The notes beneath the pieces were generated by a model. It saw nothing but the letters and a program-made list of their open reading frames with translations. It made no database searches and had not been told where the DNA came from. Below are positions 1 through 64,000 of a stretch of DNA of 64,000 nt, piece after piece; within the stretch, counting starts at the first letter, position 1; each line of letters starts with the position of its first letter. Source of the stretch: Pseudomonas sp. DG56-2 (GTDB taxonomy: Bacteria > Pseudomonadota > Gammaproteobacteria > Pseudomonadales > Pseudomonadaceae); assembly GCF_004803755.1 (NCBI RefSeq), contig NZ_CP032311.1, positions 1,628,501 to 1,692,500 of the forward strand, in the 5' to 3' direction. The position numbers and the translations under genes are program-made.

Positions 1-1299
1 CGCGCTGTCCATCAGAAAGGCATTGCCACCGATTCGCGCCAGTGATTCCTGAATACCTTCAAAGGCCGCCAGCGGTACGTTGAACTGTTCGCGCACCCGC
101 GCATATTGGCCGGTGACCAGGCTGGTATATTTGGCTGCTCCGGTACCCACTGCCGGCAGTGAGATCGAGCGGCCCACCGACAGGCAATTCATCAGCATCA
201 TCCAGCCTTTGCCGAGCATGCTTTGACCACCGATGAGAAACTCCAACGGGATAAACACATCCTTGCCGCTGTTGGGCCCGTTCATGAAGGCAGCGCCCAG
301 AGGCAAGTGGCGTTGGCCTATCTCGACGCCGGGGGTGTCGGTAGGGATCAGGGCCAGGCTGATACCCAGCTCTTCTTCCTCGCCGAGCAAGTGTTCCGGA
401 TCGTAGGCCTTGAACGCCAGGCCCAGCAAAGTGGCTACAGGGCCGAGGGTGATATAGCGCTTTTCCCAATTAAGGCGCAGGCCGATGACTTCTTCGCCTT
501 GCCATTGGCCTTTGCAGATGACACCGGTATCGGGCATGGCGCCGGCGTCGGAACCGGCCAGTGGCCCGGTCAGGGCAAAGCAGGGGATTTCTTCGCCACG
601 GGCCAGGCGCGGCAGGTAGTGCTGACGCTGCTCGTCAGTGCCGTAGTGCAGCAGCAATTCAGCCGGGCCGAGGGAATTGGGAACCATGACCGTCGATGCC
701 AGGTCGCCACTGCGGGTCGCCAGTTTCATCGCCACCTGTGAGTGAGCGTGGGCCGAGAAGCCTTTGCCGCCATACTCTTTGGGGATGATCAGGGCAAAGA
801 AGCCATGGGACTTGATGTGCTCCCAGGCCGCTGGCGGTAGGTCCAGGTCCTGGCCGATCTGCCAGTCGCTGACCATGGCGCAGAGTTCTTCGGTGGGGCC
901 ATCGATGAAGGCTTGTTCTTCTTCGGTCAGCTCAGACTTGGCGTAATCGAGCAGGGTATTCCAGTTCGGGCGGCCGCTGAACAGTTCACCATCCCACCAT
1001 ACGGTACCCGCATCGATGGCTTCGCGCTCGGTTTGCGACATAGGGGGCAGGGTGCGCTTGAACCATCCGAACAAGGGCCCGCTGAAAACCCGGCGGCGCA
1101 GGTCTGGGAGCAGTACCAGCGCGGCTTTGGCTGCCAACACCAACCACAGAATTGCTAGCAGCCAGCCAGGCGCATGGCTGAAAATACCCATCAGCAGCAC
1201 ATACGCTGCAAGGATTGCCAGTGCAGGCACCGCGGCGATGCGACGGTGGGCCATGTAGGCGGCGCCGATCACCAGAATCACTAACCACAACAGCAACAT
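1..1299 (-). CDS. fadE: acyl-CoA dehydrogenase, FadE type (partial, 3' end outside window)
   Basis: First step of beta-oxidation: FAD-dependent dehydrogenation of acyl-CoA. 433 codons are visible and the frame runs off base 1. The family is usually a little over 800 residues, so about half is seen. The N-terminus has two hydrophobic segments (about residues 1-60), typical of the membrane-associated FadE type and absent from small soluble acyl-CoA dehydrogenases. Further in are the stretches KEYGGKGFSA and FALTGPLAGSDAGA of the flavin/substrate region. An ATG at 1305 lies 6 bases upstream in frame. I chose 1299 because GGAGGA sits about 7 bases before it and only about 1 base before 1305. Monocistronic as far as can be seen, divergent from the GST gene. 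No PsrA-type operator was recognised in the gap. Confidence 0.9.
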   Translation of the reverse strand, partial: MLLLWLVILVIGAAYMAHRRIAAVPALAILAAYVLLMGIFSHAPGWLLAILWLVLAAKAALVLLPDLRRRVFSGPLFGWFKRTLPPMSQTEREAIDAGTVWWDGELFSGRPNWNTLLDYAKSELTEEEQAFIDGPTEELCAMVSDWQIGQDLDLPPAAWEHIKSHGFFALIIPKEYGGKGFSAHAHSQVAMKLATRSGDLASTVMVPNSLGPAELLLHYGTDEQRQHYLPRLARGEEIPCFALTGPLAGSDAGAMPDTGVICKGQWQGEEVIGLRLNWEKRYITLGPVATLLGLAFKAYDPEHLLGEEEELGISLALIPTDTPGVEIGQRHLPLGAAFMNGPNSGKDVFIPLEFLIGGQSMLGKGWMMLMNCLSVGRSISLPAVGTGAAKYTSLVTGQYARVREQFNVPLAAFEGIQESLARIGGNAFLMDSA

Positions 1300-1483
1300 G
1301 TCCATTCCTCCATGAAACAAAAAAGGCATTGCGCGAACCATCAGAGCTTAGACCGCATCCGACAATCGGCTTGTCAGAACAGTGACAGGTCGTGGCTGCT
1401 GGAGTTCGCTGAGGGAGTGGGGCAATTGTCATAGCTGATGTCTGCGGTAGACTGAACGGCCGCACATTCATCAGGACGTCGTC

Positions 1484-2107
1484 ATGCTCAAGATCTGGGG
1501 CCGGAAGAATTCGACCAATGTCAGGAAAGTACTGTGGTGCGCTGAAGAGTTGGGGCTGGAGTATGAGTCGGTAGATGCCGGTGGGGCTTTTGGGTTGGTC
1601 AACGAGCCCCAGTACCGGGCGCTCAATCCCAATGGCCTGGTGCCTATGATCGAAGATGACGGGCTGGTGCTGTGGGAGTCCAATGCCATCGTGCGGTATC
1701 TGTCGGCGCGCTATGGTGCCGAATCTGGCTGGTATGTGGATGACGCGCGCCAGCGTGCCGAGGCAGACAAATGGATGGACTGGACCACGTCATCGCTAGC
1801 CGTGCCCTTCCGGCCTCTGTTCTGGGGGATTCTGCGAACGCCCGCCGAGCAGCAGGACTGGGTGGCGATCAACGCGGCGCACAAAACCTGCGCACAAATG
1901 CTGTCCATTGCCGATCAAGCCCTGGCTCGCCAACCTTACTTGTCCGGTAGCGAGTTGGGCATGGGCGATATCCCGCTGGGCTGCTTTGCCTACGCCTGGT
2001 TCGAAATGCCCATCGAGCGCCCCGAAATGCGCCATTTGCGCGCCTGGTACGAACGTTTACAGGCGCGCCCGGCCTTCCAGGCGGCGGTCATGACGGCATT
2101 GACCTGA
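1484..2107 (+). CDS. glutathione S-transferase family protein
   Basis: 207 residues, the normal GST length. The N-terminal thioredoxin-like domain (about 1-80) has Ser10 near the usual catalytic position, the cis-proline segment NPNGLVP (48-54) and the glutathione-binding ESNAI (65-69). The rest is the all-alpha C-terminal domain. A role in conjugating or reducing electrophiles is inferred from the family. The substrate cannot be told. Transcribed alone: a gap of about 180 bp separates it from divergent fadE and 138 bp from the ABC transporter downstream. Confidence 0.85.
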   Translation: MLKIWGRKNSTNVRKVLWCAEELGLEYESVDAGGAFGLVNEPQYRALNPNGLVPMIEDDGLVLWESNAIVRYLSARYGAESGWYVDDARQRAEADKWMDWTTSSLAVPFRPLFWGILRTPAEQQDWVAINAAHKTCAQMLSIADQALARQPYLSGSELGMGDIPLGCFAYAWFEMPIERPEMRHLRAWYERLQARPAFQAAVMTALT

Positions 2108-2245
2108 ATCCAGCGGTCAAGCTGATAGTTATTATCGATACACATGACTGTACTTGTATGGCCTGGACAAGCACCATGGCCATATTCACTGCGGCCGGCC
2201 TGTCCGGTCGCGTCTTGAACCCTTCAAACTGGTACGCGATCCGCT

Positions 2246-3178
2246 ATGAGTTCTGCTCTGTCCATAAGGCAGCTAACCAAAACCTACGGCAACGGTTTCC
2301 AGGCCCTCAAGGGCATTGACCTGGATGTCGCCGAAGGTGATTTCTTCGCCTTGCTCGGCCCCAATGGCGCCGGGAAGTCCACCACCATTGGTATTCTCTC
2401 GACCCTGGTCAATAAAACCAGCGGTACGGTGAGCATTTTCGGCAACGACCTCGATCGACAGCCCGCAGCGCTCAAGCGCAGCATTGGTGTCGTGCCGCAG
2501 GAGTTCAACTTCAATCAGTTCGAAAAAACCTTCGATATTGTCGTGACCCAGGCGGGGTACTACGGCATTAACGCCAAGGTGGCCAAGGAGCGCGCCGAGA
2601 AGTATCTGACGCAGTTAGGTCTCTGGGATAAGCGCGATGTGCCGTCGCGTTCGTTGTCGGGTGGTATGAAGCGCCGGCTGATGATCGCCCGGGCGCTGAT
2701 GCATGAGCCAAGGCTGTTGATTCTCGACGAGCCGACGGCAGGTGTGGATATTGAACTGCGCCGCTCGATGTGGAGTTTTCTCACCGAGCTGAATCAGCAG
2801 GGCATCACGATCATTCTGACCACCCACTACCTGGAAGAAGCCGAGCAGCTTTGCCGACATATTGGCATCATCGACCACGGCACCATTGTCGAAAACACCA
2901 GCATGCGCGCATTGCTCGGCAAGCTGCATGTGGAAACCTTCCTGCTCGATCTCAAGCATGACTTGTCCCAGGCACCGAACCTGGCCGGTTACCCGTGCCG
3001 GCTGATAAGCCCGCACACGCTGGAAGTGCAAGTGGACAAGGATGTGGGCATCACGGCGTTGTTCAGCCAGTTGGCCTTGCAGAATATCGAAGTGCAGAGC
3101 CTGCGCAACAAGACCAACCGTCTCGAGGAGTTGTTCGTGTCCCTGGTGGAAAAAAACCTGGCGAAGGTGGCGGTATGA
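2246..3178 (+). CDS. yadG: ABC transporter ATP-binding protein, YadG type
   Basis: 310-residue nucleotide-binding subunit of an ABC-2 type exporter. Walker A GPNGAGKST lies at 38-46, the signature SLSGGMKRR near 137, Walker B LLILDEPTAG near 160 and the switch histidine in LTTHYLEE near 195. The C-terminal 80 residues are the tail common in ABC-2 NBDs. The stop overlaps the permease start by four bases (ATGA at 3175-3178), so the two are translationally coupled. The substrate is unknown; in E. coli the yadGH pair is also uncharacterised in this respect. Confidence 0.93.
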   Translation: MSSALSIRQLTKTYGNGFQALKGIDLDVAEGDFFALLGPNGAGKSTTIGILSTLVNKTSGTVSIFGNDLDRQPAALKRSIGVVPQEFNFNQFEKTFDIVVTQAGYYGINAKVAKERAEKYLTQLGLWDKRDVPSRSLSGGMKRRLMIARALMHEPRLLILDEPTAGVDIELRRSMWSFLTELNQQGITIILTTHYLEEAEQLCRHIGIIDHGTIVENTSMRALLGKLHVETFLLDLKHDLSQAPNLAGYPCRLISPHTLEVQVDKDVGITALFSQLALQNIEVQSLRNKTNRLEELFVSLVEKNLAKVAV

Positions 3179-3954
3179 GTTCGGAATTGAGCGCCAATCT
3201 GGTCGCCCTGAATACTATCGTCTATCGCGAAGTGCGTCGGTTTACCCGGATATGGCCACAGACCCTGCTGCCCCCGGCAATTACCATGGTTTTGTACTTT
3301 GTGATCTTCGGCAACCTGATCGGCCGGCAGATCGGCGATATGGGTGGTTTCACCTACATGGAGTACATCGTGCCGGGATTGATCATGATGTCGGTGATCA
3401 CTAACTCCTACGGTAATGTGGTGTCGAGCTTCTTCGGCAGCAAGTTCCAGCGCTCGATCGAAGAACTGATGGTTTCGCCTGTCTCGCCCCACACTATTTT
3501 GATCGGCTACACCCTGGGGGGTGTCTTGCGCGGGCTGGCGGTGGGGGTGATCGTCACCATGCTTTCGCTGTTTTTCACCCACCTGCAGGTGCATCACCTG
3601 GGTGTGACCATTCTGGTGGTGGTGCTGACCGCGACCATCTTCTCGTTGCTGGGTTTTATCAACGCAGTGTTTGCGCGCAACTTCGACGATATTTCGATCA
3701 TTCCGACTTTCGTCCTGACGCCGCTGACCTACCTGGGGGGCGTGTTCTATTCGATCAACCTGCTGCCGCCATTCTGGCAGACCGTATCGATGGCCAACCC
3801 GGTGCTGCACATGGTCAACTCGTTCCGCTACGGCATCCTGGGTGTTTCGGACATTCGTATCGGGGTGGCTATCAGCTTCATGCTCGCTGCCACTGCCGTG
3901 TTGTATTTAGGCTGTGTGCGCTTACTGGTCAGTGGGCGTGGAATGCGTACCTGA
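3175..3954 (+). CDS. yadH: ABC-2 type transporter permease, YadH type
   Basis: 259-residue inner-membrane permease with about six hydrophobic segments, partner of the upstream ATPase. The frame extends upstream to 2995, but that part overlaps the ATPase gene. The ATG at 3175, overlapping the ATPase stop, gives the usual family length and N-terminus (MSSELSANLVALNTIVYRE). The ABC-2 pattern is clear, for example FVLTPLTYLGGVFY near residue 180. The last 33 bases overlap the 3' end of the convergent DUF2062 gene. Confidence 0.93.
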   Translation: MSSELSANLVALNTIVYREVRRFTRIWPQTLLPPAITMVLYFVIFGNLIGRQIGDMGGFTYMEYIVPGLIMMSVITNSYGNVVSSFFGSKFQRSIEELMVSPVSPHTILIGYTLGGVLRGLAVGVIVTMLSLFFTHLQVHHLGVTILVVVLTATIFSLLGFINAVFARNFDDISIIPTFVLTPLTYLGGVFYSINLLPPFWQTVSMANPVLHMVNSFRYGILGVSDIRIGVAISFMLAATAVLYLGCVRLLVSGRGMRT

Positions 3955-4464
3955 TACCTTCTGTTTGCGCCGGCGCCACTGCCGGCCTACCCACCAGCGC
4001 CAGTAGAGCATGGTCAGGCAGTAAGCCAGGGCGCCGAGCAGCAGGCCGCAGACCACCGAGCCAAGCAGGAATGGCTGCCACAGGGTCGACAGCTGGCCGG
4101 TGATCCATTCGAAGGTGAGTTCATCCGGCAGGGTCCTGGCTGGAACCTGCATGAGCCAGGCTCCCATCTGGTAGGTGCAATAGAACACCGGCGGCATGGT
4201 GAACGGGTTGGTCAGCCAGACCAGGCTGACAGCAATCGGCATGTTGCCACGCACCAGGATCGCCAGGCTCGCGGCCAGCAACATCTGCATGGGCACGGGA
4301 ATGAACGCCGCGAACAGGCCGACAGCCATTGCCCGGGCAACCGAATGTCGATTCAGGTGCCAAAGGTTCGGGTCGTGCAACAGCCGGCCGAGAAAGCGTA
4401 AGGATTTATGTTCCCTGATGCTGGTCGGATCGGGCATGTAGCGTTTAAAGAGGCGACGCGGCAT
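3922..4464 (-). CDS. DUF2062 domain membrane protein
   Basis: 180 residues with several hydrophobic segments and the DUF2062 hallmarks: VARAMAVGLFAAFIPVPMQM, then WLTNPFTMPPVFY. The C-terminus is basic (QWRRRKQK). Function is not established; the family is common in gamma-proteobacteria. The open frame reaches 4500, but MPRRLFKRYMP at 4464 is the start conserved in Pseudomonas relatives as I remember them. Convergent with the permease and overlapping its last 33 bases. Confidence 0.82.
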   Translation of the reverse strand: MPRRLFKRYMPDPTSIREHKSLRFLGRLLHDPNLWHLNRHSVARAMAVGLFAAFIPVPMQMLLAASLAILVRGNMPIAVSLVWLTNPFTMPPVFYCTYQMGAWLMQVPARTLPDELTFEWITGQLSTLWQPFLLGSVVCGLLLGALAYCLTMLYWRWWVGRQWRRRKQKVSGTHSTPTDQ

Positions 4465-4606
4465 GTAGGCTCTCGACTGGGTGAAGTGGCAAGTATGCAC
4501 GGAATCTAAAAGCCCCCCATTACAGACTTTGTGACAATTATTGAGTGAGTGCTTGGCTGCGCTGATCTAAGCCTGTGGGTGTGGGTTTATTCTGGAGCTT
4601 CGACGC

Positions 4607-6829
4607 ATGCGCACAGGGATGTTGGCGCTGGCACTGGGCCTTCTATGCCTGAGTGTTCTACCCGTTTTGCCATCGGTCGGGTGGCTGCTTGTAATGGCCC
4701 TGACCGCCGTTGTTTGCCTGGCATGGCGAACGTATCCGCTGGGACTGTTTTTCTTGGGTTTGTGTTGGGCTTGTCTGTCGGCACAGCAGGCGCTGGATGA
4801 TCGCCTTGCTTGCGAACTCGACGGTCGCACTCTGTGGTTGGAAGGCACCGTTGTTGGTTTGCCGTCGCAAGATGGCCGATCAACACGTTTCGAACTTCAG
4901 GCGGCGCAATCCCGGCGCGCTGTATTGCCATCGCGTCTGCAGTTGAGCTGGTTTGCCGGGCCTGAGATCAGCAGTGGTGAGCGCTGGCGGCTGGCGGTCA
5001 CCCTCAAACGTCCCCATGGTTTGCTCAATCCCCACGGGCCTGATCGGGAGGCAACCTTGCTGGCCCGGCGCATAGGCGGCACAGGCAGCGTCAAGGCTGG
5101 CGAGTTGCTGGCTCCCGCCCAGCGGGCCTGGCGCAGCGATGTTCGTCAGCGGTTATTGCAGGCCGATGCGCAGGGGCGTGAAGGGGAGCTGATAGCGTTG
5201 GTGCTGGGCGACGGTGCAGGCTTGGCGCGCGAAAGCTGGCAAACACTGCAGGCCACCGGCACCGTGCACTTGCTGGTCATTTCCGGACAGCATATTGGCC
5301 TGTTGGCGGGGCTGGTCTACGCATTGATCGCCCTGTTGGCGCGCCTGGGTTGGTGGCCGCAGGCCTTGCCCTGGTTACCTTGGGCGTGCGCGGCGGCGTT
5401 TGTGACGGCGTTGGGTTATGGCCTTCTGGCAGGCTTTCAAGTGCCGGTGCAGCGAGCGTGCATGATGCTGGCAGTGGTGTTGCTTTGGCGTTTGCGCTAT
5501 CGCCATCTAGGCATGTGGGTGCCTTGGTTGTTGGCGTTCAACGCCGTACTGCTGTGGGAGCCTCTGGCTAGTCTTCTCCCGGGCTTCTGGTTGTCTTTTG
5601 CGGCGGTGGCGGTGTTGATTCTTACCTTCAGTGGCCGTTTGGGGGCCTGGAGTGCATGGCGAGCGTGGGGGCGGGCGCAGTGGTTGATTGCTCTTGGGCT
5701 CTTGCCTGTGTTGATCGCGCTGGGGCTGCCGGTCAGTCTCACAGCGCCGTTGGCCAATCTTTTCGCCGTGCCCTGGATCAGTCTGGCGGTACTGCCGTTG
5801 GCGCTGCTAGGCACTGTTTTATTACCAGTGCCGGTGGTGGGGCAGGGCTTGATCTGGCTCGCCGGTGGCTTACTCGATGGGTTGTTCCGCTTGCTTGGGT
5901 TATTGGCGCACGTGCAGCCGGCATGGATACCTGAAGCTCTGCCGTGGCCGCTGTGGTTGTTGATGTGTCTGGGGGCGGTGTCGCTGTTGTTGCCCGCGGG
6001 CCTGCCAATGCGGGTTCTGGGCTGGCCGCTGGTGATGCTGGCGGTGTTCGCACCTCGAGAACGAGTGCCTGAAGGGCAATTGGAAGTTTGGCAACTGGAC
6101 GTCGGACAGGGTTTGGCGTTGGTGTTGCGGACCCGACAGCACGCAATGCTTTACGACGCCGGGCCTGTGGTCGGTGATTCCGATCTTGGTGAGCGTGTGG
6201 TTTTGCCTGCCTTGCGCAAAATGGGAGTAGCGAAAATCGACTTGATGCTGCTCAGCCATGCCGACGCCGATCATGCCGGTGGTGCGTTGGCGCTCAAGGC
6301 TGGTTTGCAGGTGCAGCGAGTGCTTAGCGGCGAAGCTGCCAAGCACGCTGAAGCGTTGCAGGCGCAGCCCTGTGTCAGTGGTGAGCGTTGGCAGTGGGAT
6401 GGCGTGAGTTTTTCGCTCTGGCAATGGCAGGGCGCAGGCGACAGTAATCAGGCATCTTGCGTATTGTTGGTCGAGGCGGCGGGCGAGAGGTTGCTGCTCA
6501 CTGGCGACATTGACGCTGCTGGCGAACAGGCCTGGCTCGAAGACTGGCAGGCGAGCCGTATTGACTGGCTGCAGGCGCCGCACCATGGCAGTCGCACATC
6601 TTCGAGCCAGGCATTGCTGACGGCGACGTCGCCTCGTGGCGTGTTGATCTCCAGAGGTCGTTACAACGCATTTGGCCATCCGCACGCATCGGTGATGCAG
6701 CGCTACCGGACAAGCGGCATCGAAGTATTCGACAGTGCCCTGCATGGCGCCCTGCGCTTGCGCCTGGGGACGTTTGGCGAACCGCTGAAACAGCGTAGCC
6801 AGCGGCGATTCTGGCGCGATTCGAGTTGA
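4607..6829 (+). CDS. comEC: DNA internalisation protein ComEC/Rec2
   Basis: 740-residue polytopic protein forming the inner-membrane channel for single-stranded DNA in transformation. It has an N-terminal hydrophobic and OB-like region, a long competence domain with many membrane segments (about 190-470), and a C-terminal metallo-beta-lactamase-like domain with the zinc ligand set HADADHAGG near residue 550 and HHGSRTSSS near 660. The length is normal for proteobacterial ComEC and the frame is intact. It heads a run with the exbB-like and exbD-like genes (short gap) and lpxK, an arrangement familiar from other gamma-proteobacteria. Confidence 0.93.
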   Translation: MRTGMLALALGLLCLSVLPVLPSVGWLLVMALTAVVCLAWRTYPLGLFFLGLCWACLSAQQALDDRLACELDGRTLWLEGTVVGLPSQDGRSTRFELQAAQSRRAVLPSRLQLSWFAGPEISSGERWRLAVTLKRPHGLLNPHGPDREATLLARRIGGTGSVKAGELLAPAQRAWRSDVRQRLLQADAQGREGELIALVLGDGAGLARESWQTLQATGTVHLLVISGQHIGLLAGLVYALIALLARLGWWPQALPWLPWACAAAFVTALGYGLLAGFQVPVQRACMMLAVVLLWRLRYRHLGMWVPWLLAFNAVLLWEPLASLLPGFWLSFAAVAVLILTFSGRLGAWSAWRAWGRAQWLIALGLLPVLIALGLPVSLTAPLANLFAVPWISLAVLPLALLGTVLLPVPVVGQGLIWLAGGLLDGLFRLLGLLAHVQPAWIPEALPWPLWLLMCLGAVSLLLPAGLPMRVLGWPLVMLAVFAPRERVPEGQLEVWQLDVGQGLALVLRTRQHAMLYDAGPVVGDSDLGERVVLPALRKMGVAKIDLMLLSHADADHAGGALALKAGLQVQRVLSGEAAKHAEALQAQPCVSGERWQWDGVSFSLWQWQGAGDSNQASCVLLVEAAGERLLLTGDIDAAGEQAWLEDWQASRIDWLQAPHHGSRTSSSQALLTATSPRGVLISRGRYNAFGHPHASVMQRYRTSGIEVFDSALHGALRLRLGTFGEPLKQRSQRRFWRDSS

Positions 6830-6899
6830 CGACCTTCGGCAGATGAGCCTCCAAGGGTCCTATGGTAAAGTGGCGGACTTTTTCAAGGGGATGCTAACT

Positions 6900-7535
6900 G
6901 TGTGGGAATTGGTCAAGTCCGGTGGTTGGATGATGCTGCCGATCATTCTGAGTTCCATCGCTGCCATGGCTATCGTCGCCGAGCGTCTCTGGACCCTGCG
7001 CGCCAGCCGGGTTACCCCACCTCACTTGCTGGGTCAGGTGTGGCTGTGGATAAAAGACAAACAGCTCACCAGTGACAAGCTCAAGGCCCTGCGTGCCGAC
7101 TCCCCGCTGGGCGAGATCCTGGCTGCTGGCCTGGCGAACTCCCGGCATGGTCGCGAAATCATGAAAGAGTGCATCGAAGAGGCGGCGGCTCGAGTCATTC
7201 ACGAGCTGGAGCGCTACATCAATGCCTTGGGCACCATTGCGGCGATGGCGCCGCTGCTCGGCTTGCTCGGTACAGTGCTGGGCATGATCGACATTTTCAG
7301 TGCATTCATGGGTACCGGCATGACCACCAATGCTGCAGTGCTGGCGGGCGGTATCTCCAAGGCGCTGATCACCACCGCTGCAGGCTTGATGGTCGGTATC
7401 CCGTCGGTGTTCTTCCATCGCTTCCTGCAGCGTCGTATCGACGAGTTGGTTGTCGGCATGGAGCAAGAAGCCATCAAGTTGGTCGAAGTGGTGCAGGGCG
7501 ACCGTGATGTCGACCTGGCCGAGGGCAAGGCGTGA
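6900..7535 (+). CDS. MotA/TolQ/ExbB proton-channel family protein
   Basis: 211-residue inner-membrane protein of the ExbB/TolQ family, which energises outer-membrane processes with the proton gradient together with an ExbD partner. Three membrane segments: one near the N-terminus (MMLPIILSSIAAMAIVA) and two in the second half (GTIAAMAPLLGLLGTVLGMID and ALITTAAGLMVGIPSVFF). The open frame starts at 6843, but the GTG at 6900 has AAGGGG nine bases upstream and gives the family N-terminus (WELVKSGGWMM), so I prefer it. Its stop overlaps the exbD-like start. Confidence 0.88.
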   Translation: MWELVKSGGWMMLPIILSSIAAMAIVAERLWTLRASRVTPPHLLGQVWLWIKDKQLTSDKLKALRADSPLGEILAAGLANSRHGREIMKECIEEAAARVIHELERYINALGTIAAMAPLLGLLGTVLGMIDIFSAFMGTGMTTNAAVLAGGISKALITTAAGLMVGIPSVFFHRFLQRRIDELVVGMEQEAIKLVEVVQGDRDVDLAEGKA

Positions 7536-7963
7536 AATTTCGGCGCAAGGCCCGGGAGACCGTGGATATCAACTTGGCATCGCTGATTGACGTGGTGTTC
7601 ATCCTGCTGCTGTTTTTTGTGGTGACGACTACGTTTACCCGCGAAACCCAGTTGCGGGTCGAGTTGCCTGAGTCGGTCAGTGGCGCGCCTGCGCCCGACG
7701 ACGAGGTCAAGCACTTGGATATCACCATCAGCGCCGACGGTGTGTATTCGGTGAATAACAACCTGCTGCCCAAGAGCGACCTGGCGACCCTGACCGAGGC
7801 CCTGCAGAAAGAATCTGCAGGCGATACCAAGCTGCCGTTGTCGATCAGTGCCGACGGCAAGACCCCGCACCAGGCGGTGGTCACTGCCATGGATGCGGCC
7901 GGCAAACTCGGTTTCAGCCAATTGCGCATGACCACGGTCGAGGCTGCTCAGGGGACACCTTGA
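7532..7963 (+). CDS. ExbD/TolR family biopolymer transport protein
   Basis: 143 residues with one N-terminal membrane helix ([16 protein letters not shown]) carrying the conserved membrane aspartate in SLIDVVF, followed by a periplasmic domain. This is the partner of the preceding ExbB-like protein. GTG start, overlapping the upstream stop (GTGA). The stop shares one base with the lpxK start (TGATG). Because the pair lies inside an LPS-precursor operon, it may energise an envelope process rather than TonB-dependent uptake; that is inference. Confidence 0.9.
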
Positions 7964-8973
7964 TGGCGTTAACCGACCGTTTGCTCGATGCCTGGTATGC
8001 CGGACATCCCGCACTTGCCTTGCTGCGTCCGCTGGAGTCGTTGTACCGGCGTGTAGTGATGCGCAAGCGGGCGCGTTTTCTCGCAGGGGATAGCCCCAGT
8101 TATCGTGCGTCGGTGCCGGTTATCGTGGTGGGCAATATCACCATTGGCGGCACCGGCAAGACGCCGATGATCCTGTGGCTGATCGACCATTGCCGTCAGC
8201 AAGGGTTGCGCGTAGGTGTGGTCAGTCGTGGTTATGGCGCCAAACCTGCGCAACTGCCTTGGCGCGTACGTGCCGAGCACAATGCTGCCGAAGCTGGCGA
8301 CGAGCCGCTGTTGATTGTGCAGCGTAGCGGCGTGCCTTTGATGATCGACCCCGACCGCGCGCGCGCGGTTCAGGCGTTGTTGGCCAGCGAGTCGCTGGAC
8401 CTGATTCTCTGTGACGACGGCATGCAGCATTACCGCTTGGCCCGTGACCTGGAACTGGTGTTGATCGACGCCGCCCGAGGCCTGGGCAATCGGCGCTGTT
8501 TGCCCGCCGGACCGCTGCGTGAACCGGTGGAGCGTTTGCAAGAGGTCGATGCAGTGCTCTACAACGGGGCCACCGCCGATCGCGACGACGGCTTTGCCTT
8601 TGTCTTGCAGCCCACGGCGCTGGTCAACTTGCGCAGCGGTGAGCGTAAAGGCCTGGATCACTTCGCTGCAGGCCAGGCTGTGCATGCGGTGGCCGGTATT
8701 GGTAATCCGCAACGTTTCTTCAATACCCTGCAGGGGCTAAACTGGCGACCTGTGCCACACCCTTTTGCCGATCATGCGGAGTACAGCGCCCAAGCCTTGA
8801 GCTTTGCGCCTGCACTCCCGCTGATCATGACCGAGAAGGACGCGGTCAAATGCCGCGCCTTCGCTGCTGACGACTGGTGGTACCTTGCGGTCGATGCTGT
8901 GCCTTCACCGACCTTCCGGGTGTGGTTCGATGCTCAGCTTGATCGCTTGTTACCCGGCTCGCGGCACTCCTGA
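7963..8973 (+). CDS. lpxK: tetraacyldisaccharide 4'-kinase
   Basis: LpxK phosphorylates the 4' position of the tetraacyldisaccharide lipid A precursor at the inner membrane. 336 residues, usual length. The P-loop GGTGKTP lies at about 62-68 after the strand [24 protein letters not shown] carries the acidic residues conserved in the family. The start ATG at 7963 overlaps the exbD-like stop by one base; a TTG three bases earlier is in frame but less likely. kdsB, another lipid A/core gene, lies two genes downstream. Confidence 0.95.
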
Positions 8974-9011
8974 TTCGTTTCTTTTTCCGGCCACTGGCCT
9001 GAGGAATACCC

Positions 9012-9197
9012 ATGGACACCAAATTGCTCGACATCCTGGCTTGCCCAATCACCAAAGGCCCGCTCAAGCTCAGTGCCGATAAAACCGAATTGATCAGCAA
9101 AGGCGCAGGCCTGGCGTATCCAATCCGCGACGGTATTCCGGTCATGCTGGAAAGCGAAGCGCGCACCCTGACCGATGATGAGCGCCTGGATAAATGA
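9012..9197 (+). CDS. ycaR: Trm112-like protein (UPF0434, YcaR type)
   Basis: 61-residue small protein beginning [18 protein letters not shown], the standard N-terminus of the Trm112/UPF0434 family usually found between lpxK and kdsB. Only one cysteine of the zinc-ribbon-like fold is kept, as is common for the bacterial versions. Function is unproven. The stop overlaps the kdsB start (ATGA at 9194). Confidence 0.92.
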
Positions 9198-9958
9198 CCC
9201 CGGCCTACACTGTCGTGATCCCCGCCCGGCTGGCCTCTACACGCCTGCCGGGCAAGCCTTTGCTGCCCATCGCCGGTAAGCCGATGATCCAGCACGTCTG
9301 GGAACAGGCGTGTAAAAGCAGCGCCAGCCGTGTAGTGATTGCCACTGATGACGCCGGTATTTATCAGGCCTGCGAAGCCTTCGGCGCGCAGGTGCTGATG
9401 ACCCGTGAGGATCATGACTCCGGTACTGATCGCCTGGCTGAAGTTGCGGCCAAGCTGGGTTTGCCTGCTGACGCTATTGTGGTCAATGTCCAGGGTGATG
9501 AGCCGTTGATTCCACCGATCATCATCGATCAGGTGGCAGCAAACCTCGCGGCGCATCCAGAGGCGGGTATTGCCACCTTGGCCGAACCGATCGATGACGT
9601 CACTGCGGTTTTCAATCCCAACGCCGTCAAGGTTGTCAGTGACTGCAATGGCCTGGCCTTGACCTTCAGCCGGGCGCCATTGCCTTGGGCGCGAGATGTG
9701 TTCGCCAGCGGCCAGGATACCTTGCCCGAAGGTGTACCTTACCGTCGCCATATTGGGATGTATGCCTACCGTGCAGGCTTTCTCCATGACTTTGTCAGTT
9801 GGGGGCCATGCTGGTTGGAGCGCACCGAGTCGCTTGAGCAATTGCGTGCACTTTGGCATGGCGTGCGCATTCATGTGGCTGATGCAATCGAGGCGCCACC
9901 TGTGGGCGTTGATACACCACAAGATCTGGAGCGCGTCAGGCGCATTCTGGAGGCTTGA
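9194..9958 (+). CDS. kdsB: 3-deoxy-manno-octulosonate cytidylyltransferase
   Basis: Activates KDO as CMP-KDO for the LPS inner core. 254 residues. The nucleotide-binding [15 protein letters not shown] lies at the N-terminus, [14 protein letters not shown] near 75 and [11 protein letters not shown] near 100. Start overlaps the Trm112-like stop, and its own stop overlaps the next gene's start (TGATG at 9956). Confidence 0.96.
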
Positions 9959-10422
9959 TGCGGGTTCTTTTTGTGTGCCTGGGCAACATTTGCCGTTCGC
10001 CCACGGCGGAGGGTGTCCTGCGTCACCAACTTCAGGTCGAAGGTCTGAGTGAGCTGATCGAAGTGGCATCGGCCGGCACCGGCGACTGGCATGTCGGCAA
10101 GCAACCGGACAGCCGTACCTGTCGTGCCGCGCAGTTGCGCGGTTATGATTTGTCGCAGCAGCGAGCACAGCAGGTTCGGGTTGGGCATTTCGCCGAGTAC
10201 GACCTGATTCTGGCAATGGACGAGAGCAATCTTGGCAACCTGCGGGCCATGCAGCCTGCTGGCGCGAAAGCGGAGCTCGACTTGTTCCTGCGGCGCTACG
10301 ACAGCGCGCTGCAAGAGGTGCCAGATCCTTATTACGGTGGTGAGCAAGGATTCGAGCAGGTGCTGGACCTGATTGAAGAGGCGTGCCGCAAACTGGTCAT
10401 CGAACTCAAAGGACGTCTATGA
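9958..10422 (+). CDS. low-molecular-weight protein tyrosine phosphatase
   Basis: 154 residues. The phosphate-binding loop is C7-LGNIC-R13 followed by SP, and the catalytic acid lies in PDPYYGG near residue 121. In many bacteria such enzymes dephosphorylate tyrosine kinases for exopolysaccharide, but no such kinase is nearby, so the substrate is open. One-base overlap with kdsB; the stop overlaps the murB start (ATGA at 10419). Confidence 0.92.
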   Translation: MRVLFVCLGNICRSPTAEGVLRHQLQVEGLSELIEVASAGTGDWHVGKQPDSRTCRAAQLRGYDLSQQRAQQVRVGHFAEYDLILAMDESNLGNLRAMQPAGAKAELDLFLRRYDSALQEVPDPYYGGEQGFEQVLDLIEEACRKLVIELKGRL

Positions 10423-11435
10423 GTAGGCAGTGGCAGGAGCAGGTTTCGCTCAAGCCTTACAACACCTTCGGTATCGAGGTGAAAGCCCGCTTTTTCACCG
10501 AAGCGCACAACGACGACGATGTGCGTCAGGCGCTGGCCCAGGCAGCGGCGCAGGACGTGCCGGTGCTGGTTATTGGGGGCGGCAGCAATTTGCTGTTGAC
10601 CGCTGATGTACCGGCATTGGTGCTGCGCATGGTCAGTCGCGGTGTGCGGATTCTTGCCGATGATGAGCGCGTGGTGGTCGAGGCCGAGGCGGGTGAGCCT
10701 TGGCATCAGTTTGTGCAGTGGACGCTGGCCCAGGGTTTTTCCGGGCTGGAAAACCTCAGCTTGATTCCTGGGACCGTCGGTGCAGCACCGATGCAGAATA
10801 TCGGTGCCTACGGCGTTGAGATCAAGGATGTGTTCGCCGGGCTGACCGCGTTGGATCGCCAGACCGGCGAGCTGCGCGATTTCAGCCTGCAAGAGTGCGC
10901 CTTTGCCTATCGGGACAGCGTATTCAAGCGTAATCCCGGGCGCTGGTTGATCCTGCGTGTTCGTTTTGCCTTGAGTCGAGTCATGCAGGCTCATCTGGAT
11001 TACGGTCCGGTGCGTCAACGCCTGAGCGAGCAGGGTGTCAGTCACCCGACGGCGCAGAACATCAGCGATGCGATTTGCGCCATTCGCCGCGAAAAACTAC
11101 CGGACCCTGCAGAGCTGGGCAACGCCGGGAGCTTTTTCAAAAATCCGATCGTAACTGCGGTGCTGGCTGATGCGATCCGTGTGCAGCATCCGGACCTGGT
11201 GGCTTATCCACAGGCTGATGGCCAGATCAAGTTGGCTGCGGGCTGGCTGATCGAGCAAGCTGGTTGGAAGGGGTTTCGTGAAGGTGATGCCGGGGTGCAC
11301 CGGTTGCAGTCTCTGGTTCTGGTCAACTACGGTCAGGCCAGTGGCCTGCAACTGCATCAGTTAGCGCAGAAAATCCAGGCAGATATCTTCGAGCGATTTG
11401 GCGTCACGCTCGAGATGGAGCCGAATCTGTTGTAA
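10419..11435 (+). CDS. murB: UDP-N-acetylenolpyruvoylglucosamine reductase
   Basis: FAD enzyme making UDP-MurNAc for peptidoglycan. 338 residues, the E. coli-type long form. FAD-binding VIGGGSNLLL near 50, IPGTVGAAPMQNIGAYG near 115, YRDSVFK near 165 and the catalytic serine segment NAGSFFKNP near 237. The frame opens at 10383, but the ATG at 10419 overlapping the phosphatase stop gives the normal N-terminus (LKPYNTFGIE). Last gene of the run that begins at comEC; a strong terminator follows. Confidence 0.96.
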   Translation: MSRQWQEQVSLKPYNTFGIEVKARFFTEAHNDDDVRQALAQAAAQDVPVLVIGGGSNLLLTADVPALVLRMVSRGVRILADDERVVVEAEAGEPWHQFVQWTLAQGFSGLENLSLIPGTVGAAPMQNIGAYGVEIKDVFAGLTALDRQTGELRDFSLQECAFAYRDSVFKRNPGRWLILRVRFALSRVMQAHLDYGPVRQRLSEQGVSHPTAQNISDAICAIRREKLPDPAELGNAGSFFKNPIVTAVLADAIRVQHPDLVAYPQADGQIKLAAGWLIEQAGWKGFREGDAGVHRLQSLVLVNYGQASGLQLHQLAQKIQADIFERFGVTLEMEPNLL

Positions 11436-11468
11436 CAAAGCCCTGTCGATTGCATTCATAGCGGCAAT

Positions 11469-11501
11469 AAAAAGCCCCGCCAGTTACCTGGCGGGGCTTT
11501 T
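11469..11501. terminator. bidirectional terminator between murB and rne
   Basis: A 14-bp perfect stem (AAAAGCCCCGCCAG / CTGGCGGGGCTTTT) around the loop TTAC. A-rich on one side and T-rich on the other, so it serves both converging genes. Confidence 0.92.
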
Positions 11502-11515
11502 CATTTCAGCGCAGC

Positions 11516-14500
11516 TCAGACGAGCGGTTTTTGCTCTTCTGCAGTGTCCAGCGCTTCAGGTTGCTGCTCGACTTCTGCTGCCTTGGCGGCTGCGGCTGCG
11601 GCGGCTGCTTCAGCTTCACGCTTGCGGCGACGTACTTCGCGAGGATCGTTTGGTGCGCGGCCGTTTGGCAGCATCACCGGGGCTTCGACCACCACTGGCT
11701 CGGCAGCAGGGGTAGATTCCTCAACAGCAGGTGCTGGTTCGCTGGCGACTGGTTGGGCTGCTTCAGCTTCGACTACAGGCGCCTGAACAACTTCTGGCGC
11801 GCGTGGTGCTTCGACAGCGGGCTCTGCCACAACAGCAACTTCAACCGGCGCTTCAACTGCTTGCTCGGCAACCGCTTCGACAACCGGCTCAACGCGTGGC
11901 TCAACGACTGCCACAGGCTCGCTGACCGGTTGCTCAACAACTGGAGCAATGCTTGCTTGCTCGGCTACAACTGGTTTCGGTGCTTCAACCACAACCGGTT
12001 CGATTGCTGCTGGCTCGACCGCTTCAACCGTTTCTGCAGGAACGACCTCAGTGGTTGCTGGGGCAATCACTGGAGCTGCTTCTTCAACGGCAGCAGTCGC
12101 GCGCTCTGCCTGGACGTTGGCCTGGGCTTCGGCATCAGCGCTGATGTTGCTGGTTGCAACTGCAGCGGTAACGGCCAGGCCGGCTGCCAGTTCGGCCCCG
12201 GTAGGCTCGTTGCCTTCTTCAGCGCCGTCTTCGGAGCCTTCAAGCACATTTCCATTGGCGTCACGCTGGCGCTCACGACGGTTGCTGCGGCGACGCTGGC
12301 CACGGGAGCGGCGACGTGGGCGTTCGCCCTCGGTGCCTTCCTGGTTGTCGTCCTGCAGCAGTTCTTCGTTAGGCAGTTGCTCTTCAGCCGCTTCAGCGGT
12401 TTCGATAGCCGGGCTTGGCTGGCGTTCTTCACGTGGTGGGCGTGGTTGACGCTCTTCACGCGGGGCACGTTCTTCGCGAGGCGCGCGCTCTTCACGAGGC
12501 GTACGTTCTTCGCGGGGTGCGCGTTCTTCACGCGGCTGGCGCTCTTCACGTGGAGCACGCTCAGGGCGCTCTTCGCGCACTGCCGGGGTAGCGGTGTCGA
12601 GTGCTTCGCGCAGTTCGCGGACCGGGCGTTCTTCGCGAGTACGGCGATCTTCACGCGGGGCGCGAGGCTGGCGTTCTTCGCGAGGTTGACGTGGTGCGCG
12701 CTCTTCGCGGGCCTGGGTTTCTTCACGCGCTTCGCGTGGTTGACGCTCTTCACGCGGTGCGCGCTCTTCGCGTGGCTTGCGCTCTTCATCGCGACGGCCG
12801 TTGCGGTTGCGGCTCTGCTGGCGACCGTTACGGCGTTCTTCGTTGCGCTGTGGGCGCTCGGTGGTCGGCTTCTCGGCAACTACAGGCGCTGCAGCAGGTT
12901 CGTCCTTGCCGGCGAACAGGCTGACCAGCGACTTGACCAGGCCTTTGAACAGGCTTGGTTCAGGCGCGACGTGGGCCGGAGCGGCAGGTTGCTCTGGAGC
13001 GGTCGGAACCGGTGCATTGGCACGCGCTGGAGCGGTCTTGACCGCAGCTTCCTGGCGAACCAGGGTGCGAGTCGCGGCAGTTGGCTGAGCCTCTTCGGTC
13101 TCGGTTGCGGCGATTTCGTAGCTGGATTGGCTGCTCTGGGCTTCCGGGCTGTCGTCGCGCAGACGCTGCACTTCGAAGTGTGGGGTTTCCAGATGGTCGT
13201 TCGGCAGAATGACGATGCGAGCGCGGGTGCGCAGTTCGATCTTGGTGATCGAGTTGCGTTTTTCGTTGAGCAGGAAGGCTGCAACTGGAATCGGCACTTG
13301 GGCGCGAACTTCGGCGGTGCGGTCTTTCAGGGCTTCTTCTTCGATCAGGCGCAGGATAGCCAGCGACAGCGATTCGACGTCACGGATGATGCCGGTACCG
13401 CTGCAGCGTGGGCAAACGATACCGCTGCTTTCGCCGAGGGAAGGGCGCAGACGCTGACGAGACATCTCCAGCAGGCCAAAGCGCGAAATGCGGCCGACTT
13501 GTACGCGGGCGCGGTCGGCTTCCAGGCATTCGCGGACCTTTTCTTCGACGGCGCGCTGGTTCTTGGCTGGGGTCATGTCGATGAAGTCGATGACGATCAG
13601 GCCACCGATATCACGCAGGCGCAGCTGGCGGGCGATTTCTTCAGCCGCTTCCAGGTTGGTCTGCAGTGCGGTTTCCTCGATGTCGCTACCTTTGGTGGCG
13701 CGTGCCGAGTTGATGTCGATGGACACCAGTGCTTCGGTTGGGTCGATAACGATCGAGCCGCCAGACGGCAGTTCGACCACGCGTTGGAAGGCAGTTTCGA
13801 TCTGACTTTCGATCTGGAAGCGATTGAACAGCGGGACGCTGTCTTCGTACAGCTTGATCTTGCTGGCGTACTGCGGCATCACCTGGCGGATGAACGTCAG
13901 GGCTTCTTCCTGGGCGTCGATGCTGTCGATCAGCACTTCGCCGATGTCCTGGCGCAGGTAGTCGCGAATGGCGCGGATGATGACGTTGCTTTCCTGGTAG
14001 ATCAGGAAAGGCGCAGCGCGGTCCTGGGAGGCCTCTTTGATGGCAGTCCACAGTTGCAGCAGGTAGTCCAGGTCCCATTGCATTTCTTCGCTGCTGCGGC
14101 CAAGGCCAGCAGTACGTACGATCAGACCCATGTCGGCAGGGGCAACCAGGCCGTTCAGGGCTTCGCGCAATTCATTGCGCTCTTCACCTTCGATACGGCG
14201 GGAAATGCCACCGGCACGCGGGTTGTTTGGCATCAGTACCAGGTAGCGACCGGCGAGGCTGATGAAGGTGGTCAGGGCTGCGCCTTTGTTGCCGCGCTCT
14301 TCCTTCTCGACCTGGACGATGACTTCCTGGCCTTCGCTGAGTACTTCCTTGATGTTCACCCGGCCTTCCGGGGACTTCTTGAAGTATTCGCGGGAGATTT
14401 CCTTCAGCGGCAGAAAGCCGTGACGTTCGGAGCCGAAGTCGACGAAGGCGGCTTCCAGGCTAGGTTCGATCCGGGTGATCCGGCCTTTGTAGATGTTGGC

Positions 14501-14614
14501 CTTCTTTTGCTCGCGCGCACCAGACTCGATGTCCAGGTCGTAGAGACGTTGGCCGTCTACCAGAGCTACACGCAACTCTTCAGGTTGAGTCGCGTTAATC
14601 AGCATTCTTTTCAT
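11516..14614 (-). CDS. rne: ribonuclease E
   Basis: 1032-residue endoribonuclease, scaffold of the RNA degradosome. N-terminal half: S1 domain (about 35-120), DNase I-like catalytic region with [10 protein letters not shown] and the metal-binding aspartates around 300-350, then the zinc-link VCPRCSGTG near 405. C-terminal half: low complexity, with a long run of arginine/glutamate units ([17 protein letters not shown]) about residues 610-750, an acidic stretch, an [18 protein letters not shown] basic patch near 780, a Val/Ala/Pro/Glu-rich region and a conserved end segment [18 protein letters not shown]. In Pseudomonas, REER repeats and the NDPR motif have been linked to degradosome partners, as I recall. 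The frame extends to 14662, but [10 protein letters not shown] at 14614 is the family start. Confidence 0.96.
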
Positions 14615-15303
14615 GTAATACCGTCGGTTTCCGGGCTGCCGGAAACGGCGTTCGGCACACACGACTTCTCACGGTCGGTGTCAGGTGCGCAAGGGGTGGC
14701 GGGCCACCCCCGTGTCCAGCGACTGTCGAGCCAGACTGGTAACCCAGTACTGCCGAAGTCGCGACGACGCGTCCTGCTTGCTGTGGTGTCAAATGCACTC
14801 AGACAGGAGGAGGAATCAGCCTTCGGCCGTGGACGCCCCGGGGGCATCTTGATCAAGACCGGGTCCGGTCGCCAGGCCAGGAGGCCTATGGACTGAACGC
14901 AGTACTACACGGTCCGACGGTTGTGCATCTCCACCCTACACGTATCCCTGATAATTCGGGTGCTGCCGCGCGCTGAATCCGCAACGGGTTGCATTTTCGC
15001 CAGCTCCATACGGGAGCCCGCGCCTTTGTATGTTCAAGGCTGGTATTTCCGAAGCTTTCACCATGACTGCGTGAAACTGACGGCACTGACAGAGTGGCAT
15101 CGAAAAAAACATGGGGGAGGGCAAAACACCGCTCTTGTCGTTTTTTATCGGTCTTCTCTGCACGGCGCTGGTGGCGATTCCAGGCAACTCTGTAAACTGG
15201 CAAAAGCCCCGTCGGACGGCCTCGCGTCCTCGAGATTTTGCGTCGGTCAGGGCCGGCTAAAAGCCGTGAGTCCGCTGGCCAGCCGCTTTTGGCGGCGTTC
15301 GCG
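14615..15303 (-). promoter_or_regulatory. long 5' leader of rne
   Basis: The rne mRNA should start near 15297 from the promoter at 15304-15332, leaving a leader of about 680 nt with no credible gene. It holds strong hairpins: GTTTCCGG/CCGGAAAC with loop GCTG (14627-14646), 13 bases before the start codon, and GGGGTGG/CCACCCC with a four-base loop (14693-14710). No strong Shine-Dalgarno precedes the ATG. RNase E of E. coli autoregulates through hairpins in its leader; a similar role here is inference. Confidence 0.6.
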
Positions 15304-15332
15304 ACTATAGCAGCAATCATTAAGTGCTTCAA
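15304..15332 (-). promoter_or_regulatory. sigma-70 promoter of rne
   Basis: On the minus strand: -35 TTGAAG (15327-15332), 17-bp spacer, -10 TATAGT (15304-15309). Transcription toward rne from about 15297. Its -35 lies where the -35 of the divergent rluC promoter would be. Confidence 0.72.
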
Positions 15333-15348
15333 ATCCATAAAAAATTGT

Positions 15349-15354
15349 TATGAT
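15349..15354 (+). promoter_or_regulatory. possible -10 of rluC giving a leaderless mRNA
   Basis: TATGAT ends six bases before the rluC ATG, so a start at or just before 15361 is predicted. The -35 region is weak (GCTTCA/CTTCAA near 15326-15332). No Shine-Dalgarno is visible before the ATG, which fits a leaderless message, but an upstream promoter cannot be excluded. Confidence 0.4.
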
Positions 15355-15360
15355 TGGCAA

Positions 15361-16317
15361 ATGACGACTAACACCCCTCCGACCTCCGGCGTCCAGCTGA
15401 TAGAGGTCGCCCCGGAACTTGCCGGGCAACGAATCGATAACTTCCTCATCACTGCGCTCAAAGGTGTGCCCAAGACCTTGATTTACCGTATTTTGCGTAA
15501 AGGCGAAGTGCGTGTGAACAAGGGGCGGATCAAGCCTGAGTACAAGTTGCAGGCTGGCGATATCGTGCGCGTACCGCCCGTTCGTCTGCCTGAGCGCGAT
15601 GAGCCTGTACCGGTGGCCCAGGGCTTGCTTCAGCGCCTGGAGGCAGCGATTGTCTACGAAGACAAGGCCTTGATCGTATTGAACAAACCCGCAGGTATCG
15701 CCGTGCACGGCGGTAGCGGCCTCAATTTTGGTGTGATCGAAGCCTTTCGTCAGATGCGCCCAGATGCCAAGGAGCTGGAGCTGGTCCATCGTCTGGATCG
15801 CGACACCTCGGGCCTGCTGATGATCGCCAAGAAACGCAGCATGTTGCGCCACTTGCATGCGGCGTTGCGCGGTGATGGCGTCGATAAGCGCTACATGGCC
15901 CTGGTCCGCGGCCATTGGGCCACGGCGAAGAAACAAGTTAATGCGCCCTTGCTCAAGAGCAACCTGCGTTCCGGCGAGCGCATGGTCGAGGTCAATGACG
16001 AGGGCAAGGAGGCGCTCACGCTGTTCCGCGTCCTGCGTCGTTTCGGTGAATTCGCCACCATTGTCGAGGCGCGCCCGATCACGGGGCGTACTCACCAGAT
16101 CCGTGTTCATGCCCTGCATGCCGGTCATTGCATTGCCGGTGACAGCAAATATGGTGATGAAGACTTCAGTCGAGAAATCCGCGACCTGGGTGGCAAGCGC
16201 CTGTTTCTGCACGCCTATGCGCTGACCGTGCCACTGCCTGACGGTGGTGAGCTCAAGCTCGAGGCGCCGGTTGATGAAATGTGGTCCAAGACTGTGGAGC
16301 GCTTGAGTGCGGCGTGA
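15361..16317 (+). CDS. rluC: 23S rRNA pseudouridine synthase C
   Basis: 318 residues. N-terminal S4 RNA-binding domain (about 15-85, [18 protein letters not shown]) and an RluA-family catalytic domain with [12 protein letters not shown] around 140-150, whose aspartate is catalytic. RluC modifies 23S rRNA uridines 955, 2504 and 2580 (E. coli numbering). The frame is open from 15238, but the ATG at 15361 ([10 protein letters not shown]) matches the family. The gene overlaps the next by 11 bases. Divergent from rne, as in E. coli. Confidence 0.94.
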
Positions 16318-16984
16318 TTACGATCTGCTGATCTTCGATTGGGACGGCACCCTGGCTGATTCAATCGGGCGTATCGTCGAGGCAATGCATGTGGCTGCCG
16401 GGCGTGCCGGACATGCAGTCTGCGCTGATGACGCCGTCAAGGGCATTATCGGCCTGGCGCTGCCTGAAGCCATCAGCACCTTGTATCCGCACTTGAGTGA
16501 CGATCAGGTGGCGGTGTTTCGGCAGCACTATGCTGATGTCTACATGACTCTTGATCAGCAGCCGTCGCCCCTGTTCGAAGGTGTGGTGGAATCGTTGGAG
16601 TCATTTCGTCTCCAGGGCTACCGTCTGGCGGTAGCGACGGGCAAGGCTCGACGCGGGTTGGATCGGGTGTTGCGGGCCAATGGTTGGCAGGATTATTTCG
16701 ATATCACCCGCGCTGCCGATGAGACCCGTGGCAAGCCTCATCCACAGATGCTCGAGGAAATACTGCTGCATTGCCAGGTCGAGCCGGGTCGTGCGCTGAT
16801 GGTTGGCGATTCGGCCTTTGATTTGTTGATGGCGAGCAACGCCGGCATGCATTCGGTGGCCGTTGGCTATGGCGCCATGTCGCCGCAAGCGCTGGGCGCA
16901 TTCGGGCCGCAGGTCTGTATTGATCACTTTTCACATTTGCAGGCCTGGCTGAGCCGGTCGCCTGCGGCAGCAATTCCAAGGTAG
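16307..16984 (+). CDS. HAD-superfamily phosphatase (Gph/YqaB-like)
   Basis: 225 residues with the HAD motifs: [11 protein letters not shown] near 10-19, II VATGK near 105, and [12 protein letters not shown] near 160, plus a small helical cap. Probably a small-molecule phosphatase; phosphoglycolate is one candidate, but the substrate is not determined by sequence. GTG start inside rluC (11-bp overlap), so it is translationally coupled. Confidence 0.85.
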
Positions 16985-16990
16985 GTGAGC

Positions 16991-17974
16991 ATGGCTGACG
17001 AATGGAAGGCGCCAAGCGCCGAAAGCGGCGAAGATCAGAAAAGCTGGAAGCTGTTGGAAAAAACCCTTCTGGCGGGGGTGCAGGAGCAGCGCCGGGCGCG
17101 GCGTTGGGGCATCTTTTTCAAGTTGCTGACCTTTGCCTACCTGTTTGGCATTCTGGCCTTGTTCAGCCCGCTGACGAGCATGGACAAAGCCGCTTCACGC
17201 AGCGTCAATCACACTGCGGTGGTTGAGGTGCGCGGCGTGATTGCCGATCAGGAGCCTGCCAGTGCCGACAATATCGTGGGTGGCTTGCGCGAAGCCTTCA
17301 AGGACGCGAAGACCAAGGCGGTCATTCTGAGTATCAATAGTCCAGGCGGCAGTCCTGTGCAGTCGGGCTACATCTATGACGAAATTCGTCGTCTGCGGGC
17401 TGAGTATCCGGATATCAAACTGTATGCGGTGATCAGTGATCTGGGGGCTTCCGGCGCGTATTACATTGCCAGCGCTGCAGATCAGATCTACGCCGACAAG
17501 GCCAGTCTGGTCGGTTCCATTGGTGTTACTGCGGCTGGGTACGGTTTTGTCGGTACCATGGAGAAGCTCGGTGTCGAACGGCGCACCTATACGGCGGGCG
17601 AGCACAAGGCGTTTCTCGATCCGTTCCAGCCGCAAAAGCCCGAGGAAACCGCGTTCTGGCAGGGTGTGCTGGAAACCACGCACAAGCAGTTCATTGCCAG
17701 CGTCAAGCAGGGCCGTGGTGAGCGCTTGAAGGACAAGGAACACCCTGAGCTGTTCAGTGGCCTGATCTGGTCTGGCGAGCAAGCCGTGGCGCTGGGGCTG
17801 GTTGATGGGCTGGGGAGTGCCAGTTACGTGGCGCGTGAGGTGGTGGGTGAAAAGGAGTTGGTCGACTTCACGGTTGAAGAGTCACCCTTCGACCGTTTCT
17901 CCAAGCGCCTGGGCACCAGCATTGCCGAGCGCCTGGCAATGTGGATGGGCTTTCAGGGGCCATCGTTGCGCTGA
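16991..17974 (+). CDS. sppA: signal peptide peptidase A-like serine protease (S49 family)
   Basis: 327 residues, the short single-domain form. N-terminal membrane anchor (FFKLLTFAYLFGILALF, about 38-54), then an S49 domain with INSPGGSPVQSG near 115, the catalytic serine in DLGASGAYYIA near 155 and the lysine in DKASLVGSIGV near 175-185. Likely a periplasm-facing membrane protease that clears signal peptides. An in-frame GTG lies at 16985; the ATG at 16991 is preferred. Last gene of the rluC operon; a terminator follows. Confidence 0.9.
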   Translation: MADEWKAPSAESGEDQKSWKLLEKTLLAGVQEQRRARRWGIFFKLLTFAYLFGILALFSPLTSMDKAASRSVNHTAVVEVRGVIADQEPASADNIVGGLREAFKDAKTKAVILSINSPGGSPVQSGYIYDEIRRLRAEYPDIKLYAVISDLGASGAYYIASAADQIYADKASLVGSIGVTAAGYGFVGTMEKLGVERRTYTAGEHKAFLDPFQPQKPEETAFWQGVLETTHKQFIASVKQGRGERLKDKEHPELFSGLIWSGEQAVALGLVDGLGSASYVAREVVGEKELVDFTVEESPFDRFSKRLGTSIAERLAMWMGFQGPSLR

Positions 17975-17986
17975 GGCGCATTGAGT

Positions 17987-18016
17987 GAAAAGCCGGCCTT
18001 GGTGCCGGCTTTTTAT
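17987..18016 (+). terminator. rho-independent terminator after the S49 peptidase
   Basis: Stem AAAGCCGGC / GCCGGCTTT with loop CTTGGT, followed by TTAT. It ends the rluC-phosphatase-peptidase unit and may also serve the convergent Maf gene. Confidence 0.85.
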
Positions 18017-18045
18017 ATTGTGCGACTTGTACGACATGCAGCGAG

Positions 18046-18624
18046 TCAGGGGAGGCAGGCGCCTTCGCTCAACAGCATGTCTACCAGACGGATCAGTGGC
18101 AGGCCCACCAGGCTGGTGGCGTCTACGCCATGGGTGCTCTGGAACAGGCTGACGCCCAAGCCCTCGGCCTTGAAGCTGCCAGCGCAGTCGTAGGGCTCTT
18201 CGGCGCGCAAATAGCGCTCGATGCGGGCCAGGTCCAGTTCGCGCATATTGACGGTGAAGGGGATGCAGTCGACCTGGCAGTCGCCGGTCTTGCTGTTGAG
18301 AAGCGCCAGGCCGGTGAGAAAGGTGACATGGTTACCGCTGGCGGCCAGTAATTGCTCGCAGGCCCGCTCGAAGGTGTGTGGCTTACCAAGTATTTGTTCG
18401 CCGAGCACGGCAACCTGGTCGGAGCCGATGATCAGGTGGTCGGGATGGCTGGTGGCAAGGGCCATGGCTTTTTCCCGGGCCAGGCGCTTCACTAGGTCTG
18501 CGGCGGGCTCGTCGGGCAGGCGCTGTTCGTCGATATCAGGGGACGCCCAGCTGAAAGGGAGGCGCAAGCGTTCAAGCAATTCACGCCGGTACGGTGAGCT
18601 GGAAGCCAGTAATAAAGGCAGCAT
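18046..18624 (-). CDS. yceF: Maf-family nucleotide pyrophosphatase (YceF type)
   Basis: 192 residues with the Maf N-terminus LLLASSSPYRRELLERL, DEPAADLVKRLAREKA near 40-55, the catalytic aspartate region IIGSDQVAVL near 65-75 and STHGVDATSLVGLP near 165. E. coli YceF hydrolyses m7GTP; this adjacency to yceD-rpmF-plsX is the same as in E. coli, which supports the YceF subtype. It is divergently transcribed from yceD with a gap of 95 bp. Confidence 0.92.
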   Translation of the reverse strand: MLPLLLASSSPYRRELLERLRLPFSWASPDIDEQRLPDEPAADLVKRLAREKAMALATSHPDHLIIGSDQVAVLGEQILGKPHTFERACEQLLAASGNHVTFLTGLALLNSKTGDCQVDCIPFTVNMRELDLARIERYLRAEEPYDCAGSFKAEGLGVSLFQSTHGVDATSLVGLPLIRLVDMLLSEGACLP

Positions 18625-18681
18625 GGTAAACTCCTGGGCAGGTGAAACGATTCTAACATGCTGAACGGAACCGAATTTCCT

Positions 18682-18710
18682 TTGACAGGGGCGGGGGGCA
18701 TCCCTAGAAT
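18682..18710 (+). promoter_or_regulatory. near-consensus sigma-70 promoter of yceD-rpmF-plsX
   Basis: -35 TTGACA (18682-18687), 17-bp spacer, -10 TAGAAT (18705-18710). The yceD ATG begins at 18720, nine bases after the -10, so the RNA would start at or within about four bases of the start codon. Confidence 0.85.
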
Positions 18711-18719
18711 GCTGCGCCT

Positions 18720-19247
18720 ATGTTGAATGACCCGATTCCACCTCACGTTGACCCGCGCAAATTGGCCGATCGTGGTGTTTCTCTCGAAGGAACGCTGCAG
18801 CTCGCCGATTTGGAGAGACTCTGCGACCCGCTTTCCGACAATGTCGGTACGGTGCAGGCTAAATTCGATTTTGAGCGAGACGAGCAGAAGGCTGTGGTTA
18901 TCCACACCGAACTGAGCGTCGAGGTCAAAATGGTTTGCCAGCGTTGTCTTGAGCTGGTCACCCTGCCGATCCACAGCGAAAGTACTTACGCTGTGGTGAA
19001 GGAGGGTGCGAATACCCAGTCGTTGCCGAAAGGTTATGACGTGCTGGAACTGGGCGAAGATCCTTTGGATCTGCAGGCCTTGGTCGAGGAAGAGCTTTTG
19101 CTTGCCTTGCCCATCGTGCCTGCTCATCATCCGGAAGAATGCCAGCAGCCGGCGGGCGCCGATGAGCCCGAACCGAGCAAGGACGAGGTAACACGGTCCA
19201 ACCCGTTCAGTGTATTGGCGCAGTTAAAGCGTGACCCAAACGTTTAG
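18720..19247 (+). CDS. yceD: YceD family protein (DUF177), 23S rRNA accumulation protein
   Basis: 175 residues with the family core EVKMVCQRCLELVTLPI, including the paired cysteines, near 68-84. Almost always sits just upstream of rpmF; a role in 23S rRNA accumulation or ribosome assembly has been reported for homologues. No Shine-Dalgarno precedes the ATG, and the promoter predicts a leaderless transcript. Followed after 13 bp by rpmF. Confidence 0.9.
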   Translation: MLNDPIPPHVDPRKLADRGVSLEGTLQLADLERLCDPLSDNVGTVQAKFDFERDEQKAVVIHTELSVEVKMVCQRCLELVTLPIHSESTYAVVKEGANTQSLPKGYDVLELGEDPLDLQALVEEELLLALPIVPAHHPEECQQPAGADEPEPSKDEVTRSNPFSVLAQLKRDPNV

Positions 19248-19260
19248 GAGTTAATCAATT

Positions 19261-19443
19261 ATGGCTGTTCAGCAGAACAAAAAATCCCGCTCTGCCCGTG
19301 ACATGCGTCGTTCGCACGATGCTCTCTCGGAAAACGCTCTGTCCGTAGAGAAAACCACTGGTGAAGTACACCTGCGTCACCACGTATCGCCAGAAGGCGT
19401 ATACCGTGGTCGTAAAGTGATCGACAAGGGCGCTGACGAGTAA
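19261..19443 (+). CDS. rpmF: 50S ribosomal protein L32
   Basis: 60 residues, [22 protein letters not shown], typical L32 with a basic N-terminus. This version lacks the zinc-binding cysteines found in some bacteria. GGAG (19247-19250) precedes the ATG. Confidence 0.98.
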
Positions 19444-19446
19444 TCC

Positions 19447-20457
19447 TTGTCCGCTCAGATCATCGCGATTGACGCAATGGGCGGGGACTTCGGTCCCCGC
19501 AGCATTGTTCAGGCAAGTATTGCTTGTCTATCGGCTACTCCCTCGTTACACCTGACCCTTGTCGGTCAACCCTCTCTCCTTGAAGATCTCATTGCTGGCC
19601 AGTCGGCAGCGGATCGCGCGCGCCTGCAAATTGTTGCAGCTAGCGAAGTGATCGGCATGGATGAGCGGCCGTCCCAGGCGTTGCGCGGAAAACCAGATTC
19701 GTCCATGCGTGTGGCGTTGGAATTATTGCGTGATGGCAAGGTTCAGGCCTGCGTCAGTGCAGGTAACACGGGTGCGCTGATGGCGCTGTCGCGTTACGTG
19801 CTCAAGACCCTCCCAGGTATCGATCGCCCGGCCATGGTCGCGGCCATTCCTACGCAGACGGGCTACTGTCAGTTGCTCGACCTGGGTGCCAATGTTGATT
19901 GCAGTGCGGACAATCTTTTTCAGTTCGCTGTCATGGGCTCCGTGGCTGCGCAGGCTTTGGGTATTTCCCGGCCACGCGTGGCGTTGCTCAATGTCGGCAC
20001 CGAAGACATCAAGGGTAATCAGCAAGTCAAGCTCGCCGCCAGCATGCTGCAGAATGCCCGCGGGCTTAACTACATAGGCTTTGTCGAAGGTGATGGCCTG
20101 TATCGCGGCGAAGCGGATGTGGTGGTCTGCGACGGGTTCGTTGGTAACATCCTGCTCAAATCCAGTGAAGGTCTGGCGACGATGATCGCCTCGCGCATCG
20201 AGGCCTTGTTCAAGGGCGGTATCGGCGCGCGTCTTGCTGGTGCTGTGGCAATGCCGCTGCTCAAGCGTCTGCAGGCCGATCTGGCGCCGGCGCGACATAA
20301 TGGCGCAAGCTTTCTAGGGCTGCAGGGGATCGTTATCAAGAGTCATGGTTCTGCAGGTGTGCAGGGCTTTCAGAGTGCTATCCAACGTGCTTTGATCGAG
20401 ATTCAGGAGAACCTTCCGCAGCGTCTGCATGGCCGTTTGGAAGACTTGTTGCTTTAG
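19447..20457 (+). CDS. plsX: phosphate acyltransferase
   Basis: PlsX makes acyl-phosphate from acyl-ACP for phospholipid synthesis. 336 residues, with [12 protein letters not shown] at the N-terminus and [10 protein letters not shown] near 105. The start is TTG, three bases after the rpmF stop, with no good Shine-Dalgarno, so translation is probably coupled to rpmF. An ATG downstream would remove the conserved N-terminal strand, so TTG is the better call. Confidence 0.94.
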
Positions 20458-20586
20458 GCATATGGCTTGGGAAGTGGTTAAATGTGACCGCTTGGTCTTC
20501 GTTACCATCCAAGTTTTCAGTTTCTTGCGCTCAGTCGATTGCTGGGCGCTTAATTTCCGACGACAAGATCATTAGGGGCTTGTTCA

Positions 20587-21525
20587 ATGTCTGCATCCCT
20601 CGCATTCGTCTTTCCCGGTCAAGGTTCGCAGTCCCTCGGTATGCTTGCCGAGCTGGGCGCCCAGTATCCGCTGGTCATTGATACCTTCCGCGAGGCCTCC
20701 GAGGCTCTGGGCTATGACCTCTGGGCACTGACCCAGAACGGTCCGGAAGAGCAACTCAACCAAACCGACAAAACCCAGCCGGCCATTCTTACTGCTTCCA
20801 CTGCGCTGTGGCGCTTGTGGTTGGCCGAAGGTGGTGCGCGCCCTGCTTTCGTTTCCGGCCACAGCCTGGGCGAGTACAGCGCTCTAGTTGCTGCTGGCAG
20901 CCTGAGCCTTGGCGACGCCGTGAAGCTGGTCAAGCGCCGTGGCGAGCTCATGCAGGAGGCCGTTCCGGCCGGGCAGGGTGCCATGGCTGCGATTCTCGGC
21001 CTGGACGACGCTGACGTCGTCGCCATTTGTGCCGAAGCGGCTCAGGGCGAAGTGGTCAGCGCAGTCAACTTCAACTCGCCGGGGCAGGTGGTAATTGCCG
21101 GGGCCAAGGCAGCAGTCGAACGCGCCATGGAAGCGTGCAAGGCCAAGGGCGCCAAGCGTGCACTGCCATTGCCGGTGAGCGTTCCATCGCACTGCGAGCT
21201 GATGCGCCCGGCTGCCGAGCGTTTCGCCGAGAGCGTCAATGCCATTGACTGGCAGGTCCCGCAAATTCCTGTTGTACAGAACGTTAGCGCCGCCGTAGCT
21301 GCCGATCTCGATACGCTCAAGCGTGACCTGCTGGAGCAGCTGTACAAGCCGGTGCGTTGGGTCGAGTGTGTGCAGACCTTGGCCGCCAACGGTGCGGTAC
21401 AGCTAGTCGAGTGCGGCCCAGGCAAGGTCCTGGCTGGCCTGAACAAGCGTTGCGCCGACGGCGTGACCACCTACAACCTCAACACCCCGGATGCTGTCGC
21501 CGCCACCCGCGCGGCGCTGGCCTGA
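20587..21525 (+). CDS. fabD: malonyl-CoA-ACP transacylase
   Basis: 312 residues. FVFPGQGSQ at the N-terminus, the nucleophile elbow GHSLGEYSAL near 92, and SVPSHCELM near 200 with the catalytic histidine. Supplies malonyl-ACP for chain elongation. Separated from plsX by 129 bp and followed by fabG after 16 bp. Confidence 0.97.
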   Translation: MSASLAFVFPGQGSQSLGMLAELGAQYPLVIDTFREASEALGYDLWALTQNGPEEQLNQTDKTQPAILTASTALWRLWLAEGGARPAFVSGHSLGEYSALVAAGSLSLGDAVKLVKRRGELMQEAVPAGQGAMAAILGLDDADVVAICAEAAQGEVVSAVNFNSPGQVVIAGAKAAVERAMEACKAKGAKRALPLPVSVPSHCELMRPAAERFAESVNAIDWQVPQIPVVQNVSAAVAADLDTLKRDLLEQLYKPVRWVECVQTLAANGAVQLVECGPGKVLAGLNKRCADGVTTYNLNTPDAVAATRAALA

Positions 21526-21541
21526 TTTAGGAGAAGCTTGC

Positions 21542-22282
21542 ATGAGCCTGCAAGGTAAAGTTGCCCTGGTTACCGGCGCCAGCCGTGGTATTGGCCAGGC
21601 TATCGCCCTGGAACTGGGCCGTCTTGGCGCTACCGTAATCGGTACTGCCACCTCCGCATCGGGCGCCGAGCGCATCGCTGCGACCCTCAAGGAGCACGGC
21701 ATCAACGGTACCGGCCTGGAATTGAACGTGACCAGCGACGAGTCTGTCACCGCTACCCTGGCCAAGATCCAGGAGCAGTTCGGTGCGCCGGCCATTTTGG
21801 TCAACAACGCCGGTATCACCCGCGACAACCTGATGATGCGCATGAAGGACGACGAGTGGTTCGATGTCATCGACACCAACCTCAACAGTCTCTACCGTCT
21901 GTCCAAGGGCGTCCTGCGTGGCATGACCAAGGCGCGCTGGGGTCGTATCATCAGCATCGGTTCGGTAGTGGGTGCCATGGGCAACGCCGGGCAGGTAAAC
22001 TATGCGGCAGCCAAGGCTGGCCTGGAAGGTTTCAGCCGTGCGCTGGCCCGTGAAGTGGGCTCGCGCTCGATTACTGTGAACTCGGTGACTCCCGGTTTCA
22101 TTGATACCGACATGACCCGCGAACTTCCAGAAGCTCAGCGCGAAGCACTGCAGACTCAGATTCCCCTGGGGCGTCTGGGCCAGGCTCAGGAGATCGCCAA
22201 TGTGGTGGCTTTCCTGGCCTCTGAAGGCGCAGGCTACGTGACTGGCGCGACCATTCCGGTCAACGGCGGCATGTACATGTAA
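21542..22282 (+). CDS. fabG: 3-oxoacyl-ACP reductase
   Basis: 246-residue short-chain dehydrogenase. NADPH-binding TGASRGIG at 12-19, NNAG near 88, the catalytic Ser-Tyr-Lys with NYAAAKAG near 151-158, and the C-terminal VNGGMYM. The frame opens at 21491 inside fabD; the ATG at 21542 with AGGAGAAGC upstream is the right start. Confidence 0.97.
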   Translation: MSLQGKVALVTGASRGIGQAIALELGRLGATVIGTATSASGAERIAATLKEHGINGTGLELNVTSDESVTATLAKIQEQFGAPAILVNNAGITRDNLMMRMKDDEWFDVIDTNLNSLYRLSKGVLRGMTKARWGRIISIGSVVGAMGNAGQVNYAAAKAGLEGFSRALAREVGSRSITVNSVTPGFIDTDMTRELPEAQREALQTQIPLGRLGQAQEIANVVAFLASEGAGYVTGATIPVNGGMYM

Positions 22283-22398
22283 ATCTAATGTGACGGATTG
22301 CTTCAAAAAAATGTCATACGAGCTGTCTAAAATCCGTTATAAAGCTGCAACCAGATTCTAGTCGGTTGGCAGGTGTGGTCTGGCGAGGCGTGTTGCGC

Positions 22399-22426
22399 TT
22401 GAAAAGCAGACGTCTTTCTATACACT
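22399..22426 (+). promoter_or_regulatory. probable sigma-70 promoter of acpP
   Basis: TTGAAA (22399-22404), 16-bp spacer, TACACT (22421-22426), about 50 bp before acpP in a 195-bp gap. A separate promoter for acpP would fit its high expression relative to fabG. Confidence 0.5.
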
Positions 22427-22477
22427 TACACACCGGCCAGCCGCCTGACATATGTCCATTAGGAGTGAAAACAAGGT

Positions 22478-22714
22478 ATGAGCACCATCGAAGAACGCGT
22501 CAAGAAAATCGTCGCCGAGCAACTGGGCGTTAAAGAAGAAGAAGTTGTGAACACCGCTTCCTTCGTTGAAGATCTGGGTGCCGATTCCCTTGACACCGTT
22601 GAGCTGGTGATGGCTCTGGAAGAGGAATTCGAGACCGAAATCCCTGACGAAGAAGCTGAGAAGATCACTACTGTTCAAGCTGCTATCGACTACGTCACCA
22701 GCCACCAGGCTTAA
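22478..22714 (+). CDS. acpP: acyl carrier protein
   Basis: 78 residues, strongly acidic. The phosphopantetheine attachment serine is in [12 protein letters not shown] near residue 36. Carries the growing fatty acyl chain. Flanked by its own promoter and a terminator. Confidence 0.99.
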
Positions 22715-22743
22715 GACGTTGTAGTCGTCGCTTCTTGTCATGG

Positions 22744-22779
22744 AAAAACCGCACTGCCTTCGCCGGCGTGCGGTTTTTT
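22744..22779 (+). terminator. rho-independent terminator after acpP
   Basis: Stem AAAAACCGCAC / GTGCGGTTTTT with an inner GCC/GGC pairing, followed by further Ts. Some read-through would feed fabF. Confidence 0.92.
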
Positions 22780-22818
22780 CTTTACAAGAGATGAAGTCAA
22801 TTGAATAAGGAGAGTGCT

Positions 22819-24063
22819 GTGTCGCGTAGACGCGTCGTGGTCACCGGTATGGGTATGCTGTCGCCACTGGGCACGGATGTGCCGAGCAGTTGGCAGGGCA
22901 TTCTGGCTGGCCGCAGTGGCATAGGTCTGATTGAACATACGGACCTGACTGCCTACTCCACCCGTTTTGGCGGCTCGGTAAAGGGCTTCGAGGTTGAGCA
23001 GTACCTGTCGGTCAAGGAAGCCCGCAAGCTCGATCTGTTCATACAGTACGGCCTGGCAGCCGGTTTTCAGGCAGTGCGCAACGCCGGCCTGGAAGTGACC
23101 GACGCCAACCGTGAGCGCATTGGCGTAGCCATGGGCTCAGGTATCGGTGGCCTGACCAATATCGAAGAAACCAGCCGGACTCTGCACGAGCAAGGCCCTC
23201 GGCGCATTTCGCCGTTCTTCGTGCCGGGTTCGATCATCAACATGATTTCCGGTTTCCTGTCGATCCACCTGGGTGTACAGGGACCTAACTACGCCATTTC
23301 AACGGCCTGCACCACGGGTACCCACTGTATCGGTATGGCGGCGCGCAACATCGCTTTCGGTGAAGCCGACGTGATGATTGCCGGCGGCGCGGAAATGGCG
23401 GCCTGCGGTCTGGGCATGGGCGGCTTTGGTGCCTCGCGTGCGCTGTCGACCCGCAATGACGACCCGACGCGCGCAAGCCGTCCGTGGGACAAGGGCCGGG
23501 ATGGTTTTGTCCTCGCCGACGGTGCTGGTGCTCTGGTGCTTGAAGAGCTTGAGCACGCCAAGGCGCGTGGGGCAACCATCTATGCCGAGCTGGTTGGTTT
23601 TGGCATGAGTGGTGACGCCTATCACATGACTTCACCGCCAGAAGATGGCAGCGGTGCGGCGCGTTGCATGGTCAACGCTCTGCGAGATGCCGGCCTGAAC
23701 CCTGATCAGGTGAACTACGTCAACGCTCATGGTACCTCCACGCCAGCCGGTGACCTGGCTGAGTCGTCGGCACTCAAGACAGTGTTTGGCGATCATGCCT
23801 ACAAGTTGGCCGTCAGCTCGACCAAGTCAATGACTGGCCACCTGCTGGGCGCGGCCGGTGCGGTAGAGGCAATTTTCAGTGTGCTGTCTATCAATGGACA
23901 GGTGGCGCCGCCGACGATCAACCTCGATGAGCCGGACGCCGGTTGTGATCTGGATTTCGTGCCGCACGAGGCGCGCAACATGCCGATCGATATCGTGCTG
24001 TCCAACTCCTTCGGTTTTGGCGGTACCAATGGCTCGCTGGTGTTCCGCCGGTTCGCCGATTGA
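22819..24063 (+). CDS. fabF: 3-oxoacyl-ACP synthase II
   Basis: 414 residues. The Cys-His-His triad is in TACTTGTH near 163, [11 protein letters not shown] near 303 and the lysine/histidine segment [15 protein letters not shown] near 335. The frame could begin at the TTG at 22801, but GTG at 22819 follows AAGGAG and gives [12 protein letters not shown], the family start. The stop shares one base with the pabC ATG. Confidence 0.96.
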
Positions 24064-24878
24064 TGCACAGCTGGATCGATGGTCTGCCGGCAGATGCAGT
24101 CAATCTGCAAAGTCGTGCGTTGGCCTACGGCGATGGTCTGTTCGAGACCATTGCCGTCAGGGCCGGGCGGCCATCGTTGCTCGACCATCATCTTCAACGT
24201 CTCGCGCTGGGTTGCCAGCGCCTGGCAATCAGCGCCGATCACGCGCTGATTCGCGAAGAGTTGAGCCGCTATGCCAGCTTGCTCGGTGATGGCGTGCTCA
24301 AATTCATGCTCGTTCGGGGTGACAGCCAGCGCGGCTACGCGTCTGCTGTGGGGGCGCAACCACGACGCATCCTTCAGGGTAGTCCGTTACCCGCATACCC
24401 TGCCCAGCATGCCGAACAGGGTGTTCGGCTGTTTGCCTGCACCACTCGTCTTGCAGAGCAACCGCTTTTGGCCGGCCTCAAGCATCTCAATCGCCTCGAG
24501 CAGGTGCTGGCACGTGCCGAGTGGCAAGGTGCCGAGTACGCCGAAGGCTTGATGCGCGATACGTCGGGGCGGTTGGTGGAAGGGGTCTACAGCAATCTTT
24601 TCCTGGTCCGTAACGGTGAACTGCTGACGCCTGATCTGAGCCGTTGTGGCGTGGCGGGAGTGATGCGCGCCGCCTTGCTTGAGCAGGCTGCATTGGCTGC
24701 GATCCCGGTACGCATTACCGATTTAACCCTGCAGGACCTGGAGCAGGCCGATGAAGTGTTTCTTTGCAACAGCGTCTACGGGATCTGGCCTGTGTGTGCA
24801 TTTGTATCGCTGAACTGGTCGCCGGGTCCGCTCACCCGTAAACTGCAGGCCATTGCCCGTACGCTACTGGATAATTGA
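24063..24878 (+). CDS. pabC: aminodeoxychorismate lyase
   Basis: 271-residue fold-type IV PLP enzyme that releases 4-aminobenzoate for folate. The PLP lysine is in LKHLNRLEQVLA near 140, and VEGVYSNLFLV near 178 is a family segment. Overlaps fabF by one base and is followed by mltG after three bases, as in E. coli. Confidence 0.95.
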   Translation: MHSWIDGLPADAVNLQSRALAYGDGLFETIAVRAGRPSLLDHHLQRLALGCQRLAISADHALIREELSRYASLLGDGVLKFMLVRGDSQRGYASAVGAQPRRILQGSPLPAYPAQHAEQGVRLFACTTRLAEQPLLAGLKHLNRLEQVLARAEWQGAEYAEGLMRDTSGRLVEGVYSNLFLVRNGELLTPDLSRCGVAGVMRAALLEQAALAAIPVRITDLTLQDLEQADEVFLCNSVYGIWPVCAFVSLNWSPGPLTRKLQAIARTLLDN

Positions 24879-24881
24879 TTC

Positions 24882-26024
24882 GTGAGACGTAAATTCTTGG
24901 TGCTGCTGGAGACCGGATTGATCCTGGCAGGCCTGGTCCTGGGGTTTTCGGCCTGGAAAGTGAACTCGGCGCTTGAGCAGACCCTGCACGTCAGTCAGGA
25001 GCAACTGCTTGACGTGCCTACCGGTACCAACCCCAATCGCATGTTCTACCGCATGGAAAGCCAAGGCCTGCTGGATGACGCCTTCTGGCTGCGCCTGTAC
25101 TGGCGTTTCAATATGGTTGGGGTGCCGTTGCATACCGGCGAGTACCGTATGACACCCGGCATGACCGTGCGCGACCTGTTCGAGGTCTGGCGCCGTGGCG
25201 ATGTCGTGCAGTACAGCCTGACCTTGGTCGAGGGCTGGAATTTCCGCCAGGTTCGCTCGGCGTTGGCCAAGCACGAAAAAATCAAACAGACACTCGACGG
25301 CCTCAGCGATGCCGAGGTGATGGATAAGCTCGGTCACCCCGGGGTTTTTCCGGAAGGGCGCTTTTTTCCGGACACCTACCGTTTTGTACGGGGCATGTCC
25401 GACGTAGAGTTCCTCCAGCAGGCCTACGCACGTCTCGATGAAGTATTGGCCAAGGAGTGGGCGGAGCGGGCCGCTGACTTACCCTATCGTGATCCTTATC
25501 AGGCGTTGATCATGGCTTCGCTGGTAGAGAAGGAAACTGGCGTACCGCAAGAGCGCGGTCAGATAGCCGGGGTGTTCGTGCGCCGCATGCGCCTGGGCAT
25601 GCTGCTGCAGACTGACCCGACGGTAATCTACGGCATGGGCGAGCGCTACAATGGCAAGATTACCCGTGCCGATCTGCGCCAGCCGACGCCGTACAACACC
25701 TACACCAATGCTGGCCTGCCGCCGACGCCGATCGCCATGGTCGGGCGTGAGGCCATCCATGCTGCATTGAATCCGGCGCCGGGCACCAGCTTGTACTTTG
25801 TCGCTCGTGGCGATGGTAGCCATGTTTTCTCCGACGACCTGGATGCCCACAATTCGGCGGTTCGCGAGTACCAGATCAAGCGTCGTGCTGATTACCGTTC
25901 CAGCCCGGCACCTGTGATCGAATCCGAGCCTGAGGTCGAACCAAAGACCCAGGAACCCACTGAGGCCAATCCTGAGCCGGAGCCTGAGCCGTCGGCACCT
26001 GCCCCTGAGACCTCACCGCAATGA
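24882..26024 (+). CDS. mltG: endolytic peptidoglycan transglycosylase MltG (YceG)
   Basis: 380 residues. One N-terminal membrane segment (about 6-25), a LysM-like subdomain, then the catalytic region with the essential glutamate in MASLVEKETGVPQERG near 213. The last 40 residues form a Pro/Glu-rich tail (EPEPEPSAPAP), longer than in E. coli and probably disordered. GTG start. Cuts nascent glycan strands at the inner membrane. Confidence 0.93.
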   Translation: MRRKFLVLLETGLILAGLVLGFSAWKVNSALEQTLHVSQEQLLDVPTGTNPNRMFYRMESQGLLDDAFWLRLYWRFNMVGVPLHTGEYRMTPGMTVRDLFEVWRRGDVVQYSLTLVEGWNFRQVRSALAKHEKIKQTLDGLSDAEVMDKLGHPGVFPEGRFFPDTYRFVRGMSDVEFLQQAYARLDEVLAKEWAERAADLPYRDPYQALIMASLVEKETGVPQERGQIAGVFVRRMRLGMLLQTDPTVIYGMGERYNGKITRADLRQPTPYNTYTNAGLPPTPIAMVGREAIHAALNPAPGTSLYFVARGDGSHVFSDDLDAHNSAVREYQIKRRADYRSSPAPVIESEPEVEPKTQEPTEANPEPEPEPSAPAPETSPQ

Positions 26025-26034
26025 TCAATCGTAA

Positions 26035-27655
<1,621 letters not shown>

Positions 27656-27696
27656 GTCGCACGGCCCCTTAATTTTTTTAGTGTTGTGATGTGCCC

Positions 27697-28479
27697 ATGC
27701 TTGTAGATTCCCATTGCCACCTCGATCGTCTCGATCTAACTGCCCACCAAGGCTCGCTTGACGCGGCCCTGGATGCTGCCCGTGCGCGCGGCGTCGGTCA
27801 CTTTTTGTGCATCGGCGTCAGTGCCGACAACGCCCAGGCTGTCAAGGACCTGAGCGAGCGCTACAGCGACGTGGACTGCTCGGTGGGTATCCATCCTCTG
27901 GACTTGACGCCGGATGGCGCGCCGCCGCTCGACTGGCTGCTCAAGGAGCTGGAACACCCCCATGTAGTGGCCATCGGCGAAACCGGGTTGGACTATCACT
28001 ATGAGCCTGAAGCTGCCCAGGTTCAGCAGGACTCGTTTCGCTTGCACCTGCAGGCCGCGCAGGCGACCGGCAAGCCAGTCATCATTCATACCCGTGCAGC
28101 GCGCGCAGACACGCTGGCCCTGCTGCGGGAAGCGGACTTGAGCCAGGCGGGTGTCCTGCATTGCTTCACCGAAGACTGGGATATGGCCAAGGCCGCGCTG
28201 GACCTGGGCTATTACATCTCGCTGTCCGGTATCGTCACCTTCCGCAACGCCGATGCCTTGCGCGATGTCGCCCGCCAGGTGCCGGTCGACCGCCTGTTGG
28301 TGGAAACCGACTCACCTTACCTGGCGCCCATTCCCTATCGCGGCAAAGCGAACCTTCCGCAGTATGTGCGCGAAGTGGCAGAGTTCGTGGCGATGGTGCG
28401 CGGGGAGCGCTATGAGCAGTTGGCTGAGCAGACCACGGCGAACTTCAAGCGTTTGTTCCCCCTCGCGCGGGTGAGCTGA
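27697..28479 (+). CDS. ycfH: TatD-family metal-dependent hydrolase (YcfH type)
   Basis: 260 residues. Metal ligands are visible in DSHCHLDR at the N-terminus, GETGLDYH near 92, IIHTR near 130, HCFTED near 155 and ETDSPYL near 205. Members are Mg-dependent DNases or deacylases; the physiological substrate is unsettled. An in-frame GTG lies six bases upstream. Neither start has a good Shine-Dalgarno. Confidence 0.92.
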   Translation: MLVDSHCHLDRLDLTAHQGSLDAALDAARARGVGHFLCIGVSADNAQAVKDLSERYSDVDCSVGIHPLDLTPDGAPPLDWLLKELEHPHVVAIGETGLDYHYEPEAAQVQQDSFRLHLQAAQATGKPVIIHTRAARADTLALLREADLSQAGVLHCFTEDWDMAKAALDLGYYISLSGIVTFRNADALRDVARQVPVDRLLVETDSPYLAPIPYRGKANLPQYVREVAEFVAMVRGERYEQLAEQTTANFKRLFPLARVS

Positions 28480-28503
28480 GCGGCTGGCAAGGCTGAACGA
28501 CAG

Positions 28504-28540
28504 GCAAAAAAAACCCGGGTTCTGGGGGGTGAATCCGGGT
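28504..28540 (-). terminator. terminator of RgsA (and of the aminotransferase gene upstream)
   Basis: On the minus strand AACCCGG... CCCGGGTT followed by eight Ts. There is no T-run on the plus side, so it works for minus-strand RNA. Confidence 0.85.
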
Positions 28541-28626
28541 TAAGACCATTAGGAGTAAAACAAAGGTACGCGGTCCCTGAGCACCTTTATCGGCGCGCCA
28601 CTTGGGGGGATGCGTCGCGCCAACAC
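28506..28626 (-). ncRNA. rgsA: RgsA small RNA
   Basis: About 120 nt on the minus strand, ending in a strong terminator (AACCCGG/CCGGGTT-type stem, then eight Ts). A GGCGCG/CGCGCC stem encloses a C-rich loop, and AAAGGT/ACCTTT forms a second hairpin. Upstream is CAATACT (28631-28637), close to a sigma-S -10. Position between the tatD homologue and the TetR gene, length and structure match RgsA (PA2958.1), known to be RpoS- and Gac-dependent. Identity rests on context and features, not on alignment. Confidence 0.8.
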
Positions 28627-28714
28627 CTGAAGTATTGGCCAGGATTGGCTGGCTGCCAGCGGTGGTTGCTCGTTTTTTAAACAGATTTGGAATACGCCCA
28701 CCGCTGCTGATCGC

Positions 28715-29848
28715 TCATCGCTCTGCAATCTGGCGCACGATTAGCAAAGTTTCGTCGATTATCTGTTTAGTGGTATAGAAATGCGGGGAAAAACGCACGC
28801 CAGGCCCGCGAGGAATGCACACCACCTGTTCCTGATTGAGTTGCTGATAAACCTTGGCGTTATCCTTTCCGGCAATGCTGAACGACACAATGCCAGAGCG
28901 GCGTTGTGGGTCTTGCGGACTGTGCAAGCGTACGCCGGGAATGGCAGACAGCCCTTCGTAGAGCCATTGCACTCGCTCTGCCACGAGCGCGGACACCTGC
29001 TGCATGCCGATTTCTTCCAGCAGTGACAAACTGGCATCCAGCGCGGCCGCGCCGAGCATGTTCGGGCTGCCACATTCGAAGCGGCGGGCGCTATGAGCGG
29101 GCTTCCAGTCACTGCGGGTGTAGTCCCCCATATGCTCAAGCATGTGCCAGCCGTACTCGCTCAGTTTGAGCTGCGGGCGAATGTCCTCGCGGCAATAGAA
29201 AACCCCAAGGCCTTCAGGGCCAAGCATCCATTTGTGACCATCGGCCATGGCGAAGTCGCACTGATAGGCCTGGACGTCGAAGGGCAGGGCACCCAACTGC
29301 TGGATGGCGTCGATGCAGAACAGCACCTTGCGTTCGCGGCAGCCTTGGCCAAGTCGGACCAGGTCCAGGCGCAGGCCGCTGGCAAATTGCACCGCACTGA
29401 TGGCCAGCAAGCGCACCCGGTCGCCGCATGCGGCGAGCAGGTCGGCCTCCGGGTCTTGTCCCTTGAGGCTTACCTGAATCACGTGCACGCCTTGGTCGGC
29501 CAAGGCTTCCCAGACGATGCGATTGGAAGGGAATTCTTCATCGCTGATGACGATCTGGTCGCCTACCTGCCACTGGAGACCGAAGGCCACGAACGAGAGT
29601 GCTTCGGAAGTGTTCTTGACCAAGGCGATGTCGTCGATCGATGGCGCGTTGGTCAGGCGCATCAGGCGTTCTCGCAGGCGTTGCTCCATGACCATCCACT
29701 GGGGATAGTCCCTGGCACCGAGGAAAACGTTTTCGTCAGCGAAGCGTGAGACCGCCTGGCTGGCCCTTTTGGGCCAAGGTGCGACCGCGGCATGATTCAG
29801 GTAGCGAAGGCCCGGAGCCTGTGCAAATTCATCAAGAAACATAGACAT
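28715..29848 (-). CDS. class V aminotransferase (cysteine desulfurase-like fold)
   Basis: 377 residues, PLP fold-type I. The Schiff-base lysine is in MADGHKWMLGPEG near 200, with SAVQFASGLRLDL near 150 as the cofactor region and a C-terminal GPGVRFSPHFY. The NifS-type catalytic cysteine loop is not evident, so desulfurase activity is doubtful; substrate unknown. An ATG two codons in is an alternative start. Divergent from the TetR gene 72 bp away, which may regulate it. Confidence 0.87.
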   Translation of the reverse strand: MSMFLDEFAQAPGLRYLNHAAVAPWPKRASQAVSRFADENVFLGARDYPQWMVMEQRLRERLMRLTNAPSIDDIALVKNTSEALSFVAFGLQWQVGDQIVISDEEFPSNRIVWEALADQGVHVIQVSLKGQDPEADLLAACGDRVRLLAISAVQFASGLRLDLVRLGQGCRERKVLFCIDAIQQLGALPFDVQAYQCDFAMADGHKWMLGPEGLGVFYCREDIRPQLKLSEYGWHMLEHMGDYTRSDWKPAHSARRFECGSPNMLGAAALDASLSLLEEIGMQQVSALVAERVQWLYEGLSAIPGVRLHSPQDPQRRSGIVSFSIAGKDNAKVYQQLNQEQVVCIPRGPGVRFSPHFYTTKQIIDETLLIVRQIAER

Positions 29849-29920
29849 GGTTGGATGATCCGTGCATTTTGGCGCAAGTTAGGCATAATAACCGGCTTCG
29901 ATTTTGATCCAGTCCTTCTT

Positions 29921-30559
29921 ATGCAGAAAGAACCTCGTAAGGTCCGTGAGTTTCGTCGCCGTGAGCAAGAGATTCTCGATACCGCGCTAAAGCTGTTTCT
30001 CGAACAGGGTGAAGACAGTGTCACCGTCGAGATGATCGCTGATGCAGTCGGTATCGGCAAAGGCACGATCTACAAGCATTTCAAATCCAAGGCGGAGATC
30101 TACCTGCGCCTGATGCTCGACTACGAGCGCGATTTGAACGAACTGTTGCACTCTGCCGATGTTGATCGCGACAAGGAAGCCCTGTCGCGTGCCTACTTCG
30201 AATTCCGTATGCGCGATCCGCAACGCTATCGCTTGTTCGATCGTCTCGAAGAAAAGGTGGTCAAGGGCAACCAGGTGCCTGAGATGGTCGAAGAGTTGCA
30301 CAAGATCCGTGCCTCCAACTTCGAGCGTCTGACCTTGCTCATCAAGGGGCGTATCAGCGAAGGCAAGCTCGAAGACGTGCCGCCGTACTTCCATTATTGC
30401 GCCGCCTGGGCGCTGGTACATGGCGCCGTAGCGCTGTATCACTCGCCGTTCTGGAGTAATGTTCTGGAAGATCAGGAAGGTTTCTTCCAGTTCCTGATGG
30501 ACATCGGTGTGCGCATGGGCAACAAGCGCAAGCGCGACCCGGATCCTGCTGGCAACTGA
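29921..30559 (+). CDS. TetR/AcrR family transcriptional regulator
   Basis: 212 residues. N-terminal helix-turn-helix (about 12-60) with VTVEMIADAVGIGKGTIYKHFKSK, then a helical ligand/dimer domain. The frame extends upstream to 29792, overlapping the divergent gene; the ATG at 29921 (MQKEPRKVREFRRREQ) is the likely start. Corresponds in position to PA2957 of P. aeruginosa. Ligand unknown. Confidence 0.9.
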   Translation: MQKEPRKVREFRRREQEILDTALKLFLEQGEDSVTVEMIADAVGIGKGTIYKHFKSKAEIYLRLMLDYERDLNELLHSADVDRDKEALSRAYFEFRMRDPQRYRLFDRLEEKVVKGNQVPEMVEELHKIRASNFERLTLLIKGRISEGKLEDVPPYFHYCAAWALVHGAVALYHSPFWSNVLEDQEGFFQFLMDIGVRMGNKRKRDPDPAGN

Positions 30560-30567
30560 CGCCTTGC

Positions 30568-30660
30568 TTCGGGCGCAAGCCCGCTTGCGATGAGGCTTGA
30601 GGCCTATACTCTTGCAAGAGGCTTGCAAAAACCTGATTTTTGAGTCAGGTTTTGCAGGCC
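30568..30660 (+). promoter_or_regulatory. structured gap between TetR gene and moaA
   Basis: Holds three inverted repeats in order: CGGGC/GCCCG with loop GCAA (30570-30583), REP-like in sequence; a perfect 12-bp palindrome CTCTTGCAAGAG (30609-30620) overlapping a TATACT -10-like hexamer; and a long hairpin GCAAAAACCTGA/TCAGGTTTTGC (30625-30655) with one bulged A. Could terminate the TetR transcript or shape the moaA leader. Confidence 0.5.
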
Positions 30661-30687
30661 CGATTCATCCATGCCGGAGTCACCTCA

Positions 30688-31656
30688 ATGATCGTCGATC
30701 GCCAAGGCAGGCGTTTTCGCAACTTGCGTGTCAGCCTGACTGCTGCCTGCAATTATGCCTGCACCTATTGCGTACCCGACGGCAAGCGTCTGGTGGCGGC
30801 TCAGGACGAGTTATCTGCCGAGGCCATGGCCCGAGGCGTTGCCTATCTGATCGAAGCCGCTGGTATCGAACGTTTGCGCGTCACCGGGGGCGAACCGCTG
30901 GTCAGCCCAAAGCTCGAATCCTTTCTGACCTCGGTCGCAGGTCTTGGCCTGGATGAAATCAGTTTGACCACCAATGGTCAGTTGCTCTCGCGCAAGTTGC
31001 CCCTGCTGCGAGAGGTGGGCATACGGCGTTTGAATGTTTCCCTCGATACGCTCGATCCCGACGCCTTTCGTCGCATCGCTCGCGGTGGAGACCTTGCAAC
31101 GGTACTCGACGGTATGCAGCAGGCGAGTGCGGCCGGGATGAAAATCAAGGTCAACATGGTGCCTTTGCGCGGGCAGAACTTCGATCAGGTCGTGCCGCTG
31201 CTGGATTACTGCCTTGATCGCGGTTACGAGTTGCGCTTTATCGAGTTGATGCGCATGGGTCACCTGGCGCGCGACAGCAATGCATTCCTGCAGCAATTTG
31301 TCGGCCTCGATCACCTGCTGCAGTTAATTGCCGAGCGTTACGAATACCTGCAGGCCAATGCACCGGTCGATGCCACCGCATTGCGCTATCAAATTCCCGG
31401 GCGCGGCTACTTTGGCGTCATCGCTAACGAAAGCGTGCCTTTCTGTCGCACCTGTTCGCGCTTGCGCCTGTCTTCCACCGGCTGGTTGCATGGCTGCCTC
31501 TCCTCGAACAACCGTCACTATGTCGGCGACCTGCTCGATAAACCGCGCCATCAGGCGTTGCCGGCCTTGCAAGGGTTGCTGCTCAAGGCCCTGGGTGACA
31601 AGCAGGCGCTGGCGTTTTCCGGTGGGGCGACGGTGATGAAAATCATCGGCGGCTAA
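30688..31656 (+). CDS. moaA: GTP 3',8-cyclase (molybdenum cofactor biosynthesis protein A)
   Basis: 322-residue radical SAM enzyme. The SAM cluster cysteines are in ACNYACTYC near 20-28, GGEPL near 70, and the C-terminal cluster is bound by the cysteines of VPFCRTCSRL and the downstream HGCLSSN. The usual C-terminal GG is present (IIGG). The frame is open from 30640; the ATG at 30688 gives the family start MIVDRQGRRFRNLRVS. No other moa gene is adjacent; Pseudomonas often has a second moaA copy elsewhere. Confidence 0.93.
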   Translation: MIVDRQGRRFRNLRVSLTAACNYACTYCVPDGKRLVAAQDELSAEAMARGVAYLIEAAGIERLRVTGGEPLVSPKLESFLTSVAGLGLDEISLTTNGQLLSRKLPLLREVGIRRLNVSLDTLDPDAFRRIARGGDLATVLDGMQQASAAGMKIKVNMVPLRGQNFDQVVPLLDYCLDRGYELRFIELMRMGHLARDSNAFLQQFVGLDHLLQLIAERYEYLQANAPVDATALRYQIPGRGYFGVIANESVPFCRTCSRLRLSSTGWLHGCLSSNNRHYVGDLLDKPRHQALPALQGLLLKALGDKQALAFSGGATVMKIIGG

Positions 31657-31722
31657 GACTGGCGCAAAAGCTGCATCTGTCGGCCATTCGCCGGTTTTCC
31701 GTCACCGGCCATTGGAGGATAG

Positions 31723-32328
31723 ATGCGTAGCCTGGTTGTGCTGCTCGCGCTCATCGCGCTGGGTGGCTGCATGAATGTCAGCGATATGGGCGAGGGCGTC
31801 CGTTATCACATGAGCGATGCTGGTTTGCTCGATCATAGCGACACCCGTCGTTCGCTGTCGGTGCGCCTGCAGCCGGATTCATTCATTTACATTGGCCAGG
31901 GTGCATTCGTCCCGCCAGGCAAGGGTCCCTATCCACGGCCCAACGTCGTGGCCGAGGAGGCGTTCAAGGGCTTTATCGAGTACTTCCCCATGGTCCGTCG
32001 CGCTCAAGGCCCCTTGGGGCTGGAGCAGGCCTTGGTTGAGGCGCGCGGGGTAGGTGCCCATTACCTGCTTTATGCCCGCTTCGCGCGCACTGACGATCGC
32101 ATTGGCAATGGCGACGAGTGGTACGACGAACAAGCGGTCGACCGCCTGGGTGTGGATACCGGCGTGGTGCAGTTGATGCTGATTGAAACCAGTACTCGGT
32201 ACCTGATCGACACCACGCGCATCAACACGCGTGGCGGATTGCTGACGTTCCATGACAACAAGCCAGAAGATTTGCTCGGCCCACCCCTTGAGGATTACGC
32301 TCGTAGCCTTTTAGGCATGAGTCGTTAA
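31723..32328 (+). CDS. DUF4823 family lipoprotein
   Basis: 201 residues with a lipoprotein signal peptide: hydrophobic stretch and lipobox ALGGC, so the mature protein starts at Cys16. Asn18 at +2 favours the outer membrane. The rest is soluble and resembles DUF4823. Function unknown. Followed by the DUF1285 gene after ten bases, so probably co-transcribed. Confidence 0.8.
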
Positions 32329-32338
32329 GGAGCAGGTG

Positions 32339-32899
32339 ATGACGGATACCGGTAAGGCCATTGATCTACTGGCGCAAATTCCAAAGGACGAAAAGGGCTT
32401 GCCGCCGGTGCATCTGTGGAATCCGGACTTCTGTGGTGATATCGATATGCGCATCGCCCGTGACGGCACCTGGTATTACCTGGGTACGCCGATCGGGCGC
32501 AAGCCGATGGTCAAGCTGTTCTCTACCATTATCCGCCGCGATGGCGATGACTACTTTCTGGTCACGCCGGTGGAGAAGGTCGGCATTCAGGTCGATGACG
32601 TGCCCTTCGTGGCGGTGGCCCTGGATGTGCAGGGGGCGGGAGAGCAGCAGGTACTGAAGTTCACCAGCAATGTCGAAGATCAGGTGGAGGCAGGGCCCGA
32701 GCACCCGTTGCGTTTTGAGATCGATGCGCAAACCCAGGAGCCGTCGCCTTATGTGCACATGCGCCAGAATCTGGAAGCGTTGATTCATCGCAACGTGTTT
32801 TATCAGTTGGTGGAACTGGCTGTGCCGAAGCAGATCGACGGGCAGGAATGGCTGGGGGTATGGAGTGGTGGGGTGTTTTACCCCATTGGCCGTAGCTGA
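32339..32899 (+). CDS. DUF1285 domain protein
   Basis: 186 residues, soluble, with the family stretch [19 protein letters not shown] near the N-terminus and [13 protein letters not shown] after it. Function unknown. A GTG at 32336 is also in frame; AAGGAG (32327-32332) is better placed for the ATG at 32339. Confidence 0.88.
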
Positions 32900-32945
32900 T
32901 ACCACGGGCGGGGCGGGCTCATGAGCATGAGCCTGCCCAAAACGA

Positions 32946-32981
32946 AAAAACCTCCAGTGCTTAGCGCAACTGGAGGTTTTT
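32946..32981 (+). terminator. rho-independent terminator after the DUF1285 gene
   Basis: Stem AAAAACCTCCAGT / ACTGGAGGTTTTT. Symmetric A and T tracts, so it may also stop RNA from the minus-strand tRNA-Asn. Confidence 0.9.
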
Positions 32982-32989
32982 CAGGTGTT

Positions 32990-33065
32990 TGGCTCCGCGA
33001 CCAGGACTCGAACCTGGGACCCAATGATTAACAGTCATTTGCTCTACCGACTGAGCTATCGCGGA
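32990..33065 (-). tRNA. tRNA-Asn (GTT)
   Basis: 76 nt including an encoded CCA. Acceptor TCCGCGA/TCGCGGA, anticodon loop CTGTTAA with GTT, T arm with GGTTCGAGTCC. Only this one Asn gene in the window. Confidence 0.97.
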
Positions 33066-33126
33066 ATCTGTGGCGTATCTTACTGATTGCTAAGGGGAAG
33101 TCAAGCCTCCCCTTGGCAATTCATGC

Positions 33127-34314
33127 TTACAGAACTTCGATGATCGCGTTGGTCACGACTTCGATGTTGTTCTGGTTGAGCGAAGCAACGCAGATACGGC
33201 CGGTATCCAGTGCATAGATGCCGAATTCGTTCTTCAGGCGGGCGACTTGCTCAATGCTGAGGCCCGAGTAGGAGAACATGCCGCGCTGGCGACCGACGAA
33301 GCTGAAGTCTGCCTTGGCGCTGAGGAGATCGACCATCTGATTGCGCATGCCACGGATACGCTGGCGCATTTCGCCCAACTCGGTTTCCCACATGTCGCGC
33401 AGCTCAGGGCTGTTGAGCACGGCAGCAACGATGCTCGCGCCGTGGGTCGGTGGGTTGGAGTAGTTGGTGCGAATTACGCGTTTGACTTGCGACAGCACGC
33501 GGGTGCTTTCTTCTTTCGAATCGGTGACGATGGACAGTGCACCGACGCGTTCGCCATACAGCGAGAACGACTTCGAGAACGAGCTGGAGACGAAGAAGTT
33601 CAGGCCCGACTCGGCGAACAGGCGTACTGCAGCGGCGTCTTTGGCGATACCGTCACCGAAGCCCTGATAAGCCATGTCCAGGAACGGAATGTGGCCCTTG
33701 GCTTTGACGACGTCCAGAACGTTGTTCCAGTCGTCTGCACTGAGGTCGACCCCGGTCGGGTTGTGGCAGCAGGCGTGCAGCACAATGATCGAGCCCGACG
33801 GTAGGGCGTTGAGGTCTTCGAGCATACCGCTGCGGTTGACGTCGTGGGTGGCGGCGTCGTAGTAGCGATAGTTCTGTACCGGAAAACCGGCGGTTTCGAA
33901 CAGGGCGCGGTGGTTTTCCCAGCTTGGGTCGCTGATTGCAACGACGGCGTTGGGCGACAGTTGCTTGAGGAAGTCGGCACCAATTTTCAGCGCGCCGGTA
34001 CCGCCGACAGCTTGGGTGGTGATAACCCGGCCTGCGGCGAGCAGCGGCGACTCTGCGCCGAACAGCAGCTTCTGCACGGCCTGGTCGTAAGCGACGATGC
34101 CATCGATCGGCAAGTAACCGCGGGAAGCGTGCTGCGCAGCACGCTGGGTTTCGGCTTCGATCACTGCGCGCAGCAGTGGGATACGCCCTTCTTCGTTGCA
34201 GTACACACCAACACCCAAGTTGACCTTGTTGCTACGGGTATCGGCGTTGAAAGCTTCGTTGAGGCCCAGAATGGGGTCGCGTGGTGCCAGCTCGACAGCG
34301 GAAAACAGGCTCAT
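33127..34314 (-). CDS. aromatic/aspartate aminotransferase (TyrB/AspC family)
   Basis: 395-residue fold-type I PLP enzyme. The PLP lysine is in SSSFSKSFSLYGERVG near 250, HACCHNPTG near 185, and the substrate-binding arginine lies in the C-terminal part. Homologue of P. aeruginosa PA3139, which sits beside uvrB in the same way. It could act on tyrosine, phenylalanine or aspartate. The frame opens at 34413; MSLFSAVELAPRDPILGL at 34314 is the family start. Confidence 0.92.
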   Translation of the reverse strand: MSLFSAVELAPRDPILGLNEAFNADTRSNKVNLGVGVYCNEEGRIPLLRAVIEAETQRAAQHASRGYLPIDGIVAYDQAVQKLLFGAESPLLAAGRVITTQAVGGTGALKIGADFLKQLSPNAVVAISDPSWENHRALFETAGFPVQNYRYYDAATHDVNRSGMLEDLNALPSGSIIVLHACCHNPTGVDLSADDWNNVLDVVKAKGHIPFLDMAYQGFGDGIAKDAAAVRLFAESGLNFFVSSSFSKSFSLYGERVGALSIVTDSKEESTRVLSQVKRVIRTNYSNPPTHGASIVAAVLNSPELRDMWETELGEMRQRIRGMRNQMVDLLSAKADFSFVGRQRGMFSYSGLSIEQVARLKNEFGIYALDTGRICVASLNQNNIEVVTNAIIEVL

Positions 34315-34559
34315 TATTACCTTGGCTCTGAATGGAGAGTGATAGGGGTCGCACGCTCCAGTCGGATGCACTAGAGCGGTGCACAAACGGGGAGTCAGTA
34401 TAGTGATACCCATCGGTCACGGCGACAGGTTGACGCAGCTTTTACTGTTGTTTCGCAGAATATTTTTCGACCGTTAGTCGAATTGACCGGTCCATAATCA
34501 GAAATACCCATGACATTGCGTTGAAACTGGCGCTCACGACCACTATTTGGGTATAAATA

Positions 34560-34575
34560 CTGTTTATAGATACAG
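34560..34575 (+). promoter_or_regulatory. LexA (SOS) box of uvrB
   Basis: CTGTTTATAGATACAG: CTG-N10-CAG, with TA before the CTG and TT after the CAG. It lies 47 bp before the uvrB start, next to a TATAAA. The rest of the 308-bp gap between aminotransferase and uvrB shows no gene. Confidence 0.85.
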
Positions 34576-34622
34576 TTGTCCGCGCCTGCGATGAATACGT
34601 CGCGATAACACAGAGGTTTGTC

Positions 34623-36638
34623 ATGTCCGAGTTTCAGCTCGTTACCCGTTTCCAGCCGGCAGGCGACCAGCCTGAAGCCATTCGCTTGATGGTCGAGGGT
34701 ATCGAGGCAGGCCTTGCGCACCAGACGCTGCTCGGCGTGACCGGTTCGGGCAAGACATTCAGTATTGCCAACGTCATTGCTCGAGTGCAGCGACCCACCC
34801 TGGTATTGGCGCCGAACAAGACCCTGGCGGCGCAGTTGTATGGCGAGTTCAAGGCGTTCTTTCCAAACAACGCGGTGGAATACTTCGTTTCCTACTATGA
34901 CTACTACCAGCCCGAAGCCTATGTGCCTTCCTCGGACACCTTCATCGAGAAAGATGCGTCGATAAACGATCACATCGAACAAATGCGTCTGTCGGCGACA
35001 AAGGCGCTGTTGGAGCGTCGTGATGCGATTATCGTCACCACGGTGTCCTGTATCTATGGCTTGGGTAGCCCGGAAACCTACTTGAAGATGGTCTTGCACG
35101 TTGATCGTGGTGACAAACTCGATCAGCGCGCCTTGCTGCGCCGCCTGGCCGACCTGCAGTACACCCGCAACGAGATGGACTTTGCCCGCGCGACTTTCCG
35201 GGTGCGTGGTGATGTGATCGATATATTCCCGGCTGAATCGGACCTGGAAGCCATCCGCATCGAACTGTTCGATGATGAGGTCGAGAATATTGCCGCGTTC
35301 GACCCGCTGACCGGTGAGGTGATCCGCAAGTTGCCGCGCTTCACCTTTTATCCCAAGAGCCACTACGTAACCCCGCGGGAAACTTTGCTCGAAGCAGTCG
35401 AGGGCATCAAGGAAGAGCTGCAGCAACGCCTTGAGTATCTGCACAAGGCCAACAAGCTGGTCGAGGCTCAGCGTCTGGAGCAGCGTACGCGCTTCGACTT
35501 GGAAATGATCCTCGAGCTTGGTTACTGCAATGGCATCGAAAACTACTCGCGCTACCTCTCTGGTCGTCCGGCCGGAGCGCCACCACCGACGCTCTACGAT
35601 TATTTGCCTGCCGATGCGCTGCTGGTCATCGACGAGTCCCACGTCAGCGTTCCGCAGGTAGGGGCGATGTACAAGGGGGACCGTTCGCGTAAAGAAACCC
35701 TGGTGGAGTACGGCTTCCGCTTGCCTTCGGCGCTGGACAACCGGCCGATGCGTTTCGACGAGTGGGAAAGTGTGAGTCCGCAGACTATTTTCGTTTCCGC
35801 CACTCCTGGGCCTTATGAGGCTGAACATGCGGGGCGGGTCGTGGAGCAAGTGGTGCGTCCGACCGGCCTGGTGGACCCCCAGATCGAGGTGCGCCCGGCA
35901 ACGACTCAGGTCGATGACCTGCTTTCGGAAATCCGTAAGCGCGTGGCGCTGGAAGAGCGTGTGCTGGTGACGACGCTGACCAAGCGCATGGCCGAAGACT
36001 TGACGGATTACCTTGCCGATCACGACGTCCGGGTACGCTACCTGCACTCGGACATCGACACTGTCGAGCGCGTCGAGATTATTCGCGATCTGCGCTTGGG
36101 GACGTTCGACGTGCTGGTCGGGATCAACCTGTTGCGCGAGGGCCTGGATATGCCGGAGGTGTCGCTGGTAGCCGTGCTGGATGCCGACAAGGAGGGCTTC
36201 CTGCGCTCCGAGCGCTCCTTGATCCAGACGATTGGCCGTGCGGCGCGAAACCTCAATGGTCGGGCGATTCTCTACGCCGACAGAATGACCGGCTCCATGG
36301 AGCGGGCTATCGGCGAAACCGAGCGCCGTCGTGATAAGCAGATTGCGTTCAACCAAGCCAATGGCATCGTGCCCAAGGGCGTGGTCAAGGATGTCACCGA
36401 CATCATGGAAGGCGCCAGCGTGCCAGGTTCGCGCAGCAAGAAGCGCAAGGGCATGGCCAAGGCGGCCGAAGAGAGCGCGCGCTACGAAGCCGAACTGCGC
36501 ACCCCTGGTGAGATTGCCAAGCGCATCAAGGCCCTGGAAGAGAAGATGTATCAGTTGGCGCGCGACCTGGAGTTCGAGGCCGCAGCGCAGATGCGCGACG
36601 AGATTGCCGCGCTACGCGAGCGCATGATCACCGCCTGA
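34623..36638 (+). CDS. uvrB: excinuclease ABC subunit B
   Basis: 671 residues. P-loop [13 protein letters not shown] near 40, the beta-hairpin [12 protein letters not shown] near 93-104, DESHVSVPQ near 338, the C-terminal helicase motifs QTIGRAARN near 540, and a C-terminal UVR motif (about 630-670) for UvrC. Damage-verifying helicase of nucleotide excision repair. SOS control is expected from the LexA box. Confidence 0.97.
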
Positions 36639-36644
36639 CGGCGC

Positions 36645-36670
36645 TATCGCGGGGCTCTGGCCCCGCGATA
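36645..36670. terminator. hairpin between convergent uvrB and emrB-like gene
   Basis: Perfect 11-bp stem TATCGCGGGGC / GCCCCGCGATA with loop TCTG. No T-run, so it may act as a weak bidirectional terminator or an RNA end-protecting stem. Confidence 0.65.
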
Positions 36671-36673
36671 CGC

Positions 36674-38224
36674 TCAATGCGCTTCCCCAGCCTTCAGCCC
36701 CTGCGGCAGTTTGCGCGTCATCAGCACTGCGAACATGCTGATCGCAAGCCCGATTCCCACAAAGTGGAAGGCATCGTTGTAGGCCATGATCATGGCTTGC
36801 TGGTGGGTGATCTCACTCAGTTTGCCAAGCGCTGCGGTGTCGCTGCCCAGGCGCTCGGACAGCAGTGCCAGGCGCTCCGCTACGTGCGGATTACTTGGTA
36901 CCAGGGCTTCACGCAAGTAATCGAAGTACACCTTGGTCCGTGCATCCAGCAGTGTCGCCAACAAGGCAATGCCAATCGCGCCGCCGAGGTTGCGCAGGAT
37001 GTTGAACAGGCTGGAAGCCGAGCCTGCATCCTGGGGCAGGATGTAACTGGTGGCGATCAATGAGATGGTCACCATGATCATCGGTTGGCCAAGGGCACGA
37101 ATGATCTGGATATGGTTGAACTGCTCGCCAGCAAAGTCAGGGTTGAGTACCCCGGAGCTGAAACTGGCCAGGCCAAACAAGCCAAAACCCACGGTGCAGA
37201 GAATTTTCGGCGAGATCACTTTCATCAACTGCGGTACCAGCGGTATCAGGAACAGCTGGGGGATGCCCATCCACATGATCACTTCGCCGATCTGTAGGGC
37301 GTTGTAGTTCTGGATTTGCGCCAGGTACAGCGGCAGCAAGTAGATCGAACCATACAAGCCCACCCCCATACCCAGGCTGGCAATACTCGACAGGCCGAAA
37401 TTGCGGTTGCCGAGGATGCGCAGATTGATCAGCGGGTTGGGCTTGGAAAACTGCACGATTACGAAGGTGATCAGGCTGGTCAGGGCGATGCTGCCGAGAC
37501 CGACGATCAGGCTCGACTCCAGCCAATCCTTGCGATGACCTTCTTCCAGAAACACCTGCAGGCAGCCCAGGCCGACGCCAAGGGTGACGATGCCGGCATA
37601 GTCTGTGCTTTTGAGCAGTTCCCAGTGCGCTTCTTTCTTTTCCAGGCCATACATCAGGCCGCCAATCATCAGCAGCCCTGGCGGGATGTTGATGTAGAAG
37701 ATGTATTCCCAACCCCAGTTCTCGGTCAGCCAGCCACCCAGGGTCGGGCCGATGGATGGCGCGAACGTGGCGGTCATGGCAAACATGGCCATGCCCTTGG
37801 CGCGATGGTGTTCGGGCAGCTTGATCAGGGTCAGGGTGAACGCCAGGGGGATCAGTGCGCCGCCGGTGAAGCCTTGCATGGCACGGAAGATAATCATGCT
37901 CTCGAGGTTCCAGGCCATCGAGCACAGCAACGACGACACCAGAAAGCCCAGCGACACCCATACCGCCAGGCGGCGTGCCGACAGTAACTGCACCAGCCAG
38001 GCCGTCAGCGGGATCATGATGATCTCCGCTACCAGGTAGGAGGTGGAGATCCACGAGCCTTCTTCCAGGGTGGCTGAGAGGGCGCCCTGAATATCCTTGA
38101 GCGAGGAGTTGGTGATCTGGATGTCCAGTACCGCCATGAAGGCGCCGAGCATCACGCTCATCACGGCGATCCAGTCGCGTCGGCTGGGCTCGCCGACGGG
38201 ACGGATCAGCGAATCACCGGCCAT
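36674..38224 (-). CDS. emrB: MFS transporter, DHA2 family (EmrB-like)
   Basis: 516 residues with about 14 membrane segments. Motifs include LDIQITNSSLKDIQGAL near 35, the MFS motif around YLVAEIIMIPLTAWLV near 63, and GPTLGGWL near 155. Works with the HlyD-type partner below, probably with a TolC-like channel, to export hydrophobic toxicants. Starts within the last bases of the HlyD gene (11-bp overlap). Confidence 0.92.
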   Translation of the reverse strand: MAGDSLIRPVGEPSRRDWIAVMSVMLGAFMAVLDIQITNSSLKDIQGALSATLEEGSWISTSYLVAEIIMIPLTAWLVQLLSARRLAVWVSLGFLVSSLLCSMAWNLESMIIFRAMQGFTGGALIPLAFTLTLIKLPEHHRAKGMAMFAMTATFAPSIGPTLGGWLTENWGWEYIFYINIPPGLLMIGGLMYGLEKKEAHWELLKSTDYAGIVTLGVGLGCLQVFLEEGHRKDWLESSLIVGLGSIALTSLITFVIVQFSKPNPLINLRILGNRNFGLSSIASLGMGVGLYGSIYLLPLYLAQIQNYNALQIGEVIMWMGIPQLFLIPLVPQLMKVISPKILCTVGFGLFGLASFSSGVLNPDFAGEQFNHIQIIRALGQPMIMVTISLIATSYILPQDAGSASSLFNILRNLGGAIGIALLATLLDARTKVYFDYLREALVPSNPHVAERLALLSERLGSDTAALGKLSEITHQQAMIMAYNDAFHFVGIGLAISMFAVLMTRKLPQGLKAGEAH

Positions 38225-39263
38225 TGTCGGCGCTATCCCGGATATCCACGGTTGCGGTAACCGACATGCCTGGACGAATCCTGCCCTGCAGCGGGTTGTC
38301 GGTAGCGAAAGTCAACTTCACTGGAATGCGCTGGACCACTTTGGTGAAGTTGCCGGTGGCATTGTCGGGCGGCAGCAGGCTGAACTGAGCGCCAGAGGCT
38401 GCAAACAGACTGTCGACTCGCGCTTCGATCGGGGAATCAGGGTAGCTGTCGAACAGCAGTTCGGCTTTTTGTCCGGGCTGCATGTGACCAATTTGGGTTT
38501 CCTTGAAGTTGGCCTGAATCCAGATGGCCTCGTCCGGAACGATCGACAGCAGGTAGGCACCGGCTTGTACCACTTGGCCGTTACGCGCGGCACGCTGGCC
38601 GATCATGCCGCTGATCGGCGCGTGAATCTCGCTGCGCTTCAGGTTCAATTGTGCCTGGGCCAGGTCGGCGCGGGCGTTGGCGATTTGTGCATCGAGGCGC
38701 TTGATTTCCGCAGTCAGGGCGTTGATCTGCTGGCGCTGGCCTTGCAGGTCGGCCTGGGCCTTGCTCACCTGTGAGCGGGCGACGTTGCTTTCTGCGGACA
38801 GCGTGGTTACCCGCTCCTCGGAAACGAAACCGGGCTTGCGCAAGGCCTGGGCACGGTTGAGATCAAGCGCGGCGCGGCCCAGGGTTGCCTGGTTGGCGGC
38901 GACTTGAGCCTGGCCTGCAGCAATCAGGCTGGATTGCTGGGTCAGGCGGCTTTCAGCTTGTATACGTTCAGCTTCACGGGTGTCGAGGGCCGCGCGTGCG
39001 CGTTCCACCGCCAGGCGGAAATCATCCGGCTCAAGGCGCACCAGCAGATCGCCCTTGGCTACATGCTGGTTGTCCTGCACCAGCACTTCGTCGATGCGAG
39101 CGCTGAGCTGGCTGGATACCCGGGTAATCTCGCCCTGAACATAGGCGTTGTCGGTGCTTTCGTAGAAGCGTCCCTTGAAGTACCAGTGGGCAAGAAAGGC
39201 GAGGGCGATGAGTAAGATCAGTGTCAGGAAAACCAGCAGACGGCGTTTGAGTTGGGCGGGCAT
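38214..39263 (-). CDS. emrA: HlyD-family membrane fusion protein (EmrA-like)
   Basis: 349 residues. One N-terminal membrane anchor (about 8-28), a biotinyl-lipoyl-like domain with STDNAYVQGEITRVS near 38, a coiled-coil region (about 90-200), then the second lipoyl half with HAPISGMIGQRAARNGQVV near 215. The frame extends to 39320; the ATG at 39263 gives MPAQLKRR. No dedicated regulator is adjacent. Confidence 0.92.
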   Translation of the reverse strand: MPAQLKRRLLVFLTLILLIALAFLAHWYFKGRFYESTDNAYVQGEITRVSSQLSARIDEVLVQDNQHVAKGDLLVRLEPDDFRLAVERARAALDTREAERIQAESRLTQQSSLIAAGQAQVAANQATLGRAALDLNRAQALRKPGFVSEERVTTLSAESNVARSQVSKAQADLQGQRQQINALTAEIKRLDAQIANARADLAQAQLNLKRSEIHAPISGMIGQRAARNGQVVQAGAYLLSIVPDEAIWIQANFKETQIGHMQPGQKAELLFDSYPDSPIEARVDSLFAASGAQFSLLPPDNATGNFTKVVQRIPVKLTFATDNPLQGRIRPGMSVTATVDIRDSADNGR

Positions 39264-39406
39264 GGGTACTATCGTTCCAAAAATGTAAGCAAATTTAACC
39301 GTGTTTGGATCCATTGCCACAAGTGCCGATCACGCCCATTGCTGGAGCCCAGTGCCTGCTCCCTGTTAACATCCTGCCTTTGATTCACCTCTAGTCCGAG
39401 ACTCCC

Positions 39407-40888
39407 ATGACCACCGTTCGCACGCGTATCGCGCCTTCGCCTACTGGCGATCCCCACGTAGGCACCGCTTATATCGCCCTGTTCAACTACTGCTTTGCCA
39501 AGCAGCACGGCGGCGAGTTCATCTTGCGTATTGAAGATACCGACCAGTTGCGTTCGACCCGTGAGTCCGAACAGCAGATCTTCGATGCCCTGCGCTGGCT
39601 CGGCATCGAATGGAGCGAAGGTCCGGATGTCGGTGGCCCGCATGGCCCGTACCGCCAGAGCGAGCGCGGTGATATCTACAAGCAGTACGCCCAGCAACTG
39701 GTCGACATGGGGCACGCGTTCCCATGCTTCTGTACGGCAGAAGAACTGGACCAGATGCGTGCCGAGCAAATGGCCCGTGGCGAGACTCCACGCTACGACG
39801 GCCGTGCCTTGCTGTTGTCGGCTGAAGAAGTACAGCGTCGCCTGGCCGCTGGCGAGCCGCACGTAATCCGCATGAAAGTACCGACCGAAGGTGTCTGCGC
39901 GGTGCCGGACATGCTGCGTGGCGATGTCGAGATTCCATGGGACCGCATGGACATGCAGGTGCTGATGAAGACCGACGGCCTGCCGACATACTTCCTGGCC
40001 AACGTGGTCGACGACCACCTGATGGGTATCACCCACGTCCTGCGTGGCGAAGAGTGGCTGCCATCGGCACCCAAGTTGATCAAGCTGTATGAGTACTTTG
40101 GTTGGGAACAGCCAACCCTGTGCTACATGCCGCTGCTGCGTAACCCTGACAAGAGCAAGCTGTCCAAGCGCAAGAACCCGACTTCGGTGACGTTCTACGA
40201 GCGCATGGGTTTTATGCCTGAAGCCATGCTCAACTATCTGGGACGCATGGGCTGGTCGATGCCCGACGAGCGGGAAAAATTCTCCCTGGACGAAATGGTC
40301 GAGCATTTCGACCTGTCGCGGGTTTCCCTGGGTGGGCCGATTTTTGACATCGAGAAGCTGTCCTGGCTCAACGGTCAATGGTTGCGTGAGCTGCCAGTCG
40401 AAGAGTTTGCCGCACGGGTTCAGAAGTGGGCGTTCAATAGTGACTACATGATGAAAATCGCCCCGCATGTGCAGGGCAGGGTAGAAACCTTCAGCCAGAT
40501 CGCTCCGCTGGGTGGCTTCTTCTTTGAAGGCGCGCTGAAGCTCGATGCCAAACTGTTCGAGCACAAGAAGCTTTCGACTGATCAGGTTCGTCAGGTTATC
40601 CAGTTGATCCTGTGGAAGCTGGAAGGCCTGCGTCAGTGGGAAAAAGACCGTATCACCGGTTGCATTCAGGCAGTGGTCGAAGCCCTTGAGCTGAAGCTGC
40701 GCGATGCTATGCCGCTGATGTTCGCCGCGATCAGTGGCCAGGCCAGTTCGGTGTCGGTGCTCGATGCCATGGAAATCCTTGGGCCGGACCTGACGCGCTA
40801 TCGCCTGCGCCAGGCGCTGGACTTGCTGGGTGGTGTGTCGAAGAAAGAGAACAAGGAATGGGAAAAGCTGTTGGCTACGATCGCCTGA
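39407..40888 (+). CDS. gltX: glutamyl-tRNA synthetase
   Basis: 493-residue class I synthetase. HIGH-like [13 protein letters not shown] at 9-21 and KMSKS-like KLSKRKNP near 250. It charges the two tRNA-Glu genes just downstream. Divergent from emrA with a 143-bp gap. Confidence 0.97.
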
Positions 40889-40998
40889 CAGTCTGCGCGA
40901 ATGGGCCTGCAATCCCGTAAAACCGGGGTTGTTCCACGCTTTGGACGGTAAGTGTTTGTTATCTCGGAAATTTTTTTTGAGTTTTGTTGAAAATAAAT

Positions 40999-41027
40999 TT
41001 GACAGCTCTGTATTCCGAACTTAATAT
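40999..41027 (+). promoter_or_regulatory. consensus promoter of the tRNA operon
   Basis: -35 TTGACA (40999-41004), 17-bp spacer, -10 TAATAT (41022-41027), followed by GCGCCCCG, a GC-rich discriminator typical of stringently controlled stable-RNA promoters. It lies in the 214-bp gap after gltX. Confidence 0.88.
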
Positions 41028-41102
41028 GCGCCCCGTCCACAGCGATGAACGAAACGAAGCGCGAAGCACCCAGCCAAGCGATTCAGTTCAAAGCGACATA
41101 GT

Positions 41103-41178
41103 GGGGCTATAGCTCAGCTGGGAGAGCGCCTGCATGGCATGCAGGAGGTCAGCGGTTCGATCCCGCTTAGCTCCACCA
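41103..41178 (+). tRNA. tRNA-Ala (GGC), copy 1
   Basis: 76 nt with encoded CCA. Anticodon loop ATGGCAT gives GGC. The acceptor has the G3:U70 pair that identifies alanine tRNAs. Confidence 0.97.
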
Positions 41179-41216
41179 AATTCCGATTCGTAGTTAGCTA
41201 CACTGACTGCGAAGTC

Positions 41217-41241
41217 AACCGGGCTGCAGCAGCCGGGTTGT
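41217..41241 (+). other. hairpin between tRNA-Ala and tRNA-Glu
   Basis: CAACC-G-GGCTGC / GCAGCC-G-GGTTG, with a central A. Probably a processing structure in the polycistronic tRNA precursor. There is no equivalent hairpin in the second Ala-Glu spacer. Confidence 0.55.
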
Positions 41242-41257
41242 AAAGGTAAGAAGGTTC

Positions 41258-41333
41258 GTCCCCTTCGTCTAGTGGCCTAGGACACCGCCCTTTCACGGCG
41301 GTAACAGGGGTTCGAGTCCCCTAGGGGACGCCA
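41258..41333 (+). tRNA. tRNA-Glu (TTC), copy 1
   Basis: 76 nt with CCA. Acceptor GTCCCCT/AGGGGAC, anticodon loop CTTTCAC gives TTC. Confidence 0.97.
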
Positions 41334-41385
41334 GTTTTACACAAGCGATATCGAAAGAGTCGCTGGGCCGAGAGGCTAGAAATCT

Positions 41386-41461
41386 GGGGCTATAGCTCAG
41401 CTGGGAGAGCGCCTGCATGGCATGCAGGAGGTCAGCGGTTCGATCCCGCTTAGCTCCACCA
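41386..41461 (+). tRNA. tRNA-Ala (GGC), copy 2
   Basis: Identical over 76 nt to copy 1, including the G3:U70 pair. Confidence 0.97.
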
Positions 41462-41505
41462 ATTTTGCCAGGATTCGTGAAAACGGATCTGTACGAAGGT
41501 TACAA

Positions 41506-41581
41506 GTCCCCTTCGTCTAGTGGCCTAGGACACCGCCCTTTCACGGCGGTAACAGGGGTTCGAGTCCCCTAGGGGACGCCA
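41506..41581 (+). tRNA. tRNA-Glu (TTC), copy 2
   Basis: Identical over 76 nt to copy 1. Last gene of the tRNA operon. Confidence 0.97.
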
Positions 41582-41586
41582 TTTTA

Positions 41587-41640
41587 CCCACTTTGTGGGA
41601 TTTCAAGGCTCATTCGATTATTGAATGAGCCTTTTGTTTT
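41587..41640 (+). terminator. terminator of the tRNA operon
   Basis: A small CCCAC/GTGGG hairpin, then AAGGCTCATTC / GAATGAGCCTT with a T-rich tail (TTTTGTTTTTT). Confidence 0.9.
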
Positions 41641-41712
41641 TTCCTCGAAAAAAGTTTCCCCTCCCTCTTTCCTTCAGCTCACCACACGTGTTCGGCGAAA
41701 TCGCTTGCAGAA

Positions 41713-41748
41713 AAATATTATGTGAATAATATTATCAACATAATATTT
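41713..41748 (+). promoter_or_regulatory. 36-bp palindromic operator before the TetR gene
   Basis: Outer arms AAATATTATGT and ACATAATATTT are perfect 11-bp inverted repeats, and the central ATAATATTAT is itself a perfect palindrome on the same axis (41730.5). Only two symmetric base pairs mismatch over 36 bp. It lies 11 bp before the TetR start and is far more AT-rich than its surroundings. Probably the autoregulatory site of the TetR protein. Confidence 0.8.
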
Positions 41749-41759
41749 GGAGGCGAGCC

Positions 41760-42299
41760 ATGAACGAAAAAAAGGCGAAAACCCGCGAACGGATTCTTGA
41801 TGCCGCCTGCAGTGCGCTGATTCAGCAGGGGCCGGCCGAGCCGAGCGTCAATCAGGTGATGGGGGCCGCAGGGCTGACCGTAGGGGGCTTTTACGCTCAC
41901 TTCGATAGCAAGGATGCACTGATGCTCGAAGCCTTCAGTCAATTGTTGTCGGAGCGCCGTGCCCTGCTTGCCGAGGTAGACCCGGCCATGAGCGGCGAAC
42001 AGCGCCGGGCTCTGGTGGCAGCGTTCTACCTGTCGCGCAAACACCGGGATGCCACTGAGCGCGCCTGCCCGCTCCCGACCGCGCTGGGCGAAATGGCACG
42101 CCTGCCGGACGCTTTTCGCCAAGTGCTGGCCGAACACATTGAGTTGATGATGGCAAATCTTGCTGGCAGCCCCGAGGAAGCCGACAAGGTGCTCGCTGAC
42201 CTGGCGTTGATGGTCGGAGGCCTGGCCCTGGCCCGTGCCTTGGGCACAGATGAGCTGTCCGACCGTATCTTGCGTGCCGCCAAGTCGGCGGTGGTCTGA
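41760..42299 (+). CDS. TetR family transcriptional regulator
   Basis: 179 residues. Helix-turn-helix around 12-55 (PSVNQVMGAAGLTVGGFYAHFDSKDAL), ligand domain after it, with one cysteine in ERACPLPTALGE near 102, a segment seen in a subgroup of such regulators. GGAGG precedes the ATG. It lies 27 bp before the hydrolase gene, so it probably controls itself and the hydrolase through the palindrome upstream. Matches PA3133 of P. aeruginosa by position. Confidence 0.92.
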   Translation: MNEKKAKTRERILDAACSALIQQGPAEPSVNQVMGAAGLTVGGFYAHFDSKDALMLEAFSQLLSERRALLAEVDPAMSGEQRRALVAAFYLSRKHRDATERACPLPTALGEMARLPDAFRQVLAEHIELMMANLAGSPEEADKVLADLALMVGGLALARALGTDELSDRILRAAKSAVV

Positions 42300-42326
42300 T
42301 CGAGCGACAACAACCGGAGCGAAACG

Positions 42327-43160
42327 ATGAATACCTTGAGCTGGATTCGTAGCGTCAACGGCACCGTTGGACGGCTGGCACCGGAGCACATTGCCGGTAA
42401 GATGCGCCGCGCGTTCATGACCCCGCGCAATTTACCGCCACGCGCCTGGGAGCTACCACTGCTGGCGAGTGCCGAGCGTATTACCCTGCGATTCGGCCTG
42501 TCGGCACTGCGGTGGGGGCAGGGACCGACAGTGTTGTTGATACACGGTTGGGAAGGGCGCCCAACCCAGTTCGCACATCTGGTCGAGACACTGGTGCAGG
42601 CCGGCTACACCGCAGTGGCTCTGGAGGGCCCCGCCCACGGTCATTCACCGGGGCATCAGGCGCATGTAGTGCTGTTCGCTCGGGCGTTGCTTGAGGCGGC
42701 GGCAGAGCTGCCACCCTTGAAGGCAGTGATAGGGCACTCCATGGGCGGTTCCAGCGTGATGCTCGCCCTGCAGTGGGGGTTGCGCGCCGACAGGGCGGTC
42801 AGTGTTGCCGCTCCGGCTCGATTCCTTGGCGTGCTGCGCAATTTTGCCAACCATTTGGGCATGCCGGCCCGGGCCCGGGCAGCGTTTGTCCGGCAGGTCG
42901 AGCGGGATGTAGGCATACCGGTCTCGCGCCTGGATGTCAGTGGTTACCAGTTGGAAATTCCCGCGCTGATCGTGCATGCCGAAGATGACAGCCTGATACC
43001 GGCCAGCGAAGCTCGGCTGATTCACCAGGCGTGGTTCGACAGTCGTTTACTCATGCTGCCTGACGGTGGCCATCAGCGGGTGCTCTCCGATCCGCGACTG
43101 ATCGAGGGCGTAATGGCTTTGTTGGCGGCTGATCGGGTGCTGGAACGGCAATCGGCTTGA
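42327..43160 (+). CDS. alpha/beta hydrolase
   Basis: 277 residues. Nucleophile elbow GHSMGG near 137, oxyanion segment LIHGWEGR near 72, acid in VHAEDDSLIP near 218 and histidine in PDGGHQRVL near 246: a complete catalytic triad. Esterase or lipase activity is likely, substrate unknown. Downstream of the TetR gene in the same direction. Confidence 0.88.
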   Translation: MNTLSWIRSVNGTVGRLAPEHIAGKMRRAFMTPRNLPPRAWELPLLASAERITLRFGLSALRWGQGPTVLLIHGWEGRPTQFAHLVETLVQAGYTAVALEGPAHGHSPGHQAHVVLFARALLEAAAELPPLKAVIGHSMGGSSVMLALQWGLRADRAVSVAAPARFLGVLRNFANHLGMPARARAAFVRQVERDVGIPVSRLDVSGYQLEIPALIVHAEDDSLIPASEARLIHQAWFDSRLLMLPDGGHQRVLSDPRLIEGVMALLAADRVLERQSA

Positions 43161-43204
43161 GCATCCGTTACACTCTGCCCGTTCATCACAGAGCTGGAGC
43201 GGGC

Positions 43205-43645
43205 ATGAGTTGGGATCTGGCAACACCGTTCATAATCGATCTGCGCGTCGCTGCCGACGATATCGATGGCCTCGGCCACGCCAATAATGCGGTCTACGTT
43301 ACGTGGCTGGAGCGTTGTGCCTGGCGGCATTCACAGCGCCTGGGCCTGGACCTGGCCGAATACCGGCGTCTGGACCGGGCCATGGCGGTTGTACGCCACG
43401 AGATCGATTACCTGGCAGCGGCGTATGAAGACGACGAGTTGCAATTGGCCACCTGGATCGTTGACTGGGATCAGCGCTTGAAAATGACCCGGCGCTTCCA
43501 GCTGGTACGGCCCAGCGACGGCACCACCTTGCTGCGCGCGCAAACCACCTTCGTCTGTATCGAGTTATCCACAGGGCGGCCCAAGCGTATGCCCGGCGAG
43601 TTCATCGATGGCTATGGCCCGGCGCTGATGACCGGAGCGCTGTAG
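43205..43645 (+). CDS. acyl-CoA thioesterase, 4HBT family
   Basis: 146 residues, hot-dog fold. The family core is DDIDGLGHANNAVYVTWLE, with the aspartate/histidine pair of 4HBT enzymes near 19-24. Probably hydrolyses acyl- or aryl-CoA. The frame is open from 43157, overlapping the hydrolase; the ATG at 43205 with GGAGCGGGC upstream is preferred. Confidence 0.85.
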   Translation: MSWDLATPFIIDLRVAADDIDGLGHANNAVYVTWLERCAWRHSQRLGLDLAEYRRLDRAMAVVRHEIDYLAAAYEDDELQLATWIVDWDQRLKMTRRFQLVRPSDGTTLLRAQTTFVCIELSTGRPKRMPGEFIDGYGPALMTGAL

Positions 43646-43694
43646 TACGCGGATTTTGTTAGACTGCCGGCCTTTTTCGCCCGAGTAGCAATCC

Positions 43695-44654
43695 ATGCAA
43701 ATTGCCCTGGCCCCGATGGAGGGGCTGGTCGACAACATTCTTCGCGACGTACTGACCCAAGTGGGCGGTATCGACTGGTGTGTCACCGAGTTCATTCGCG
43801 TTTGCGACCGGCTGTTGCCTGCTGCCACCTTCGCCAAGCTCGCCCCCGAGCTGAGCCAGGGCGCGCAGACGGCGGCTGGGGTCCCCTTGCGTGTACAGCT
43901 GCTTGGCTCCGATCCCGTCTGTCTGGCGGAAAACGCGGTTCTGGCCTGTGAGCTAGGGGCGCCGGTAATCGACCTCAACTTTGGTTGCCCAGCCAAGACG
44001 GTGAACAAATCCCGGGGTGGGGCGGTGCTGCTCAAGGAGCCGGAGCTGCTCCACGCCATCCTGCGCGAAGTGCGCCGTGCGGTTCCTGCGCATATTCCGG
44101 TAACCGCCAAGATGCGTCTTGGCTTCGACAGCCCTGACGTTGCCCTGGACTGCGCGCTCGCGCTTGCCGAAGGAGGCGCCGAACAGTTGGTGGTGCACGC
44201 GCGCACCAAGGTCGACGGCTACAAGCCACCAGCGCACTGGGAATGGGTCGCCAAGGTTCAGGACGTGGTCAAGGTGCCGGTGTACGCCAATGGCGAGGTC
44301 TGGACCCTTGAAGACTGGCGGCGCTGCCGTGAAGTCAGTGGTGTCGAAGACATCATGCTCGGTCGTGGTTTGGTATCCAGGCCGGATCTGGCCCGGCAGA
44401 TTGCGGCAGAGCGCGACGGCGTGGCGTTCGTGCCGATGGACTGGCAAAGCCTGCTACCGCTGATCCAGGACTTCTGGGGCCAGGCCCGGGCACAAATGAC
44501 ACCGCGCCAGGCGCCTGGGCGCTTGAAGCAATGGGTGGCCATGCTGACCCGTACTTACCCGGAGGCCGTGGCATTGTTCACTGAACTTCGCCGCGAAACC
44601 GACTGCGATCGGGTTGGGCAGTTGATAGGTGTGCCGGTCAGTGAGGCGGCCTGA
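43695..44654 (+). CDS. dusC: tRNA-dihydrouridine(16) synthase
   Basis: 319 residues, FMN TIM barrel. [13 protein letters not shown] at the N-terminus, the catalytic cysteine in [16 protein letters not shown] near 98, and [17 protein letters not shown] near 168, whose length and sequence fit DusC rather than DusA or DusB. Reduces U16 of tRNAs. Confidence 0.92.
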
Positions 44655-44674
44655 AAAAAATTTTTGTCGGGTTG

Positions 44675-44702
44675 CTTGAAAAGCAGGCGAGGGTCCTTAT
44701 CT
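44675..44702 (+). promoter_or_regulatory. sigma-32 type promoter of the Hsp20 gene
   Basis: CTTGAAA (44675-44681), 13-bp spacer, CCTTATCT (44695-44702), close to the heat-shock consensus CTTGAAA-N13-14-CCCCATNT. Start expected near 44708. Confidence 0.68.
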
Positions 44703-44708
44703 AAGGAG

Positions 44709-44770
44709 TACGCGATGCCGAAGTCGGGTCGCGGGACTAAACAACCTCGCTGATTTTCAGGAGATGTACC
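44709..44770 (+). promoter_or_regulatory. ROSE-like RNA thermometer in the Hsp20 leader
   Basis: The leader of about 60 nt ends in a hairpin where CTCGCTG (44746-44752) pairs with CAGGAG (44758-44763), which contains the Shine-Dalgarno, across a five-base loop. A single unpaired G lies in the 5' strand, the hallmark of ROSE elements. The start codon is 7 bases later. ROSE thermometers are known for Pseudomonas ibpA. Confidence 0.75.
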
Positions 44771-45217
44771 ATGACTACTGCTTTTTCTCTGGCTCCACTG
44801 TTCCGTCATTCCGTAGGCTTCGACCGTTTCAACGACCTGTTCGAATCTGCGGCGCGTAACGAGGCGGGTAGCAGCTACCCACCCTACAACGTTGAAAAAC
44901 ATGGCGAAGACCACTATCGAATTGTTGTTGCTGCAGCAGGTTTCCAGGAGCAGGACCTCGACCTGCAAGTGGAAAAAGGCGTCCTGACCGTCACTGGCGG
45001 CAAGCGTGACAGCAACACCGAAAGCGTTACCTACTTGCATCAGGGCATTGCCCAGCGGGCGTTCAAGTTGTCCTTCCGCCTGGCCGACCACATAGAGGTC
45101 AAGGCTGCCGGACTGTCCAACGGCCTGCTCAGCATCGACCTGCTGCGCATCGTACCGGAAGAGGCCAAGGCCAAGCGCATCCCGATCAACGGCGATAGCC
45201 AGCCTGCACTGAACTGA
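44771..45217 (+). CDS. ibpA: small heat shock protein Hsp20 (IbpA type)
   Basis: 148 residues with an alpha-crystallin domain (about 38-130): EDHYRIVVAAAGF near 48 and the end motif GLLSIDLLRIVPEE near 120. The C-terminal IXI-like motif is RIPIN near 138. Binds unfolding proteins and hands them to DnaK/ClpB. Expression is predicted to be controlled by heat at transcription and translation. Confidence 0.95.
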   Translation: MTTAFSLAPLFRHSVGFDRFNDLFESAARNEAGSSYPPYNVEKHGEDHYRIVVAAAGFQEQDLDLQVEKGVLTVTGGKRDSNTESVTYLHQGIAQRAFKLSFRLADHIEVKAAGLSNGLLSIDLLRIVPEEAKAKRIPINGDSQPALN

Positions 45218-45234
45218 GTGCGGCACTGCAACAA

Positions 45235-45259
45235 GGGGCACCTTCGGGTGCCCTTTTTT
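45235..45259 (+). terminator. terminator after the Hsp20 gene
   Basis: GGGCACC / GGTGCCC stem with a TTCG tetraloop and six Ts. Confidence 0.94.
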
Positions 45260-45296
45260 ATGGTTCACGAAATCCCGGCTAGAAATCGTGCCGAAA

Positions 45297-45337
45297 GTGT
45301 CCACCATGTCTCCGTACACGTGTCTACCATGTGTCCG
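45297..45337 (+). repeat. tandem 18-mers, possible insertion-sequence end remnant
   Basis: GTGTC-ACCATGT--CCG occurs twice, at 45297-45314 and 45320-45337, 23 bases apart, three mismatches. Multiple direct repeats of this kind resemble the ends of IS21-type elements, but no transposase is present. Confidence 0.35.
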
Positions 45338-45493
45338 GTCTATACACCAAGACAAAAGGAATGCGCCGTAAGGGCGCAAAGGTGACTCCAAACCGCCCAC
45401 GTCAATGGATCAGCACCTGGCTGTATGGGTCACCGACTACACAGTTGGCCGACCGCGAGTGAGTACCGGAATGTGGCTCGAGTGGCGATGGGC

Positions 45494-46127
45494 ATATCCA
45501 TTTGATGCAGTGGCGCTATTGGCTGGTTTCGCCCTTACGGCGACCCACTTTTGTCGGGGCAAAAGTGGGCAAAACCCCCTGTCCCTGCATCCGGCCCTAC
45601 GCTGCGCTCCGGGTTCCCTCATTCCACCCTTGCTCCCGCGGGGACCGCGCCGAAGGGCCGTCCTGGCCCTGCGGCGCTCGCCGGCCATCCATGGCCGTCG
45701 CCCCACTACGCAAGGGTTCCATTCGGCCTGCTGAAGGGACGATTTGTGGCGTCTGCACGATTTGTGTAGGGAGAAGCACAGCAGCGGCAACGGCAACAGC
45801 GAGGTGCTGGTGTGCAGCTTTTGCTTTTGCTTTTGATCTGGCTCTTCGTACATCGCCAGCCCAGACACCCTGGATCGTCCCTTCAGTAGGCTGAGTGTAG
45901 GTATTGCGTAGTCGGGTGCAGGCCATGGATGGCCTGCGAGCACCGTAGGGCCAGGACGGCCCTTCGGTGCGGTCCCGACGGGAGCAATGCCGGAGCGAAG
46001 GGACCCGGAGCGCAGCGTAGGGCCGAATGCAGGGACACACGGTTTTGGTTCCTTTTGCCAAGACAAAAGGGACCTGCCGTAAGGGCGGAAGGGGCCAACA
46101 GCGCCGCCGCATTGAATGGATAAGCTC
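45494..46127. repeat. large imperfect palindromic element
   Basis: Left arm about 45494-45755 matches the reverse complement of the right arm about 45862-46127 along its whole length, roughly three quarters identity by eye, with perfect blocks such as GGCCCTACGCTGCGCTCCGGGT and CTGAAGGGACGAT. The unpaired centre (about 105 bp) contains a (CTTTTG) triplet repeat. A transcript would fold into a stem of over 200 bp. Similar sequences recur in P. putida/fluorescens genomes in my memory; I cannot name the family. Confidence 0.75.
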
Positions 46128-46188
46128 ACAGCCTCAAATCCCAGCCCAGCCCAAAGATCATGCCCCCGGGATTTCGTGAAGAACCAGA

Positions 46189-46214
46189 CAAAAGCGGGTC
46201 GCCGTACGGGCGAG
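46189..46214 (+). repeat. third copy of the palindrome-end sequence
   Basis: GACAAAAGCGGGTCGCCGTA and the following CGGGCG match, inverted, the outer part of the left arm (45530-45555) with about two mismatches in 26. A more diverged copy lies at 45350-45376. It ends against the stop codon of the GGDEF-EAL gene. Confidence 0.6.
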
Positions 46215-49200
46215 TCAACTGTCTGCAGGCGCCTCTAGCAGCAAGCTGCGAAATTCACTCAGTGGCAGTGGCCGGCTGTGCAAATACCCCTGATACAAAA
46301 AGCATCCCTGGCGTTCCAGAAACTCCAACTGCTCCGACTGCTCCACGCCTTCGGCAATCACCGCCAGATCCAAGCTGCGCGCCATGGCCACGATGGCCCG
46401 GACGATTTCTGCATCGTTGGGGTCCTGTGGGGCGTCGCGCACGAACGACTGGTCGATCTTCAGTGCGTCTACCGGCAGGCGCTTGAGGTAGGTCAGTGAC
46501 GAGTACCCAGTACCGAAATCATCCATGGCAAAGCTCACCCCGTAGCGCTTGAGCTCGCGCATCTTGTTGATCGTGTCTTCCAGGTTCTGGATAACGATAC
46601 CTTCGGTGATCTCCAGCTTGAGCATTTTGTAGGGCAGCCCGAAGTCGTCGAGGCTGCGCAGGACTCGCTCGACAAAGTCATTCTGGCGAAACTGGCGAGG
46701 GCTGATGTTCACGCACAGGCTGAAGTCTTCGGCGTCGATCAAGCGGTCACGCAACATGCCCGCGCAAGCATCGCAGGCTTCGTCGAGTATCCAGCTTCCC
46801 ACCTCGAGAATCAGGCCGCTTTCTTCCAGCACCTGGATGAACTGCGACGGCGGCTGTTGACCCAGTTGCGGGTGATGCCAGCGAAGCAATACTTCGGCGC
46901 CGACAATGCGATTGTCACGGGCATCGACCTGAGGCTGGAAATGCAGGGTCAGTTCGCCGCGGGCCAGTGCCAGGCGCAGGTCGCTTTCCATGCGCAAGCG
47001 CTCACTGGCAGCCTTTTGCATGGTGGCATGGAACAACTGGGTGGTGTTGCGCCCGGAGTCCTTGGCGCGATACAGGGCAATGTCGGCGCGTTTGAGCAGG
47101 TCGGCCGGGGTCGAGCCGTGATCGGGAATCAGCGCCACGCCGATACTGGGGGTCACCTGGAGGCGTTGACCATCCAGGAACATGGGCTCGGCCAGTAATT
47201 CCCGCAGGGTATCTGCCAGTTCGCGGACTTTGTCCGTAACCTCGTCGCGACTGCCTTCCAGACCGCTGAGCAGCACCACGAATTCGTCGCCGCCCAGACG
47301 TGCCACGGTGTCCTCCAGGCGTACGCTGGCTTCCAGGCGCGCGGTGATGATTTTCAGCACCGTGTCACCCACTGGATGACCAAGGGAGTCGTTGATGTGC
47401 TTGAAGTGGTCGAGATCGAGGAACAACAGTGCACCGCGCAAATTGTGACGCTTGAGCAGGGCGATCTGCTGGCTAAGACGGTCCATCAGCAACGCGCGGT
47501 TGGGCAAGTTGGTCAGCGGATCATGGTAGGCAAGGTGACGGATCTGCGCCTGGGCATTCTTGAGCTGGCTGACATCGCGGGCGGTCAGTAGCAGGCACTG
47601 CGTTTCGTTGAGGGTAATCGGTTCGATCGAAACCTCGACGGTGAGGATGTCTCCACCCTTGTGACGCCCGAGCATTTCCCGGTGGTGTACCCGACCTTTT
47701 TCCTGGAACTCGGCAATCAACACGGCACGCTGCTTTTCGTCTGCCCAGATGCCAATGTCGTACACGGAGCGTCCGATCACTTCTTGGGTGCTGTAGCCGG
47801 TCAGCCGGCAGAATCCGTCGTTGACTTCGAGATAACGACCGCTTTCGAGCTCGGTAATGGTGATGGCGTCGGGGCTGGAGTGAAATGCCTTGGCGAACTT
47901 TTCCTCGCTGGCCTTGAGTGCAGCCTCGGCCCGTTGCTGCTGGGTAATGTCACGCAGCGTGGTGACGCTGCAGGGCTGTTCGTCGACCGTGATCAAGCGA
48001 CTGGAAATCACGCAGGTCAGCGGCTGCCCGTCTTTATGGTTGATCACCACCGCGACATTGTTCAGGGCCTCGTCACGAATGACCTGTTCGATACGCCGTG
48101 CGCGCTCGGCCGATTCCGCCCACAAGCCGATTTCCTCGGCGGTATGGTTGATCACATCGGCGGCATTCCAGCCAAAGGTCTGGGTAAACGCAGGGTTGAT
48201 TTCGATGAACTGGCCGCTGTCTTGGCGTGTCACGCAGATGGGGTCGGGGCTGGCCTGGAACAGGCTGGCGAACTTTTCCTCCGAGCTGGTCAGGCGTTGT
48301 TCGCGCTCTACCTGGTCGGTGATGTCGAGCAGGGTGCCGGCCATGCGCAACGGATTGCCCTGCGGGTCGCGGTACAAGCGCGCACGGCTTTCGATATAGC
48401 GCGAGGTGCCGTTTTCCAGCTGGATCCGGTAGGTGATTTGGTAGTTGCCGGCCGGTCCTTCGCGAAGGCTGCGATAGGCCTTGCGCATGGTATTGCGCTC
48501 TTGCTCCGGCACACCTTCGAAGAATGCGTCGAAGGACTCATGGAACGGCTCAGGGTCCAGACCGTGCAGCTCGGCAGCACGTGCCGAGCCATAGAGCATG
48601 CCGCTGGGAATGTGCCAGTCCCAGGTGCCCATCTGGGCTGAATCCAGGGCCAGGTCCAGGCGCTCCTGGCTGTCTTTGAGGGCCTGCTCGCCACGTTTGC
48701 GTTCACTGGTGTCGACGAAGGTGCTGAGCAGGTACACCGTGCCTTGAAGCTCGATGCTCTGAGTGCTGAGGATGCCGTCATGGATCTTGCCGTTGCTGGC
48801 GCAGAACTGTACTTCCAGGGTTGCCGGGCCATGGCTGTTGCGTGTCGCTTCAAGCACGCTTTGGCGTTGCTGAGGGTTGGCCCACAGGCCGATTTCGATG
48901 GTGGTCCGGTTGATAACTTGAGCGCCTGACCAGCCGAGCGTTTGCTCGAAATGCTGGTTGACCTCATAAATCAGGCCGTCGGATCGGCGGGTCAGTAGCA
49001 CCACGTTCGGACTTAGGTGAAACAGAGTGGCAAAGCGCTTTTCCGAATTGATCAGCGCGGTTTCGCGCTCACGCTGGCGGGTTATCTCGCGGATCACGCC
49101 AATCATCTGTGGGCGTCCGTGCTTGTCCTTGGCCAGACTGCCATTGATCTCCAGCCAGTGCATGCTGCCGTCTGGCCAGCGAATGCGGTGGCGCAGGGCT

Positions 49201-49511
49201 TGCTCGACCGGCTCGCCATTGATAACCGCATTGAAGGCTTGCAGCGTGCGGGCACGGTCCTCCACTGGCAACAGATCGAGATAGTCCAGGTCATTGGGCA
49301 AGGGTTGCTGAGGGTCGAAGCCAAACAATGCCTGGGTGCCGCGCGACCAACTGATCTGGCCTGTCTCGACATCCCAGAACCAGGCGCCCAGGCGCGCGCC
49401 ATTCAACGCCGCCAGTAGTTGCGGTGCATTTTCCCAGGTCTGCTCCAACGCCTGGGGGTCTGCCGCATGGATGCGTGGCAGACGCGGAAAGCGGTTTGCT
49501 GATTTGGGCAT
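46215..49511 (-). CDS. cyclic-di-GMP signalling protein, five PAS domains with GGDEF and EAL
   Basis: 1098 residues, no membrane segment, so cytoplasmic. About five PAS domains (roughly 25-150, 155-280, 285-410, 415-540, 545-665), then a GGDEF domain with an intact RLGGDEF near 750 (inhibitory RxxD not evident) and an EAL domain near 850-1095. The EAL motif reads EVL (AEVLLRWHHP); the metal-binding glutamate is kept, with DDFGTGYSSL and LKIDQSF intact, so phosphodiesterase activity is plausible. A bifunctional or switch protein responding to redox, ligand or light-type input is inference. Monocistronic. Confidence 0.92.
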   Translation of the reverse strand: MPKSANRFPRLPRIHAADPQALEQTWENAPQLLAALNGARLGAWFWDVETGQISWSRGTQALFGFDPQQPLPNDLDYLDLLPVEDRARTLQAFNAVINGEPVEQALRHRIRWPDGSMHWLEINGSLAKDKHGRPQMIGVIREITRQRERETALINSEKRFATLFHLSPNVVLLTRRSDGLIYEVNQHFEQTLGWSGAQVINRTTIEIGLWANPQQRQSVLEATRNSHGPATLEVQFCASNGKIHDGILSTQSIELQGTVYLLSTFVDTSERKRGEQALKDSQERLDLALDSAQMGTWDWHIPSGMLYGSARAAELHGLDPEPFHESFDAFFEGVPEQERNTMRKAYRSLREGPAGNYQITYRIQLENGTSRYIESRARLYRDPQGNPLRMAGTLLDITDQVEREQRLTSSEEKFASLFQASPDPICVTRQDSGQFIEINPAFTQTFGWNAADVINHTAEEIGLWAESAERARRIEQVIRDEALNNVAVVINHKDGQPLTCVISSRLITVDEQPCSVTTLRDITQQQRAEAALKASEEKFAKAFHSSPDAITITELESGRYLEVNDGFCRLTGYSTQEVIGRSVYDIGIWADEKQRAVLIAEFQEKGRVHHREMLGRHKGGDILTVEVSIEPITLNETQCLLLTARDVSQLKNAQAQIRHLAYHDPLTNLPNRALLMDRLSQQIALLKRHNLRGALLFLDLDHFKHINDSLGHPVGDTVLKIITARLEASVRLEDTVARLGGDEFVVLLSGLEGSRDEVTDKVRELADTLRELLAEPMFLDGQRLQVTPSIGVALIPDHGSTPADLLKRADIALYRAKDSGRNTTQLFHATMQKAASERLRMESDLRLALARGELTLHFQPQVDARDNRIVGAEVLLRWHHPQLGQQPPSQFIQVLEESGLILEVGSWILDEACDACAGMLRDRLIDAEDFSLCVNISPRQFRQNDFVERVLRSLDDFGLPYKMLKLEITEGIVIQNLEDTINKMRELKRYGVSFAMDDFGTGYSSLTYLKRLPVDALKIDQSFVRDAPQDPNDAEIVRAIVAMARSLDLAVIAEGVEQSEQLEFLERQGCFLYQGYLHSRPLPLSEFRSLLLEAPADS

Positions 49512-49564
49512 CGAGACCAGACCTTTGGCGGTGGCACGTCCTTGAGTGTCATTCTGAGCGGTTG

Positions 49565-50452
49565 TTACCCGGATTCAGCGTTGCCTGCATGGCCGTCGAG
49601 CAGGGCCATAAAGGCTTTCGCCGCATTCGATAGCGTTCGCTCAGTGTGCAGAATGTAGCCTAGTTGGCGCGTTAGCTGTATGCCCGGTAAAGCGATAGGC
49701 GCGACTTGCTCGTCGAGCATAGTACGCGGCAGCACACTCCACGCCAGGCCAATGGAAACCATCATTTTTATGGTCTCCAGGTAGTTGGTGCTCATGGCGA
49801 TGTTGGGCGTGAGCCCCTGGGCTTCGAACAGGCGCTGGACAATATGGTGGGTAAAGGTGTTGCCGCCGGGAAATACCGCCGGAAGGTGGGCAATGTCTGC
49901 CAGCTTGACCGCATTGTTTCGGGCCAGTGGATGTTCGGGAGCGGCGACGAAATCCAGCGGGTCGTCCCACACCGGCACCGCGCGAACCAGGTGGTGGGGC
50001 TCTGGGGCCAGCGTGATCACCGCGATTTCGGCGCGACCATGGAGAATCTCTTCGTATGCCACTTCCGAGTCGAGAAACTGGATATCCAAAGCCACTGCCG
50101 GATATTGCCGCGTAAAGGCCCGCAACAAGGGGGGCAGGCGGTGCAGGCCGATATGGTGACTGGTGGCCAGGGTCAGCCGCCCGCTGACCTCACCGGTGAG
50201 GTTGGTCAAGGCCCGGCGTGTGTCGTCCAGTACATTGAGGATCTGGTAGGCGCGCGGGAGCAGGGCGCGCCCGGCTTCGGTCAGGTTGACCTCGCGACCC
50301 AAGCGATCGAACAAGCGCACATCCAGTTGTTGCTCAAGCCCGGCAATGCGTTTGCTGATTGCCGGCTGCGTCAGGTGCAGGCGTTCGCCCGCGCCGGAGA
50401 AGCTGCCGGTTTCAGCAATGGCAATGAAGGCATTGAGGTTAGCCAGGTCCAA
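49565..50452 (-). CDS. LysR family transcriptional regulator
   Basis: 295 residues. N-terminal winged helix (about 1-60) with ETGSFSGAGERLHLTQPAISKRIAGLEQQL, then a LysR substrate-binding domain. Divergent from leuC with a 130-bp gap and equivalent to P. aeruginosa PA3122, so control of leuCDB is a natural guess. Ligand unknown. Confidence 0.93.
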   Translation of the reverse strand: MDLANLNAFIAIAETGSFSGAGERLHLTQPAISKRIAGLEQQLDVRLFDRLGREVNLTEAGRALLPRAYQILNVLDDTRRALTNLTGEVSGRLTLATSHHIGLHRLPPLLRAFTRQYPAVALDIQFLDSEVAYEEILHGRAEIAVITLAPEPHHLVRAVPVWDDPLDFVAAPEHPLARNNAVKLADIAHLPAVFPGGNTFTHHIVQRLFEAQGLTPNIAMSTNYLETIKMMVSIGLAWSVLPRTMLDEQVAPIALPGIQLTRQLGYILHTERTLSNAAKAFMALLDGHAGNAESG

Positions 50453-50460
50453 AACTCGGA

Positions 50461-50516
50461 TTCCTTTTGGTTATCCAAACTATAAAAATTATGAATTTGA
50501 GTTATTCAATCTAACC
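50461..50516. promoter_or_regulatory. AT-rich regulatory gap between LysR gene and leuC
   Basis: Contains an imperfect dyad AACTATAAA-N8-ATTTGAGTT and outer GGTTA/TAACC arms. A LysR site with a T-N11-A core is likely here, but the exact operator is not defined by eye. Confidence 0.35.
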
Positions 50517-50582
50517 TCATAGCATCGTCCGTACAAGCCAAGTGGTTATTGGCATAGAAAGACGCTGATGAGGAAACGTCTG

Positions 50583-52016
50583 ATGGCCGGCAAAACGCTC
50601 TACGACAAGCTCTGGGATTCGCATTTGGTCAAACAGCGCGACGATGGTTCGGCGCTGATCTACATCGACCGTCACATCATTCACGAAGTGACGTCGCCGC
50701 AGGCCTTCGAAGGCCTGCGGTTGGCCCAACGCAAACCTTGGCGCATCGATGCCAACATCGCCACGCCTGATCACAACGTGCCGACCACCCCTGAGCGCAA
50801 GGGTGGTATCGACGCTATCGTCGACCAAGTCTCGCGCCTTCAGGTACAGACCCTCGACGAAAACTGCGACGAGTATGGCATCACCGAATTCAAGATGAAT
50901 GATGTGCGTCAGGGCATCGTTCACGTCATTGGCCCGGAGCAGGGCGCAACCTTGCCAGGCATGACCGTGGTCTGCGGCGACTCGCATACTTCCACTCACG
51001 GTGCCTTTGGCGCGCTGGCCCATGGCATCGGCACCTCGGAAGTCGAGCATGTGCTCGCTACCCAGTGCCTGGTTGCGAAAAAGATGAAGAACATGCTGGT
51101 GCGGGTTGAAGGCCAGCTGCCATTTGGCGTGACTGCCAAAGACATCGTGCTGGCGGTGATTGGCAAGATCGGCACCGCCGGTGGCAACGGTCACGCGATG
51201 GAATTTGCCGGTAGCGCGATTCGCGACCTGTCCGTCGAAGGCCGCATGACCATTTGCAACATGTCCATCGAGGCCGGTGCCCGTGTTGGTCTGGTTGCGA
51301 CCGACGAAAAAACTGTCGCCTACGTCAAAGGTCGTCCCTATGCGCCAAAAGGCGAGCAATGGGATCAGGCTGTCGCCGCCTGGAAAGACCTGGTTTCCGA
51401 TGCCGATGCCGTGTTCGATACGGTGATTGAGTTGGACGCTGCGCAGATCAAGCCGCAAGTCAGCTGGGGTACTTCGCCGGAAATGGTCCTGGCGGTCGAT
51501 CAGCGCGTTCCCGATCCGGCTGCCGAGGCCGATCTGGTCAAGCGTGGCTCGATCGAGCGCGCCTTGAAGTACATGGGGTTGAGTGCCAATCAGGCGATCA
51601 CCGACATCCAGTTGGATCGCGTCTTCATTGGTTCATGCACCAACTCGCGGATCGAAGATCTGCGCGCTGCTGCCGAAATAGCCAAAGGCCGCAAGGTTGC
51701 CTCGACGGTCAAGCAAGCCATCGTCGTACCTGGCTCGGGCCTGGTCAAAGCCCAGGCCGAGAAAGAAGGCCTGGACAAGATTTTCCTCGAAGCCGGTTTC
51801 GAATGGCGTGAGCCGGGTTGCTCCATGTGCCTGGCAATGAACCCGGACCGCCTGGAGAGCGGCGAGCATTGTGCTTCCACCTCCAACCGTAACTTCGAAG
51901 GCCGTCAGGGCGCGGGTGGACGTACCCATCTGGTGAGCCCTGCGATGGCTGCCGCCGCCGCGGTAACCGGTCGTTTTGTAGACGTACGCGAGTTGATTCA
52001 AGGGAGCGCAGCATGA
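50583..52016 (+). CDS. leuC: 3-isopropylmalate dehydratase large subunit
   Basis: 477 residues. The [4Fe-4S] cysteines are in [13 protein letters not shown] near 346 and [13 protein letters not shown] near 407-410. The frame is open from 50568; [11 protein letters not shown] at 50583 is the family start. The stop overlaps leuD (ATGA at 52013). With leuD it isomerises isopropylmalate in leucine synthesis. Confidence 0.96.
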
Positions 52017-52657
52017 AAGCTTTTACCCAGCACACTGGCCTTGTCGCGCCTTTGGACCGTGCCAACGTTGACACCGACCAGATTATTCCCAAGCAGTTCT
52101 TGAAATCGATCAAGCGCACCGGCTTCGGCCCGAACCTGTTCGATGAATGGCGTTACCTGGATGTGGGGCAGCCCTATCAGGACAACAGCAAGCGTCCACA
52201 AAACCCGGACTTCGTTCTCAACCATGAACGCTACCAGGGTGCCAGCGTATTGCTTGCCCGTGAGAACTTCGGTTGTGGTTCGAGCCGCGAGCACGCGCCG
52301 TGGGCCCTTGAAGAGTACGGTTTCCGCAGCATCATTGCGCCGAGCTATGCCGACATTTTCTTCAACAACAGCTTCAAGAACGGTCTGTTGCCAATCATTC
52401 TCAGCGATGAGGAAGTGGATGAGTTGTTCAAACAGGTGGAAGCCGATCCTGGCTATCAACTGACCATCGACTTGCAGGCACAAACCGTCACCCGTCCTGA
52501 CGGCAAGGTACTGAGCTTTGAAGTCGATGCGTTTCGCAAGCACTGCCTGTTGAACGGTTTGGATGACATCGGTTTGACCTTGCAGGATGCCGATGCCATT
52601 GCCGCTTTCGAAGCCAAGCACCGCGCCAGTCAGCCGTGGTTGTTTCGTGACGTTTGA
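52013..52657 (+). CDS. leuD: 3-isopropylmalate dehydratase small subunit
   Basis: 214 residues. [14 protein letters not shown] near 23 and [14 protein letters not shown] near 84 are the swivel-domain signatures. Overlaps leuC by four bases. Confidence 0.97.
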
Positions 52658-52680
52658 TTGATCCACTGCCGGCCAAGCCC

Positions 52681-52706
52681 ACCCCCACAAGGATTGCTGT
52701 GGGGGT
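52681..52706 (+). other. hairpin between leuD and the methyltransferase gene
   Basis: ACCCCCACA / TGTGGGGGT perfect 9-bp stem with an eight-base loop, no T-run. It ends two bases before the Shine-Dalgarno of the methyltransferase, so it may tune expression of the distal genes. Confidence 0.6.
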
Positions 52707-52720
52707 TCAAGGAGATGCAC

Positions 52721-53485
52721 ATGACCAGCACCACCCATACCGATGTTGTCCAGCGCCAGTTCGGCGAGCAGGCCAATGCCTACCTGAGCAGTGCGGTGCA
52801 CGCTCAGGGCAGCGAGTTTGCCTTGTTGCAGGCGGAGCTCGCCGGGCAAGGTCGCGCGCGCTTGCTGGATTTGGGGTGTGGGGCCGGGCATGTGAGTTTT
52901 CACGTAGCCCCGCTGGTGCGTGAAGTGGTGGCCTACGACCTGTCACAGCAAATGCTCGATGTGGTCGCGGCGACCGCTGTCGAGCGGCGCTTGGAAAATA
53001 TCGTCACCGAGTGCGGTGTTGCCGAACGCCTGCCGTTTGCCGATGCCAGCTTCGATTACGTCTTCAGCCGCTATTCGGCGCACCACTGGAGCGACCTGGG
53101 GTTGGCCCTGCGCGAAGTGCGCCGGGTACTCAAGCCAGGTGGCGTGGCGGCCTTCATCGATGTGATTTCGCCAGGCAGCCCGTTGCTCGACACGTATCTG
53201 CAAAGCGTCGAGGTCCTGCGTGATACCAGCCATGTGCGCGATTATTCGGCGGCGCAGTGGCTGCAGCAAATCAGTGAGGCCGGGTTGTCTGCGCGCAGCC
53301 ACACGCGCCAGCGTTTGCGTCTTGAGTACAGCTCGTGGGTCGAGCGCATGCGCACCCCACAAGTGATGCGTGACGCAATACGCCATTTGCAGCAGGCGAT
53401 GGGCGAAGAAGTACGGCAGTATTACCAGATTGAAGCCGACGGCTCGTTCAGCACCGATGTGCTGGTGCTGTGGGCAGAGCGCTGA
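52721..53485 (+). CDS. class I SAM-dependent methyltransferase
   Basis: 254 residues. Motif I LLDLGCGAGHVSF near 50, then the acidic loop YDLSQQM near 72, and RVLKPGG near 136. UbiE/COQ5-like fold; substrate unknown. The ATG at 52721 follows AAGGAG. It interrupts leuD-leuB; the same insertion exists in P. aeruginosa, so it is ancestral and not a recent transfer. Confidence 0.88.
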   Translation: MTSTTHTDVVQRQFGEQANAYLSSAVHAQGSEFALLQAELAGQGRARLLDLGCGAGHVSFHVAPLVREVVAYDLSQQMLDVVAATAVERRLENIVTECGVAERLPFADASFDYVFSRYSAHHWSDLGLALREVRRVLKPGGVAAFIDVISPGSPLLDTYLQSVEVLRDTSHVRDYSAAQWLQQISEAGLSARSHTRQRLRLEYSSWVERMRTPQVMRDAIRHLQQAMGEEVRQYYQIEADGSFSTDVLVLWAER

Positions 53486-53539
53486 TTTATTTCCGACAGG
53501 CCAGTACGGCGTGTCGCTTGATTCGAACAAGAGGAACCC

Positions 53540-54622
53540 ATGAGCAAGCAGATTCTGATTCTCCCTGGTGATGGTATCGGTCCGGAAATCATGGCCGAGG
53601 CGGTCAAGGTACTGGAGCTGGCCAACGATAAGTTCCAGCTTGGTTTCAGCCTGTCCCATGACGTGATCGGTGGCGCTGCCATCGACAAGCACGGCGTGCC
53701 GCTGGCCGATGAGACCCTGGAGCGTGCGCGCCAGGCCGACGCGGTATTGCTCGGTGCCGTGGGTGGGCCGAAATGGGACAAGATCGAGCGTGATATTCGC
53801 CCTGAGCGCGGCCTGTTGAAGATCCGTTCGCAGTTGGGGCTGTTCGCCAACCTGCGCCCCGCCATACTGTATCCACAGCTGGCCGACGCTTCTTCGCTCA
53901 AGCCAGAGATCGTTGCCGGCCTGGACATCCTCATCGTTCGCGAGCTGACTGGCGGTATCTACTTCGGCGCACCACGTGGCACCCGCGAGCTGGAAGGCGG
54001 TGAGCGTCAGTCCTACGACACCCTGCCTTACAGCGAAAGTGAAATCCGCCGTATTGCCCGTGTCGGTTTCGACATGGCCCGCGTGCGCGGCAAGAAACTC
54101 TGCTCGGTGGACAAGGCCAACGTCCTGGCCTCCAGCCAGTTGTGGCGCGAAATCGTCGAAGAAGTGGCCAAGGATTACGCGGATGTGGAACTCAGCCACA
54201 TGTACGTCGATAACGCCGCCATGCAATTGGTACGCGCACCCAAGCAGTTCGACGTAATGGTTACCGATAACATGTTTGGTGACATCCTGTCGGATGAAGC
54301 TTCCATGCTCACCGGCTCCATTGGCATGCTGCCTTCAGCGTCCCTGGATGCCAACAACAAAGGCATGTACGAGCCGTGCCACGGCTCTGCGCCAGATATC
54401 GCCGGACAAGGCATCGCCAACCCTCTGGCAACCATTTTGTCGGTGTCGATGATGTTGCGTTACAGCTTCAATCAACAGGCGGCAGCCCAGGCAATTGAAA
54501 CGGCTGTCAGTCAGGTGCTGGATAAGGGGCTGCGCACGGGCGACATCTGGTCGGCCGGTTGCAGCAAGGTAGGTACGCAGGAAATGGGCGACGCAGTAGT
54601 CGCAGCGCTGCGGAATCTGTAA
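53540..54622 (+). CDS. leuB: 3-isopropylmalate dehydrogenase
   Basis: 360 residues. [14 protein letters not shown] near 7-20, the NAD-specific pocket and [19 protein letters not shown] near 240-258 mark the family. Oxidative decarboxylation to ketoisocaproate. AGAGGAACCC precedes the ATG. Confidence 0.97.
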
Positions 54623-54690
54623 TCTCTCGGGCCCGCTGCTGTTTTTCCTTGTGAAGCAGCGGCCCACTTTTTAGCAAAGGTGTAGTTGCG

Positions 54691-55803
54691 ATGAAACGTG
54701 TAGGTCTGATCGGTTGGCGCGGTATGGTCGGTTCCGTGCTCATGCAGCGGATGCTGGAAGAGCAGGATTTCGATCTCATCGAGCCGGTGTTCTTCACCAC
54801 TTCCAACGTAGGTGGACAGGGTCCGGCTGTGGGCAAGGACATTGCTCCGCTCAAGGACGCATACAGCATTGAAGAGCTCAAGACCCTCGATGTAATCCTG
54901 ACCTGTCAGGGTGGCGACTACACCAGCGAAGTATTCCCCAAGCTGCGCGAAGCCGGCTGGCAGGGCTACTGGATCGATGCCGCCTCCAGCCTGCGCATGC
55001 AGGATGACGCGGTCATTGTTCTGGATCCGGTCAACCGCAAGGTGATCGATCAGCAACTCGACGCTGGCACCAAGAACTACATTGGTGGCAACTGCACCGT
55101 CAGCTTGATGCTGATGGGCTTGGGCGGCCTGTTCGAGGCAGGCCTGGTCGAGTGGATGAGTGCCATGACCTACCAGGCAGCGTCCGGTGCTGGTGCACAG
55201 AACATGCGCGAGCTGATCCGTCAGATGGGCGCCACTCACGCGGCCGTGGCGGATGATCTGGCCAATCCGGCCAGCGCAATCCTCGACATCGACCGCAAGG
55301 TCGCCGAAGCCATGCGCAGCGAAGCCTACCCGACGGAAAACTTCGGTGTTCCGCTGGCGGGCAGCCTGATCCCCTGGATCGACAAGGAACTGCCTAACGG
55401 TCAAAGCCGTGAAGAGTGGAAAGCTCAGGCCGAGACCAACAAGATTCTCGGTCGCTTCAAGAGCCCGATCCCGGTTGACGGCATCTGCGTGCGCATCGGT
55501 GCAATGCGTTGCCACAGCCAGGCGCTGACCATCAAGCTGAACAAAGATGTGCCGATCGCCGATATCGAAGGCATGATCAGCCAGCACAACCCATGGGTCA
55601 AACTGGTGCCTAACCAGCGTGAGATCAGCATGCAGGAACTCAGCCCGACCAATGTCACCGGTACGTTGAACATTCCGGTGGGACGTCTGCGCAAGCTGAA
55701 CATGGGTTCGCAGTACCTGGGTGCCTTTACTGTCGGCGACCAGTTGCTGTGGGGCGCGGCCGAGCCGCTGCGTCGCATGCTGCGGATTCTGCTGGAGCGT
55801 TGA
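54691..55803 (+). CDS. asd: aspartate-semialdehyde dehydrogenase
   Basis: 370 residues. NADP-binding [11 protein letters not shown] near 8-18 and the catalytic cysteine in GGNCTVSLM near 133-141. Second step of the aspartate pathway to lysine, methionine, threonine and diaminopimelate. Confidence 0.97.
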
Positions 55804-55825
55804 TCTGACGCCGGCGGTAGCGAAG

Positions 55826-55855
55826 GCCCGTGCTGGTGACAGCGCGGGCTTTTTT
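55826..55855 (+). terminator. terminator after asd
   Basis: GCCCGTGCTG / CAGCGCGGGC (one G-U pair) with loop GTGA and a run of six Ts. Confidence 0.93.
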
Positions 55856-55871
55856 GTTGCTATCAATAGAA

Positions 55872-55900
55872 CCGGCAGGAGCGGGCTTGCTGTGCGATTG
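55872..55900 (+). repeat. REP-like remnant upstream of the asd paralogue
   Basis: GGCAGGAGCGGGCTTGCTGTGCGATTG resembles half of the Pseudomonas REP (GGGAGCGGGCTTGCTCGCGA). Only one arm is present. Confidence 0.5.
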
Positions 55901-55944
55901 TGGTGTAAAGTGCCGCTCCCGCCGTTCCAGCAGAGGATTTTCCC

Positions 55945-56955
55945 ATGAGCCAGCCTATTGATATTGCCGTTATCGGTGCCACCGGTACTGTGGGTGAAAC
56001 CCTTGTGCAAATTCTTGAAGAGCAGGATTTTCCAGTGGGTACCCTGCACTTGCTGGCCAGCAATGAATCGGCCGGCAGCGGTGTGATGTTTCGCAGCAAA
56101 AGCCTGCGAGTCCGTGAAGTCGACAGTTTTGACTTCACCAAGGTCAAGCTGGTGTTTTTCGCTGCCGGCCCCGCCGTTACCCGCAGCTTTGCCCCGCGAG
56201 CCCAGGCCGCCGGTTGTGCCGTGATTGATCTGTCAGGTGGCTTGTCGGCCGAGGCGGCGCCGGCGCTGGTTCCGGAGGCCAATGGCGCTCGGCTCGAAAA
56301 GCTCACTCAACCAGTGCAGGTGAGCAGCCCAAGCGCTGCAGCAGTGGCCTTGTCGGTAGCCCTGGCGCCGTTGAAGGGCTTGCTCGATATCGAGCGCATC
56401 AACGTAACAGCATGCCTGGCCGTGTCGGCCCAAGGCCGTGAAGCGGTAAACGAGTTGGCCCGCCAGACCGCAGAGCTGCTTAACGCGCGTCCGCTGGAAC
56501 CGCGTTTCTTCGATCGACAAATGGCCTTCAACCTGTTGGCGCAGGTCGGCGCAAACGATACCGATGGGCATGGCGCGCTCGAGCGCCGACTGGTCGCTGA
56601 GTTGCGCGAAGTGCTGGGCTTGCCGGCGCTGAAGATTTCCGTCAGTTGCATTCAAGTCCCGGTGTTTTTCGGCGATAGCTACAGTGTCTCGGTACAAAGC
56701 CGCAAAGTGGTTGATCTGGCCGCGGTCAACGCCGCGCTTGAGGCGGCTGACAGCATAGAACTGGTCGAGGAGGGTGACTATCCCACTCCGGTAGGTGACG
56801 CGGTTGGGCAGGACGTGGTCTATGTTGGACGAGTACGCGGTGGAATCGACGAGGTCGAGCAGCTCAACCTCTGGTTGACCACCGACAATGTGCGCAAGGG
56901 CGCGGCCTTGAACGCCGTGCAATTGGCGCAATTGTTGATAAAACATGTTGTGTAA
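55945..56955 (+). CDS. usg: aspartate-semialdehyde dehydrogenase paralogue (USG-1 type), probably not catalytic as ASADH
   Basis: 336 residues. Rossmann start AVIGATGTVGETLVQILEEQ. Where ASADH has Asn-Cys the segment reads VSSPSAAAVALSV near 131-143, so the essential cysteine is missing. Known in many gamma-proteobacteria as usg beside asd or truA; function unknown, possibly structural. Starts after the asd terminator and a REP scrap, so it has its own promoter or read-through. Confidence 0.9.
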   Translation: MSQPIDIAVIGATGTVGETLVQILEEQDFPVGTLHLLASNESAGSGVMFRSKSLRVREVDSFDFTKVKLVFFAAGPAVTRSFAPRAQAAGCAVIDLSGGLSAEAAPALVPEANGARLEKLTQPVQVSSPSAAAVALSVALAPLKGLLDIERINVTACLAVSAQGREAVNELARQTAELLNARPLEPRFFDRQMAFNLLAQVGANDTDGHGALERRLVAELREVLGLPALKISVSCIQVPVFFGDSYSVSVQSRKVVDLAAVNAALEAADSIELVEEGDYPTPVGDAVGQDVVYVGRVRGGIDEVEQLNLWLTTDNVRKGAALNAVQLAQLLIKHVV

Positions 56956-57027
56956 AAGATACTTGCAGCTAATTTTTACCGAGAAATTGCTCGGTTGCCG
57001 GGGACGGTTCATTCAAAGGAAGAGGTC

Positions 57028-59682
57028 ATGCTTCGAATTCGCAAACTGGTCTTAGCAATAGCCGCGGCGTCGGCGCTGTCGTCCGGTATGGCGCATGCCC
57101 TCGGTTTGGGTGAGCTGACCCTCAAGTCGGCGCAGAATCAGCCGCTGGATGCCGAAATCGAACTGCTCGATGTTCGCGACCTCACCGCCGCCGAGATGGC
57201 CCCGAGCCTGGCGCCGCCTGAAGAGTTTGCCAAGGCCGGGATTGAACGTCCGACCTACCTCAATGACCTGATTTTCACCCCGGTGATCAACCCCAACGGC
57301 AAGAGTGTCTTGCGGGTGACTTCAAGTCAGGCGTTGCCGGCGCCGATGGTCAAATTCCTGGTCCAGGTGATGTGGCCCAGTGGCCGCCTGTTGCGCGATT
57401 ACAGTGTCCTGGTCAACCAGGCTGCCCTGCCGGGTGCCAAGCCTGAATCGGCGATCAGTCCGGCGGTAAGCGCGCCAGGCAACTACACCACGGTACGTCG
57501 TGACACATTGTGGGAGATTGCATCGAAAGCCCGTCAGGGCGGCTCGGTACAGCAGACAATGCTGGCAATCCAGGCGTTGAACCCCGATGCCTTTATCAAC
57601 GGCAATATCAACTTACTCAAAACCGGTCAGGTCTTGCGCTTGCCCGATCAGCAACAGGTCATGAGTATTCCTCAAGGCCAGGCGGTAGCCGAAGTTGCAG
57701 AGCAGTACGCCGCTTGGCGGGAAGGGCGACGACTGGGGCCGCGTGCCCGACAGCTCGACGCCACTCGCCGCACCGCTGCCGAGGCGGCGCCGGCGCGAAT
57801 TGCCAATCAGGACAATCTGCGTCTGGTAGCGCCGGGTAGCAAAGCGGCAGCCAGTGACGGTAAGGCGGTCAGCGATAAGCTTGCGCTGGCGCAAGAGAGT
57901 CTCGACACCTCGCGGCGTGACAATACTGAACTGAAAAGCCGTATGAGCGATCTGCAGAGCCAGCTGGACAAGCTGGAGCGTTTGATTGCCTTGAAAAATG
58001 ATCAATTGGCCAGGCTCGAAGCCCAGGGTGCAGCTGGCCAGGAACCGGCCACCGGCACCCCGGCGCAGCCTGCCATAGCGGCCCAGTTGCAATCAGCATC
58101 GGGTGAGCCGGTCGTTGCTCCAGCGCCTGCTGCGGTCGATACCGCACCGCTGGACGCTTCCACCCCTGCCACCGAAGAGGCTGCTCCGAGCAGCACCCTC
58201 GACGACGTGCTTGGCAACCCGACCATGCTCGCGTTGATCGGCGCCTCTGCGTTGTTGGTACTGCTGCTGTTGCTGTTGCTGCTGGCGCGTAAGCGCAAGG
58301 CTGACCAGGAGGCGGAAAAACACTTGCGCATGGCGCGTGCACTGGCTGAAGAGAGTGAGCGCAACCCGGACCTCGACTTGCCGCCGAGCAGCTTCGAGGG
58401 CCTGGAAGTGCCAGCGCCTAGCGTTACCCTGGCGCCAGCGGTGGTGGCAGCCTCTGCCGCAGCTGCCAGCGCGGCTGAAGCTTCTGGCGTGGCATCCAGC
58501 GCGGCCGCAGCAAAACCCGTCGAAGCACCTGTTCAACCGCAACCTATGGCTGCGCCGCTGGTGGCGCCCGCTGCTGAAGCTGCCCCCGCACCCGTCCCAA
58601 GCGGCGACGCCTTGCTCGACGAGGTGGAATTGAGTATCGCCCGGGGCCGCTTGAACCACGCCGCCGACCTTCTGGAACCTGCCGTCGCAGCAGCGCCGGG
58701 GCGCAGCGATTTGCGCCTGAAGTTGATGGAGGTGTATGCACGTCAGGGTGATCGTGATGCCTTCGTTGGTCATGAGCGTCAACTGATTGCCAACGGCCAG
58801 AACCACGCGGATGTCGAAGCGCTGAAAAGCCGCTTCCCAGCTATGGTTGCGCTGGCGGCAGCGGGTGGTATCGGCGCGGCCGCGCTGGCGGCGCAAATGG
58901 ACGCCCAATATGTCCAGGCGTTGCTGCAAGATGAGCCGCAGGCGCAGCCAGAGCCGGTCATCGAGCCCGAGCCTGAAGCGATTGTCGACCAGGAGCTGGA
59001 CAGCGCTTTTGACCTGAGCCTGGAAGACGACCTGCACGGTCTGGAGCTGACCGAGCCCCTGCAACTTGGCGAGTCGGCAGGCGAAATCGAAGTGGACGTT
59101 GCACCCGAGCCTGTAATCGAACCGGTAGTCATTGAGCCGGCATTTGACGAGCCGCTGGTTGAGCCTGCTCCGGTGACGCTCGACGATTTGGCTGATTTCG
59201 ATCTCGACGTCGCTGCCGATCCGATTGCCGCGCTGCCGCAAAGCGAGCCCGTTGATATTGCTGCCGAGTTGGCTGCCTTCGACGAAACCATGCCGGAGTT
59301 CGATTCGCTGAGCGAACTGGACCTGCCGGAAGATTTCGATCTTTCGCTGTCTCTGGATGACGACTCGGCCGCGGCCAAGAGCTTTGCTTCCGAGCTGGAT
59401 GACGTCAACGCCGAGCTCGACAAGTTGTCCCAGAGCTTGGAGCAACCGTCGATCGAGCCGCATTTTACGGCTGAAGACGCCATGAGTGACGATCTGGGCG
59501 ACGATCTCGAGTTCGACTACCTCGGTGGGGCCGATGAGGCAGCCACCAAGCTCGACCTGGCGCGCGCATACATCGACATGGGCGACCATGATGGCGCCCG
59601 TGACATTCTTGATGAAGTACGCAAGGAGGGCAATGATGCCCAGAAGGGGGAAGCGGAGGAGATGCTGTCGCGTCTGGTCTGA
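57028..59682 (+). CDS. fimV: FimV-like polar/type IV pilus assembly protein
   Basis: 884 residues. Signal peptide (about 1-27, ending MAHALG), a conserved N-terminal domain (28-150), a LysM-like domain (about 160-210, NYTTVRRDTLWEIASKAR), a coiled coil (about 290-335), a membrane segment LIGASALLVLLLLLLLLA near 408, and an acidic cytoplasmic part ending in a TPR-like FimV C-terminus (KLDLARAYIDMGDHDGARDIL, near 850). In P. aeruginosa FimV links pili, c-di-GMP/cAMP and pole organisation. The frame opens at 56995; ATG at 57028 follows AAAGGAAGAGG. Confidence 0.93.
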   Translation: MLRIRKLVLAIAAASALSSGMAHALGLGELTLKSAQNQPLDAEIELLDVRDLTAAEMAPSLAPPEEFAKAGIERPTYLNDLIFTPVINPNGKSVLRVTSSQALPAPMVKFLVQVMWPSGRLLRDYSVLVNQAALPGAKPESAISPAVSAPGNYTTVRRDTLWEIASKARQGGSVQQTMLAIQALNPDAFINGNINLLKTGQVLRLPDQQQVMSIPQGQAVAEVAEQYAAWREGRRLGPRARQLDATRRTAAEAAPARIANQDNLRLVAPGSKAAASDGKAVSDKLALAQESLDTSRRDNTELKSRMSDLQSQLDKLERLIALKNDQLARLEAQGAAGQEPATGTPAQPAIAAQLQSASGEPVVAPAPAAVDTAPLDASTPATEEAAPSSTLDDVLGNPTMLALIGASALLVLLLLLLLLARKRKADQEAEKHLRMARALAEESERNPDLDLPPSSFEGLEVPAPSVTLAPAVVAASAAAASAAEASGVASSAAAAKPVEAPVQPQPMAAPLVAPAAEAAPAPVPSGDALLDEVELSIARGRLNHAADLLEPAVAAAPGRSDLRLKLMEVYARQGDRDAFVGHERQLIANGQNHADVEALKSRFPAMVALAAAGGIGAAALAAQMDAQYVQALLQDEPQAQPEPVIEPEPEAIVDQELDSAFDLSLEDDLHGLELTEPLQLGESAGEIEVDVAPEPVIEPVVIEPAFDEPLVEPAPVTLDDLADFDLDVAADPIAALPQSEPVDIAAELAAFDETMPEFDSLSELDLPEDFDLSLSLDDDSAAAKSFASELDDVNAELDKLSQSLEQPSIEPHFTAEDAMSDDLGDDLEFDYLGGADEAATKLDLARAYIDMGDHDGARDILDEVRKEGNDAQKGEAEEMLSRLV

Positions 59683-59700
59683 GTCTTGCCCTTGCACGTC

Positions 59701-59727
59701 CAACGGCAGCCCTCGAGGCTGCCGTTG
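59701..59727 (+). terminator. hairpin after fimV
   Basis: CAACGGCAGCC / GGCTGCCGTTG, 11 bp, loop CTCGA, no T-run. A TATAAT at 59732-59737 just downstream may be the -10 of the truA operon. Confidence 0.7.
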
Positions 59728-59772
59728 TCGTTATAATTCCCGCCATCTGCTTAATCGACAGGCTGTATCTTC

Positions 59773-60648
59773 TTGGAAATCATTGATAACACGGTTGCTG
59801 AATCGGCGGCCGAAGGCTTCTCCCGTATTGCCCTGGGTGTTGAATACAAAGGCTCGCGCTACCGTGGTTGGCAGCGTCAGGCCGATGGTGTGCCGAGTGT
59901 CCAGCAGACCCTGGAAGAAGCCCTGTCCAAAGTTGCCGATTCGCCCGTTACCCTGCTGTGTGCCGGGCGTACCGACGCCGGGGTCCACGCCTGCGGGCAG
60001 GTCGTGCATTTCGACACACAGGTCGTGCGCAGCATGAAAGCCTGGACAATGGGCGCCAATATCAACTTGCCTCATGACATCAGCGTGGCGTGGGCAAAAG
60101 AGATGCCGGCCAATTTTCATGCTCGCTTCAAGGCCATAGCCCGGCGCTATCGCTATGTGATTTACAACGACCAGATTCGCCCGGCGCACATGGGTCAGGA
60201 AGTGACCTGGAACCACCGTCCGCTGGATGTCGAGCGCATGGCCCTGGCTGCCGACTATCTGGTAGGTACCCATGACTTCAGTGCCTTTCGCGCCGGTCAA
60301 TGCCAGGCCAAGTCGCCGATCAAGAACATCCACCACCTGCGGGTTAGCCGTCACGGCAAGATGATTGTCCTGGATATTCGCGCCAGCGCCTTCCTTCACC
60401 ATATGGTGCGTAACATCGCTGGCGTGTTGATGACGATCGGTGCTGGTGAGCGTCCGGTGGAGTGGGCCAAAGAAGTCCTGGAAAGCCGTGAGCGGCGCAC
60501 CGGGGGAGTTACTGCTCATCCGTTCGGCTTGTACCTGGTGCAAGTGGAGTACCACGATGAGTTTCAGTTGCCCGAGCGTTACATTGGCCCACACTTTCTC
60601 ACCGGTTACGAAACGCTGGCGGCTGACGACCCACTAGCCATTTGCTAA
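59773..60648 (+). CDS. truA: tRNA pseudouridine(38-40) synthase
   Basis: 291 residues with the TTG start. The catalytic aspartate is in [15 protein letters not shown] near 66, and [10 protein letters not shown] near 125 is a family segment. The N-terminal 15 residues before [13 protein letters not shown] are poorly conserved, so the exact start is less sure. The window order fimV-truA-trpF-accD-folC is typical of Pseudomonas. Confidence 0.92.
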
Positions 60649-60686
60649 GATCCGGAGCCTTCCAGATCAGCCAGGGTTCACAGGTC

Positions 60687-61307
60687 ATGAGCGCAGTTCG
60701 CAGCAAAATCTGTGGTATTACTCGCATTGAAGATGCGTTGGCGGCGGCTGAGGCTGGCGCCGATGCCATAGGCCTGGTGTTTTATGCCAAGAGCCCGCGC
60801 GCGGTAGATGTGCAGCAGGCGCGGGCAATTATTGCCGCCTTGCCACCGTTCGTGACCACCGTGGGCCTGTTCGTCAACGTCAGTCGCTGTGAACTGACCG
60901 AAATCCTCGAAGCGGTACCATTGGATTTGCTGCAATTTCATGGGGATGAAACCCCGGCTGATTGTGCCGGTCATAACAGGCCGTGGATCAAGGCCTTGCG
61001 CGTGCGTCCCGGTGACGACCTCGAAGCGGCCTGCAAGCTGTACAGCGGTGCCAGCGGGATTCTTCTCGACACCTACGTCGCTGGTGTGCCGGGCGGCACG
61101 GGTGAGGCGTTCGACTGGTCGCTGGTGCCGGAAAAACTGAGCAAGCCGATTATTCTTGCCGGTGGTTTGTCGCCGCACAACGTTGCCAGTGCCATCGCTC
61201 AGGTGCGCCCTTATGCGGTAGATGTCAGTGGCGGAGTGGAACAGGCCAAGGGCATCAAGGACAGCGCCTTGATCGAGGCTTTTATCAAGGCGGTGAAGCA
61301 GGCGTGA
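60687..61307 (+). CDS. trpF: phosphoribosylanthranilate isomerase
   Basis: 206 residues. [26 protein letters not shown] with the catalytic cysteine near 9, LLQFHGDE near 80, and VDVSGGVE near 180. Single-domain TrpF, separate from trpC as in other Pseudomonas. The ATG at 60687 is chosen over 60642. The 281-bp stretch to accD has no convincing gene. Confidence 0.95.
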
Positions 61308-61588
61308 AAACGTCTGCCGTTGTCGATGTGACGGCTGGCCGTGCGCCATCGTCCATAGCTTTCGCAGCCAATTGCTGCCTGATCGCGCCCATGGGCCGGT
61401 CGAAATTGCCGGGTGTCGCCGTTGGCGTCGCCCTTACAGGTTGGCGATGGAGCGGTATCAGGGCACCTCGCTGTATGTGGGGCGCCGGAGCCGGCCCATC
61501 ATCGCTTCATACATGAATTGAGCTCAAGGGCATACGCGCGAACCTGACAGCCAAAGCCTGTCGGTCGTCGTTACTGGAGAAAGAAAGC

Positions 61589-62509
61589 ATGAGCAACTGG
61601 TTAGTAGACAAACTGATCCCTTCGATCATGCGTTCCGAGGTGAAGAAGAGTTCCGTGCCGGAAGGGTTGTGGCACAAGTGCCCGTCCTGCGAAGCGGTCC
61701 TGTATCGCCCGGAGCTGGAAAAGACCCTGGATGTTTGCCCTAAGTGCAACCACCACATGCGCATCGGCGCCCGTGCGCGTATCGATATTTTCCTTGATGC
61801 CGAAGGTCGTGCCGAGCTGGGCGCCGACCTGGAGCCGGTCGACCGCCTGAAATTCCGTGATGGCAAGAAGTACAAGGACCGCCTGACCGCTGCACAGAAG
61901 CAAACGGGCGAAAAAGACGCGCTGATCTCCATGAGCGGTACCTTGCTGGGCATGCCCGTTGTCGTCAGCGCCTTCGAGTTCTCGTTCATGGGTGGTTCGA
62001 TGGGGGCCATCGTCGGTGAGCGCTTTGTTCGCGCTGCCAACTATGCTCTGGAAAACCGCTGCCCAATGGTGTGCTTCTCGGCCTCCGGTGGCGCCCGTAT
62101 GCAGGAAGCGCTGATCTCGCTGATGCAGATGGCCAAGACCTCCGCAGTGCTTGCACGCTTGCGCGAAGAGGGAATTCCATTCATCTCGGTGTTGACTGAT
62201 CCCGTCTACGGCGGTGTTTCGGCAAGTCTGGCAATGCTGGGTGACGTTATTGTCGGTGAACCCAAGGCGCTGATCGGCTTCGCAGGTCCTCGTGTCATCG
62301 AGCAGACCGTGCGAGAAAAACTGCCAGAAGGCTTCCAGCGCAGCGAGTTCCTCCTGGAGCACGGCGCAATCGACATGATCATTCCGCGTCAGGAATTGCG
62401 TCATCGCCTGGGTAATCTGCTCGCACAAATGATGGGCCTGCCGACGCCGAAGTTCGTCGAGCCAGTGCTTGAACCGATCGTCGTACCACCGGTGCCTGCC
62501 AACGTATGA
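61589..62509 (+). CDS. accD: acetyl-CoA carboxylase carboxyltransferase subunit beta
   Basis: 306 residues. Zinc finger with cysteines in [20 protein letters not shown] near 29 and CPKCNHHM near 51, then the carboxyltransferase domain ([18 protein letters not shown] near 165). Makes malonyl-CoA for fatty acids. GGAG is well placed. Stop overlaps folC (ATGA at 62506). Confidence 0.97.
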
Positions 62510-63813
62510 CCCAACGTACCCTTGGCGACTGGCTCGCCTATCTCGAGCAGTTGCACCCCTCGGCCATCGATATGGGCCTGGCGCGTTCGCAACAGGTTGC
62601 GGCCAGGCTCGGGCTGGACAAGCCGGCGCCACGGGTCGTCACCGTGACCGGCACCAATGGCAAGGGCTCGACCTGCGCCTTCGTGGCGGCGTTGTTGCGG
62701 GCCCAGGGCCTCAAGGTCGGGGTCTATAGCTCGCCACACCTGCTGCGCTACAACGAGCGTGTGCTGATCGACGGCCGTGAGGCCGGCGATCAGCAACTGT
62801 GTGATGCGTTTGCTGCTGTTGAAGCCGCTCGCGGTGAAACGTCGCTGACCTATTTCGAGGCCGGAACCCTGGCGGCCTTCTGGCTGTTCAAGCAGTCGGC
62901 TCTGGATGCCGTGGTGCTTGAAGTCGGCTTGGGCGGGCGGCTGGATACCGTCAATATCGTCGATGCCGATGTGGCGCTGGTTACCAGCATTGGTGTCGAC
63001 CATACCGATTACCTGGGCGATACCCGCGAGTCGGTGGCATTTGAAAAAGCCGGTATTTTCCGTCAGGGCAAGCCTGCGCTGTGTGGTGATCTGAATCCGC
63101 CACAGCCACTGCTCGACAAGGCCCGTGAGCTTGGTTGCCCCTTCCTGCTGCGCGGTCGAGATTTTGACCTGGCCAGCACCGATCGGTATTGGCAGTGGCG
63201 GGGCGTGGACAGCCGTGGCCAGCAGGTCGAGCTGCACGACCTGCCATTGCTTGACCTGCCAATGGAAAACGCAGCGCTGGCGCTGCAAGCCTACCTGCTG
63301 ATGGATCTGCCTTGGGATGCCGGGCAGATCGCCGCGGTGTTGCAATCCACGCGCATGGTCGGTCGTCTGGATCGTCGCGCATTTCGCTGGCAAGGCAAGG
63401 CGTTGACTATCCTCATGGATGTCGGCCATAACCCCCATGCAGCCGAGTACCTGGCGCAGCGCCTGGCTGCAAGGCCGGTGGCGGGCAAGCGTCTGGCCGT
63501 GTTCGGTCTTCTCGTCGACAAGGATCTGGACGGCGTGGTGCAACCGATGTTGGGTGCGGTTCAGCGTTGGGCGGTTGCGCCTCTGGATACGGCTCGCAGT
63601 CGGTCGGCAGGCGAGCTCGAAGTAACCCTGGCGAACCTCGGTGCCGAGGTGGCGTCTTATTCCAGCGTGGCGCAAGCTCTCGACGGGCAGTGTGCGCTGG
63701 CAACGGCAGAAGATGAAATTCTCCTGTTCGGATCGTTTTTCTGTGTCGGCGAGGCCCTACAGTGGCTGGATCGGCAGACCACGGAGGAAGAAGCAAATGG
63801 CATTGCTGGATAA
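62506..63813 (+). CDS. folC: bifunctional folylpolyglutamate/dihydrofolate synthase
   Basis: 435 residues. P-loop TGTNGKGST near 46-54, the Mur-ligase-like fold with [19 protein letters not shown] near 165 and DVGHNPHA near 305. Overlaps accD by four bases and the following gene by 17. Confidence 0.96.
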
Positions 63814-64000
63814 AGTGGTCAAGCAACGGATGGTGGGGGCGCTGGTGCTGGTGGCATTGGCGGTGATTTTCCTGCCGATGTTGTTTTCCCGGGAAGACGA
63901 GATGCGCCAGGTGCGGGTCCAGGCCCCTGACGCACCCGCAGCGCCAAGCATGCCCCAGGTGCAGGTCGAACCGGTGCAGGTGCCGGAGCCCAAGGTACTG
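63797..64000 (+). CDS. dedD: DedD-like SPOR-domain protein (partial)
   Basis: Only 68 codons are present before the window ends. [31 protein letters not shown] is a cytoplasmic tail plus one membrane helix, then a Pro/Ala/Val/Gln linker. By position after folC this is the SPOR protein preceding cvpA and purF; the SPOR domain itself is outside the window. Confidence 0.82.
   Translation, partial: MALLDKVVKQRMVGALVLVALAVIFLPMLFSREDEMRQVRVQAPDAPAAPSMPQVQVEPVQVPEPKVL

Follow-up and report, generated by a model that had tools for sequence, protein, structure and literature searches.

A repeated Pseudomonas element with ISL3-type ends that probably carries two outward-facing structured RNAs of the TwoAYGGAY kind

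The window analysed here, a 64,000-nucleotide stretch of the Pseudomonas sp. DG56-2 genome (NZ_CP032311.1, positions 1,628,501 to 1,692,500), includes ibpA and a convergent gene for a GGDEF/EAL protein, and between the two lies a large palindrome. A repeat search of the window places its arms at 45484-45755 and 45862-46133, each 272 nt long, 79% complementary and separated by 106 nt, in close agreement with a first-pass annotation made from the sequence alone, which had given arms of about 260 bp with roughly three quarters identity and a centre of about 105 bp. A ROSE-type thermoregulator is located upstream of ibpA (44709-44776), and four tRNA genes stand in a row at 41103-41578.

The degenerate copies of the arm ends and the enclosing 15-bp inverted repeat that had also been reported are indeed present. 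Positions 45347-45382 are 83% like 46058-46093, positions 46184-46213 are 90% complementary to 45529-45558, and the 15-bp repeat (45264-45278 and 46166-46180) matches exactly between both sides. This repeat proved to be the terminal inverted repeat (TIR) of a larger, multi-copy element of 924 bp (45262-46185), and it also ends other copies; the palindrome thus stands as located, as the core of an element whose ends are the TIRs at 45262 and 46185 (Table 1). A partial third arm, a fragment like the end of an IS481-family element and an arm-end remnant sit inside or beside the element, which bears out the suggestion of one element inserted into another. Of the two plasmid records inspected, one has an annotated IS481-family transposase gene about 30 bp away from the IS481-like fragment, and the other lacks any annotated transposase within 3 kb of it. 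In searches of plasmids and phages, the IS481-like part alone was matched, in three plasmid records, and 0 of 50,697 phage records gave a match. The arm-end remnant at 46186-46213 would have been left by an older copy or by copies that recombined. Given the lack of a target duplication, nesting or recombination accounts for the window copy better than a clean single insertion does.

Table 1. Parts of the element and its immediate surroundings (window coordinates; a point marks features given no strand)
Feature	Position	Strand	Basis or remark
Intrinsic terminator of ibpA, putative target site	hairpin 45236-45253, T-tract 45254-45259	+	sequence
TTTTTTAT, left flank of the insertion	45254..45261	+	right side is AGACAAAA; no duplicate in the window copy
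Left TIR, GGTTCACGAAATCCCGG	45262..45278	+	3 bp deleted relative to GGTTCTTCACGAAATCCCGG
Nested remnant like an IS481-family element end, about 56 bp	45291..45346	.	blastn match, three plasmid records
Partial extra (third) arm, arm-profile positions 199-272	45347..45420	+	nhmmer match, direct repeat
Left putative RNA arm, outward	45486..45755	-	arm profile 1-272, TwoAYGGAY match, covariation
Centre between the arms, 106 bp	45756..45861	.	repeat search
Right putative RNA arm, outward	45862..46131	+	arm profile 1-272, TwoAYGGAY match
Sub-terminal stretch of CCCAG tandem units	46132..46164	+	unit number varies among copies (sequence comparison)
Right TIR	46165..46185	-	GGTTCTTCACGAAATCCCGGG on the minus strand
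Arm-end remnant outside the element	46186..46213	+	inverted repeat; no target duplication here

The element belongs to a repeat family. In the single contig of its own genome (5,820,432 bp), the 650-bp core recurs, far beyond chance, as at least 80 matching pieces at E<=0.001, a lower bound because scoring covered 40 of the 49 first-look candidates. Identity reaches 95-97% in the best full-length copies, and the centres between the arms measure 100-130 bp in the 14 loci measured. The arms are thus far from unique to this site, as the first-pass annotation had required of a mobile element. We examined the flanks of 20 own-genome loci, the overlapping L018, L021 and L022 not being given separately. 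A TIR of the form GGTT[C/G]TTCACG[G/A]AAT[C/T]CCGGG was present at both ends of 12 of the 20 loci (up to six edits) and at one end only in L016; none was found in six (L010, L012, L013, L014, L019 and L020), and a six-edit match on one side of L015 is probably due to chance. Elsewhere in this genome (2379307-2379349), a small hairpin consists of TTCACGCAATCCCGG and its inverse around a 13-bp loop, like two TIRs face to face. A single TIR common to all Pseudomonas copies was considered and rejected, since, among the other species whose copy ends were shown, most lack this sequence.

Comparison of the ibpA locus among relatives indicates that the site is generally empty. Of 398 Pseudomonas genomes, 353 have the ibpA end, and the best 30 of these loci, own genome included, were examined; both flanks were present in 24 of the 29 relatives and not in the other five. 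In 22 of the 24, the gap between ibpA and the GGDEF/EAL gene measures 46-267 bp, compared to 997 bp in DG56-2, and in many of the relatives shown, ibpA is followed by the hairpin and T-tract also present here, with the GGDEF/EAL gene next. The short gaps and the lack of Pfam matches give no sign of a gradual decay of coding sequence here. Longer gaps occur in G305 (939 bp) and G007 (470 bp). In G305, this T-tract is likewise occupied by a related element, flanked by seven T on each side, whose TIRs have diverged (3 and 4 edits). It was probably inserted independently of the DG56-2 copy, considering that the flank position and one arm type differ and that the equally close G291 and G109 have empty sites; a single ancestral insertion shared by the two is a possible alternative. 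In G007, the gap is filled by a third, different arm-bearing insertion (L115), so that it holds related elements in three species. In G391 and G220 (L131 and L132), inverted-repeat DNA of another kind, one end of which resembles TTAATGCCAGTCAGTTAA, breaks up the ibpA terminator, and in L132, CCTTCGGGT is found on both sides of this DNA.

The insertion sites share a distinctive sequence context. All 12 TIR-bounded elements of this genome have, within 10 bp of the left end, a run of five A or five T (A5/T5), a motif present in 0.8% of the 10-mers of the window; at the right end, all but the window copy do (11 of 12). Target duplications are evident in sister copies: the 8-base flanks are alike at all eight positions in L003, L005, L017 and L023, at seven in L002, L006, L007 and L008, and at five or fewer in L004, L009, L011 and the window copy itself (L001, 1/8); A/T homopolymers inflate such apparent duplications, and the flanks ttttttga, ttttttat, ataaaaaa, ttttttca and ttattttt are not homopolymers. 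The sole TIR-bounded element from another genome in this test, L101 of G109, has an A/T run on the right only and flanks alike at 4/8 positions. Furthermore, 11 of the 12 own-genome elements are flanked on one or both sides by a stable hairpin (-12 kcal/mol or lower), a feature shared by 186 of 500 positions drawn at random from the window and by 29 of its 79 A5/T5 runs; these elements thus sit by terminators.

The TIRs link the element to the ISL3 family of insertion sequences (IS). With one mismatch allowed, 21 of the 149 Pseudomonas genomes searched, DG56-2 among them, contain the TIR pattern, and a reversed control pattern gave no hit. The same TIR bounds a 1308-bp IS in G072, G075, G104, G125 and G163, and shortened copies were found in G103 (1278 bp) and G030 (966 bp). 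The ORF of the G072 copy encodes a 401-aa ISL3 transposase (NF033550, 335 bits against a cutoff of 180; PF01610, 228 bits). All seven IS copies have A5/T5 runs within 10 bp at both ends, and in five of the seven, the 8-base flanks are identical. Targeting of terminators by the IS itself is not supported by the hairpins, which accompany 3 of 7 IS copies, about the background rate; for the IS, the A/T run alone is apparent. Relatives of the transposase were detected in 22 of the 149 genomes (E<=1e-20), some of them fragments or distant, and genomes with the TIR and with the transposase coincide in 11 cases against 3.1 expected (P 8e-6, uncorrected for relatedness).

Searches of the element's ORFs and of the genome yielded no transposase for the element itself, and the DG56-2 genome contains no relative of the 401-aa protein at E<=1e-20. 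An autonomous ISL3 copy in this genome was rejected, the single PF01610 hit being a desaturase-like ORF. The ORF with an ISL3-transposase-like C-terminal part is at L075:1477-2754 on the minus strand, and NCBIfam has a shared DesA/ISL3 tail domain that is also found in the ISL3 transposase. Taken together, TIRs shared with an ISL3 IS, insertion at A/T runs, empty sites in relatives and the lack of an own transposase suggest a non-autonomous transposable element of the ISL3 type that was probably moved in trans, in line with the first-pass proposal of a non-autonomous mobile element; its mobility we infer from these comparisons.

What the arms encode, if anything, is a separate question. A protein-coding palindrome was rejected, none of the seven ORFs tested across it matching a Pfam family, as expected from the earlier description of a palindrome with no gene inside. 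Both arms match the Rfam family TwoAYGGAY (RF01731): the left at 45641-45704 on the minus strand with 43.6 bits, over the gathering score of 43, and the right at 45914-45975 on the plus strand with 41.3 bits, just under it. There are 35 matches to this family in the genome, 19 of them over the cutoff, and among 20 loci from other Pseudomonas, 6 score at or above the gathering threshold. CsrA binding has been proposed for this RNA family (PMC4333381), so that the remark in the first-pass annotation that it knew of no assigned function should be revised.

We aligned 58 arms from Pseudomonas species and predicted a structure of 59 pairs on that same alignment. Two-sided changes occur in at least one sequence at 50 of the 59 pairs, and the covariation score is 0.419, compared to 0.157 (sd 0.006) in shuffled alignments, none of 500 scoring as high, and to at most 0.10 when the structure was slid along the alignment. 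Some of this excess is built in, since structure and counts come from one alignment and the arms are related, but we do not think that this explains the size of the gap. The single very long hairpin envisaged at first is not what evolution has preserved; conservation instead concerns a multi-helix fold within each arm. Which strand is folded is less clear. Folding energy was discarded as a strand test, the lower energy of the outward strand (a difference of -11.1 observed and -9.5 shuffled, in 29 of the 58 arms) being mostly an effect of composition, and the strand was accordingly judged by G-U versus A-C cells in each helix. The 11 helices together have 153 G-U and 84 A-C cells, where composition predicts about 1:1. 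In helices 3, 4, 10 and 11, picked after the counts had been seen, the figures are 124 and 3, whereas helices 7-8 show the opposite (6 and 58), probably an effect of mixing subtypes whose hairpins differ. Given the G-U excess, the contrary helices 7-8 and the uninformative energies, a structured RNA read outward from each arm is favoured rather than proven.

The outward arrangement is common but not universal. Judged by position and strand, RF01731 matches of DG56-2 form 13 outward pairs, with 9 others, and the composite loci L010, L012 and L014 also hold inward junctions. Among 42 loci from 17 other Pseudomonas genomes (arms of at least 120 nt, gap below 700), there are 21 outward pairs, 8 inward pairs and 13 loci with neither; outward pairs are found in 14 of the 17 genomes, inward ones in two (G022 and G009) and none in G025. 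In G022 (L148-L155) and G009 (L164), the 3' ends of the inward arms meet across gaps of 28-40 bp, the exceptions being L153, with a gap of 589, and L152, with no pair; the inward arms of G022 are flanked by GATCTTGATCT-type minisatellites. In the class as a whole, RF01731 was detected in 18 of 274 genomes (17 of 222 genera) and in 0 of 14 control genomes. When 20 loci were scanned in 14 of the RF01731 genomes, L217 (G576) and L223 (G504) proved to contain close outward pairs; L224 has an outward pair with 1.2 kb between its members, L236 contains an inward pair, L230 has two matches on the same strand, and the remaining loci have single matches. Twenty further loci, chosen partly for pairs already seen, represent three genera and four genomes (G504, G443, and G576 and G687 of one genus) and comprise 11 outward pairs, no inward pair and 9 single matches; G443 had no pair among them, so that close pairs outside Pseudomonas are evident in two genera. 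Many of the non-Pseudomonas copies end in inverted repeats unlike the ISL3 TIR. For instance, TwoAYGGAY copies at L247-L262 of G504 and G687 often end in approximately AAAAGCGTTTCGCTCG and GTTTCGCACGCC, which suggests that other systems may mobilise them.

The arm tree bears on how the pairs arose. The two DG56-2 (G000) arms are sisters (93/85), as expected of the inverted duplication postulated at the outset, but a fresh duplication in every species is not supported: in G001, G013 and G027, the right arms group with one another in a clade separate from the left arms of these genomes (support 95/94), and G007 and G109 have two arm types in common (89/86 for one type). A contig labelled as a Rhizobium MAG (L188, CAMBQQ010000081.1) has a Pseudomonas-type arm-end pattern and is possibly mis-binned.

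The CsrA proposal for TwoAYGGAY rests on its two GGA hairpins, which match the CsrA motif (PMC4333381). Both arms of the window copy have GGA in paired hairpin loops, ATGGAT and AGGAC, the second a shortened variant of AYGGAY. Across the 58 arms, A(N)GGA is found in both loops in 36, in loop 2 only in 8 and in neither in 14, and the base before GGA varies. The 22 arms that lack one or both GGA loops include all those of G007, G109, G023 and G024, some of which carry the ISL3 TIR. There are four matches to the CsrA family in the DG56-2 genome; co-occurrence with CsrA was set aside as not discriminating, the protein being present in 18 of 18 TwoAYGGAY genomes and 235 of 274 overall (P 0.057). 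Granted that the arms are RNAs, their role as Rsm decoys is a tentative proposal to which we would give somewhat less than an even chance. A plasmid-borne Rsm protein able to take over host regulation has been described (PMC9928087), so that interference of mobile DNA with Rsm has a precedent.

Overall, we consider it likely that the locus is an ISL3-type element with two outward structured RNAs, which may bind Rsm/CsrA proteins. The strongest competitor, to which we assign a real chance but one well short of even, is a purely selfish ISL3-type non-autonomous element with no regulatory RNA, the arms of which would serve transposase access, replication or protection from read-through. The TIRs, target runs and duplications speak for it, and arms without GGA loops persist in G007 and G109, where the TIR is present too; however, the G-U bias of four helices suggests RNA, and the same RNA pairs recur in other genera with other ends, implying that the RNA is not tied to ISL3. 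A role mainly as DNA, in which the palindrome would be a cruciform or a bidirectional terminator or insulator and a large relative of REP/BIME sequences, seems rather unlikely. It would suit the inverted arms and the position of the window copy between convergent genes, and what we take to be REP-like repeats occupy the ibpA-GGDEF/EAL gap in several relatives, which we counted in its favour; but the arms are just 79% identical to each other and keep diverging in some lineages, the hairpins within each arm covary, and an excess of G-U is not expected for double-stranded DNA. Finally, although ORFs of up to 230 aa span the palindrome, a remnant of coding sequence or an ordinary decayed IS is extremely improbable in view of the seven ORFs devoid of Pfam matches, the two-sided changes at 50 of 59 pairs and the short gaps in 22 of 24 relatives.

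Under the favoured reading of an ISL3-type element with RNA cargo, a transposase of this type, supplied in trans by an IS now absent from the genome, would have inserted the element into the T-tract after the ibpA terminator. An 8-bp duplication, as in the sister copies, would restore the A/T run on the other side, so that the neighbouring genes would be spared. The cargo would consist of two back-to-back copies of one structured RNA, both directed outward, each with a TwoAYGGAY-type fold followed by two 3' hairpins. If transcribed, the likeliest job of these RNAs would be to present paired GGA-loop hairpins to CsrA, RsmA or RsmE.

REP, REPIN and BIME elements are inverted and intergenic, as is the element described here. 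Unlike them, it is much longer and has ISL3-type TIRs and a covarying RNA, and the TIRs and size argue against membership in the REP/REPIN group. It resembles ISL3-family IS and their MITE-like derivatives in sharing its TIR with the IS that encodes the 401-aa transposase, in the 8-bp duplications of sister copies and in the lack of a transposase. MITEs are given as about 30-300 bp (PMC4133298), whereas the elements here measure 529-1118 bp, contain paired structured RNAs and occupy A/T runs mostly by hairpins; the main text of a review of prokaryotic MITEs contains the term ISL3 0 times (PMC10969869).

With TwoAYGGAY RNAs as described (RF01731; Weinberg 2010, PMC2864571; PMC4333381), the arms share two hairpins on a common stem, with loops of the AYGGAY type or a GGA variant. 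They differ in being halves of inverted outward pairs within a TIR-bounded element, in two extra conserved 3' hairpins and in the loss of GGA loops from some lineages; the passages on TwoAYGGAY examined in these two papers do not describe mobile or paired copies. The paired GGA hairpin loops, which are what a CsrA dimer would need (PMC4333381), are also a feature of the decoys RsmX/Y/Z and CsrB/C. In contrast to those decoys, the arms are multi-copy, inverted and TIR-bounded, and their binding and expression are predicted.

Among intergenic repeats of Pseudomonas, Ppu-1 of P. putida (617 bp, 39(28) members, intergenic, RNAz 0.97; PMC2267715) fits the palindrome core in size, copy number, intergenic site and structure, and our guess, from the descriptions, is that the two may be the same. 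The R families of P. fluorescens (R200, 320 bp; R26, 352 bp; PMC2718517) are likewise dispersed intergenic repeats, of about arm size, and by description may overlap with the element. Among the papers listed in literature searches on ISL3 with terminators or MITEs and on Pseudomonas palindromic repeats, we recognized no account of the element, the possible identity with Ppu-1 aside. As far as these searches show, the ISL3-type TIRs with run targeting, the identification of the arms as TwoAYGGAY and the divergent-pair layout are new; the RNA itself is of a known kind, with a function that has been proposed and is here predicted.

A broader generalization, which we regard as doubtful, would be that TwoAYGGAY RNAs are often halves of divergent pairs that have spread in gammaproteobacteria as mobile CsrA/Rsm decoys with lineage-specific ends; in the P. 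putida-like lineage, ISL3-type TIRs would take them into terminator T-tracts, and the roughly 35 copies in DG56-2 would amount to about 70 GGA hairpins. Three threads meet in the element: intergenic repeats of Pseudomonas for which a mechanism was lacking, an RNA family (TwoAYGGAY) whose function is a proposal, and ends of the ISL3 type that direct DNA to A/T runs. Even if there is no link to Rsm, the TIRs and insertion into T-tracts explain how these repeats can lie beside terminators without harm. If the link is true, mobile DNA would alter the dose of a decoy RNA for a global regulator, copy by copy.
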